Below are positions 1 to 64,000 of a stretch of 64,000 nucleotides of DNA, one piece after another. Position 1 is the first letter of the stretch; each line of letters opens with the position of its first letter. The position numbers and the translations under genes were made by a program. The notes beneath the pieces were generated by a model that worked only from the letters and a program-made list of their open reading frames with translations, was not told the DNA's origin and did no database searches. Source of the DNA: Heterodera schachtii (lineage: Eukaryota > Nematoda > Chromadorea > Rhabditida > Heteroderidae); assembly GCA_023374025.1 (NCBI GenBank), contig SIJG01000017.1, positions 1,565,671-1,629,670 of the forward strand, in the 5' to 3' direction.

Positions 1-15
1 GAAGAATTGTTTTAG

Positions 16-132
16 ACTGGTGTCGCTGCCATTTTACGATTTCCTATCGCCGATTTGGACGACGAGGAGTGGGAACAGGAGAGCGAAGTGCCAAACGACG
101 AGGCCGAGAGGGAAGAGAACGGACGGACATGA
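16..132 (+). CDS. 3'-terminal exon of an unidentified gene (partial)
   Basis: The window opens with a splice-acceptor-like pyrimidine run ending in AG at 14-15. From 16 one frame stays open to a TGA at 130-132 and encodes about 38 residues, starting TGVAAILRFPIADLDDEEWE and ending in a strongly acidic, hydrophilic tail. An acidic C-terminus after a good acceptor is typical of a last exon. The rest of the gene lies outside the window, so the family cannot be named. A second frame through the same bases stays open longer (to about 256) but has an unlikely composition. Existence of the exon is inferred from the splice signal and codon character only. Confidence 0.4.
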   Translation, partial: TGVAAILRFPIADLDDEEWEQESEVPNDEAEREENGRT

Positions 133-333
133 GAAAAAAGCTGAGGAAAATGGGGGAAAAGCACCACTCGAGAATTGTTTTTTCAAATTTCATTGTTCCC
201 AAATGCCTAAAATACACAACAAATTTTATGTTTGGTTGACCATCAACATTTTGTAATTATGATGGAAGAGGAATTAAATGCCTTAATTTTTTTTTTCTCA
301 GATGCCTTTAATTAATATATTTTCGTTTTCCGA

Positions 334-1251
334 ATGGCCCGTTCTTTCGTTGGCTTTGCGTTTGATGCCTTCAAACGGCGTTTGGGTGCCCATGACTTCC
401 CATTTCTCCGTGGTTTCATCCATGGATTCAATTAGTGGGGCTTGCTTAATTTACTGAATTATTCCAAAATTTATTTAAATTTTTAATTATTTTAAATTAA
501 TTTAACATTTTATAATTTTTGTTTTCAAGTTATGATGCCCAAAGGGTCAAAGAAATCGGTGCCGAAAGGGCCGCGGCCGAATGGGTCGTCCGTTGTGAGG
601 GGAAAGTGAAGTGGGAAATGCCAAAATGGCCAATTCAATGTTAATATATTTTGCTTTCTCAGATTTGACCATTCCCCCCACATTTTCTCCGATTACAACG
701 CTTTGCAGCGGTTCACTTCCGAATTGGACCCCAAAAGAGAGTCCGACCGCGTCCATTTGGTCGCCGTCGATGCCACTGACTCGTGCATGTGCGTACTTTT
801 GGCATTGGAACACAACATTTCCAAATGCCATCATTTCAATTGTCTTAAGTTCGGGCTGGGGCTGTCGCCATTTCGATGGGCTCAGTCGCCTCCAAAATGT
901 TCAATTTGTGCGCTGCAAATCGCTGACAGTTGGCACTTTTGCGTTTGACTAAGCCAAAAATGCCCCAAAGGACAATGGCCTCCAAATGCTCGCCGATTCG
1001 TCCGTCTCCGACACTTTGCTAACACTTCACATCGAAAAGTGTCCGAAAGTGACCAATTCGGGCATCAGACATTTGCGCAAATTGAGGTCGAATTGGGCAA
1101 AATGTTCCTCTAAAACATTTGCTCCTCCTTTAGAATGCTGAATTCGCTGACTTTGCAAAATTTGAAAAATGTTTGGAAGCCAGAAAAGATTTTGGACGAA
1201 ATCAAACCGAATTTGCCATCGGATTGTCACATTTCTTACAAGGAAAAATGA
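334..1251 (+). CDS. ATP synthase subunit s-like protein (ATP5S/DMAC2L), mitochondrial
   Basis: Six exons can be joined in consistent phase: 334-434, 530-610, 663-788, 850-928, 971-1086 and 1134-1251, giving 206 residues; human ATP5S is about 215. The start MARSFVGFAFDAFKRRLG is basic and fits a mitochondrial presequence. Exon 2 carries VKEIGAERAAAEWVVRC, matching the family's 'GPDRAxxEWLLRC' block. Exon 3 ends in AVDATDSC, the family's near-invariant AIDATDSC. Exons 5 and 6 hold leucine-rich-repeat-like segments (CPKVTNSGIRHLRKLR). The family is LRR-containing and is linked to mitochondrial ATP synthase or complex I assembly. Intron 4 (929-970) is only 42 nt and removes an in-frame TAA; without it the gene would look broken. 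AATAAA follows the stop directly. The family call is from recalled homologues; the exon joins are my reading. Confidence 0.85.
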
Positions 1252-2187
1252 AATAAAGAACGTCGTGCAAAATAAAATTTTGTTTTTTAAATGGGCGGAA
1301 ATTAAATATTTAATATGCGCCGCATAAAACGAGCGAATAACACGAAAAAGAAGGAGGGGGGGGGGTGAGAGAAAGTTTAATGGATCCGCCAAGGGAAAGG
1401 CGGGAAGGGAATTGCTGGGGGGGTGGGCTTTTGTCCATTAGCTCCTCCCTAATCCCCCCCCCCCCCTCCCTCTCATCTTTGGCCCTCTCTCCCCCCCCCC
1501 CTTCCCTTTTATATTATCCGCTCTTTCCTCTCCCTCCGCCTTTCTCTTTTTCCCTCCCTCTCTCTCTCTCTCATTCATTGCCTCGGGCTGAGTGGGAATG
1601 AGATTTGAGAGGAGTTTGAGATTTTATTTGAGGTGCCTCTGCTCGGGTGTTGGTGGTCGGTGGATGGGTTTGAGCGGTTGGCCATAACTTCTTCCGTCTC
1701 CGTCCCATCATTCCGTCGACAGCGGTGCCATTCCCTCCCCCTCCCCCCTCCCCCCCCCCCCTTCCCCGTCCCTTCCCTCCCTCACAAATAAACCTTTTCG
1801 CCCCTCTGGGCTTGTCCGGTGGGTCCGCCCACCGCCGCTGTTTGCCTTTTCCTTCCTATTCTAATTATTTTTTGCCGCTTCAACTCGCCCCACTTCACTC
1901 TCGGCGTGGTGATGATGATGATTATCCCCCCGCCCCCTTATGCCTTGGCCATTGCCAACTTCGCCCCTCCCCCCCCGGGGTTTTGCCCTTTCACTCTCTT
2001 CCCCCGCCCCTCCCTTTGTGTAATTCTTTTTTATTGTGTTCCCCCCTCAGGCGCCAATGATTGTTCTCTTCGTCCCCCTCTCTCTTCGCCCCTTCGGCGC
2101 GGATTGCTGTTGAGCCTGGCCCTTTCCCATCTTTCACCCCTTGGCCATTCTTTCCGCAACATTCCCCCAAAGAATGCCTTCTGCCAA
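1252..2187. other. Intergenic, polypyrimidine-rich
   Basis: No convincing gene. The stretch has long C runs (around 1456, 1491 and 1750) and CT-rich simple sequence on the + strand. The open frames across it are proline/serine-rich by-products of that composition. It probably contains the promoter and 5' UTR of the LRR gene that starts at 2188. Confidence 0.6.
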
Positions 2188-4588
2188 ATGGGTGTGCCAT
2201 CCGTCGCTTTTCTGTTCACTTTTTTGCTGTCGATGATTCTGTCTTTGGTGCTAGGCCATGAAGCGAGCGGAGACGCCAAAAGCAGAAGAACTTTTTCCGG
2301 CACTGGCGCTCCAATTGCGCCGGAGGGTGCCGAGGGCAAAGAATGCCCCGCGGGGTGCACTTGCGCGGAGCTTTCGGTAATTGGCAGCGATCTTCTTTCC
2401 TTGGACTTTACCCAAACATTTTCTGCAGTTGGAATGCGCCGGTTTCGACTTAGAAACCGTCCCCAATGGGTGGCCCTCCCATTTCGAGCGGGTCGTTTTG
2501 CGCAACTGGACAATGTCCACCATCGACAAAAACGCATTCCGTCTCTTCCAACAGTTGCGCGAATTGCACATTTTGGACTGTCCACGGTTGGATCTGATCG
2601 AACGGCACGCGTTCAAACAGTTGCGCAAATTGAGGTGAGAAGTTGGGGCTGGCCAAACTCAGAATTGATTTCGAAAGAATGTTCCAACAATGTCAAATTG
2701 TGGCACTTTGAAATTTTTAAATAATGGAAATAAAAAAACAGGGCTCTAAGAGGAGGGGGCGGGGGGGGAGGACACCAGCCGCGGGAGAAGGACTTTGGAA
2801 AGCTTTCTTCGGTCGGCACGGCGACCCATTGGCCGGGAAATGCCATTCTTTTGCTTCTTTCAAAGGCTGCTTGTGATCCGAGGCAACAAAAGTCTTCGCG
2901 AGCTGCACAAAGCTTCCTTCTCAGCCATCGGAAATGAGCAGTCGCTTTCCATTCAAATTGCGGACAATGCCATCGAACGGATTCGCTCCTTTGCTTTCAA
3001 GTGCCATTCTTCTTTTATGTACAATTTCGACATAAATTTGTATCAGAAATGCTCAAAATCTGCGTGAACTGTCAATTGAAGAGCGCTGCTTCGAATTGGA
3101 AGGCTGTGCCCTCGGGGCCATTTCGCGTTTGGACTTTGTCACTTTGCACGGGGTAAGGCACGGCTTTTCCTCTTCCCTTCAATTTGATTTGGTGCCCAAT
3201 TTAATCAATTATTGTTCAACTTTTTCCATTTTGATTTTCCTCCTTCCCCCCATTTTCGGTGTGTTCTTTGGAACCGTTCGCCTTCCAAAACAGCACATTG
3301 ATCCATCAGCTGAACATCGCCGCCTCTTCGCTGAACAAATTGCCACGGAATGGCTTCGCGGAACTCAGTTACATCAGTCAGGTGCCGTACAGCAGAAGTG
3401 TCACACTCATAATCAGAGTGATCAGTCTCTGCTCTCTTAATATTCAATCATTCTTTTGTTTATCTTATTTGTCAGTGCCAATCAGTTTCAGCACTGATCA
3501 GAATACTCGCTGATCACTCACTCATTCAATTCATTGATCGAATTAAAGTCCGTCCATCCCATTTCAAACAGAAGCGTGGCGTGTCAAATTTCTTTTTTCA
3601 CCCTTTTGCCTTTTTTAAATTCCTTCGATTTCCCTACTCTAATTTCACTTTTTATTACACAACAAAGTTGAAATATCAACTTTAAACTATCCTTTTGGCC
3701 TTTATCCGATTGCTTTCCGTTGGCGGGGGGGGGGGGGGCAAATGCTGAAAATAGGGGATGTAAATTTTGTTTAATTCTGTCCGAAATTTCATTTTGCATT
3801 TGCTTTGCCTTTCAGCTCCAAATTCGCGAGTGCCGGATTGGCCGCATTGACGAGGGTGCCCTCGGGGGACTGTTCACGGTCGGCTCTGTCCAACTTCAGT
3901 CCAACCAAATTGTGCGACTGTCGCCCGGTTGGTCTTCCGGCATGGACAATGTCGGCAAATTGGTGTTCACTTACAACACCGTGCGTGAGCCTATGGTGTC
4001 GCCTGAATGCCTTCGGCACGACGGCGCACAGCGATTCGAATTTGCGGACAATACGCTGCACTGTTCATGCGCACTCCAATGGATGATCAACGCACCGGAG
4101 GAGGAGCAGGTGAATCGGACGGCGGCGGGAGACGGCCAACAAATAAAATTAATTGCCAATTTGGATGATTTTGACAATCGCTAAATGGCACAATTCAGTG
4201 GTTGGCCGAGAATTACTGCGGTGCCGAGGAGAACTTCAAGGCGCTGCTGTACTTTTCGCCCGCCGGCGTCGGCTGTGCCCCGTGGGTTCCGCCGGCGTTT
4301 GTCCCTCCGACCGCACCTTTTTCATCGTCGTCGTCTTCGACTCGTCCTTCGCTTCCGAGCAGTCCCCCGGATGAATTGGCCCAGTCGGCGGAGGTCGACG
4401 AATGGTCCGACCCCGAGGACGAACCCTTCCCCAATCCGTCGCCCCACCGGCGGCACTCTTCGCACCCCCTTTTCTCTGCCTGCCCTCCTCGTCTTCACTT
4501 GGCTCGTCTTTTTTCCTTCTGTTTGTCTGTCTTTCTGCCACTCTCCTCCTCCTTTCCTGTCTCTCTTCCCTCTTTTTTTCTGTTGTAA
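2188..4588 (+). CDS. Secreted or surface-anchored leucine-rich repeat protein
   Basis: Seven exons: 2188-2376, 2429-2634, 2866-3000, 3047-3152, about 3259-3381, 3816-4109 and 4199-4588, about 480 residues. Order of parts: signal peptide (VAFLFTFLLSMILSLVLG), LRRNT cap (KECPAGCTCAELS then LECAGFDLETVP), about five LRRs (for example FRLFQQLRELHILDC and FKNAQNLRELSIEE), LRRCT cap (NTLHCSCALQWM, then WLAENYCG across intron 6), a Ser/Pro and acidic linker, and a hydrophobic C-terminus (about 4490-4588) that could be a GPI signal or membrane anchor. Extracellular LRR proteins of this layout act in nematode matrix and epithelial organisation; the specific role is unknown. Oddity: intron 4 (3153-3258) has a good donor (GTAAGG) but no AG before the point where the LRR frame resumes; it ends in TTTTCG. 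Confidence 0.8.
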
Positions 4589-4897
4589 ATTTTAATTGAC
4601 AGTGCTTATTTGTTAATTCATTTTGACCGGGAACAGAGCCAATTTTGGACGCATTTGTCAAAGCGATAAAATCATTCACTTCTTTCAAATGAATTCTGTG
4701 CTATTTCCTTATTCAAACAGAATAAATATTATTATTTTATAATAAAATCAGAAACATGGAAGTTATGGCAAATTGGAAGGTAACCCAACCTACCGTTTAA
4801 TTTTCAAAATGCGCCATTATGCGATATTAAAAAGACAAAAAATTTATGACCAGTAGGCAGGCAATTACAATATACATAATAATTAGTGCTTTGAGGG
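4589..4897. other. Intergenic, AT-rich
   Basis: AT-rich sequence holding the 3' end of the LRR gene (AATAAA-like motifs around 4721 and 4740). No coding signal seen. Confidence 0.5.
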
Positions 4898-4905
4898 AAT
4901 GCAAA

Positions 4906-5391
4906 GGTACTTTCGGGTTTTGTGTCAACAAAATTTTTTTTTTTGTTAGATTGATTTTAAATTAATAAAAAGTCGTTTCTATGGGTTTTCGGGGTAGTAG
5001 AACCCGAATATGATGTCTGTTTCGACCCATTTCGAACTCCGAACCCGGATTCGAACAATTATCAAAATTCAATTTTTTCCCCTTTTTTCTCCTAAAAATT
5101 ATTACAGGTCATTTTTTTGCGGTATCAATGCGAGAACAAACAAAGTGGACATGCAGAACGACAACGGCAATTAATATGATTTCTTGCGATGATAATAATT
5201 TTTAGGAGAAAAAAGGGGAAAAAATTGAATTTTGATAATTGTTCGAATCCGGGTTCGGAGTTCGAAATGGGTCGAAACAGACATCATATTCGGGTTCTAC
5301 GACCCCGAAAACCCATAGAAACGACTTTTTATTAATTTAAAATCAATCTAACAAAAAAAAAATTTTTGTTGACACAAAACCCGAAAGTACC
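4906..5391. mobile_element. Long-inverted-repeat (foldback) MITE with 8-bp target-site duplication
   Basis: Two arms of about 199 bp (4906-5104 and 5193-5391) are near-perfect reverse complements around an 88-bp loop. The element is bounded by a perfect direct repeat AATGCAAA at 4898-4905 and 5392-5399. The ends read GGTACTTTCGGG...CCCGAAAGTACC. It has no coding capacity. An 8-bp duplication fits hAT, P or Merlin transposases. The outermost bases start GG rather than the YARNG usual in hAT, so the superfamily is open. The arms would fold into a very stable hairpin if transcribed. Confidence 0.9.
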
Positions 5392-5443
5392 AATGCAAAT
5401 AAAAAGATGGCACTCCTGACTTATCCGGGGGATTTTTAATTAC

Positions 5444-6050
5444 CAGGGAACGGATTTATATGTTTTTCATATTTTTTTTGCGCATATGCTATCGCATGAA
5501 AAGTTCAAAAATAGCATTTTTATCTATTTGCCTTTCAATCAGAGCGAGTTTTTAGCACATATAAAACATATTTTGGGCTTTTTGCTCATAAAAACATATT
5601 TTGGGCTTTTGGTCGTTTTTGACACATATTTTGGCGATTTTTTGAGAAATTTTGAATTTTTTTTACATACCTAAGTTCCTTTTTTGGCAAACAAATTCTT
5701 GGCAAAATGTCCCCACAAATGTTCAATTTTTGCATTTTTTGAGGCTTTTCATGACTTTTTTCACTTTTAAGCTAAAATTTGATTTTTAGCGAAGAAAATT
5801 TCGAAAAATGAGTAAATCTTTGTGCGCGAAAAAAAATTTACGCCAAAAAGCATTATTAATGCTTTTGATTAGCATTGTGCTAGCGAAATTGATAAAAAAT
5901 GAGACTTTTTTGAGAAATTCACTTATTTTTTGATCAGTTTTTTTTCAATTTTTGGCACATATTTTGGCCTTTTTGGGCGTTTTTAGCACATATTTTGGGG
6001 TTTTTTGGCACATATATATGTACATATTTTGCATTAATCAAACCGATTAC
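5444..6050 (+). repeat. Degenerate hAT-like non-autonomous element, copy 1
   Basis: Starts with CAGGGAACGGATTTATATG, followed by a GCGCATATGCTAT block and a run of degenerate 'gcacatattttgggc' units. The same order of blocks occurs at 8891-9484, where clear ends and a duplication exist, and in degraded form near 27,040-27,330. I did not find a convincing target-site duplication for this copy, so its right end (about 6050) is approximate. Confidence 0.6.
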
Positions 6051-6299
6051 ATCTGAGCTTCCGGACAACTGAGTCCCAGTGAAAACAGACATTTCAATAC
6101 CAAAGATATTATCGAAGACGATTACCAAATTTGTCAGGGTTCGACCGTTTTAAAAATCCCCAGTATAAGTCAGGAGATTCAAAAAGATCCTTATGAAGAC
6201 CTATAGAGCAAAACACCACCAAATTTGATCGATTTTCATCTGCGGCGTCAGCAACGAAAGTGCCTAAATTAACAAATGAATTCCAAAAACAACGAAATC

Positions 6300-6950
6300 A
6301 AAAAGAATACATTCCGCGCAAGTTGACGAGCTTCCTCCGCCAACTTTAAGACTTCAAATGGAACACAGCGAAGTTGAGCGCTAAGTCCAGGCGAGTTGGA
6401 TTGGACGGTTTCATCTCCTTGGTGGCAATGTCAAGGCCATCATGGTAGGAACGTTTTGACGGATCCATGACAGCTAAAAATGTAAAAATGCGTTTTCATT
6501 TATTTATTCGAATATTTTAATTTTAAATTATACGAATCGATAATGCGCTTGTGCAGTTAGCTTTCTTCGCTGTTGAACCATTCAACCAATTCTCCCATTT
6601 TCAATGCAACGAGGCGATGGTCAACGGGTAAGTGGGCTCCAACACGAACATTAATAGTTCGGAAGACACCTGCATCTCTCGTTACTCTGTAAACGCGCCG
6701 ATGTATTCGACGAATCATCTTAAAGGCGAGCTTTTGATAATCGAGGATTTCGCAGAATAATAAATCGACTCTTGGACCTTGAGGCTTAATTTCTTTCTAT
6801 AAATGAAAGAAGGTTTGAGAATGTCCAGGTAGAGCGCGTCATATTTAAAAAGGGACTGGTACACGCCCTCTCTCATTTGGTCCAAGCGCCGTTCCTCCGC
6901 TCTGTTCCTGTCTCCGCCATATCTAATTAGTTCGAAGGCCATTTTCTACT
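6300..6950 (-). pseudogene. Broken 14-3-3-like exon(s)
   Basis: On the minus strand, bases 6475 to about 6310 encode YHDGLDIATKEMKPSNPTRL, then DLALNFAVFH. This matches the hallmark of 14-3-3 helices G-H (the 'KEMxPTNPIRLGLALNFSVFxYE' region). The reading frame then breaks: after NFAVFH a one-base loss leads to a stop, while the next frame continues EVLKLAEEARQLARN, the expected following helix. A good acceptor (TTTTTAG) precedes this exon. Upstream (6942-6545, minus) lies an open frame of about 75 codons (RAEERRLDQMREGVYQSLFK) followed by HRLVALKMGELVEWFN. The latter could correspond to the helix E region (FYLKMKGDYYRYLAE), but that match is weak. I read this as a decayed 14-3-3 paralogue in transposon-rich DNA. 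Confidence 0.55.
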
Positions 6951-7495
6951 TGCTTAATTATATAGACAATTAGAAAACAATTTTTTGCTCAGTAATAGGC
7001 TGCATTATCAGTTCTCAAAATCTTGATTCCGGACGAAGACAACAGCACCAAAGTTAGTTTTTAAAGCAGCTATGAATTAGAAATAGGCAAAAATGGGCAC
7101 GAGCTGAGTGTCGCCGTAACTACGGGTACGGTACATTGATTTACTTAATAAAATGTTGTCACAAGTGGTCTGATTAGGACTTCCTCACTTCAATCCTTGT
7201 GTGGTTTAGATTTAGAATAACCATGCAAATTCTTTTGGAAATAAGAAAGTCAATTTTCGGTAAAGTGCAGCTGGGCCCCGGACCCGATTTCGAACAAAAA
7301 GTCGAAAATCCAAAATTTTCAGTTTTTTGTTCAAACTTTGTTTAAATACACGTAAATGAACTGAAAATCATGAATGCTTCAATAAAAGATCTTTTAAACC
7401 ATTTTTAGACTACAAAAGTTAAATTCCAAAAATTTGAATTTTTGATTTTTTGCAAGAAATCGGTCCGGAATTCGTCGAAATGTACTTGTTAATAG

Positions 7496-8173
7496 GGTGG
7501 CCGATCATTTCGTCACTGATCGTTTCGTCACTGAGAAAATTTTTAAAAAAAGTTTGGCACATTGCCTTAAAATACAACAAAACTTGCTAGCAAAAAAAAT
7601 AATAAATGAATTTGTTGATTGTGAGATTTGAAAGGGACCTTCTATGAAATAAAAGAGATCAATTTTGCTTCTCAATTTTTTATTTTAACTTCCAAATTTG
7701 CTTATTTTAAAACTTTTCTCATAATACATTAAGACCATAAGTGTACAAGGGGTCGACATGCAGGGTCCCCTGCGTATAATTAGCCGAGGGGGGGGGGAGG
7801 GGGCGGGGAGTCAGGTATGATATTTACGACGACCTTTTGTGAAAGTTTTGCGAGCCCACCCCCCCCCCCCCCCGCACTAGTGCTGCTCGAGACCGAAAAA
7901 ACCCGAGACTTTTCTCTTGCGAGACTCGAGAGTCTTAGCACTACCCTGCACATCCTTTCTTCGCAGCGCTGCTTTTTAACAAATATTCCAGATTTTTCAT
8001 GCGATTTTTATCACAAAATTTTGCCAAAAAACATTTTAGCCTTACGACAAATTTTGGGTAAAACAATTTTTAAGCATTCTACCAAACATTCTTAAAAAAA
8101 TTTCTCAGTGACCAAATGATCAGTGACGAACTGAAAAGTGACGAAACGATCAGTGACGAAATGATAGGGAGCC
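7496..8173. mobile_element. MITE with repeat-bearing terminal inverted repeats and 8-bp target-site duplication
   Basis: The left end reads GGTGGCCGATCATTTCGTC; the right end is its inverse. The inverted repeat is about 37 bp with a few mismatches clustered near the tip, then continues more loosely. Inside the repeats the unit GATCATTTCGTCACT is itself tandemly repeated; the right end has about two extra units. A perfect direct repeat GTTAATAG flanks the element (7488-7495 and 8174-8181). The interior is non-coding and includes G- and C-homopolymer stretches (7785-7870). Confidence 0.85.
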
Positions 8174-8279
8174 GTTAATAGTCAGTAACACAATTAAAAA
8201 TGTCAGCCTTTATTTTTTTCGGGGGCCCCTAACAGCAAGAGTGCTTTATCCAATTTTGGAGTCCGTCCGTCCATAGGAT

Positions 8280-8882
8280 ATGATATTTCAATTTAAATGG
8301 GACTGCCGAGGAGATTTACCTGTCCAAACGACATCTTTTCATTTCATTTTATTTAATATTAAGATGCATCCAATTAAAATTTTTTATCAATATGAAAACC
8401 AAGAAATATGCACTTTAAATTTTGCCAAAAAATTAATTCAACTATTTTATTTAACACAACGAACATTGGCCACTAAATTAATGTTAGTTAAAGAGTTAGT
8501 AGCTATCCGTATCACAGTTCGGAAACAAGGGACCGCAGAAAGACATGGGTTTGACCGCTGCACTGTCAATATAATATATTTATTCTGAAAACGAGACCGA
8601 TAATGCATGATTTCGAATGTGATTAATGAAAACAAAGAAATAATCGAAATACATTCGAACAACGAATTAAAAAAGAAGCGCCGATGCTTTTCGAACAAAT
8701 GTTGAATCATTCAACAAATTCTGCCATCTGCAATCCGGCGAGCCGATAGTGTACAGAGTTACTCACGCAAACATCGTCAGTGTTCAGGGCAGCAATAATT
8801 GAAAAAAGGCATGAAAAGGCACGAAAAGATATGAAAAATTCTGGTGAGTTAAATGATTATTAAATGTTTTTATAATTTTTCT
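8280..8882. other. Unassigned stretch with a fragment related to the 6.5-kb pseudogene
   Basis: No intact gene. On the minus strand around 8755-8695 the translation VHYRLAGLQMAEFVE resembles VDHRLVALKMGELVE from the broken 14-3-3-like locus at about 6640-6560, so the two sites share an ancestral fragment. The remaining open frames (about 100 codons on + at 8280-8588, 87 on - at 8447-8710) have no recognisable features. Confidence 0.35.
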
Positions 8883-8890
8883 CTAATAAG

Positions 8891-9484
8891 TAGGGTTGTA
8901 AGTTATATGGATTAACATATTTTTCTGCGCATATGCTATGAAGAAAAGGGCTCAAAAATAGCATTTCTGCGTTAAAATTTTTTGATTTGGTGAAGGCTTT
9001 TAGTCCATATAAATCCATATTTTGGGGGTTTTTGGGAATAAATCCATATTTCGCCATTTTTGCCTTTTTAGTCCATATTTCGGCCATTTTTTGGAAATTT
9101 TTCACGAGAAAAATGCAAAAAAAGCGAAAAATACACCCCTAAAGTTCAACTTTTTGGAAATTTTTAAAAATTACACCCCCAAAAATAATAAAAATTTGAG
9201 TTTTCGTCGTCATTTTGGCATTTTTAATAAATATTTTCGCCATTTTTTGCGAACATTTCTTTTTTTTTAATGAGAATTTTTTCGAAATTTTGGCAAACTT
9301 GGAGGTATTTTGCATTTTTAAGTTTTAAATCCATTTTTTGGTTGTTTATTGTACTTTTTAAGTTTATTTAAGCAAATATTAAATACACACACCTTTTTTG
9401 GGATTTTTAAGCGCTTAAAACTTATATTTTGGCATTTTTTAGTCCATATTGGCCATTTTTGGGCTTTTTTAGTCCATATTTCTA
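8891..9484 (+). mobile_element. hAT-like non-autonomous element, copy 2, with 8-bp target-site duplication
   Basis: Begins TAGGGTTGTAAGTTATATGG and ends TTAGTCCATATTTCTA. The tips TAGGG and, inverted, TAGAA fit the short YARNG-type ends of hAT elements. The perfect duplication CTAATAAG flanks it (8883-8890 and 9485-9492). The interior is a series of degenerate 'tagtccatattttggc' units with T-rich spacers and no open frame of note. Related copies lie at 5444-6050 and near 27,040-27,330. Confidence 0.75.
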
Positions 9485-9492
9485 CTAATAAG

Positions 9493-10170
9493 GAAAATTT
9501 ATTCTAAATTTTTTTAACCAAGAAAAAAAAAGTTAATAATAAATAAAACTTTAATTTATTAATACATTTTAAAATGTAGAAATATTAAAAAAAAACTTAT
9601 ATTTGTTAAATTTAACAAAACTGGTGCGAAACGAGTCAATGGTAACTCATACAAAGGCAACTCGTACGTACAATTAAAAAGTTTACAAAATAAAGCCGAA
9701 GTTTAAGCCTAGGCCCAAGCAAGCCAAGCCTAGGCCTAGCCTAAACCATTGTACGAGTGCCATGACACTCGAAAGACAACTGTTAAAAAAATAAAAAATA
9801 ATATTTTATTCTTAACTAAGATTAAAAATATTCAAATTTATTTTAATTTTTTAATTAAAAAAATTAATAAAAATCAATTAAAATAGTTTATTTATTAAAA
9901 TCATTTTTTGGATTGAAGTGACTATCCTCGGCCAAATCCCCCCCCCCACCCACAACCATGTCACTTCGCCCACACATACTTTTGTCTTCTAAATGTCCTT
10001 TTTCCTTTTTTGTTGACTGGTGGCTGTTCCTCTTTTATTTGGTCCGTCCATTTTCTTATTTTACCAATCGATGAATTACTGACGCACAAAAAGTCACAAA
10101 ATATTTTTACTAATTGATCGATTAATTGAATTGTACAAAAATCGCCAAAAATTCATTTAAATTATTCTCC
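9493..10170. other. Intergenic, AT-rich, with a CCTAGG-type palindromic cluster
   Basis: Mostly AT-rich simple sequence. At about 9690-9750 there is a small cluster of overlapping repeats based on 'aagcctaggc' (palindromic core CCTAGG). No coding evidence. The last 200 bp precede the PEX11 start and probably carry its promoter. Confidence 0.5.
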
Positions 10171-11718
10171 ATGGAATCAGAGGGAGAAGGGGCCGTCTGC
10201 CAAACATTGTCTGATTTGTCAGATTTGCTTGACAAATTTGACGGGCGCGACAAAACGATCAGGTGAAAGAAGCGCCGGAACCCATTGAAACATTGGCCAA
10301 AAGCACAGGTCCCTCCATTTCGCCCTTGTTTTGATCGCCAATCGCTTTCGCGATCGGAGGAAAAGCGACCGACTGATGGCATTCGCTAAGCAATTCAGTC
10401 GGACCCGTCTAATTGTAAATTTTGCATTTTTTTTAAAATTAAGAATTGAATCTCACACTAATTAATTCGCTTTTGTCCCTCTCCCTCCCCCTCTCCATTA
10501 TTTCTTTTTCTTGTTCCATTTTTAATCATTCCCGCCCCTTTGCCTATTTTCCCTTCTTTTCTCCCATTCCGATCAGTTTTGTTCTCCATCCTCTTCCTCC
10601 CATCCCTTTAGTGTCGTCTCTTCTCCCAACCATCTCTCCTCCTCTCCGTCCTCCGAATCCCTCGTGCTTTTCGTCTTTCTTTGGATCGCGTGGACTGTGC
10701 TTTGGCTTCTTCAGTCAGTGTGCTTTATCTGTTCTGCGGATGGAATGAACTGATCAGTTTGCTCGCCGAGTCGGGCTTAGTCGGTCGTGCGAAGGCGAAC
10801 ATTTTAAAGTTTCACGGGGTACTCTTTTTGTGACTTTAGCATATTTTTCTTTTTTTTTCTCCATTCTTTCCTTGGAAAATATCGGCTGACGTCCCAAACT
10901 CAAACGGTTGGAATGGATTTAAAATGATACAAAATGACGAAAATACAAATTAAGGGCGTTTAGCATTTTTTCAAAATTCATATTTGTTCTACATTTGAAT
11001 TTCTGACCTTTGCTCGAGTTCGGTTGGGGATTCGTAATAGGCCCAAGTAAATGCCATGTTCGTGATCAAGGACCCCAAAAACTTCATGGAAATAGGTAGG
11101 CGGTGCCGATAGACGCCGCCGGGGAATTTTGGCCAATTTAACAAATTTTAACCCAAAAATTGGCTATTTTCGATTTAATTTTCAAAATTTTAAATTTTAA
11201 GAAACATAACAGTTTAAAAAAGTTTTCCATTTACAAAATTCAATTTTTCGGGGGGGGGGGGGGCTTTAAGCCGCTCAGCCCCCCGCCCCTCCCCTCACGG
11301 CTACTCCCTTCCTTTTTCCCTTCTCTCCTTTCCTCTCCCTTCCCTTCTCTCAGAATGCGTTACACCTTTGGGTGTTGGCATTGGCATTTTGCATCTTTCG
11401 ATGTCTCCGCCAAATTGCGCTTCGACTGATGCCAAAGGCAAATGCATTAGCACGGCATCAGCACAATGACAGGCAATGGCTTCGCTCCCAATTCATTTCT
11501 CTCATTGGCTTTTCCGCGGATTTTGGTAAAGGCTTTTTATTCGCTAAATTCCATCGTCATAATACTACCATAATCACTCCCGTACAGTAGCCGCTGTCAA
11601 TTTGTTGCCTCGGGGGTCGTTTTGGGCGGGAAAATTGAGTCCGTCTCAAAGTGCCGCCCTTCACCTCACGGCATCTGTCATTGGCATGTTCAAACAAATC
11701 CAACTCATTAAAAAATAA
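10171..11718 (+). CDS. prx-11: Peroxisomal membrane biogenesis protein, PEX11-gamma type
   Basis: Five exons join in phase: 10171-10262, 10309-10414, 10612-10818, 11354-11525 and 11588-11718, giving 235 residues against about 241 for human PEX11G. The N-terminus has LLDKFDGRDKTIR, the conserved PEX11 'GRDKxIR' motif. Next come SDRLMAFAKQFSRTRLI and a hydrophobic region FCGWNELISLLAESGLV. Exon 4 supplies a transmembrane-like segment (LHLWVLALAFCIFRCLRQI). Exon 5 has AVNLLPRGSFWAGKLSPSQS, closely matching the family's 'HWLPRGVLWAGRFPP' block before the last hydrophobic segment. PEX11 proteins elongate and divide peroxisomes. Intron 1 is 46 nt. The gene converges on TRIP13. Confidence 0.88.
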
Positions 11719-12857
11719 CAACTTCTGTGCCCAATGTGACGGACATCCGCTTGACCTTCATTTATTTATTTGAAACCTTATTTTTGTAAATATATTTTAA
11801 TTATCTAATTAATTTGGTAATTCAAATTTTATAGCTTTGCCTCAAATTCCAATTTTTTTTTTCTTTTTTTCCCTTAATAAATATGAAATTTCATGTATTT
11901 ATTTATACATAACAAAGAATAAATCTTCTCAAATAAATTGGAGATGATTAATTTTCCGTCGCTATCATTTTTCTGTCCATCCACGCGAATCGCTTCCGTC
12001 TCTTTTTGCAATCATTTCCATTTCCATTGTTCGATTGCAACACACAACAAAGTTGAGTGAGCAAATCGCAAGCGAACGGCAAAGGACAAGTGTTGGCCAA
12101 ACAAGCTTAAAAAAGTGGGAATGATCAGTGAAAGGATTTTCAGGCCCAAAAATTATCAAAATACGAAAGGCTTAATTAAGGTTTTAACCCTAAAAAGTCT
12201 GTCCCTAGACACAGCGAATGATTTGATTGATCGGCGGAAGAAGAAGGATCAGACAGATGAAGCAGTGATCAGAGAGAAATGGGGAGATAGAGAGAGAGAG
12301 AGAAGGGAAGGAAGAGAGAGAAAGGGGAATGAAATGATCAAAACAAGAGAGAGAGAAAGAAAGAGAATGATCAGACGGAAGAGAAAAGTAGGGGATTTAC
12401 TAGTAAAAACGTACGGCCAAGCACAGCTGCGTAATTGCATGTTTGAGCACGGATGAAGACGAAATTAGAGGAGAAATGGAGGAGGACTAAAAAGAATGTG
12501 AAAGGGCCTTTCATTTGCAGTTTTCGGGAAAATTTTTAGAGAAATTTCAAAAAGTGGCATTAAATTGTAGTAAAACCAGTGACTTTAAATGGAACCAAAC
12601 AAAATAAAAGGGGAAAAAGGGGGGTAATTAGTGCATTAATTAACTCATTGTTATGCCCGAGGGAAAGTCAGTTCAAAAGCTCCCTTTTTTTCTTAACACA
12701 GCTGTGTTTACCAAATCAGACAAAGCCTTCACAATTCACGCAAAAAAAGTGTGCATTCCAAAATAATTCAATTTTTTATTTGTTAAAAATGGGGCAAACA
12801 AAAAATGAAAGGGAACAAAGCGAAACGATGGACAAAGAAAGGGAGGGGAGAAATATG
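11719..12857. other. Intergenic between convergent genes
   Basis: AT-rich sequence with a purine-rich GA stretch (about 12,285-12,395). No gene seen; it carries the 3' flanks of PEX11 (+) and TRIP13 (-). Confidence 0.5.
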
Positions 12858-15030
12858 TTAAAATCCCAAGTGTAAATGCGATGAATTCTCGATGATATTC
12901 GCAAAAGCATCCAAAAACGAGTCGAGACCAATGGGAGGGAGTTTCTGAAATAATTAAGGGTAATTAGAAGGCATGATAATTCCAATATTACCGAAGAAAC
13001 TGAACGAGCGGCGGAATAAGCGACGACGGGCAATTTGCGAAGAGAACGGCCACTGCTGGCACATTTGGCGGAAATGCTAAAGGGAGGGGGAAAAAGAATA
13101 GAAAATGATACAGAACCGAACACTTCCCAATCGTCCCACTGACCTGACCAATCGGTCGAATTTTTCCTTCCTTTGTCCGTTCAGCAAATTGCCACTCTCG
13201 ACAAGATTAATCTTGAGAATGTAATAACAGTTTTAAAACTCTATTTATTTATCATTGATTTATTGTGCTATTTTACCCTTTGCAATTCTTCAATTGCCGT
13301 CTCCAAAATTGCACAAATCGCCGACGCCGTCGGATTGCCAATGCGTCGGACGATGTCGGCTCTGTCCACAAAGGCGGGGTCCAACGCTTGTTCAAGGTTA
13401 GAAGTGCACAGAATGAGCACATTTGGGAAGCTGAAAATGAATGGCACAAAATGTGATCAGAGAGAGCGAGAGCGAGAGAGAAAGAGAGAGAGAGGAGTTG
13501 AAAAATAGGACTTCCCATTCTTACACAAAAAAGGGGGAGGGAGGTCAACCGAAGCTTTTTCGAAAAGGGGAAAAGCCTAAAAAGGCGCACCGTTTGACTC
13601 TGTCCAATTGGGTGAGCACGGCATTGACAACGCGCACGGAATCGGACGGATCGGCGCCGGAGAAGGCCGCCTTCCGTCCCATGGTCAGACTTTCGACCTT
13701 TTCAAATGGAAAAATGCATTTAAACAAAAACGAATGTTTGTTTTGCAATATTTTGCAACCGATTCACCTCGTCAATCAGCAAAAACACAAGCCAATTCGG
13801 TTGCTCTGCCAGTTCCTCCACTCGATTGAACAATTTTTGCACCAATTTTCCACTCTCAAAAAATAAATAAAAATTAGCAATCGGAGTTTCTTTATTTCCT
13901 TCCCCTCACCTCCGAAAACCATTTGGAGAAGAGACTGTGACTGTTCACTTCCACCAAAATCGCCCTTTTGTACCGTTTTTGCGTCCGAATGGCCAATTTT
14001 TGTGCCAATGCCTTGCAAAGTGTCGTTTTGCCAGTGCCCGGAGGACCTTTACAAGCGGAACATTTTGTGCCAACAAAAAGCAACTGTTTACCGTGGAGGA
14101 GGACGAGTCGATTGACAGGCAAAATGGACAAATCGGCACCGGCATAGGAAATTTCAAGCAGAGAATTGGCATAGACAAGAAGCTAAAAGTGTGTCAATTA
14201 CAGGGGAATTGTACGTCTAACAATAACAAAAAAGAGTGATCAAACAAATAACTAAAAAGGGGAGGAGGACAGACAAATTTATGCCTTTTAAAATGGCGAA
14301 AAAGCGGACCCAAAACTGGCGGAGGAGAACTGGTTTAAGAACATTTAATTAAATTAATTTTCTTGGCCACCTCTTCCAACCCCCCGCCCACCTCGTTTTT
14401 AATCGGACCGTCGAATATCAAAGTCTCCCAAAAGTTCTCGAACTCCAAACTGGGCATTTCCCACTGATGCGAGGCCACCGTCCCTTCGTCGCCGTTTGAT
14501 GCGTCGAGCGAAATTTCCTCAGCCATTGCCCCAAATTTCTTGGCAACATACGAATGGTAACGTGCCGACTTCAATTCATCAATAGAACAATTCAGAGGCT
14601 AATAGGGGCAATTAAATATAAAAAAAAAAAAATTCGGAATTACCAATCCCTCGCCAACCGATGAACACGAAACCGACACTCTGTCAACCATTTGCGGAGA
14701 TTCACCATCCATGGGAAAAAATGGACGACAATTGCGAATTTCGGCCAATTTCTTGACAAAACATTCCGACAGAGAGTCGAAAAAATCTTCGCCATTTTGA
14801 AGAGCACTAAGAAGAATTTTGTGGATTTTTATATATTTAATTATTTACTTGGCCTTTGTCAATCGGATTTCGACATCAAATGAGCGATGGACATGCTCAG
14901 AATCCAATAAATCGTTGTTTTGTTGTTGCTTTTCTGCTGCAGAAATTTGGATATTCAATTTCTGTGAAAATTGTTCACTAAGCTCCAATTTAGCAATACA
15001 TCCATTGGTGCAATTTGTATCATCGGTCAT
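12858..15030 (-). CDS. pch-2: AAA+ ATPase TRIP13/PCH-2
   Basis: Multi-exon gene read from ATG 15030 to TAA 12858-12860. It remodels HORMA-domain proteins (HORMADs, MAD2) in meiosis and at the spindle checkpoint. In order: a divergent N-terminal domain (first exon 14849-15030); a block with [28 protein letters not shown] joined across a 45-nt intron to the Walker [32 protein letters not shown]; the Walker B FLLIDE joined to [25 protein letters not shown]; sensor 1 and arginine-finger region [19 protein letters not shown]; and the C-terminal small AAA domain [14 protein letters not shown]. The final exon reads [20 protein letters not shown]. All catalytic landmarks are present and the gene looks intact. 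It is transcribed divergently from NUP85. Confidence 0.92.
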
Positions 15031-15404
15031 TTCTCTCTGAAAATAAAATTGAATTCTCAAGAAAAAAGTAATAGGAAATTAAATTTTAATCAAGATTTAA
15101 TGATTTTGATTTAATTGAAGCAGCAAATTTTGAAATTAAAATGAACGCAAAAAATGCCAAAATGTCACTTTGAAAATCCCCGCTAATCCAATTGCAATTG
15201 CGACGATTAACGAGGTAAGGTAATTCAGTCAAGTTTGATTTCCATTTTTAAGTTATTTTCCTTAATTGATTTACTTTGTAAACTTTTTAAAAATTAATGT
15301 TCTTTTTTAAAGAATTATGGAACTTTTTTCGACGAATAATTTGACTGCTGTTGGCTCTTCTTCCTCTTCTGCCCAATGTCATCCGATTCAGCGCTGCCTT
15401 CTCT
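15031..15404. promoter_or_regulatory. Divergent promoter region between TRIP13 and NUP85
   Basis: The 374 bp between the two start codons must hold the promoters and 5' UTRs of both genes. It is AT-rich with no clear TATA box. A shared element is possible but was not identified. Confidence 0.45.
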
Positions 15405-17842
15405 ATGACTTTTGCTGTGAATTTTGCGGGTTTTTACTTGTTTTCAATTCCATGTTTAGGCATTTTTGTGAAGGGTCGTTCCATTGCTCAAAATATTCGA
15501 GGAGGGACCATACGTTTGGAGGGGTAAATTATGTAAACGGATGGCTTTAGTAGAAACTTTCTTTTGTTTTAGCGCAACTGTGCTTAGCAAGCGATATCGA
15601 GCAGCAATTAAAAGGTCCATAAAATTGTTGGAACAGAATGACTCATCCAAAACGTCTTCGGGGAAAAATGTGCAGCAATTGGGCGAGGAACTGTGCTCAT
15701 TTTCATTGCTTTGGTCTCTTATCGAAGCGGTCACATTCCGACCATCTCGTAAGAGCTGCTTAAATGTAAAACTTAAAAGTTGTTTTAGAAAATTTGATTG
15801 TCGTCGATTTGCTCGAGTGGGCCCACGAGTGTTTTCCGTCCACCCAATCACTGATTCCGAGTGTCCAGAGTAACCATTTGCGCGACTCAAACTTTCTCGG
15901 AACAGTCATGGAAGAGCTAATGCAGCAGGAACGGCCCGAAGACCACGAATCGTATTGGAATTCGGTAGGGAATTGCGAATTTAATTTTGAAAAACTCCAA
16001 AAGGGCCCAAAGACAACATTTGTTTCATGTGCTTTTGCTCAGGTGCTTCGCCAGATGCTCTGCGCCGATTTCTCCTCAGTGCTCACTTTGCTCCAATTCC
16101 ATTCAGCCTTCAAAAATGACGAGGCCCTCTTAAAAATGGGGAAAATTTTGCAGTCTGTGAATGTGTCTCTGTTCAAATATGACCGTACAAATTGCGATGA
16201 ATTTTTGGCACTAAGAAAAGTAAAACTTAGTTATGTTCGTTTTTACCAAATAATTGTTTATTTTCAGAAAGTTTGTGATTTGACTGCTCACAAGCAAATG
16301 TTCCGTTCGCATGACAATTTGGGAGTGATTTGTTCTCTTTTGATCGGCGATCGCGGCACCTTCAAAAAATACTTTGACCTCTTCCGTCCCAATTGGTTCG
16401 AAGTGTTCCCCGCCTTTCTCCTTTTCTTTTACCCTTCTTCCACCGGCGAGCAAATGCCCAAAGTCATTGAGGTGAAAAGTGTTTTTCTGTGTTTTGCTCG
16501 TCTTTACTTCGATTTTAAGAATTTCTTCAATTTGGTCTCCGTTCGACGCGACAAATTGTCCCAACTTGAACAAACCATCTTGAGCATTGTTGAGTTTGAT
16601 CTGATCAAGGGACTGCGACTGATTTGCTCAGCTGGACAGTCCGCCTGTTGGTTCGCCACCCATTTGGTGGACCTTCTGCACTTCCATGACTCCAACTTTC
16701 TGAATCCCACTTTGACCGCGACTTTGCCCAGCGGAGGGGCGCAAAAACTTTTGGACGGCGTTCGTTCATTCTCAATTTAAATGCATTTTAAAAATGTTTG
16801 TTTAGTTCAGCAAAGATTCCGCGGATTTTGACCTTCGCGCCCGACTTTTGGTCGAATACGCTCAACTCCTTTTCCAAGACGACCAACTTTGGGAAATTGC
16901 GCCCGAATATTTGATCGCCAGCGGATTGGGCAGTGTTGGTCAGCGGATACTCGACCAACTCGTCAGCCAATTCAACTGGAGGGGAAACACATCGGTGGCA
17001 CAGCGACTTCTGACAATTTGTGACCGCTACGAACTGGGCACGGCACGGGAGGACATTTTGAGATCGCTCGTTTTAATGTAAATTTTATAATTAATGAATG
17101 CGGAATAATTTTACAAATTGTTGTGACGAATATTATCAATTCATTGTTAAGGCTTTGCCGGCAGGGAGAATGGACGAGTGCGCTTGGCTGGGCTCTCCAA
17201 ATGAGTTCCAACGAACTCACCGTTAACGTTTCTCGTCGTATTCTCGAGGGTGCCATTTCGCCCGATCGCATTGGACAGATGCGCATTTTTGAAGCACTCG
17301 ACGACCAATTTGTGAACTGTTCTGAGCTCGTCCTTCTCTACAAGTTCTACACATTCAAACGTTTGCTGCTTGAGGGCGAACTTCGTCAGGCCGTTCATAT
17401 TCTCCATGAATTGTTCATCGACAACTCTTCCCCCGTGGAATTCCACGCCGTTCTCTTTGAAGAAATGATCCGAATTTTGTGCTCTTTCCAACAACCACTG
17501 GTCGGTCTGGACGTATTAAACCCCGAAGAAATGGTCAGTTTTTCATCCCGTCCTTTTGTATTATTACGCTGTTTTTCTATTATTTAGATCACTCCTGGCC
17601 TTGACCGCGAATTGGTGCAGGACATGTTCCGTTCATTGAGCATGTTGCACCTGCAACAGCAGTTGTTGGCAACGAAGAGCAGAAGCGGAGGAAGCAGGTC
17701 AGTGGAACGACCGACAAAGGCACTGTTTCCTCCGAACGATTCGATGGCGCAGAGCGAAGAACTCAGCGAAAGAGTTACTAATCTGATGGAAACCCTACGG
17801 CCAATGCTCACCCAAGCATTGGCAAATTGTTTTTTGGATTAA
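15405..17842 (+). CDS. npp-2: Nuclear pore Y-complex protein NUP85
   Basis: Ten exons in phase: 15405-15429, 15460-15523, 15573-15748, 15789-15964, 16043-16219, 16268-16471, 16520-16759, 16806-17077, 17152-17533 and 17588-17842. They give 656 residues, the size usual for NUP85. It is a scaffold of the Y (NUP107) complex and is all-helical. Landmarks: LIVVDLLEWAHECFPS near residue 90, DHESYWNSVLRQML, FEVFPAFLLFFYP, DLRARLLVEYAQLLF, LWEIAPEYLIASG, AQRLLTICDRYELG, and a leucine-rich C-terminal helix region. The start is chosen because only this ATG keeps phase into exon 2; it is a 25-nt first exon and the least certain part. A longer ATG frame upstream (15317) does not splice in phase. Confidence 0.85.
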
Positions 17843-18048
17843 TTACATTATATCATGTTCGTTTGCAATAACTTTTTTGAAGTTTTTCAAATTACTGCTT
17901 GGAATTGTCATGCAAAGACAAGGCTTATAATGAGAAAATAACTAATCAAACAGAGGACATACCGAGTTTTTTCAAAAAGACAAACCAAGTCAAACCCAAT
18001 CTTTAAGAAAAATAAAAGAGGAATCGAATTTTGATATCTCGTCAGCAA

Positions 18049-20322
18049 TCACTTTCCATTCTGAGTTTGCGAGCTGCTGCTGCTGCTGCTACTGCTGGTG
18101 TTGCTGCTACTGAACGAAATGGAAATGTTGAGGCTGGCAGTGACTGCGGTGCGTACTTTTGTGCAAGTGATGCAGCACTTGGACATGGACAGGGCGTTGT
18201 AATTCTGCGATGGAAACAAAATGATTGCTAATGAGTTAGTGTACTGCTTGCTGACCGGGTCAAGACACGTCTTCATGTAGCTGGGATCGGTACAATTTCC
18301 GTTCATCAGATTGTCCGAACATGCTGAAAATGGCAATCAGTACACCAAAAGAAAAAGTGGCATGGAATACGTGTCGGGAAGTTCGGCTTCGGCACCACTA
18401 CTTGTCCGTCTTCCTTTTTGGTGCACTGCGATTGCATCTGTTCGTAGTCCGATTGCAATTGGTTATAGCTTTTCTCCGTTTCCGCTTTGCTCTGTTCCGT
18501 CTCTGACATGCTTTTTTCCATCTCTGTTTGCTTTTGTTCCATTTGCTTTTTTTCTTCCTTCATTTGACTATTTTGTTCATTCATTTGCTTGTTCGACTCT
18601 TCCAATTGTTCGTTCTGTTTCTTCACTTCGTTGTATTCACTTGTCTTCTTTTCAAACATTTGGATGGTTGTTATTGTTTTTGTCACCAGCTTTTGGTAAC
18701 TTTCTACTAATTTAAAGTATTCTTCTTGTATCATATAATGGCTTTGATCGTGTTGCGCCATCGAAGAAGTTGAAGCAGTACTTGGTGTTGAATAGCTACT
18801 GCTTGAAACTGTGCTTGATTCTGTACTCAGTGATGATGCACTTGTAGTTGAACTCTCTGTTGACGTGATTATTGTACTTGTTGATTCGATGCATGTCGGT
18901 GAACTTGATGTCACCGAACTTGTGCTTGATTCTGTACTGGGAGTTGAAGCACTTGTAGTCGAACTAGAGCTTGGTGTCGAAGCAGTTGAACTTGGTGTCG
19001 AGGTACTGGTCGAAATAGTGCTTGATTCGGTATTCGTAGTTGAACTTGAACTTGGTGTCGAGGTACTGGTCGAAATTGTGCTTGATTCGGTACTGGGAGA
19101 GGAAGCACTTATAGTCGAACTAGAGCTTGGTGTCGAACCGGTTGAACTTGTGCTCGACTCAGTATTAGTAGTTGAAGCACTTGTGGTCGAACTAAAGCTA
19201 GGTGTCGAAGTACTGGTCGAACTTGAACTTGGTGTTGAACTACTGGTCGAACTCGTTATAGTTGAACTTGAACTTGGTGTTGAAGTACTGGTCGAACTTG
19301 TGCTTGATTCAGTACTAGTAGAAATAGTTGAGCTTGAGCTTGGTGTTGAAGTACTGCTCGAATGCGTGCTTGATTCAGTACCAGTTGAACTTGAGCTTGG
19401 CGTTGAAGTACTGGTTGAACTTGAACTAGGTGTTGAGCTACTGGTCGAACTCGTTATAGTTGAACTTGAGCTTGATGTTAAAGTACTGATTGAACTTGAG
19501 CTTGGTGTTGAAGTACTGGTCGAACTTGTGCTTGATTCAGTACTAGTAAAAATAGTTGAGCTTGAGCTTGGCGTTGATATGCTGGTTGAACTTGAACTTG
19601 GTGTTGAAGTACTGGTCGAACTTGTGCTTGATTCAGTTGGTGTTGAAGTACTGCTCGAACTCGTGCTTGATTCAGTACCAGTTGAACTTGAGCTTGGTGT
19701 TGAAATACTGGTTGAACTTGAACTTGGTGTTGAAGTACTGGTCGAACTTGTGCTTGATTCAGTACTAGTAGAAATAGTTGAGCTTGAGCTTGGTGTTGAA
19801 GTACTGCTCGAACTCGTGCTTGATTCAGTACCAGTTGAACTTGAGCTTGGTGTGGAGGTACTAGTTGAGCTCACTGTTGATATTTGCTCATTTAATTTTT
19901 ATCTATATTTAAATAGGCATACTTGTCGATAAAGTGCTCTCAATTTGACCACCTCCACCCGACCCTTGTCCATTTCCAGATCCTCCTCCAAATCCTCCCC
20001 CTGATCCCGCTCCACCGCCATTCCCTCCTCCATTTCCTGCTCCACCGCCATTTGCTGCTCCTCCTCCGTTTCCTACTCCTCCCCCACCACCACCACCTCC
20101 AGCTCCTCCTCCTCCACCTCCGCCTGCTGCCCCTCCTCCATTCATGCCTTGACCCCACCCTTGGCCACTGCCTTGTCCTCCTCCCCCTCCCCCTCCTTGG
20201 CCAAAACCTTGGCTATTACTCGCTGCGTTGCTCAAGCTTCCACAAGAAACATGATGGAAAAATACATTTTCAAGAACATTAATTATAACAATAATATGGA
20301 CATATTGTATAAGCTTCATCAT
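18049..20322 (-). CDS. Secreted Gly-rich / Ser-Thr-repeat / coiled-coil / ShKT-like protein (effector-like paralogue A)
   Basis: Four exons: 19923-20322, 18371-19873, 18256-18323 and 18049-18204, 708 residues in phase. It starts MMKLIQYVHIIVIINVLENV (signal peptide or N-terminal hydrophobic segment). Then come a Gly/Asn-rich stretch, about 350 residues of Ser/Thr-rich degenerate repeats (units like STSTPSSSS and TESSTSS), a Gln/Glu/Lys coiled coil, and the segment QCTKKEDGQVVVPKPNFPT shared with the neighbour. After that is a cysteine motif (GNCTDPSYMKTC, then MSKCCITCTK) and a Ser-rich tail ending QTQNGK. The cysteine part fits an ShKT domain with an altered last cysteine. Intron 3 (18205-18255) is 51 nt and in frame; removing it brings the ShKT spacing to normal. 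Function unknown. Secretion, repeats and tandem duplication suggest a parasitism or surface protein. Confidence 0.72.
18810..19873 (-). repeat. Ser/Thr-coding tandem repeat
   Basis: Degenerate repeat made of mixed 15-18-nt units (on + for example 'gttgaacttgaacttggtgt' and 'gaagtactggtcgaact') that combine into longer higher-order copies. It encodes the Ser/Thr/Pro core of paralogue A. All units are multiples of three, so copy-number changes keep the frame. The complementary strand is also open (about 370 codons rich in Val/Leu/Glu) as a by-product. Confidence 0.85.
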
Positions 20323-21077
20323 TCCTATATTTTTGGTAAAGCTTTTAATTAACAAAGAATGACAGAAAATTATTTTCTTTTTTTAGTGCGTCCATAAACT
20401 GTTTGAGCGTTAAGCAGAACAAATATGTAGTATTTATAAAGATTAAAACCATTTCAAGCAAGCAATTGGATTGGCCTATTTATGTGTGTCTCACGGTGAA
20501 CCCAGGTTAAGCTGACCAAACAAAAAGTTTCTTTTTTTATCCTCTCATTCAATGATTTAGCAAAATTTCATTATACCCAAACAAAAAATATTTTTAATTA
20601 TTTTCTTTGACAGAAGATCAGTCACTTTCTTTATTTAGTCGAAAGTTTTATGTTTTCCAAGTATTTCTATATAAATAGTATCTAAACAAGATATATTTTT
20701 ACAAATAAGTAAAAAATTATTAATTTATGAGGTTAACTGGGAAAATAATTATTATATAATTTTTAAAAGAAATATTAATTAATGGATTTCTTCAAAACAA
20801 AATAATTATGCCTCCTTGGAGTTTTTTAATCATGAAAAAATTCAAAAAAATCAACTAAATATGATAAACCTGACTCAAAAAAATGACAGACATATGTTTT
20901 TATAATAAAAAAAAATATATATATATCGAACTGCGTTTACAAGATAACATATCTCTGTCAAAAAATATAATGACACACATCAATACAATTGAAGCAAATT
21001 AAAAATAGGAATAAAAGTCAAATTGTTTAAATTTTTCCCATAAAAAGAGGAAGCGAATTTTGATATCTCATCAGCAA
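20323..21077. other. Intergenic, AT-rich, between the two paralogues
   Basis: Upstream region of paralogue A and 3' flank of paralogue B. A TATAAATAG-like box lies at about 20,670. At 20507-20525 the sequence ttaagctgaccaaacaaa resembles ttaagctaaacaaacag upstream of paralogue B (23567-23583). This is a possible shared element, but weak. Confidence 0.4.
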
Positions 21078-23434
21078 TCACTTTCCATTCTGCGTTTGCG
21101 AGCTGCTGCTGCTGCTACTGCTACTGAACGAGATGGAAATGTTGAGGCTGGCAGTGACTGCGGTGCGCACTTTTGTGCAAGTGATGCAGCATTTGGACAT
21201 GGACAGGGCGTTGTAATTCTGCAATGGAAACAAAATGATTGATAATGAGTTAGTGTACTGCTTGCTGACCGGGTCGAGACACGTCTTCATGTAGCTGGGA
21301 TCGGTACAGTTTCCATTCATCAGATTGTCCGAACATGCTGAAAATGGCAATCAGTATACCAAAAGAAAAAGTGACATGGAATACGTGTCGGGAAGTTCGG
21401 CTTCGGCACCACTACTTGTCCGTCTTCCTTTTTGGTGCACTGCGATTGCATCTGTTCGTAGTCCGATTGCAATTGGCTATATTGTTCACTCATCTGTTTC
21501 CTCGATTCCTCCGACTGTTCTTTTTCAGTTCTTAGCTCTTCGCATTCTTTTACTTTTTTCTTATAAATTTTAATAGTTTTTGTTGCATTATCCGACAATT
21601 CTTCGTAAGTGGCAGCTAATTGATAATAAGCTTGCAACAACATCTTGTAACTTCCTCCATGGTTTTCGTTTTGGCTTCCATCTTGCCACTGTCCATTTCC
21701 AGATCCTCCACCAAGTCCTCCTCCCGACCCTCCTCCTGTTCCTCCTCCGTCTCCTCCTCCTGTTCCACCTTCGTTTCCTATTCCTCCTCCGCCTTTTCCT
21801 CCTGTTCCTCCTCCGTCTCCTCCTCCTGTTCCTCCCCCCGACCCTCCTCCTGTTCCTCCTCCTGTTCCACCTTCGTTTCCTGTTCCTCCTCCGCCTCCTC
21901 CTCCTGTTCCTTTTCCGTCTCCTCCTCCTGTTCCACCTCCGTCTCCTCCTCCTGTTCCACCTTCGTTTCCTATTCCTCCTCCGCCTTTTCCTCCTGTTCC
22001 TCCTCCGTCTCCTCCTCCTGTTCCTCCCCCCGACCCTCCTCCTGTTCCTCCTCCGTCTCCTCCTCCTGTTCCACCTCCGTTTCCTGTTCCTCCTCCGCCT
22101 CCTCCTCCTGTTCCACCTCCGTTTCCTGTTCCTACCCCTCCTGTTCCACCTTCGTTTCCTATTCCTCCTCCGCCTTTTCTTCCTGTTCCTCCTCCGTCTC
22201 CTCCTCCTGTTCCACCTCCGTTTCCTGTTCCTCCTCCGCCTCCTCCTCCTGTTCCTTTTCCGTCTCCTCCTCCTGTTCCACCTCCTGTTCCACCTCCTGT
22301 TCCTCCTCCGTCTCCTCCTCCTGTTCCACCTCCGTTTCCTGTTCCTCCTCCGTCTCCTCCTCCTGTTCCACCTCCGTTTCCTGTTCCTTTTCCGTCTCCT
22401 CCTCCTGTTCCACCTCCGTTTCCTGTTCCTCCTCCTCCTGTTCCACCGTCGTTTCCTATTCCTCCTCCGCCTTTTCCTCCTGTTCCTCCTCCGTCTCCTC
22501 CTCCTGTTCCACCTCCGTTTCCTGTTCCTCCTCCGCCTCCTCCTCCTGTTCCTTTTCCGTCTCCTCCTCCTGTTCCACCTCCTGTTCCTCCTCCGTCTCC
22601 TCCTCCTGTTCCACCTCCGTTTCCTGTTCCTCCTCCGCCTCCTCCTCCTGTTCCTTTTCCGTCTCCTCCTCCTGTTCCACCTCCGTTTCCTGTTCCTCCT
22701 CCTCCTGTTCCACCTTCGTTTCCTATTCCTCCTCCGCCTTTTCCTCCTGTTCCTCCTCCGTCTCCTCCTCCTGTTCCACCTCCGTTTCCTGTTCCTCCTC
22801 CGCCTCCTCCTCCTGTTCCTTTTCCGTCTCCTCCTCCTGTTCCACCTCCTGTTCCTCCTCCGTCTCCTCCTCCTGTTCCACCTCCGTTTCCTGTTCCTCC
22901 TCCGCCTCCTCCTCCTGTTCCTTTTCCGTCTCCTCCTCCTGTTCCACCTCCGTCTCCTCCTCCTGTTCCACCTTCGTTTCCTATTCCTCCTCCGCCTTTT
23001 CCTCCTGTTCCTCCTCCGTCTCCTCCTCCTGTTCCTCCTCCGTCTCCTCCTCCTGTTCCTCCTCCGTCTCCTCCTCCTGTTCCACCTCCGTTTCCTGTTC
23101 CTCCTCCGCCTCCTCCTCCTGTTCCTTTTCCGTCTCCTCCTCCTGTTCCACCTTCGTTTCCTATTCCTCCTCCGCCTTTTCCTCCTGTTCCTCCTCCGTC
23201 TCCTCCTCCTGTTCCTCCTCCGTCTCCTCCTCCTGTTCCACCTCCGTTTCCTGTTCCTCCTCCGCCTCCTCCTCCTGTTCCTTTTCCGTCTCCTCCTCCT
23301 TTTCCACCTCCGTTTCCTCCTCCGCTTCCTTCTGCTCCTCCTACTCCGTCCATTTCATCGCATTCATCACACCCAATTGTTTCTTTTACAAGAAATATTA
23401 ATAAAATGGTAAATAGCGTTAAACGCGGCCACAT
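21078..23434 (-). CDS. Secreted Gly-rich-repeat / coiled-coil / ShKT-like protein (effector-like paralogue B)
   Basis: Three exons: 21385-23434, 21270-21337 and 21078-21218, 752 residues in phase. It starts MWPRLTLFTILLIFLVKETIG, a clear signal peptide likely cleaved before CDECDEMDG. About 550 residues of Gly-rich repeats follow (units such as GGGDGKGTGG, GGTGNGGGTGGGDGGG and GGKGGGGIGNEGG), then a short coiled coil. The end is shared with paralogue A: QLQSDYEQMQSQCTKKEDGQ, VVVPKPNFPT, the same cysteine motif and the same Ser-rich tail. The last two introns match paralogue A in position and almost in sequence, including the in-frame 51-nt one (21219-21269). The repeat core and the signal peptide are unrelated to those of A. 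Function unknown. Confidence 0.75.
21700..23330 (-). repeat. Gly-coding tandem repeat array
   Basis: Hierarchical repeat: short units of 9-18 nt (on + 'cctcctcctgttcctcctccg' and variants) are organised into blocks of roughly 80-260 nt that recur almost unchanged, for example the start 'ccttcgtttcctattcctcctccgcc' found at about 21765, 21960, 22150, 22448, 22713, 22970 and 23152. This implies recent unequal exchange. No frame on either strand contains a stop over more than 1.6 kb, a result of the composition. Confidence 0.9.
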
Positions 23435-23803
23435 TATCTGAGATCGCTACACAAAGATTATTTAGAAAAAAAGTGTGCTGCTCATCAGAAAGATTCCAAT
23501 TTGAAATTTAATTTGAGCTGTTATAATTATATCTTTTGGAGCTTTAATAGGAGGGCTTAAGTTTCATTAAGCTAAACAAACAGCCAAAAATGGCAATTTT
23601 TTTGCGACCCGTTTGTTTTATTAATTTTCAGAGATTGGAACTTCTACTGAATTAGCTTAAACTGGTGACGACTTGAAGAATAAGGAACACTAAAATAAAT
23701 TGTCATTTTCTGCAAAACAAAATTAAAAATTTGGTTCACATTTTTCGTGTACTTTAATAAACAATTGTTTCAAAAAAGAAAAAAGCGTCAAAATAATTAT
23801 TAA
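23435..23803. other. Intergenic, AT-rich
   Basis: Upstream of paralogue B and 3' flank of the B56 gene. The only notable item is the motif at 23567-23583 similar to one upstream of paralogue A. Confidence 0.4.
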
Positions 23804-25535
23804 TTAATATTTGTCATTTCTAATGAGATCGCTCTCTTCCTCTTCCAATTTTTGTTCCTCCCTCAAATTCCTTCCGCTTTTTCTTCTCCGTGCCTCCTCT
23901 GTTGCTGTTTGTCCGCTTCTGTCAGTGCCATTCGCAGCGCATCCATCGTTTTGGCCGACTGTTTTTTTTGTTTGATTGGCATTTTGCTTAAATGCTCAAA
24001 AATAGACTGACCATTGCAATGACTCCACTGCTCCAATGTCTCTGTGCTTTGTCAATGGCCCGAATGGCCTCAGGGAATGCAAGTTGAGAGTGGTCCTTGA
24101 GAAATGTCAACATTTTCGGGCTCTTCCAGAGAAGGAGTGCTCTTTCTGCCAGCTGAAACATTATTATCCATTTTAAATGCCATGTCGACAATTTCCATAC
24201 CCGTGCATTTTGACTGGTCGTACATCGAACCAATCGGCCAACTAATGGTTTCATAATTGCCCGGAATTGGTCCTCACCAACTTGGCTCAAAATTTCATCC
24301 AACTCGGTGATGAACAGAATCTGAAAGTGTAAGTATTTTCGCCGGTGTCACTTTCAATTTTCCCACTTCTCTGATGCCACTTTTTGATGGCCAATTCCGT
24401 AGCAGTGATTTTATCACGGGTTTAGCCAACGAGGCGTCCTTTTCAACGAAAAGCATCACACAATATACCAACTTGGAGAAAAACATTGGCAGCGCGGGTG
24501 ATTTGTGTAATGGAAGCAGAACTCGAAACAGAAACTGTCGATGCTCCTCCTTCAGCGGCACATTGAATCCGTTGATGATGTCGCCAAGGATTTGGAGCAG
24601 TTCGTCCACCCCATTGAAGGGCATGGACTCGAAAGGTGTGGGACAGCAAAATGTTCGCCATTTGTTTCCGAATGCCGGTCCTCCGCTCCGTTAGTTTTGT
24701 GTAAATGCCGTGTACAATTTGCCGGGCTTTTTCCCGCTCCCGAGAGTCCGCCGAGCGGAGCAGCTCCAGTGCATTTAAGCAGAAGCAATCGGAGATGAAA
24801 GGGTCGAGCTGTTCGGCGGACAAACGGTCGATCAGCTGGCGGAGAAGGCGGTAGACCAACTGAAGGTGAGGCCAGGCCGGCTCCAAGAAAAGGCTGGACG
24901 AGGGCGAAGAGCCGAGCAAATCCTCCGAGTTGGACTCGCTCCACTGCGGCGAATAGGCACTCGGCGGCAACACCCTTCAGGGCAAATCAAGAGTAATTAG
25001 CAGTTCGGGCTGAAGGTTGAAGCCAGTCTTCAGTCATACCTGAACAGGTTGCACTCCATCGTTTTGAACAGTTCAGTGCCAATCTCCTCATTTGCCAACA
25101 ATGCGCTGTTTCTGCCAATGGCAACGAACTCGTTAAGCTCCTTTAGGGCATCTGCCTTCACTTCTTTCTCCTGTTTTTGCTTCATCGGGTCGCCAAAGTC
25201 AAGCATTTTTTGACATTGGCGCAACTTTTGAACAAATAATTTGCGTTGCCTAATTGGGTCGCAAATTGCTTCGCGGAGTGTCGGAAGAGGGACCTTTGGA
25301 GGGCGAGGGGCACATTCGCTGCTGATTATGCAAGACGAATCGGGGGACTGACCAGTGCTCCGTCCTCCTCAATGCTAGTCATGTCGCTGTTCTCCAGCTC
25401 GGTGCCGCTCTCCTGCTGGCCCTGCTCCGGCCACTTTTGCTGCCATTGCTGGGTCTCGAGGAACTGCTCGACCGAGTCGGCCCTCGTCCGCACTTCCCAC
25501 TCCCATCCGCCGGCGGAGGATAACATTGTCGTCAT
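23804..25535 (-). CDS. PP2A regulatory subunit B56 (PPP2R5 family), divergent
   Basis: Exons: 25353-25535, 25040-25293, 24367-24974, 24201-24320, 24012-24152 and 23804-23959, about 486 residues. B56 subunits direct PP2A to substrates. The N-terminal part has LPTLREAICDPIRQRKLFVQKLRQC. The HEAT-like core has HGIYTKLTERRTGIRKQM, ELLQILGDIINGFNVPLKEE, RVLLPLHKSPALP and VGRLVRCTTSQNAR, then LAERALLLWKSPKMLTFL and AIDKAQRHWS, all at expected family positions. The C-terminus is short and charged. The exon 24367-24974 needs a one-base shift near 24,630 (ANILLSHTF then ESMPFNGVDELL). The sequence on both sides aligns to the family without a gap, so this looks like a one-base insertion in the assembly or a recent mutation rather than an intron. 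ATG 25535 is the first ATG in frame. Confidence 0.85.
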
Positions 25536-28134
25536 TTGCTCTCTTTTTTCCAAAATACACTTTCAATTCTCTTTCCTCCTCCAATTCTCCCCACGTGTGC
25601 AATTTGTTCGTTTGCTTCGCTTGTGACTGTCCGTGTTGGGCTGACAATGAATGAATGGCGCGAGGAAGGCGAATGATCACTTAGGGGGAGGGTGAAATTT
25701 TGCTTAAATTTAAAGAGAAAAAACAAAAACAACAAAAAACACGGTGAGTGAAGCTGGGGGGGGGGGGTGAAAGGGTTACTGCGTGTGGGAGGCAGGGGAA
25801 GGGAACGGTGGGAGGGGGAATGAGTGTGAAAGGGACAGATAGAAAGGGGGAGGGGACGGGAGAGTGGGCCAATTAAGGGGGCAATTAAGTGATGGATGGA
25901 TTTGATGGCAAAATGGCGAAAGAAAAATGTCGCCGAGATAAATTTCCGTTGAATTCCTTTGCTCGGAGTGACTGAAAAGAGAAGAGGCAGGCGGCCCGGC
26001 CGGGGAACACCTTTTGCACAGTCACAAGGAAAGCAAAAGAAAGTGGAGAGAAAATGAAACCATTAATCGGAGAAAGTGGGGGGGGGGAGGGAATCCCCAC
26101 CCGCCCCACCAGCCCCTGTTGATTAAACAACATGGGTTGTTGTGAAAATAGGTCGATTTTGCTGGGGAAGGGATCCCCCGTCCAATTATACAGTGTTTTT
26201 GTCCGTGGACCCCTCGGGCTTTTTGAAAGCTCAGACATGATGACGTTGTTAGCCTTTGGACCTTGCAGTAAAAATAATTTTTATGAAGGACGAGGGTGGG
26301 GGAGGGCCGCGGGGGGCGAACGGCGATGACGAAACGGGTAAAAAGACCATAAAGAGAGGAGAATTCCCCACTTATTTGTTAGGGGAGGGGGGGGGGGGGA
26401 CGAAACGAAACCACGCCGGAGGGGGGGGGGGGGGGGGTGGGAAAGAATGACCACGCCCGAATGAGTGAAAGTGCCCATGTGCTCTACTCGTTCCTGACAC
26501 ACTTAAAAATTCATGGGTTTTTCCAAAAATGGCATTTGGGGGCGGCGACCGCGCGTCTCGGGACTTTATTTTATTTTGGTCTTATGAGAGAAATTTTTGG
26601 AGTTTGTGAACGCGTCGGACTCAAAACTTTTTTATAGTTCTGTTGTTTTGCTTTTATGATTTATTAATGAGTGTCTAATTGAGATTCGTCCCCCTCCCCC
26701 CGCTTTTTGTGTACTCCCCCCCCCCGTCCATCGGAATTTCGCAATGATTCGGACGCCGAATAATCCGACTGATAATAGCAGGTGGGTGGATTTTTCGTCA
26801 TTTAGCTCGTTAAAAGTAAAAACACATTAAGAAACGGATGGAGAAGTTTGGATGAAATTAATTGGAGAGGAACGGAAAGTTGAAAAGCCTTCTCCCCCGG
26901 GCCAACAGCTGCTGAAAATGACAAATCCTTCGCTATTCGTCGTTTAATTAATTGCTTCCATCCAATTCGTTTAATTTTTAATTTATAAATCATTTGGTGA
27001 TAATCTCTCGAAATCAAAAAGTGCATATGTGTTATAATTAAGGTTATAAGTTTGTATGTACTAAATAAAAATGCCAAATATGCATGCACTAAAATATGCC
27101 TTAAAAACTGCTAAAAATGGCTTTGAGCCCTCAAAAAATGACAAAAAATTGTGTAAAAAATATGCTCTAAAAATGCAAAAATGGCAAAATATGCATTTAT
27201 TCTTGAAAATCTCAAAATATGCTTTTATATGCACTAAAAACGTTCACCAAATCAAAAAATTTTGTAGAAATGCTATTTTTGAACCCCTTTTTCTTCATTA
27301 AAATATGCGCAGAAAAATATGCAAATCATTTAATTTATTATAATATAGTTTATTTGACAACATGTATCGATTAGGAATATTGGGTGGGCTGGGATCCCGA
27401 CCTCTAATCCTGAATTTTGGCCTGAGACATTGAGAAAAATTGTCGAAAAATAATTTTTGAAACTTTTTTAACTGGTGTGAGGATTTTGAGTTTTCTAACT
27501 ATTTTCTATTGGATAAGTGCCAGGGTCAATTTGTGTTGTGAATTCCGGTTTTCGATGGCCCTTCTTTAACTCCCTGGAAATTTGCTATGTATCAGCACCA
27601 AAATTAAAAATTCACAAACAAATCGCCCTTCTCTTTCCAATGGTAAAATTTTCGACAAACATTTGTGATAAGAATTGAACCAAATGGGCAATCGATCCAA
27701 CGCTTTTCTGAAGAATTATCCGATTTTACAAATTGCCCCAAGTGACGACAGAGCGATCACTCGGACAAATACAGAGGGAGGCATTACAGTTAATTACAAA
27801 TCCAAATGAACGTCCCCCGGGGGGTTCCCCCGCTCCGATTCGGTGTCACCGTTCGTCCCCCCCCCCCCCCCCCCCCCTCTCTTTCCTTTTTCGCTTTGAT
27901 CGCTCACTTTTCGCGAGAGTGAGTCCCTTCCCTCGCCCATCCCTCCGTTTTATTGCCAAATCACTGCCATTAATTTTACTGCACAATTTCTGTTCTAATG
28001 ACGACCAAGGGAATGTTTGTTTAATTCTTATATTTTAATAATTTTATTTCTTTTCAATAAATCAATGTAATAAAAAATATTTTATTGCTTGAGGGGACAA
28101 GCCAAACAAAAAACATCAATCGCTAATTGCCCAA
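25536..28134. other. Intergenic with G/C homopolymers and a degraded repeat
   Basis: 2.6 kb without a supportable gene. It has long G runs (25758-25768, 26077-26084, 26388-26398 and 26419-26436) and C runs (about 27,857-27,877). The short open frames are low-complexity. A degraded copy of the hAT-like repeat lies at about 27,040-27,330. Confidence 0.55.
27040..27330. repeat. Degraded hAT-like repeat, copy 3
   Basis: The left side reads aaggttataagtttgtatg, close to the tip of the 8891 element (TAGGGTTGTAAGTTATATGG). The right side, inverted, reads catattttaatgaagaaaaa plus the block 'agcatttct...aaaattttttgatttggtgaa' found in copies 1 and 2. Units 'aaaaatgcaaaaatggcaaaatatgc' fill the middle. 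No duplication found. Confidence 0.5.
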
Positions 28135-34236
<6,102 letters not shown>

Positions 34237-35133
34237 TTTGCTAACCGTCAGCGGAGGAGAGGAGTATAATTATCAAAAATGATCGACACGGGAAGAGGGG
34301 ACGGAGGGGAGAGGGAGGGGAAAGGGAAAGGGTGACGACGGAACAAACGGAACGGAGCCCAAAAAAATAAAAATAAATCTTATTGTGGGGAGGGGTGGCC
34401 GGAGAGGTGGAAAAGGAATGAATTGCACGAGAAATAAATTGTACGGACACAAAAAGAGCCCCTAAGGGCAAAAGGCAGAAAATTCAGCAATTTGCAGGGG
34501 GAGGGGGGCCTTATGTAAAGTGAGTGACTGATAAGGGAGATTGGCAGGGACAGCAGCGGGGGGACCAATTGCGGGGTCATTACGCTAAACATCCTTCGAA
34601 ATGGCGAAGATTTCGTCGTCAATTACCAAGTGAATGGCCCTCGTGCTCCCAATTTGTGATAATTTTGATAATTTCACTTTACAACAATTAATTAATTGAT
34701 AGCCCCCATTCATATGCTACTGATCAATAAGAAGTGTTTTATTTACTGATCAAGGGGAATAATCGCAAAAATATTTCAGGGCCAAAAACCAACGCAAATT
34801 TATGGGAATTTAATTTAAAAATTACACACCGAACGAATTCCATCCGAATTTGGTACTTTTTATTGTTTTTTATGTTCCTCTGATTTTTGTTCAGCAAATG
34901 GACAAATATGTAAAGAATAAGTGATGAGCCGTAATAATAAATAATGGGCAAAGGCTAAAATAAGCCAAATTTTGACGGAGAAAAGGGAAAAGTGTGAAAG
35001 AACCAGCCAAAAGCAAGAAATGAATGGACGGGACAGACTGATTTGATTTCCGATCGCCGCTTTATCTCCGCGGCTTTTTAATCCGTCCGTCCGTCGATCG
35101 GTTATTCATTTCGTCGGTCCGTCCGTCGGCCCC
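34237..35133. other. Intergenic, SREBP promoter side
   Basis: GA-rich proximal part (34255-34340), then AT-rich sequence. No coding evidence. It contains the SREBP promoter and the 3' flank of P5CS. Confidence 0.5.
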
Positions 35134-39082
<3,949 letters not shown>

Positions 39083-41480
39083 GGAGACGGAGCAGTACAG
39101 CAGGACGAACAGCAAACACCTGCAGAGGAAGAGGAAGGCTTAACACCGCGTGAGAAGTGATCATCGAAAATGGAATGAATGAAAATGCATGGGGGTAAAA
39201 CGATAATAAATAATTAACTAATTAATTAATGATCGATGGGGCAAAAGGGGGGAGAGAGAGAGACCAAATTGGAAGGCACAAAGTCCAAGTCGAGAGTGAA
39301 TGGAGCAACGGAACGACAAGAAAAAAGCAAGCAGGACAAATTGGGCGCGGTTGAATTGAATCTCTATTTTTTAGGGCGACAGAAATGCCAACAAATCCGA
39401 TAATTTGGTAACTTGGTATGTCCGTTCGTTATCTTATCAAACACAAAAATTCCGCGTTTTTCTTTCTCGTACATTTTTTGCGATAAGAGGAGGACAAAAT
39501 AACCTCGAAAGTGTTCGTTTTTCTCGGTCGAACTCAGCCTTTTCTTTTTGCCATTTTGTGGTCAATAAAAGGAGAAAAATCGCCCCATTTGATGGAAAGT
39601 GTCGAAGGATATTCCGAAAACAATGTTTAAATATAATGAAATCATTCAATATGAATTGATGATGATGATCATCATCATCATCAGCATAATGGGCATTTGG
39701 GTTATCAAGGTGATGTGATTGTAACGAGCAATTGGAAAAAGAGGGGAAAAGAGGAAGCGAATGATTGGGGAAATTGGGGGAAGGGGGGGGGGGGCGAAAG
39801 GTATCGAAAAGTGGAGAAAATGATGGAAGGAATGCAAAGAACTCGCAAAAGCATTCGACACAGCAGAAAAATGATAAGGTTGTGCAGATTCAGCTGAAAA
39901 ACAGCAGCAAAAAAGGTGGAAGACTAATAATACGTTGGGTGATTAATTAAGCAATTAATTAAACTGACTAATTACTGTGTCTAGCCAAACTTCGCCGTGT
40001 CTTTTAAACATTGTGCGAATTGCGGTGGTCCGTCCGACACTTTCGCCATAATTAAATGGGGGACAGACTCTCTCTCTTTCTTTGTTTTATACGATTCGCA
40101 TTTTGATCAATCGTTGCCCGTCCCGTCGCCTCGCCTTCCTCCGATGCTTTTTGGTTCGGCTGATAAGCGAATGATTATTTTGGCTTCCAATCGGTGGCCC
40201 ATTCGTTTGGCCCGGGGGGGGGGGGGGACGGGAAACCCATCGGCGGCCAAAGTCCGTCCGCCAGCGCAAAAGCGGCGTCTATTTTCGGAGACGGGGAAAG
40301 ACCTTCTCAGGGGAGACGACGGACGGGCGGAGGAGTGAATGAATTTAATGAGTGATTTCGGTGATTGATTGGTCACGACCACAACAATTATTGCGTCGGC
40401 GACGGACTTTCGACCAAAAGACCAACCGCCGGGGGCAATGGAAACCGAAAAACACACAAACAGCAGAAGCGAGCGGTGGCCTTGGACGTTGGCTCGGTTG
40501 GCATGACTTTTGAATTGTGGAATTTATGGAAGTGGGGGGGGGCGGTACACCAAGAAGTTTTTTTTTGGGGGGGGGATAAATAAGTGAAAATGGACAGCAG
40601 GAGGAAGTGATCCCCCGAGGGGGGGGGGGGAATCGAATGGTCTCAAAAGAGATCAGCGAATGAGAAGCCCATTATAAACGATTGATCAACAAAAAAAGGG
40701 TGGGAGAAAGAAATGATCAGAGTTTGGGGGAGGAGTCCATCGGCGGAGGATAAAAAAAAAGCGGGGGAGGGGAGAAGCCAAATTGGAGGACGAACGAATG
40801 CACTTTTTGATAAGCCATTGGGGGGGGGGGGGGTGATCCGACGACAATTAAGCAAAAAATCAGAGAAAAAAAAGATAAATGTACAAGTTAATTAAAAAAA
40901 AATCCGCTGTTTTCCCACACAAAGTAAGTAACCGTACAATAATAAGAATTATTATTATTGTTAAGTTAATGTTCGCTTCTTTAAAAACAATATTTTATCA
41001 ATGATTCGTCCTATTAACAATATTTTATTATGCTTAACTTTAATTGAGTAAATGGGAGAAAAATTTTGAGTTTAAAAATGACTAATTAGTAATTAAGTAG
41101 AACAAAAACAACAAGTGAATGGCTTGGAAGTCAAACAGCTAGCGAACAACAAAAAGTCAATTAGTAGGGAAATGATGAACTCAGACACTCAAATCATTCT
41201 ATTAAATAGTAACGAAAATGCGGAGCGAGCAAACGAGTTGTTTTCCCCATAATTAAAGACCAAATTGCCACAAAAGTGTAAAGGAGACCAGGCCTTTTTT
41301 GTAAAGGCAATATTTTTAAAAAAATTTAAAAGTGTAATTGGTTTGGCTGTCCATTACTATTTTAGTTTTATTTTTAGTCAATTTCAGATGAAAAAAAATG
41401 TAAAAACTAATTTTGAGTGTCCGAGGGAAGAAAAAAAAAGTATAATGGCACAACAAAAGTGAAAATGCCTTCCGTCGTTA
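39083..41480. other. Intergenic with G-homopolymers
   Basis: 2.4 kb with no supportable gene. G runs at about 39787, 40207-40217, 40566-40575, 40619-40630 and 40820-40832; a TGATGATGATCATCATCATC palindrome near 39,657; AT-rich sequence elsewhere. Confidence 0.5.
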
Positions 41481-43128
41481 TTAAGCGATGAGTGCCGCCT
41501 TCTCGGCCGGAAAAACGGTGACGTGTCGGGCCGTTTTGGATTGACTTTTGCGCATAGTGACGTAAGTGTAAAGGACGGAGCCCAACACACTGATATTTAT
41601 GGCAACAAAATTGGTCAGATTGAAAACGTAGTCGTCGCTGCTGAACATGCCGATGTAAGTGACGAACATATTCTGCAAAAAAAGGATCGTAAGTTTTGGA
41701 CGAAAACACTCTTTAAACAAAGGTTGCGAATTGTCGTAACCGCTAAAAGCAATTCCAAGGGGGGGGATAGTAAAAGGGGAAAGAAAACGAAAACTGTCAA
41801 TTTTCTTAAACAATTTCAATATTTCTTCCGGCACTTATCCCATTAAAATTAAATTCACAAATCATTTCCTTTTGCCCGTCCTCCTTTTCGCTGTGCCTTC
41901 GCTTCACCACTGACTTTTATCGGCCCAACGCACGCCGTTGTAAGGGCCGAATTGTGAGAAGTGCACAGAACGGTCGAATAATTGAGAAGAATGCCGCCGA
42001 GACAGCAAAGGGCTAAGAAAGACCACACGGAGACGGTCAAATGGCCATTTTCCACGAAGGAGAGAAGCTGAATTCAGCAAAACCCTCAAAATTCACGGCT
42101 CGGAATTGTTCAAATTTTTTTTATTATACCTTTTCAGTGTCTTCCGTATGAATCAAAATGATGGCACTCAACGGAATGAGCATGAACAACGAATTGTAGA
42201 AGAGAAGCCCGGACTTGCCCAACTCTTTGCCGTCCAATTTCTTCTTCGTGTAAACACCTAAAGGCACATTTTCGTAAATTAAAAATCAAATAAGAAGCAT
42301 TTAACTCGTAAAATTCATTTACATTAAATATATCTTCAAAATATAAATTAAATTTTTTGATTTAACAAAAATTTTGCGTTTTATTTTTTGTGTGAATGAT
42401 AATACCATTTGCAGCAGTGGCAATATTATTGACAGAAATAAGCACATAGCCAAAAAGGTCGAAGGACAAATCGAAGCTGAAATTTATTTAATGTAAAGGA
42501 ATAATGAGAAAGTACGAAAGAAAACGCACACAGCAGCAACCGCAGAACCAAAAATCATAAGGAAAACACTGAGTTTGACTCCAAAAGTAGGCACTTCACT
42601 AAAGAAGAAAAAGCTATTTTGAGCAAAATGTAATGGGATAAACCCGAGCATTGTGTATTCGAGGAGCATCGTTAAAAGGATTGAGAAGCGTCTTAAAACT
42701 GTGAACATTGGAAGACTTATTCTTTGAGTGCCGCCAAGACCAGAAATTAAATTTACTAAATCAGAAAAGAAATTTGCAAAATCGCTTCCGTCGGCGCGGT
42801 ACCTGCATATAAAATTGGCAAGGGAAATATTTTCCTCGGTATTGAGCTGTCCAATCGGGGGAAGGAGATCAGCCTTAACTGTCGGAGGAGGAGGAGAACG
42901 ATCACAGTTGTCACCATTTGGCCAAAAGCAACGTAAAGAAAAGATGGGAACCCAAAAAACAAACAAATTTTTAAGAAAAAAAGAATTAAAATCAAAAAAA
43001 GACCTGTAATTTGTAAGAAGGATTTTATTGATAAACATAACAGCTATTGAACTGAGCGCATAAGAAAGTGCCGACAATAATTTAAGAAGAAGAGAATTTG
43101 TGCCGGTTTTGTTTGTGGAATTGACCAT
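41481..43128 (-). CDS. Nucleotide-sugar transporter, SLC35D family (SQV-7-like)
   Basis: ATG 43126-43128 to TAA 41481-41483; first exon 43004-43128, second beginning at 42951. It is a multi-span Golgi/ER carrier of UDP-sugars (UDP-glucuronate or UDP-N-acetylgalactosamine in relatives) that feeds glycosaminoglycan synthesis. Landmarks: VMFINKILLTNYR, FPSFLYVAFGQMVTTVIVL, PRKIFPLPILYA, RISLPMFTVLRRFSILLTML (the family's most conserved block), FDLSFDLFGYVLISVNNIAT, ANGVYTKKKLDGKELGKSGL, LLNYSTVLCTSHNSALTTAC and FVTYIGMFSSDDYVFNLTNF. All match SLC35D order. Intron 1 (42952-43003) has no AG at its 3' end: the phase-correct junction follows TTTTTTGG. Confidence 0.87.
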
Positions 43129-44070
43129 TCTTCAGTGGCTAAATAAAGCAAAGAAAATTAGAAAAAAAAGGAAGAAAAACTACGGAAGTAAACTTTAACC
43201 TTCTCAAATTTAAACTTTTAATATTTTAAATGGCAAAATGTTTAAATGCAATTTTTTGTGTCTGACTTCCATTCGTTAAAATATGCCTCTGAATATTTTG
43301 TGTCTGGCAGCTTTTTTCTAATCAATTTGCTGAATAATGGCGGCCTTTTGCCTTGCGTTTGTTTCTTTCTTCGCCATTTCTCTGCATTTATTTGTGTCTG
43401 AATTGTTTCTACTTCCTTCATAGCAAATTAAAGTTTTTATTCATTCCCTCTTTTTTACCTTCCTTTATACTGTAATTTTGTGCTTTCGAAAAGCAGGGAA
43501 GTTTGATTTTCTGGCAACAGAAGAATATTTAGCGAGTCGACAACTTCATCATTTGAATTTCTATCAAATTGGAAACGATGAACGCACAAACTTAAAACTT
43601 CCTTTGAAATAAATGGTGAAAAATTCCTTATTTTCCCGTTGCATTGAATTTGCATCATCCAATTCCACCTTCCAACACCCAAAGTAAAAGAATAATCAAA
43701 TCCAATCCCTTGCAACTGTCTTGTTGCCTGATGACAGGTCGATTATTATGTAATGTAGACCACAAAAAATCATAGCTTCGTGTTCTACAATACAATGGAA
43801 AATTCTCAGGCTTTTCGTTTTTGCGCTTTCAATTTTTGAGCTTAAACTTTGTGCGGCATTTTTGAATTTGCAGTCTCCAACAATTTTTTGATTGTTTTAA
43901 AAATATGTATTAAATCAACTTGAGTCCTATCTTCTATCTGCGCAATTTCAATCACCATGAACTTCGCAAAAACTTTAAAACAAAAAAGCATTATTTCCAA
44001 TTTTGTGCATTTTGTAATTCGTTCTTTTATTCATTTTAGCTCATTTCTCAAGTATTGAAAAGGATAATTA
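43129..44070. other. Divergent intergenic region (SLC35D / RBM12-like)
   Basis: AT-rich. An 87-codon open frame on - (43455-43715; GIGFDYSFTLGVGRWNWMMQ) has a natural-looking composition but no recognised motif, no long flanking exon and no clear splice partners. I leave it as a possible small gene or lost exon. Confidence 0.35.
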
Positions 44071-47000
44071 ATGTCCGCAATAATAATACGTTTACAAAAT
44101 TTGCCCCTTAGTGCAAAAGCTCATGATATCAGAGACTTCTTTGGGGATTTGAAAATCCCTAAGGGATCAGTCAACATTGTCGGGGGTTCGAATGGCGATG
44201 CCTTCATAGGATTTCAGACTGACGAAGACGCTAGGCTGGCAATGCTGTTGGACGGACGTTTACTGCACCAATCAAAAATTCGGCTGATGCTTTCTTCGAG
44301 AAGAGAAATGGAACAAGTAATTGCTGATGCACAAGCTCTCGCCGGTGCTGCAAAACAGCAAAGTGCACCAAGTGGCGCTGTTCAACATTTGGGGCTGCAA
44401 CAAACGGCCGGAGTGAAATTCGCCGCAGATGATAAGTCAGCGAAAATAGCAGACCAATCTGCCAAGGATGGAGCACAATGGAAATCTCAAAGTGAAGGTC
44501 ATTTTCGGTCTTTGGGTGTGGGGGTTGGGAATGAAGAATTGGAAATTGTCAGGAAAATAAGGAAAACCCTCTCTCGCCGTGCACCGCGAGGCATTCGTTG
44601 AACTGCCAACCACACCCTCCTTTTGTCATTTGGATCTAATCTCGGAGAAAAAAAAACTTGTAAATATTTATCTCGTTAAAGAGTTTGTCAATAAGGTAAT
44701 GGCTTTAAGCCGCTGTAATCGTGCTCTAATAATTTAGGCATCTCATAAAGTGTTGAAAATTAATATGCCTTTTTGCGTACCCACAATTAGAATTAAAATC
44801 GCTCGCACTCGCCGTTTTTGTAGACATAAAACTTGTTAAATCATACCGACGTGTTGGATTTTTATTCCTATGGTATTTTGAATATTCGAACCTTCTGACT
44901 CAATTCCCAATACTGAATTTTTGACATTCCATCAAAATGTCTCATGTCTGCGTCTCCATAAGTGAAGCGCTCCTTCTCCTTACTCACCATTTTTGCAGAC
45001 GAATTAGTATTATTTTTGACACCTTTTCCTATGGTACGAACTTTACCCTTGGATTTTAAATCAATACATTGTTGAATTTAAGTACCTAAGATTTTCCTAG
45101 ATAGAAAAAGTAAATACCAATAATTGGTGATTTGTCCCCCCCCCCCCCCTCCCAGTTGATAAACAACTCATAAAAAAAGATGAAAACATTTCTGGGCTTT
45201 TGGGGTAGATTTCTGATGCGAGATTTAACAAAAAAACATCAATTCCTGTGTCAGTTTCGTGGTCAACGACACGGATAAGCCACGGAAACACATTTTCACA
45301 ATTTCTTAATCAAAAACATGGGGAGGGAGAACAAAACAGAATGTTATACAATCAGCCGGCCACCTATCATTTGGCACATCGTGTCCTTAAGCGCAAATAC
45401 GCTTTTTAAATTTAAACGACATTACTAGTCAAATTCAAATGCTACTCCATCCAAAGCATCGGAGTTAATTTGCTTTCAATGCACGCCTTTCCCCATCTTG
45501 AACATTGTCTTAAATGTATGTAAATTTTAATGTTTGTTAACGCATAAATTTTGACATGCCTTAATGTACTGTAGAATTAAATACCATACACCTCCCATTT
45601 GTTTTTTCTGTTCTTCGCTTTAAGCCTAATTTGTAAGCTACGCGCCAAACGGCATGCTTATTTGAGCATGACAGAATTTTTGTCAATTGTGGTATAATAG
45701 CCAAAGCGAATGGCGTACGCTTACATATGGTTAATTAATGTTCCACAAAAAATGTTAAATGATTAACATGTAATTACTGATTCCACTGAACACACGATCA
45801 GCGTTTTCGTATTCACCGATCACATGACAGCCATTTAAGTTGTCGAACGACAAAATCAAAATTGCAACAGACAAAAAGTTACAAAAATTGAAAGGGTCGA
45901 ATATTTCTGTTCAAATTCAGTTAGGAGTTCGTTCTTTTTTACATTTTCACATTATTTGTCTTCAGTTGCGCTTCCTGTTGTGTCTTCTTCGCCTTCCCAT
46001 TCCACGGCTTTTGCTCCGCAACAAACCACTGCCCCGTCGTATCAACAATTGTTTGGCGGTGACTCGTGGAAGAATCCTCAACCTCAACTGCCACAAAACG
46101 TGCCACCTCAACAATTAGCTGCTTCAGGGCAGGGCTCGCACTCGCAATTGCTGTTCCATGAGCAGGCTGCTCCGCCCATCTCTCAGTCGGCACCCGTCCC
46201 GGTCTTTCCCGGCTCCACTCAGCCGTCTTTTGGCGGAGTCCCTCCGTCGTCGTTGGGCCTTTTACTCGGTTCACCAAGCAAAACACAACAACAATTGCCG
46301 AACATACCGCAACAGCCTCCGGGATTTCCTCCTCCTCTTAACGTCCCTTCGCAGCCTTTGCAAGCGGCTGGTGTTGCCCAACAATCGCAGGTCCTTTTTT
46401 GATCAAAATTCAATTTTTGTTTTTTACATAACCTTACAGAAAAGCAGCAGAAAGATTATGTTTTGAATACAGCTGAAGATATTATTTTTCTCACAAAATT
46501 TTTTTTGAAATTTAAATGATAATTTGGCATAAAGACCGACTGAATTACTAACTGAGTACCGGGCGCCGTTTATTGAAAAATACTGAAATGTATATAAAAA
46601 AATTGTTAAATATTCTCATTGTTAGACATATAATTCGTCCAGCTGACTCCCCACTGAACCGATCCTCATTTTTTATTCGTTGACCAAAGAGAATTAGATA
46701 TGTAATATTACCTTAAAAAGTTTAAAAAAAATCACAAAAATTTGGACTTTACGCCGTTTAGCCTGTGACTTGTTAAATTTTAGCCACGTCCTTCGAATCC
46801 ATCTTATGCCGGTGATGGGTTTTTCAACCAGCAACCTGCGGCAGGCTATCACAACCAACGTTTTCAGAATCCAAATCAGCCAATTCAAGCTTATAACCAG
46901 CAACAAAACAGACCAGCAGGACAAGGTGGGGAAGTGAAAAGTCGATATTTGTTTCATCATAATTCCTTTGCAGCTCCTCATCCTCATCATCAAGCTCAGT

Positions 47001-50000
47001 TTGGCATGCCAAATCAGGGGCCAATTGCAGGACAATTCCGTCCGTCTCGACCGCCATTTGGACGAAGAGGTGGCGCACACGGAGGAGCCGTTCAACAGCA
47101 ATTTGGTGGAGCAACGCATGGAGTTGGAGGCTTTCCTAACGCCTATTCTGAGTCGAAACCGATGGGCGGAGCTCATTATCAGCAACAACAGCACTTCCAA
47201 CCCCGACAAACTCATTATCAGCAACGTTTTGAAGGAGGGATTAATGGACCAAAACGAAGACGGAGCAGGTAATTGCTTTTTTAATTGACTTTTGCAATTT
47301 ACAAAATAACAAATTTCAGGTCACCATCGGGTCCGATGGACCCAAGAAAGCGTTTTTATCAGGGACCATCAGCTCATGGGAATGAATTCAAGCCATCCGC
47401 GCAATTTCCTCCAAATTCTGCCGCTTTTCAATCGGAGCCTTTGGTGAAGGAACGCGTTTGTGTTCAGTTGTCAAATGTGCCATACAAAGCCACATTTTTC
47501 GACGTGAAACAGTAAGTGCATTACATACATGTTACATTATTTCTGCAAAAAATTTAATTAAAGGTATTTGTCAACCACAAATGCTGAATGTGTGAAAGTT
47601 ACCCGCGTCTATCAGCCTGATCGAAATTATTCCGACCGTTGGATTGTTGAGTTTGACAACGAGAGGGACGCCAGATCAGTGATCAGATACCATGGCGAGA
47701 TTAATAACCGAACAATTCGGTGAGTGAAAAAACAGTTTGAAGCTTTTTGGCTTTTCAGACCTTTTTGAACACTTTAAATTTCTTCCCCACGAGTATATCC
47801 ACTTAAAATTTCTAGGACGGAACGAATAACGGCACGGAAAGCGGACGAGCAATACGCGGTCATGGAGCCGGACGATAAGGACAGGGGAGACAAAAGGTCT
47901 TCAGACGATCCTAACAGCAGAAGAGAGCGCGGACGAGGGGAGAGGGCGGACAGAGACAGGCCGAGGGAGAGGGAGCGCGACAGAGGGACCAATCGGAGCA
48001 GATCCCCGCGGGGGCGAAACGGACGAGGACGGTCGAACGACCAAAGCCGATCGGAGAAAGGGGCTGCTATCTCATCAACATCATCATCAACGGCAGCAGC
48101 AACAACGACAGTTTGGGCAAAGGAGGAGCGGACGAAGCCGAGTGATGAGAAGAAAGAGGAGGAGACGGACAGAGACAAACAAGTCAAGGAACAACAGCAG
48201 AGACAACGCCCAGCCCAACAGCAGCAGCAGCAATCGACGGCAACGGACTCGGCCAATCCGATGGGCCCACTGAATTTGGTTTCAAATGCAGCTGTTTTTG
48301 GAGCGTTTTCATTTCCGGATAACCACGCCAATAATGTATGTGCAAATTTGCAACAAAAAAAACATAATTAAAGCAGTGGAAATTGCTTCGTTTAAGGCGA
48401 ACTATCGGCCGAGGCCCGGGGGCGCTACAGCGACGCAAATGGTCACTAAAGCAAATGAAGTAAATTGAGTCCATAAGTGTTACTTTTTGAACAACTTCAA
48501 AATTTCAGCCTAAGCCACTCCGTGCGTTCGAATTTTTCCCTTCTCCGCCCTCCGGTGCCAACACTCATCGTCCGCCAATTCCGCTGAACCATTTGGAGGG
48601 TGGCGGCGGTGTCTCTTCGGTTCGGCAGAATTCACCCCCACCGACCAACCAACAGATGGTCAGCCATATCCCTTCACTGATCAGACCGGCCTCGTCAAAC
48701 AATGGGTTTTGGCCAAGGCCGGCAAACAATGCATTGCCACTCGGAACCAATCGACAGCAGCGTTCGTTTTTCAATTGGATTTTTGAAATGCCTTTTTTAA
48801 AACATTTATTTTTTCACTATTACTATAATAATGCTCCATTTTCCAGTCACTGCTTCGTCTTTTGCCAACTCAGCCCAAGTCCGACCGTCGACTGCTGCCA
48901 AACCGAGCAATGTTCCATTCAATGCTTCGGTTGGGTCGATTGATACCTCCGTTGGGTCAACAGCCCCGGGTTTAGTGATTCAAGAGGACTATTCAATGGA
49001 CGAAGCCGAAAGTGACAATGACGTTGGTTTTGATTTAATTTGGAAACCATTATTTTATTTATATTTATTTGAAAATTTAAAAAAAATTGGCTATGATGAC
49101 ACTTTTTGGTAGCGATTTGTCCGAACTGCTTGTGACTTTTTGTTTGGCAGTTATGCGGACAAAAGGCCGAGTCTGAGCCAAAATCCAATTTTAATTTGAT
49201 GAATATGCCAATTTTTTCGCTTTTTAGGCCCGTCTTCACACCGATTCAGCAAAAACCGACCCAATGTTAAAGACGGCTTTTGCGTCCGGTCATCAGAATG
49301 GAATCCCGGAACAACCACCGCTTGATTTGTTGGAGCCGGACAACGAACCTTTGTCATTGCACCAAGTCAAACTCTCAAATATGGACAGACGTGCTTTCGA
49401 TTCGGCACCAAACAAAGAATTTACTCCCCACGAATTGGAATTGCGTCCCCATTTGTCCTTCTTGGAACGGTACCGAGAGGACCCAAATTCGAACTCATGG
49501 TGAGACATGAAATAAAGAAGGACAATTACATTATTTATTTGTTTATTTCAATTAGCATTCGTTTGGAAAATGTTCCAAAAATGGTTTATGCGGAACAACT
49601 CGCCGAATTTCTCGGTGTCCAATTCGATGCGCCATATGAAAACATTGCGCGGATGCAAAACGGCGTCCTTTACATTAATTTGGTAAGCATTTTCTCCCAT
49701 TTGACAAGATTTTTTCTCTTAAAATAATTAATTTTCTTAGGCGGTTTTTATGGTTGCCGATTTCGGACATTTTTTTATAAAAACTAAAATAAGCATTGTA
49801 AATTTTAAGCCAAACGAAGCAATGGCCACAAAAGCGGCAATACGGAACATGAACATTCTCAACGGACATCAAATTGCCATCACTCAGCTGAAACGGGCGG
49901 AGATGGCCGACGCAATCCGTCAGAATATGATTATCATCCGGGAAATGGTGGGTGAATTGGTTTCCCTTTTTTCCATTTCAATTTTCGAGCCTTTTCAGTA

Positions 50001-50327
50001 CCGCGTTTCCGTCGTTGCGCGTGGCTTCCCTTTGGTCACTCAGCTGAACGAAGTTGTTGCGCTGTTCGAGCGCTTTAATTTGAACAAAGACGGGGCCGAG
50101 AAGTGTACGGTGAAGCCGAGCGACACCGTCTCAACATTTCTTCTCACATTTGCATCTTCGCAGGTGGGCAACTCACAAATGGACGCATTTAACGATCCAA
50201 TTACTACAAAACTTTTAAGGATTGTCGTGACGCAATTCGGTCGATGAACGACACACAAATTGCTGGCGGCGCGCGAATCAAAGTGTTCCAACCGACGGAT
50301 GTTACAAGTCAAAGCAGAAAGGCCTGA
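44071..50327 (+). CDS. RNA-binding protein, RBM12/RBM12B-like (multi-RRM, Pro/Gln-rich)
   Basis: Starts at ATG 44071 with IIIRLQNLPLSAKAHDIRDF, then KIPKGSVNIVGG, DAFIGFQTDEDARLAMLLDG and KIRLMLSSRREMEQ. This is the first RRM of RBM12 proteins, recognisable by 'IRLQGLPxxAxxxDIRxFF' and 'LSSxxEMxxVI'. After a long intron (about 44,576-45,965) come Pro/Gln-rich low-complexity exons, an RRM (VCVQLSNVPYKATFFDVKQY, then WIVEFDNERDARSVI), an Arg/Glu/Asp-rich segment, more Pro-rich sequence, a third RRM (IRLENVPKMVYAEQLAEFLG ... KPNEAMATKAAIRNMNILNG) and a C-terminal RRM (YRVSVVARGFPLVTQLNEVV ... DCRDAIRSMNDTQIAGGARI). TGA is at 50325-50327. The link between the first RRM and the rest is inferred from family architecture and a phase-compatible donor (44576); if wrong, there are two genes. 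RBM12 proteins act in RNA processing. Confidence 0.72.
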
Positions 50328-50681
50328 CAATGAATGTGGGGAAAGAAATGGACAATTCTTCGAAATTCTAGAAATTTTCCTTTTTTTAATTCTTTTCCAT
50401 GATGTTATCCTGAATTTGTCCTTCAATTGTTTTACTCCAATTAGCAGTGAATGTGACCAAATACCCCAAATTATGCTTTTTGATTATTTAATGGTCTTTT
50501 TCGCATATTCAAATTCCAATAATGCATTGATTTGTTTTTTTACCTACTTTGGTCGCTTTGTGACAAAGTTAGCAAAATAAATTAATTGTTTTGAAATATT
50601 CCACACATAATCATAATGATTACTGATTATCTTTTGCTCTTCTAAAAAACATTTATAACGTTTTATGAATGTTAATAGGAA
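50328..50681. other. Intergenic
   Basis: AT-rich 354 bp between two + genes, containing the 3' UTR of the RBM12-like gene. Nothing further seen. Confidence 0.5.
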
Positions 50682-52519
<1,838 letters not shown>

Positions 52520-52628
52520 GACAGACAGCAAACTTTTTTATTTTTGCATAAATCGGGTCACAATAGTCAAAACAAAAAGAATTTATTAAAGGAAAGTAAA
52601 TAAGTTTTGAAAAGATTTCGTACACAAA

Positions 52629-53896
52629 TCAACGTGCTGTAATTGTCGCAACTTTTGCTGAAAGACCCGAGTCAATGTCGCGGACAACGGGCACAATGTG
52701 GTCAATGACGTCGGCAGCGTTCATCGATCGGCCGACAGACTAAAATATTTTTTGGAAATTGTTTTGTAAAAAATAAATTCGACCTCAAAGGTCCGTAGCG
52801 ATGCGTTGCGCACCAAAAGCGAAGCGGCTTCCGCCCCGTCCAGCAAATGCTCGGAGGAATAAATGTCGGCATCTGAGGCTTTCCTTGCCCAAAATGCAAA
52901 AAGTGCCGTCGCGCCGCTGAGAATGTCGCCTTGGCCACCGCAACGGCGCATCGAAGTGTCCGCTTGGAACAAGTCGCGTTTGGGCGGCGGAACCGTTGGA
53001 GATGATGTCAATCTCTCCTAAAGTGCCAATGACAATTGTTATTGAATCCAATCCCCATAGTTTTCTGTGCCACCGACCCTTTCTCATCACAGTCACTTCC
53101 AAATGTTTTGCCAATTGTTCCGCCATTTCGCATTGAATTTTCAATTCGTCCGTGTCCTCTCCCTTCTGCTGATTGGGGAACATTTGGGTATAAAGTCGAA
53201 CAAATTCTTAAAAAATGCGATTTCGTTGCTTTGTTTTTGGGGTGCGTTTTGCCTCTGTGGTTTGGCGTAATGATCACTTTGTCTGTGCACCCTTTGAACA
53301 GTTCCGAACACTCTTTGACGAAGAACAGACCGTCCGCGTCAATGACCAAACAAAGCTTAAAAAGCAAAGAATAATTAGATGGATTTATGGGGGGAATTAC
53401 ATTTTGTTTGCTCCTGACGAAGTTTACGACGTCCGCCAGCAAATTTTGTGTGTGTTTCTGTCGGCCAAGCCCCGGCCCGAACACCAGCGCGTCCAACCGC
53501 TCAATGCTGTGTCTATTCGTGGCAAAATCGGTGCTGGGGTAAACCTATTAGGGAGGAGAGGGCAATTAGCAAACCCAACATTAATTAACTAATGGTCTTG
53601 AAAACCCACGATCAGTTCCGGACTGTAACTTTTGATCACCGGCGCAGCGTCGGAATGAGCGTAAACAAAGGCCAAATCGGCACCGATTTTCATTGGGGTG
53701 ATCGAAGCGAAATAAGGCGCACCTAACGGGGAAATGCCATCAAAATGCATTTATTTCTCTGCCAAATGCCACCCGTGTAGTCGGGCGAACCGCCGATCAC
53801 TCCGATTTTGCCACAGTCGCCCTTGCGAAGGTGTTTGCCGAGGACGGGGAAAAGGCGCCTTAGCAATGCCATTTTGTCAGGGTCAATCGGACTCAT
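52629..53896 (-). CDS. ATP/ADP-dependent NAD(P)H-hydrate dehydratase (NAXD)
   Basis: ATG 53894-53896 to TGA 52629-52631. It repairs hydrated NAD(P)H by ATP-dependent dehydration; ribokinase-like fold. Landmarks: [135 protein letters not shown] (the family's GGxGDxLSG active-site loop) and [10 protein letters not shown]. The intron between TPNHR and EFVRLY (53207-53252) uses a GC donor. Just after EIDIISN the frame must move by one base to reach the GGQGD exon sequence (about 52,990). Either a one-base indel or a 31-nt intron would explain it; family spacing favours the indel. An alternative upstream GTG start exists but ATG is preferred. Confidence 0.87.
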
Positions 53897-54353
53897 AACA
53901 AAAGGAAATAACACTGTTTATCTCTATATGACAGTGATCACTGATCAGCTGACAAATAATTAGGCATTAAGAAAGTAACGTAAGCATAAAACGGGGAAAA
54001 GCGTATGGTTTAAAGGCACCGACGCACAAAAAAGAAAAGAATTTATTGAAAAAAGCTTCGAATGGCACATTATGCATATTTTACAGGATTATGAATGTAT
54101 ATAAATTGAAATCACAAATTAAAATGCAAGAGATTTACATAAAATTTAAGGCAAGAAAAAAAAGAAGGTGAACTCGTTATGATGGGATTTGATGGGGGAG
54201 ATTTGTGTTAATGATTTAGAGATAATGAAGCAAAATGGACAGGAAGTTCTGCTGAACTCGTCAGGCTTTAAATGGCAGAATTTTTCAATTTCCTTCCAAT
54301 TCATTACTTTTTTTTGGTGTTTTTTCGCTTTTTGTTCCTTCCGTCCGTCCGTC
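53897..54353. other. Intergenic
   Basis: AT-rich 457 bp, upstream of NAXD and downstream of the small LRR gene. No coding signal. Confidence 0.5.
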
Positions 54354-55563
54354 TCATTTCTTCTTCTTCAGTTTGATGTTTGAGATGCGTTCGCCCACGT
54401 CGTTGAAGAAATTGCCCACGTCGTCCACCACTTTGTCCAATCCGTGCTTCTTGGCCAGTCGGCTCACCTTCTCTTTGACCATCTCCCACAAGTGTTTGAC
54501 GTACTCGCGCAATTCGCGACTGCGTCGGTTCGCCACGCATTCGAAGTCGCAATCCTTCGAAATTCAAATGAATCCATTCTCTTTTTTATGGCGGGGGCAA
54601 AACGCCCGGGGGATTTGACAATTCAAAATTCAAATGGGAAGGACAACCACCTGTTGAGTTTAGGCCAGAAATGGTTCTTTTGCAGCCAAATTCGTCCAAT
54701 TTTTACCTCATTTGGCTGTGTGTCCGTCGGCAGTTTGGCCCGGTCGGCCTCCAATTGTTCGGGAGTCTTTCCGCAATCGCTCATCACCATCAGTGTACGG
54801 TAATGGTCGAGCGTGGAACAGTCGAAATGTTCATTCCCTTCGACGTCAACGGCCTTAAACCAAAAATTGCCGAGTTCTGATGGAATATTACCAATTAAAA
54901 TTGAAACTGTCATCAAATTTAATAATAAAATAAAATTTAAAGGGACGGACCTTCAGGTCGGGCAGCTTCTCGAGCAGTACTTCTTCGCTGGGCAGCACAT
55001 CGATGTTATTGCGGGTGAGCGCGAGCACAGTGAAACCGCGGAGACGCGACGGGGGCAATTGGACAAAGTGCCGATCGGGACGATTGTGACAATGGATGGC
55101 CTAATAAGGGAGAAGGGAATTTGGAAAGGGAAAGCCAAAACAGGGAAATGAACGGATGGATGGTAATTAATTGACATAATTAAGGTGAGAGTGCAATTGA
55201 TTATTAATTAATTAATTAATAGAAAAAGGTAATTAATTAAGTAATTGATTTTTAATCGATTAATATTTGATAAAAAGAGTAATTATTTGGTGATAACTGT
55301 TAATTAATTGACATAAAAAAGATTGAGTTTGTATTTGACAATCAATTAAGAAAAAGGGTAATTATGTAACTAATTAATAACTAATTATAATTAATTAATT
55401 AATTAATTACCTCGTCATCAGTGTCACATTCGCACCCGTCCAAACAACTGAAAGTGTAGCCTGAAAGTATGTTAATTAATTCACCAAAATTCTCCCATTT
55501 TTTACCTTCGAATCCCTTTGCCAAAACGAGCAAAAGAAAAGCAGGGAAAAAATAGCAGAACAT
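54354..55563 (-). CDS. Small secreted LRRNT/LRR protein
   Basis: First exon from ATG 55563: MFCYFFPAFLLLVLAKGFEG is a good signal peptide. The next exon gives YTFSCLDGCECDTDDE, which with AIHCHNRPDRHFVQLP forms an LRRNT cysteine cap (CxxxCxC...C). One LRR follows (GFTVLALTRNNIDVLPSEEV, then LLEKLPDLK). Downstream are a segment with EHFDCSTLDHYRTLMVMSDC, an acidic linker, and an amphipathic C-terminus DDVGNFFNDVGERISNIKLK ending in lysines; stop 54354-54356. About 200 residues. Exon 3 ends in phase 0, but exon 4 (from about 54,887) is open only in another frame. One extra T in the TTTTT run near 54,875 would restore it. Function unknown; it may be a surface or secreted ligand-binding protein. 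Confidence 0.6.
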
Positions 55564-56021
55564 AAGTGGGAATTAATGGTGCCAAAATATTTAATGAGAT
55601 ATTTTAAACCCAAAAAAGAATAATGACTAAAATAAAATTAAACAAAATTAGAAAAAGGGAGCAATGACAAGGGAAAGAGACGAATAGACAAATGTTGATG
55701 GATGAAGAAGAAATGGGGCGGGGGGGGGGGGGGGGGAGGGAGTGGCACAGTGTTTGGAAATGGGACAAAGTCAAACAAATATTTATTGATGGGATTTTCG
55801 GTTGGTGGAAAAGCGACTGACTAAACCAATGAAAAAGGGTGAAAATAAAAGGATGGACGAGATGAGTCATCGCAAATTCATTTATTCATTTCATTGGTGG
55901 AAAATATGTGAAAAATTTGTTCGTTTTTCGTATAATTATGGAAATCGCGAGACGGTGAGAAAAAAAAGAAAAGTAAGAGAAAATTGGAGAGAAATTTAAA
56001 TAAAAAATTTAATATTTTTGA
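55564..56021. other. Intergenic
   Basis: 458 bp with a 14-base G run (about 55,721-55,735) and A-rich sequence; no gene seen. Confidence 0.5.
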
Positions 56022-59000
56022 TCAAAATATGCTGCTGACAGTGCGTCGCAAATCTTTGTAATTCTTCAAATGATTTGCGCATTGGCCGCACGTCAGCGGA
56101 CATCGCTGAGCCATGAAAACTTTGTACGACTTAAAATGGGAAGGGATTCATTTGTTCATTCGTTTTCGCCATTTGTTCGGTGTTTTTGCATTTGATCAGT
56201 CCAATCACTCATTGATCAGCAAGGAAAACGATGATAAGTGACGAGGGACCAATTCAAAATGAGTGTTATAATTAGCCTCCTAATGACCAAAATTTCCGAT
56301 TTCCCTTTTTGTACAAACTCCAAGACCTCCCTCACCCAAATTTCTCAAAAAAGTTTCGCTATTTTTTGAAAATCCACAAAAATAGGCTGAATCACGAAAA
56401 TTAGTCATTTTAGGTGAAAGTCTGTTAACAAATCACACCAAAATTTAAAAAAAAAAAAACTTTCCCGACGGCTCTTCTCGGCGCCGCCGGCCCCCCGTCC
56501 GGCGGTTCCACTCCCGGACTGTCCCTCCCCCAATCGCCCTCTCTCTTGGCGTTTTATTTACTTCTACGTTGCACCAATCGGAGTTTTCTTTGCAGTCTGA
56601 CGGCTCCGAATCCTCGCACGGGCCCCCGCCATGGTCATCAAAACGTTCCGCATAGGTCGGATTACGTTCGCCTTCTAAATGCCCAGAATATTCAGCCCAT
56701 TTTTTTCAAGAGTTGGGCGGGGGGAAGGGGGCACGTGCCTCATTTTGATATTACCCCCCCCCCCCCATCCGTCTCTCATTTACCCCTTCTCCTTAATTTA
56801 CCCCTCCCCCTCCCCTCGGGGTATGTTTCTGCTTTTCCCCTCTCTCTCCGCTCTTTTACCATTGCACGATTTGCATGTGACTGGGCATCTTTTGTGCATT
56901 CGCTCTTCATAGTCGTGGTCTCCGCACAGAAACTGCTTCTCCCTGCACTCCTCCGGGTCCGTGTCCCTACATTCTTCGTCCTCTTCTTCCTCCTCCTCCC
57001 TTTCTCTCCTCGCCGTTTTCCTCCGTTTGGTCGTTGTCGTTTTTCTCCTGGCACTTTCCCGTGCCGGTTCCGTGTCCGCTGAATGTTCGGCACTTATCGA
57101 TGCCTCCGCTGCAAATGTTTTTGGGTGATTTTTCCGTCCGTTTGTCCGTCCCTTTCCTACCTCTTGTCCGCTTCTTCTTCTTCTTCCGCTTCTGCTGTTG
57201 GTCCGTTTTGCTCTTCCGTTCCCCATTTGTCTTCGTCTTCTTCCTTTTCGTCGTGCCATTGCTCTTTTTCCGCTTTGTCGTCGTCTTTTTTTCGCTTTTC
57301 GTCGTCTCTTTCTGTGCCTTTTTCTTCCTCTTTTTGTGTTGCGTCGTCGCCGTTCCTTCGCTTTTTTTCTTTTTATCTGAACAATTTCTTCTTCATTTTC
57401 CTTTGACTCCTTCCCCCCATACTTTTCTTCTTCCTCGTCCTCTTCCTCCCCACCCGTTCGTCTTCGTCTCCTCCATCCTTTTCATCCTCTTCCTCATCAT
57501 TCTCATAATCATCTTCTTCATCCTCTCCCTTCCCCTCTCGTTCTTTTTCCTCTTCCCCGTCGTATTCCTCCTCTTCTTCCTTTTCCTGCCTATTAAAATT
57601 GCATTGGCATTTCCTTCTCCTCCTCCCCCCCCACTCACTCTCTTTTTCTCTTCCCACTGCTCCTTTGGTCGTTCTTCCTTCTCTTTGCTCGTGTGCCACT
57701 GCTCCGTCGGCCATTCTTCCTCTGCTCCCCTCCTTCCTCATCATCTTCATCATAATCATAATCTTTATCATCATTATAATACCCCTCTTCCTCCTCATCC
57801 TCCTCATTATCATCATCATTATAATCTGTCTCTTCTCTTCCTCTCTGCTTCCTTTTTCCGTTATTCTTTCCATTTTCTCTTCCATTTCCCCTCCTCCCTC
57901 CTCTCCCACTATTACTTCCTTGTCTCCCTTCTCTTCCATCTTCATCAGCATCATCATAATAATTATCCCCCGTTCCTTCATCACCATAATCAGAACCATA
58001 ATCGTCGTATTGTTCATCCATGCTTCCACCTCCATTTCTTCCTCCTCCTTCCCCATTTCCTCTTCCTCCCCCTCCACTTCCTCCTCCTATATTTCCTCCT
58101 CCATTTTTTCTTCTTCCCCCTCCATTTCCCCCTCCGTTTCCTCTTCCATTTCCTCTTCCTCCCGCTCCACTTCCTCCTCCTCCATTTCCTCTTCCATTTC
58201 TTCCTCCGCTTCCCCCGTTCTGTTGTTGTCCGTTTCCGTTCCATTGTCCGTTGTTCGTCTTCCCTCCTCCCATTCCAGCCGCGTTCATTGCCGTTTTGGC
58301 CAATTTTCCCCAAGTTCCTGTCCCCTGCTGTCCGTTCGTTGCCCCTCCTCCTCCTCCGATGGCATTCATCGCACTGTTTGCCACGTTTTTTATGCCCTCC
58401 GTAAAGCGGCCTAGGAAATACCAAGCATAGTCATTACACTAATTACCCTCCTAATGATGGTGCTGCTTGTTACCCCCCTCGTCCGTTTGGCATTTGCTGC
58501 TGCTGTGCCCCTCCCATTGTCCCCCATTGTTGCGGCATCCCTCCGCCGTATCCGTTGTATTGTGCTGCTCCCCCTCCCATCCCATTGTACCCGTACATTC
58601 CTTGGTTAGCTCATTATGAAATTTTTTGAAATGCCGAAAAGGGTGGGTGCAGATAACCTGGCGCCGTTCCGCCCGCCCCATTCATTGCGCCCATTCCGCC
58701 AAAATTCGGCTGCTGCTGCTGTTGAGCACCTTTTTAAATCACCCTTTTAATTTGGCCTATTGTTTTGATCACCTCCGCCGTTGTTTTTGTTATTGTTGTT
58801 CCCTCCGATGGGCAGCCCCGTCAAAGCGCCTGATCAAAGGTCAAATGAGTGAGTGAATGAATGTACCAAATTTGGATTGGCACCCTCTCTCCCCTCTCCT
58901 CCTCTCTCCTCCCCTCTCTCCTCCACTCTCCCTCTCCTCTCTCTTCCCCTCTCTCCTCCACTCTCTCCTCCCCTCTCTCTCTTCCCCTCTCTCCTCCTCT

Positions 59001-59400
59001 CTCCTCCTCTCTCTCTCTTCCCCTCTCTCCTCCTCTCTCCTCCTCTCTCCTCCTCTCTCCTCCCCTCTCTCCTCCACTCTCCCTCCCCTCTCCCTCCCCT
59101 CTCCCTCCCCTCTCTCTTCCCCTCTCTCCTCCACTCTCTCCTCCCCTCTCTCTTCCCCTCTCTCCTCCACTCTCTCCTACCCTCTCCCCTCCCCTCTCCT
59201 CTCCTCCCCGCGCGCCCCCCCCCACACTTTTTTATGCTTACCCACTACTTTTGGCCCATTTTTAATGGCCATTTTCCCAATTCGTGCCGCCAATAATGCG
59301 TTCCCATTAACAAAGGGTTGACCGTGCTGTTGGAGCAGTTCAAAGAAGAGAACTGGAAGGAAAAAGGGCACAAAAGGAGAGAAAGTGCCAAAATCAAAAC
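56022..59400 (-). CDS. Gly-rich / acidic low-complexity protein with two C-terminal ShKT domains
   Basis: Read from about 59,390 to TGA 56022-56024; the 5' end is uncertain. In order: helix-like LFFELLQQHGQPFVNGNALL and ARIGKMAIKNGPKVV (exon ending about 59,230); ALTGLPIGG with Asn/Gly runs; Gln/Gly/Met-rich exons; RFTEGIKNVANSAMNA; about 200 residues of Gly/Asn/Arg-rich then Asp/Glu/Tyr-rich sequence (57,645-58,410); and acidic Glu/Lys exons. ShKT domain 1 (56864-56971) is CRDTDPEECREKQFLCGD...RMHKRCPVTCKSC. ShKT domain 2 is split by an intron: CEDSEPSDCKENSDWCN (exon 56568-56674) plus YKVFMAQRCPLTCGQC (last exon 56022-56129). Both have all six cysteines in standard spacing. ShKT domains occur in secreted nematode proteins, often as potassium-channel-toxin-like folds or accessory modules. 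No signal peptide could be fixed; the exon phase near 58,480 is unresolved. Confidence 0.62.
58888..59215. repeat. Pyrimidine (CTCTCCTCCC)n microsatellite in an intron
   Basis: About 330 bp of C/T-only repeats ('cctctctcctcc' variants) on +. It lies in the intron between KNGPKVV and ALTGLPIGG of the ShKT gene. Open frames in every phase on both strands are by-products. Confidence 0.9.
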
Positions 59401-59449
59401 GAATTGGCATAAATTGAAGAAGAATTGGTAAATGTAAAGAAGCAAATAG

Positions 59450-60310
59450 AAGAAAGGACAGTTAAAATAATTTGATTTTTAAAATCCAACGAACGAAACT
59501 TTTTTTGAGAAGTGAGCAGCGAAGAAACGATGCGTCAATCGGACGATTTAACAGATGTGCAAACGAAGCAATGGTAACAAATTCGCGTAATTCATTTAAA
59601 CGGGCGAGGGAAGGGGTAATTAAAATAGATAATTATTTTTAATTAAATATGGAAATTAATTTCTCCTCTCTCTTTTCTCTCGCTCTCTCATTTTCTTCCA
59701 ATCTTTTCGCTTTTTACTGCGTATTTTGCCCATTGGCCCATTTTTCTTCACTCATTATCATTTTCATTCTCCTCGCCTCCCGCAAAACCATTCGCCAACA
59801 AAAGGAAATGTGAATGCCGATGGCCAAATTCGCTTCGCTTTTGGTGACAAATTCGGAGACGGCAAAAGCAAAAGCATTGGGAAAAGGTAAAGAAAAAAGA
59901 GAAGAAGCGAAGGAAAGGGGAAAAAAGGAGGAAAAGCATTGGGACAAAGAGGAAAAGCAAAGGAAAGAGTGACAAAGCTTGAGGAGCTGAGGGGGGGGGG
60001 GGGGAGAAAAGCCTCAAATTGCGACGCGTGGGGCGGAAAAGGAAAAGAAAAGCAAAGGGTTTGGGAGTCGGCGCCGTCCGTCCTCTGCTCATTGCCACGG
60101 TCTCTTCTGCCCTCCCCGCCCTTTCCTCCATTGGCAAAACACTTTTTGTTCTCCCCTCCCCCACTCATCCACAACAATTCTTAAGCCTTCTCATCGAACG
60201 GCCAATTCGTGAATTTCGATAAATTTTCAGAGTATCCGTCCCCCGGAATGTTGGGATTTTATCTTTATTAATTATACCAAATATCCCATTGTTTATCCCA
60301 CTCACAGACT
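59450..60310. other. Region between two divergent genes, content uncertain
   Basis: Contains purine-rich sequence. A short + frame at about 59,810-59,885 reads NVNADGQIRFAFGDKFGDGK; the opposite strand reads AVSEFVTKSEANLAIGIHIS. Either could be an exon of a neighbour (a 5' exon of the channel or of the ShKT gene) but neither could be spliced in phase with confidence. Confidence 0.35.
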
Positions 60311-62753
60311 ATGGTCCATTTTGGCCATCATGGCCACCGCCTTGGCCATGCCAATCGCCTCCGTCAGTGCCGTCCAAATCAGTCCTCTTCCCCTCCGTCT
60401 CGTCCTTGCCCAATTTGTTGTCCTTCCTTTGCTGCCATTTTTTCCGCTTTCCGTGCCGAATTCGTTGCTCCGTTTCCTTTTGCTGTTGTCATTCCTTTGT
60501 CCCTGCCATTGTTTCTATGCTCTTTCTTCTTCCTTTTCCCCGCCATTTCTGCTCAATTTGTCCCTCTCCGTGCCGCTTTGTCCTCCTCAAAAGCATTTCC
60601 ATCGGTTGCCGAAGAATCCTTCCGACGACCGATCACCAAAAGGCTGAAGAAGCGACTGCAGACGACAACCACCGAGCGAGCGTTGACAATGCCAACAACG
60701 GAATTCAACCGAATGCCGTCCACCTATTCGACAATTGTTCCATCCTATGCCACTTTTCCTGATTATTGTGCCAATGACACGGATGTGATCGGTCAGTACA
60801 AAATTATTTATTTTTTAACCCCAAAATGGTAAATAATTTGCTAAGCCATCCCGATGGGAAGAGGGAGCATTGGGCTTAATTCACCCTGAATTATCGCGCG
60901 TCACCCGAGAGATTACTTAGGTTTCGTTTTGAATCCCTGCCCAAAAACTTTTAGAATTTGCCATTAAGTCAATTAGCAAACCCTACCCTTTCTGCTCTTC
61001 TCCTCCACAGATCATATCCTTTATGACACCACCGTCCATTACAATGTGTACAAATTGCCTGCCGACCCGGTGTCCGTGCGCATTGAGCTTTGGATTCAGG
61101 AAGTGACCTCAGTCAGCGAACTGACACAGGACTTCGAAATCGGTGGAATTCGTCCGTCCGTTCGCATTTGTCCAATTTGGCACTGTGCCTTTTTACAGAT
61201 TTATACGTCAACGAATTTTGGGAGGACCCGGGACTGTCGTACGACTATCTGAGGCCGTGCAAAGGCAACCTCACCTTCGGCCACACTTTTCTCCGAACAA
61301 TTTGGTGCCGTTGCGTCGGCTCGGCTTCTTCCGCCCACTTTACCCCCCCCCCCCTTTAGGGCCCCCAACACGTGCTTCATCAATTCGAAAAGTGCCAAAA
61401 TGCACGAATCGCCCTTCCGAAATGTCTTTTTAATGATTTTCCCAAACGGTCACTCAATTTTAAATTTAATGGGTTTTGTGCTTCATTGGTTTTCCATTTA
61501 AGGCTCTATTTGGTCATGTTGGAGGATAAAGGCGACTGGTCCGTGTAAAATGGATTTGCATAAGGCAATTTCCATTTCCATTTTAAATGCATTAATTAAT
61601 TACCCTAATTAATTACTCTCTAAAATGTTCAGTTCCCAATGGATTCCATCAGCTGTTGGCTGACTTTCGAGTCGTACAATTACAACAACAACGAAGTGCG
61701 GATGCGGTGGAATCAGCCGACGCCCCTGCTCAAATTTAAGGAGATAAATTTGCCCGGTCATTTCAGCGCCGCCCTTTGAGTCTGAAAAGCATTTCGTTCA
61801 GACTTTTACATGGTCAACCACACACTTTCCATTCGGCAAGCCAATTATTCGGCCGGCTTTTGGGACGAATTGACTGTCCAATTTCATTTCCAACGGCGCT
61901 ATGGGTGGTATTTGTTGCAAGGTGAAAATTGGGGGGGGGGCAATCACGGAAAATGGCAAATTAATAATTGGGAAATTCCCCTCGGCAGGATTTTATCCGA
62001 CCTTTCTGTTCATGTTCATCAGGTCAGTTGGAATTCACCGCTATTCAAAACATTGCATAATTATGCAACTAATGCTAATTAATTAATTGCCTAATTAATT
62101 ATCTAATGAATTCCCCTTGCTCATTGTCAGTTGGATCCCTTTTTATTTGGGGCCCAAGGCAATTCCGGCACGGACAATGATCGGAGTGGTAAAAAAAGGG
62201 GGGGGGGAGGGAATTCTCAACTCATTCTGTCACAAATTATTTATTCGCCCACAGAATGCCCTCCTGGCGATGATCTTCCAATTTGGTTTTGTTTGCTCTT
62301 TCTCCCCTTTTCCATTTTTCCTCCCCTCAGGCGCAATAATTCGCAATTTGCCGCGCGTTAATTATGTGAAGGCAATCGATTGGTGGATTCTTTGCGGAAT
62401 GACTTTCATTTTCGCCAGTCTCGTCGAACTCGCGGCCATTGGATTTAAAGTGGGCAATAAAATTGGGAGATTAAAATATTAATTATTCGAACTTTAAAAA
62501 AAGATGAGAAATGAGGGACGAACGACGCTTCGCATGAAAAATCTGAGCAAAAGGGGCGGAAGACGAAAAACGGACGCATTTGTCACTTGCGAGAAATTGG
62601 ACTATTTCTCGAGAATCGCCTTTCCCGGTCATTTTGGGATTAAATATGCGAGGGATATGTGATCACACTGATCAGTCCGATTCAGCAATTTACACGCTGT
62701 TCAATGTGGTCTACTGGACTTATTACATGTTCATTGCCAAGTCGACGACATGA
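60311..62753 (+). CDS. Cys-loop ligand-gated anion channel subunit (orphan LGC type)
   Basis: Multi-exon. The 5' end is uncertain (open from 60311; Ser/Thr-rich extracellular N-terminus). Extracellular domain: [40 protein letters not shown], then [38 protein letters not shown] and [13 protein letters not shown]. The Cys-loop is CKMDLHK + FPMDSISC with exactly 13 residues between cysteines. Then [20 protein letters not shown] and [20 protein letters not shown] before M1 ([20 protein letters not shown]). M2 begins with the PAR motif typical of anion selectivity (62168-62176) and continues [21 protein letters not shown]3: [21 protein letters not shown]4: [23 protein letters not shown] 62751-62753. 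The Cys-loop intron (61565-61632) has a GC donor. The ligand cannot be told; relatives include amine, GABA and orphan channels. Confidence 0.85.
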
Positions 62754-62963
62754 CCACACACACCAACACCATCAAGCACAATTGGCCGATTAGAAAAAAT
62801 GAAATAAGTCATTCATTACATATCGAAATCCGAATTATGTGCCTTTTTATGAACTGAAATTAAAATGATACAATAATATTCCGAAAAGTAAAAACAGGAA
62901 ACCAAAGAATTGATGGAATAAATGCAGCAACAAAAAAAACAAATAGAAGGAATGGCCATTGGA

Positions 62964-64000
62964 TCATTTACTGCCGAAAAGATTTGTCGGTTTGGCGGGT
63001 GCCGAGCCTTTGAAGAGCGTCCCGCTGCTTGCCGAACTGAGCGTGTTGCTGAACCCGCCAAAGGTCGGCTGGGAAGGGGCGGACGAAACGCCGGCGGAAG
63101 AGACGGAAGTGCCGAAAAGCGACGGCCCAGCGGACGCTAAGAATGGAAAAGCGGAAAGGTCATCAAATTCAAATCAAGAGACATTTGAGAAATTATTGTC
63201 ATTAACCCAAATATGATTAATGTTTTTGATTCATTAGGCCATTTTTAATATTAAGTTTGTTTTATTAGAAAAAACCATCAAAGGAGGAATTTGTGAATTA
63301 AATCAGGTTTTTCGAAAGATGAAAGTATTATAACCATTCATGTCATAATTTAATGCTAATTATGCTATTATATTTGAACCCATTTATGGGTGGGTATATG
63401 CGCAAATGTCTGCACCGAATGGGGGGGGGGCAACAAAACGCCAACCCGTGAAAACCCACCACCAGCCGACGTTGGAATGACTGCCGCAGCACCGAAAGGA
63501 CTTGGCGCGGTGGCAGTTGTGGTTGGCATCCCAAAAGGCGTTGGTTTTGGTGCGCCGAAGAGATTGGTGGAGGACTGTTGAGCGGAAGGGGCGAAACTGA
63601 AGGCGGGCGCTTTTGAGGCACTAAAAAGGCCACCACCAATAGAGGGCTGACCGAACTGAGCTAAAAGGGGAGAAATGGACTTCAGAATTGTGACTGGGGG
63701 GATGAGCCAATAATAAGTTAAACAAAAGACTCTTAAAATACTTACTCATCCCAAATTGGGGCTGTGCCGTCCCCGGCTGTTGCTTCGGAAAATATTCGCC
63801 AAGTTGCAAAAGCGCATTCGAAGAGGGAAAGGCGTCGATGCCCTTCAGTGCCGAATAAGCGTCGATCAGTCGCCGCCGCTCTTTTTGCTTCTCAAAAGGG
63901 TCAATCAGTGCGAAATGGCCACCCAATTTTTGTCGGTGTTCCACGAAAATGTCTCGAAGTTTCTTAAAAAAGTAATTGGAAAGAATAGGAATAAAAATTA
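62964..64000 (-). CDS. FG-repeat protein, 3' part (nucleoporin-like; partial)
   Basis: Read on - from the window end to TGA 62964-62966. The first visible exon follows a good acceptor near 63,970 and gives KLRDIFVEHRQKLGGHFALI, DPFEKQKERRRLIDAYSALK and LQLGEYFPKQQPGTAQPQFG. Next comes FG-rich sequence: QFGQPSIGGGLFSASKAPAF, NLFGAPKPTPFGM, APSPFG. The last exon has SLFGTSVSSAGVSSAPSQPT, FGGFSNTLSSASSGTLFKGS and NLFGSK. The FG/LFG/PFG content with Ser/Thr/Pro spacers indicates a nuclear-pore-type or FG-adaptor protein. The charged helix before the repeats is not enough to name it. The 5' part is outside the window. Confidence 0.6.

Follow-up and report, generated by a model that had tools for sequence, protein, structure and literature searches.

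The window analysed here is a 64,000-nt stretch of the Heterodera schachtii genome in which two genes lie in tandem on the minus strand, namely, gene A (18049-20322; 708 aa) and gene B (21078-23434; 752 aa). The pair is real, as an earlier note on this DNA had claimed when it described tandem genes at 18049-23434 with repeat cores and a common C-terminal part. Each gene encodes a hydrophobic N-terminus, a long repeat core, a coiled-coil end, KKEDGQVVVPKPNFPT, a cysteine-rich domain, and a Ser tail, and the last two introns (47 and 51 nt) are common to both. Splice signals are intact in A and in B, and both frames stay open from the N-terminus across the repeats and into the tail. The signal peptides, called from hydropathy alone, are without homology to each other (their local score was reached by 495 of 5000 shuffles), which agrees with the earlier statement that they are unrelated. 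The 500 bp upstream of the two starts share scattered matches of at most 23 nt (best E 8e-5), the order of which differs.

In gene A, exon 1 (19923..20322) encodes the hydrophobic N-terminus (a probable signal peptide), a Gly-rich block containing FGGGSGNGQ (residues 28-126; 19945..20241), and a short linker. The Gly-rich block is 99 residues long, with G at 60 of the 98 residues counted, and is separated by intron 1 (49 nt, GT..AG; 19874..19922), for which B has no counterpart, from a Ser/Thr/Pro repeat block in the following exon (residues 134-504; 18762..19873). This second block comprises 371 residues (S=194, T=105, P=22). A long helix or coiled coil follows (18426..18761), predicted by AlphaFold2 without an alignment at positions 10-121 of a 139-residue exon piece (mean pLDDT 87.5, pTM 0.46). 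Within it, a stretch of 35 residues, i.e., five heptads or 105 nt (18468..18572), is found in A only and overlaps 21-nt tandem repeats; when the coil heads are aligned without gaps, it stops at the start of the near-identical tract described below, the placement of the gap being alignment-dependent. Downstream of intron 2 (47 nt; 18324..18370), exons 3 (18323-18256) and 4 (18204-18049), together spanning 18049..18323 and interrupted by an intron at 18205-18255, encode the six-cysteine domain, the Ser tail, and the stop.

In gene B, a single exon (exon 1; 21385..23434) encodes the hydrophobic N-terminus, a Gly/Thr/Asp repeat block, and the coil; there is no Ser/Thr core. The Gly-rich repeat block (21689..23353) ends in LGGGSGNGQ, falls into 68 pieces when cut after T, and contains a stretch of at least 235 bp that recurs exactly, in direct orientation, at an offset of 267 bp. 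The order of its motifs is far from random, with a mutual information of 1.73, whereas none of 2000 permutations exceeded 1.34. Intron 1 (47 nt; 21338..21384) is followed by exons 2 (21337-21270) and 3 (21218-21078), which span 21078..21337, are separated by an intron at 21219-21269, and encode the six-cysteine domain, the Ser tail, and the stop. The Gly-rich DNA of B has at least 87 matches in the genome; at the two sites inspected, around C16 (L046) and C34 (L047), no similar secreted gene was found among ORFs of at least 130 aa.

The 3' parts of the two genes are almost identical, last introns and 3' flank included, just as had been noted before. The tract, also on the minus strand, covers the end of the coil, the cysteine domain, the Ser tail, two introns, and 35 bp of flank past the stop (18014..18467 in A; 21043..21481 in B), and 424 of its 454 positions are identical (93% DNA). 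Identity is far higher here than in the coil outside the tract, where 106/180 nt agree (Fisher p 1e-23), and the same holds for the shared introns taken by themselves (94/98 nt; p 1e-12). Protein constraint alone is insufficient to explain a tract whose introns match as well as its exons do. At its 3' edge, identity drops from 8-10/10 to 1-6/10 within 10 bp, while the ten codons adjoining the tract at the other end are intermediate (23/30 nt, 8/10 aa), so that the 5' edge is less sharp. Over 87 tract codons, a count that leaves out one N/S change at the first codons and a length difference in the Ser run, there are seven synonymous differences and no amino-acid change. By hand calculation, with 53.7 of 261 sites synonymous, this pattern would arise by chance about 2 times in 100,000, and the tail thus looks translated and constrained. 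Taken together, the 3' ends look to have been made alike by a recent gene conversion of ~450 bp.

Searches of the 178-Mb genome returned no third copy of the tail, and the protein search with the conserved C-terminal part that the earlier note had proposed returned no relative among ~5.8 billion proteins, a set with at least one Globodera pallida protein; the tail may be lineage-restricted. The coil gave weak genome matches (E 0.14 to 5.04), which were taken as chance. The two C-terminal pieces gave weak Pfam matches (best E 0.0006 and 0.0024); those listed all fell below their cut-offs, started in the coil stretch, and were taken as coiled-coil noise.

Upstream of the tract, the two genes are not as unlike as a completely exchanged core, the view first put forward, would demand. 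In a comparison of 60 codons, the coils outside the tract are identical at 23/60 aa, with a score of 124, whereas the highest in 2000 shuffles was 72, and on this alignment they are homologous but old. GGGSGNGQ stands at or near the end of both Gly-rich blocks (exon 1 in A), and the ten codons ending there agree at 27/30 nt, a level reached in 19 of 200,000 random codon draws, for a site that was picked after the match had been seen. With the coil and the end of the Gly-rich block common to both genes, complete core exchange was rejected, and the difference between A and B comes down to an extra Ser/Thr/Pro block in A and to repeat growth. Of the earlier reading, the part that stands is that A and B are probably secreted paralogues with a common tail and divergent repeat cores; the swapping of a whole cassette does not.

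The label ShKT-like, previously given to the cysteine domain, is weakly supported. Five of the six canonical ShKT cysteine positions are present, the sixth being Val, with an extra Cys after C4; at least five positions were also present in 290 of 20,000 shuffles, under allowed spacings that were set after the domain had been seen. Against Pfam, the spliced domain gave no family at E<=10, and hence no ShK (PF01549). With a profile built from 8 ShK domains of the same genome, 167 of 2000 full shuffles and 287 of 2000 that kept the cysteines scored at least as high as the domain itself; with 23 domains, the counts were 427 and 673 of 3000, and composition correction raised them to 638 and 1251 of 3000. 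As the profile tests fail, assignment as ShKT was rejected: by these comparisons the domain is ShKT-like in spacing only, and homology to ShKT is not significant. Both genes have an intron three codons after the third cysteine, and the second ShK-like stretch, near 56.5 kb, may be interrupted at a similar point; as another donor site is possible in the latter, the intron position was given no weight as support for ShKT.

We propose, with a probability of about 0.5, that A and B are an old duplicate pair of filament-like surface or matrix proteins whose cores changed by repeat turnover and whose 3' ends were recently converted. After an old tandem duplication, the tandem repeats would have turned over, as suggested by the exact repeat in B and the 21-nt repeats in the coil of A, one Ser/Thr/Pro block would have been gained or lost, and the conversion would then have re-homogenised the 3' ends. 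In such proteins, the Gly-rich block may serve as a flexible or adhesive spacer and the Ser/Thr/Pro block of A as an O-glycosylated mucin arm; the coil would link chains into oligomers that might combine A with B, given that the two proteins are identical in the cysteine domain and in the final part of the coil, and the cysteine domain would cross-link an assembly that builds a surface coat, matrix, or lining. If this is right, the nematode keeps the joining part of the polymer constant while the exposed repeats diverge, which would bear on the diversification of parasite surfaces and secretions. A further-reaching version, in which the pair forms a lineage-restricted module, conversion preserves the C-terminal assembly part, and the Gly-rich and mucin-like arms carry repeats whose number varies between individuals in a HYP-like manner, is regarded as decidedly improbable.

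If a recent duplicate had had its core truly replaced by unrelated sequence, this would account for the near-identical tract with its introns and for the lack of detectable homology between the signal peptides and between the 5' flanks. Such a history is nevertheless quite improbable, as the end of the Gly-rich block and the 60-residue coil head are homologous outside the tract, pointing to shared, older ancestry, and a counterpart is missing only for the Ser/Thr/Pro block, the signal peptides, and the 5' flanks. If the preferred reading is right, a common end with different cores need not indicate cassette swapping; local conversion in an older pair would look no different. Across the repeats, both strands carry several open frames, and A and/or B might accordingly be mis-predicted or silent, their long frames open through low complexity alone, but the purely synonymous differences in the tail, the intact splice signals, and frames spanning N-terminus, repeats, and tail make this very unlikely.

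Host-directed functions were weighed as well. HYP genes of cyst nematodes are described, in the parts of the literature drawn on here, as encoding secreted proteins with a conserved part beside a repeat domain of ordered motifs, and as having 410 nt of 5' and 94 nt of 3' sequence in common (PMC4177990, PMC11228951). A and B, too, have a conserved part beside a repeat domain; set against this description rather than by direct alignment, however, they share the 3' end only, and, unlike HYP, they carry a cysteine domain and a coil. Six strings that are whole or shortened motifs of G. pallida HYP1 only (RGGG, RGD, DRGD, YERGGG, NKRG, and REGGD) occur 0 times in A and 0 times in B, as expected from the remark that no known HYP repeat motif is present. 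The motif set of G. rostochiensis HYP1 is, by the same account, almost entirely different from that of G. pallida HYP1 (PMC11228951), so that this absence is not decisive alone. With neither a detectable common 5' part nor any of the six strings, HYP membership is unsupported and the initial likening to the HYP design is weak. A and B could also be apoplastic effectors with variable repeat cores, HYP-like in action and unrelated to HYP, which is considered unlikely: probable secretion, a repeat core beside a common part, a tail without relatives found, and the non-random motif order and exact internal duplication of B would suit such a role, but duplicating a multi-motif unit would also give ordered motifs, and the lack of a common 5' part and of the HYP1 strings counts against it. 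The dorsal-gland motif, ATGCCA, is moreover absent from both strands in the 500 bp upstream of A and of B.

For the preferred reading as surface or matrix proteins, the closest comparison is with mucins. The Toxocara canis TES-120 surface mucins MUC-1 to MUC-5 are secreted and, as described in the excerpts considered, combine member-specific Ser/Thr-rich cores with shared cysteine-rich ends (PMC3611597), an architecture that A and B resemble in having differing cores and a common cysteine-rich end. A Ser/Thr-rich core is found in A (299/371 S+T) and not in B, and the tandem ShKT domains of the Toxocara mucins contrast with a single domain without the sixth canonical cysteine; canonical ShKT end domains of the Toxocara type were not detected in A/B with Pfam or the own-genome profiles. 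The Gly-rich block and the long coiled coil are features of A/B that those excerpts do not describe for the Toxocara mucins.

Elsewhere in the genome, Ser/Thr-rich, ShK-ended genes occur at two loci (L044, G000:C101:59500-68500; L045, G000:C109:106500-110500), with ShK domains over Pfam's cut-off. Like A, they have Ser/Thr/Pro-rich repeats followed by cysteine domains, L044 with a visible hydrophobic N-terminus, and the DNA of the Ser/Thr/Pro block of A matches one gene in each (65% and 68%), a match between low-complexity repeats that leaves descent unproven; unlike A/B, they have no coil or Gly-rich block among the ORFs listed (at least 110 and at least 90 aa). A literature search for proteins like A and B in cyst nematodes gave no match, which does not imply absence from print. 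In another plant-parasitic nematode, Meloidogyne incognita, the mucin-like Mi-muc-1 is Ser/Thr-rich, and its knockdown lowered Pasteuria endospore attachment and fecundity (PMC6638177); it is like A by description rather than by sequence comparison, and in that article the main text is without 'ShK' and 'cysteine' occurs in the reference list only. By analogy with these systems, A and B are most likely surface or matrix polymers, and they appear closer to components of a coat or matrix than to the hypervariable effectors known from plant parasites.

Genes A and B are a real tandem pair encoding repeat proteins that are probably secreted. On models built from splice signals and conserved frames, gene A (20322-18049, minus strand) would encode 708 aa in four exons (20322-19923, 19873-18371, 18323-18256 and 18204-18049), and gene B (23434-21078, minus strand) 752 aa in three (23434-21385, 21337-21270 and 21218-21078). 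All five introns are of the GT..AG type and measure 47 to 51 nt. The pair sits between housekeeping genes, as its neighbours include a Nup85-like exon (15770-16780, plus strand; 65% identity to a Globodera pallida protein) and an exon for a PP2A B56 subunit (24443-24976, minus strand).

The 3' parts of the two genes give a single long BLASTN match (A 18467-18014, B 21481-21043), with 424 of 454 positions identical and 15 gap positions located in a Ser run. This tract holds the last part of the coiled coil, the KKEDGQVVVPKPNFPT string, a cysteine domain, the Ser tail and two introns, and extends 35 bp into the 3' flank. Over 87 of its codons (53.7 synonymous and 207.3 other sites) the genes differ seven times, each time synonymously; the last difference borders the Ser run and is alignment-dependent. 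Beyond these codons, there is one N/S amino-acid change in the first codons of the tract, a different length of the Ser run, and one further synonymous difference close to the stop; the shared introns show 4 differences in 98 positions when counted from the sequences. Identity drops to background in about 10 bp at the 3' edge, and no match longer than 14 nt was found in the approximately 210 bp compared past it.

Upstream of the tract, an older relationship is visible. The coil heads align ungapped over 60 residues with 23 identities (106 of 180 nt) and a score of 124, the maximum among 2000 shuffles being 72; restricted to their first 55 residues, the comparison scores 76, the best of 5000 shuffles giving 51. 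In steps of ten codons, 14 to 19 of 30 nt are identical in five of the six, and 23 of 30 in the step adjoining the tract, so the 5' edge of the tract may be blurred. The coil of A has 35 extra residues, i.e., five heptads, overlapped by 21-nt tandem repeats and falling at this 5' edge in the alignment used. Exon 1 of A also contains a Gly-rich block of 99 residues with FGGGSGNGQ close to its end, and the Gly block of B terminates in LGGGSGNGQ; GSGNGQ occurs once in each protein. Over the ten codons up to the end of this motif, at a site chosen after the match had been seen, 27 of 30 nt agree; codons drawn at random from these Gly blocks did as well 19 times in 200,000. Common ancestry of the Gly blocks, at least at their ends, is therefore probable; other BLASTP and BLASTN matches between them are mostly low complexity and were given no weight.

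Other parts have no counterpart. The local score of the first 27 residues of A and B was equalled in 495 of 5000 shuffles, and a comparison of the first 81 nt together with 500 bp of upstream sequence gave only short scattered matches at non-corresponding positions (the best being one of 22 nt, with E 8e-5, and one of 23 nt, with E 1e-3). Only A carries a Ser/Thr/Pro block, of 371 residues, which lies between the Gly block and the coil and opens the second exon; B has no intron at the place where this exon begins. The earlier note had described a conserved C-terminal shell with a completely exchanged core, and suggested that the repeat may be swapped as a cassette. Its anatomy is partly right, and the tail was found nowhere else in the searches made. 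A too has a Gly-rich block, probably with a shared end, and the genes differ by the added Ser/Thr/Pro block, so the core is not completely exchanged; the cassette-exchange model is mostly wrong. An old duplication, followed by gene conversion, would be the history of the pair, and is the best supported part of the account.

Within gene B, splitting the Gly block after every T yields 68 pieces, chiefly GGGDGGGT (n=18), GNGGGT (n=13), GGGGGGGT (n=9) and GGGDGKGT (n=8). These pieces are arranged in a strongly non-random order (mutual information 1.73; maximum over 2000 permutations, 1.34), and a stretch of at least 235 bp recurs exactly within the block, offset by 267 bp. This is the pattern expected from recent duplication of multi-motif units. 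Elsewhere in the genome, a series of Gly-coding DNA matches, many about 170 bp apart, looks like a tandem array (contig C142, 81734-83926).

Searching the genome (178,491,932 bases, 356 contigs) at the protein and DNA levels, with only the best first-pass candidates scored, placed the tail at the A and B loci only; the next-best matches had E values of at least 1.24 (146-residue query) and at least 0.14 (coil head of A alone). Two tail queries gave 17 and 1 candidates in a protein collection, with no match at E<=10. As a control, an exon of the window retrieved its Globodera pallida relative there, so the collection includes some nematode proteins; since subjects had to be 0.55 to 1.75 times the query length and to share 5-residue words, length-variable or fast-evolving relatives could escape detection.

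In the cysteine domain, CSDNLMNGNCTDPSYMKTCLDPNYNALSMSKCCITCTKV, five of the six cysteines are spaced as in ShKT, Val takes the last canonical position and an extra Cys comes after the fourth; five or more canonical cysteines arose in 290 of 20,000 shuffles. The domain hit no Pfam family and no PDB chain at E<=10. Against ShK profiles from the same genome, full shuffles scored at least as high as the domain in 167 of 2000 and 427 of 3000 cases when composition was not corrected for, and in 638 of 3000 cases when it was; cysteine-keeping shuffles did so more often (287 of 2000, 673 of 3000 and 1251 of 3000). The same profiles gave 12 to 31 bits on two ShK-like stretches near 56.5-57 kb. The cysteine domain may be a degenerate ShKT domain. 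The two stretches lie in a possible third gene (56000-58440, minus strand), Gly-rich and then acidic and of low complexity; the first scores 18.9 bits against a Pfam ShK cut-off of 20.9, and a presumed intron interrupts the second. A long purine-rich (GAGA-type) low-complexity stretch lies upstream of this possible gene (58840-59230). Genome-wide there are 95 Pfam ShK matches at E<=0.1, a good part on contig C91, and at locus L015 (1432-2671) the frames of what is probably an astacin-type protease gene (assigned by eye) combine a Thr/Glu-rich stretch with an ShK domain.

DNA of the Ser/Thr/Pro block of A matches two other places, on contigs C101 and C109, at 65% and 68%, both within Ser/Thr-rich frames ending in ShK domains above the Pfam cut-off. 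The C101 locus (59500-68500; L044, 1-9001) has such frames on both strands and a visible hydrophobic N-terminus; together with the C109 locus (106500-110500; L045, 1-4001), it holds three with nearly identical ends. AlphaFold2 without an alignment predicted an exon piece of A as a single long helix (residues 10-121 of 139, high confidence), consistent with a rod or coiled coil.

With regard to known systems, the analogy with HYP, the variable extracellular effector family of cyst nematodes, is weak. HYP genes show the same repeat pattern as the B block, so this pattern does not decide between the readings. Toxocara surface mucins combine Ser/Thr cores with shared cysteine domains (PMC3611597). 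Because of this architecture and the ShK-ended frames on C101 and C109, a mucin-like or matrix role would be the most economical reading for gene A; the pair may share a matrix role, in which gene B, lacking a Ser/Thr core, would provide a Gly-rich partner on a common scaffold.
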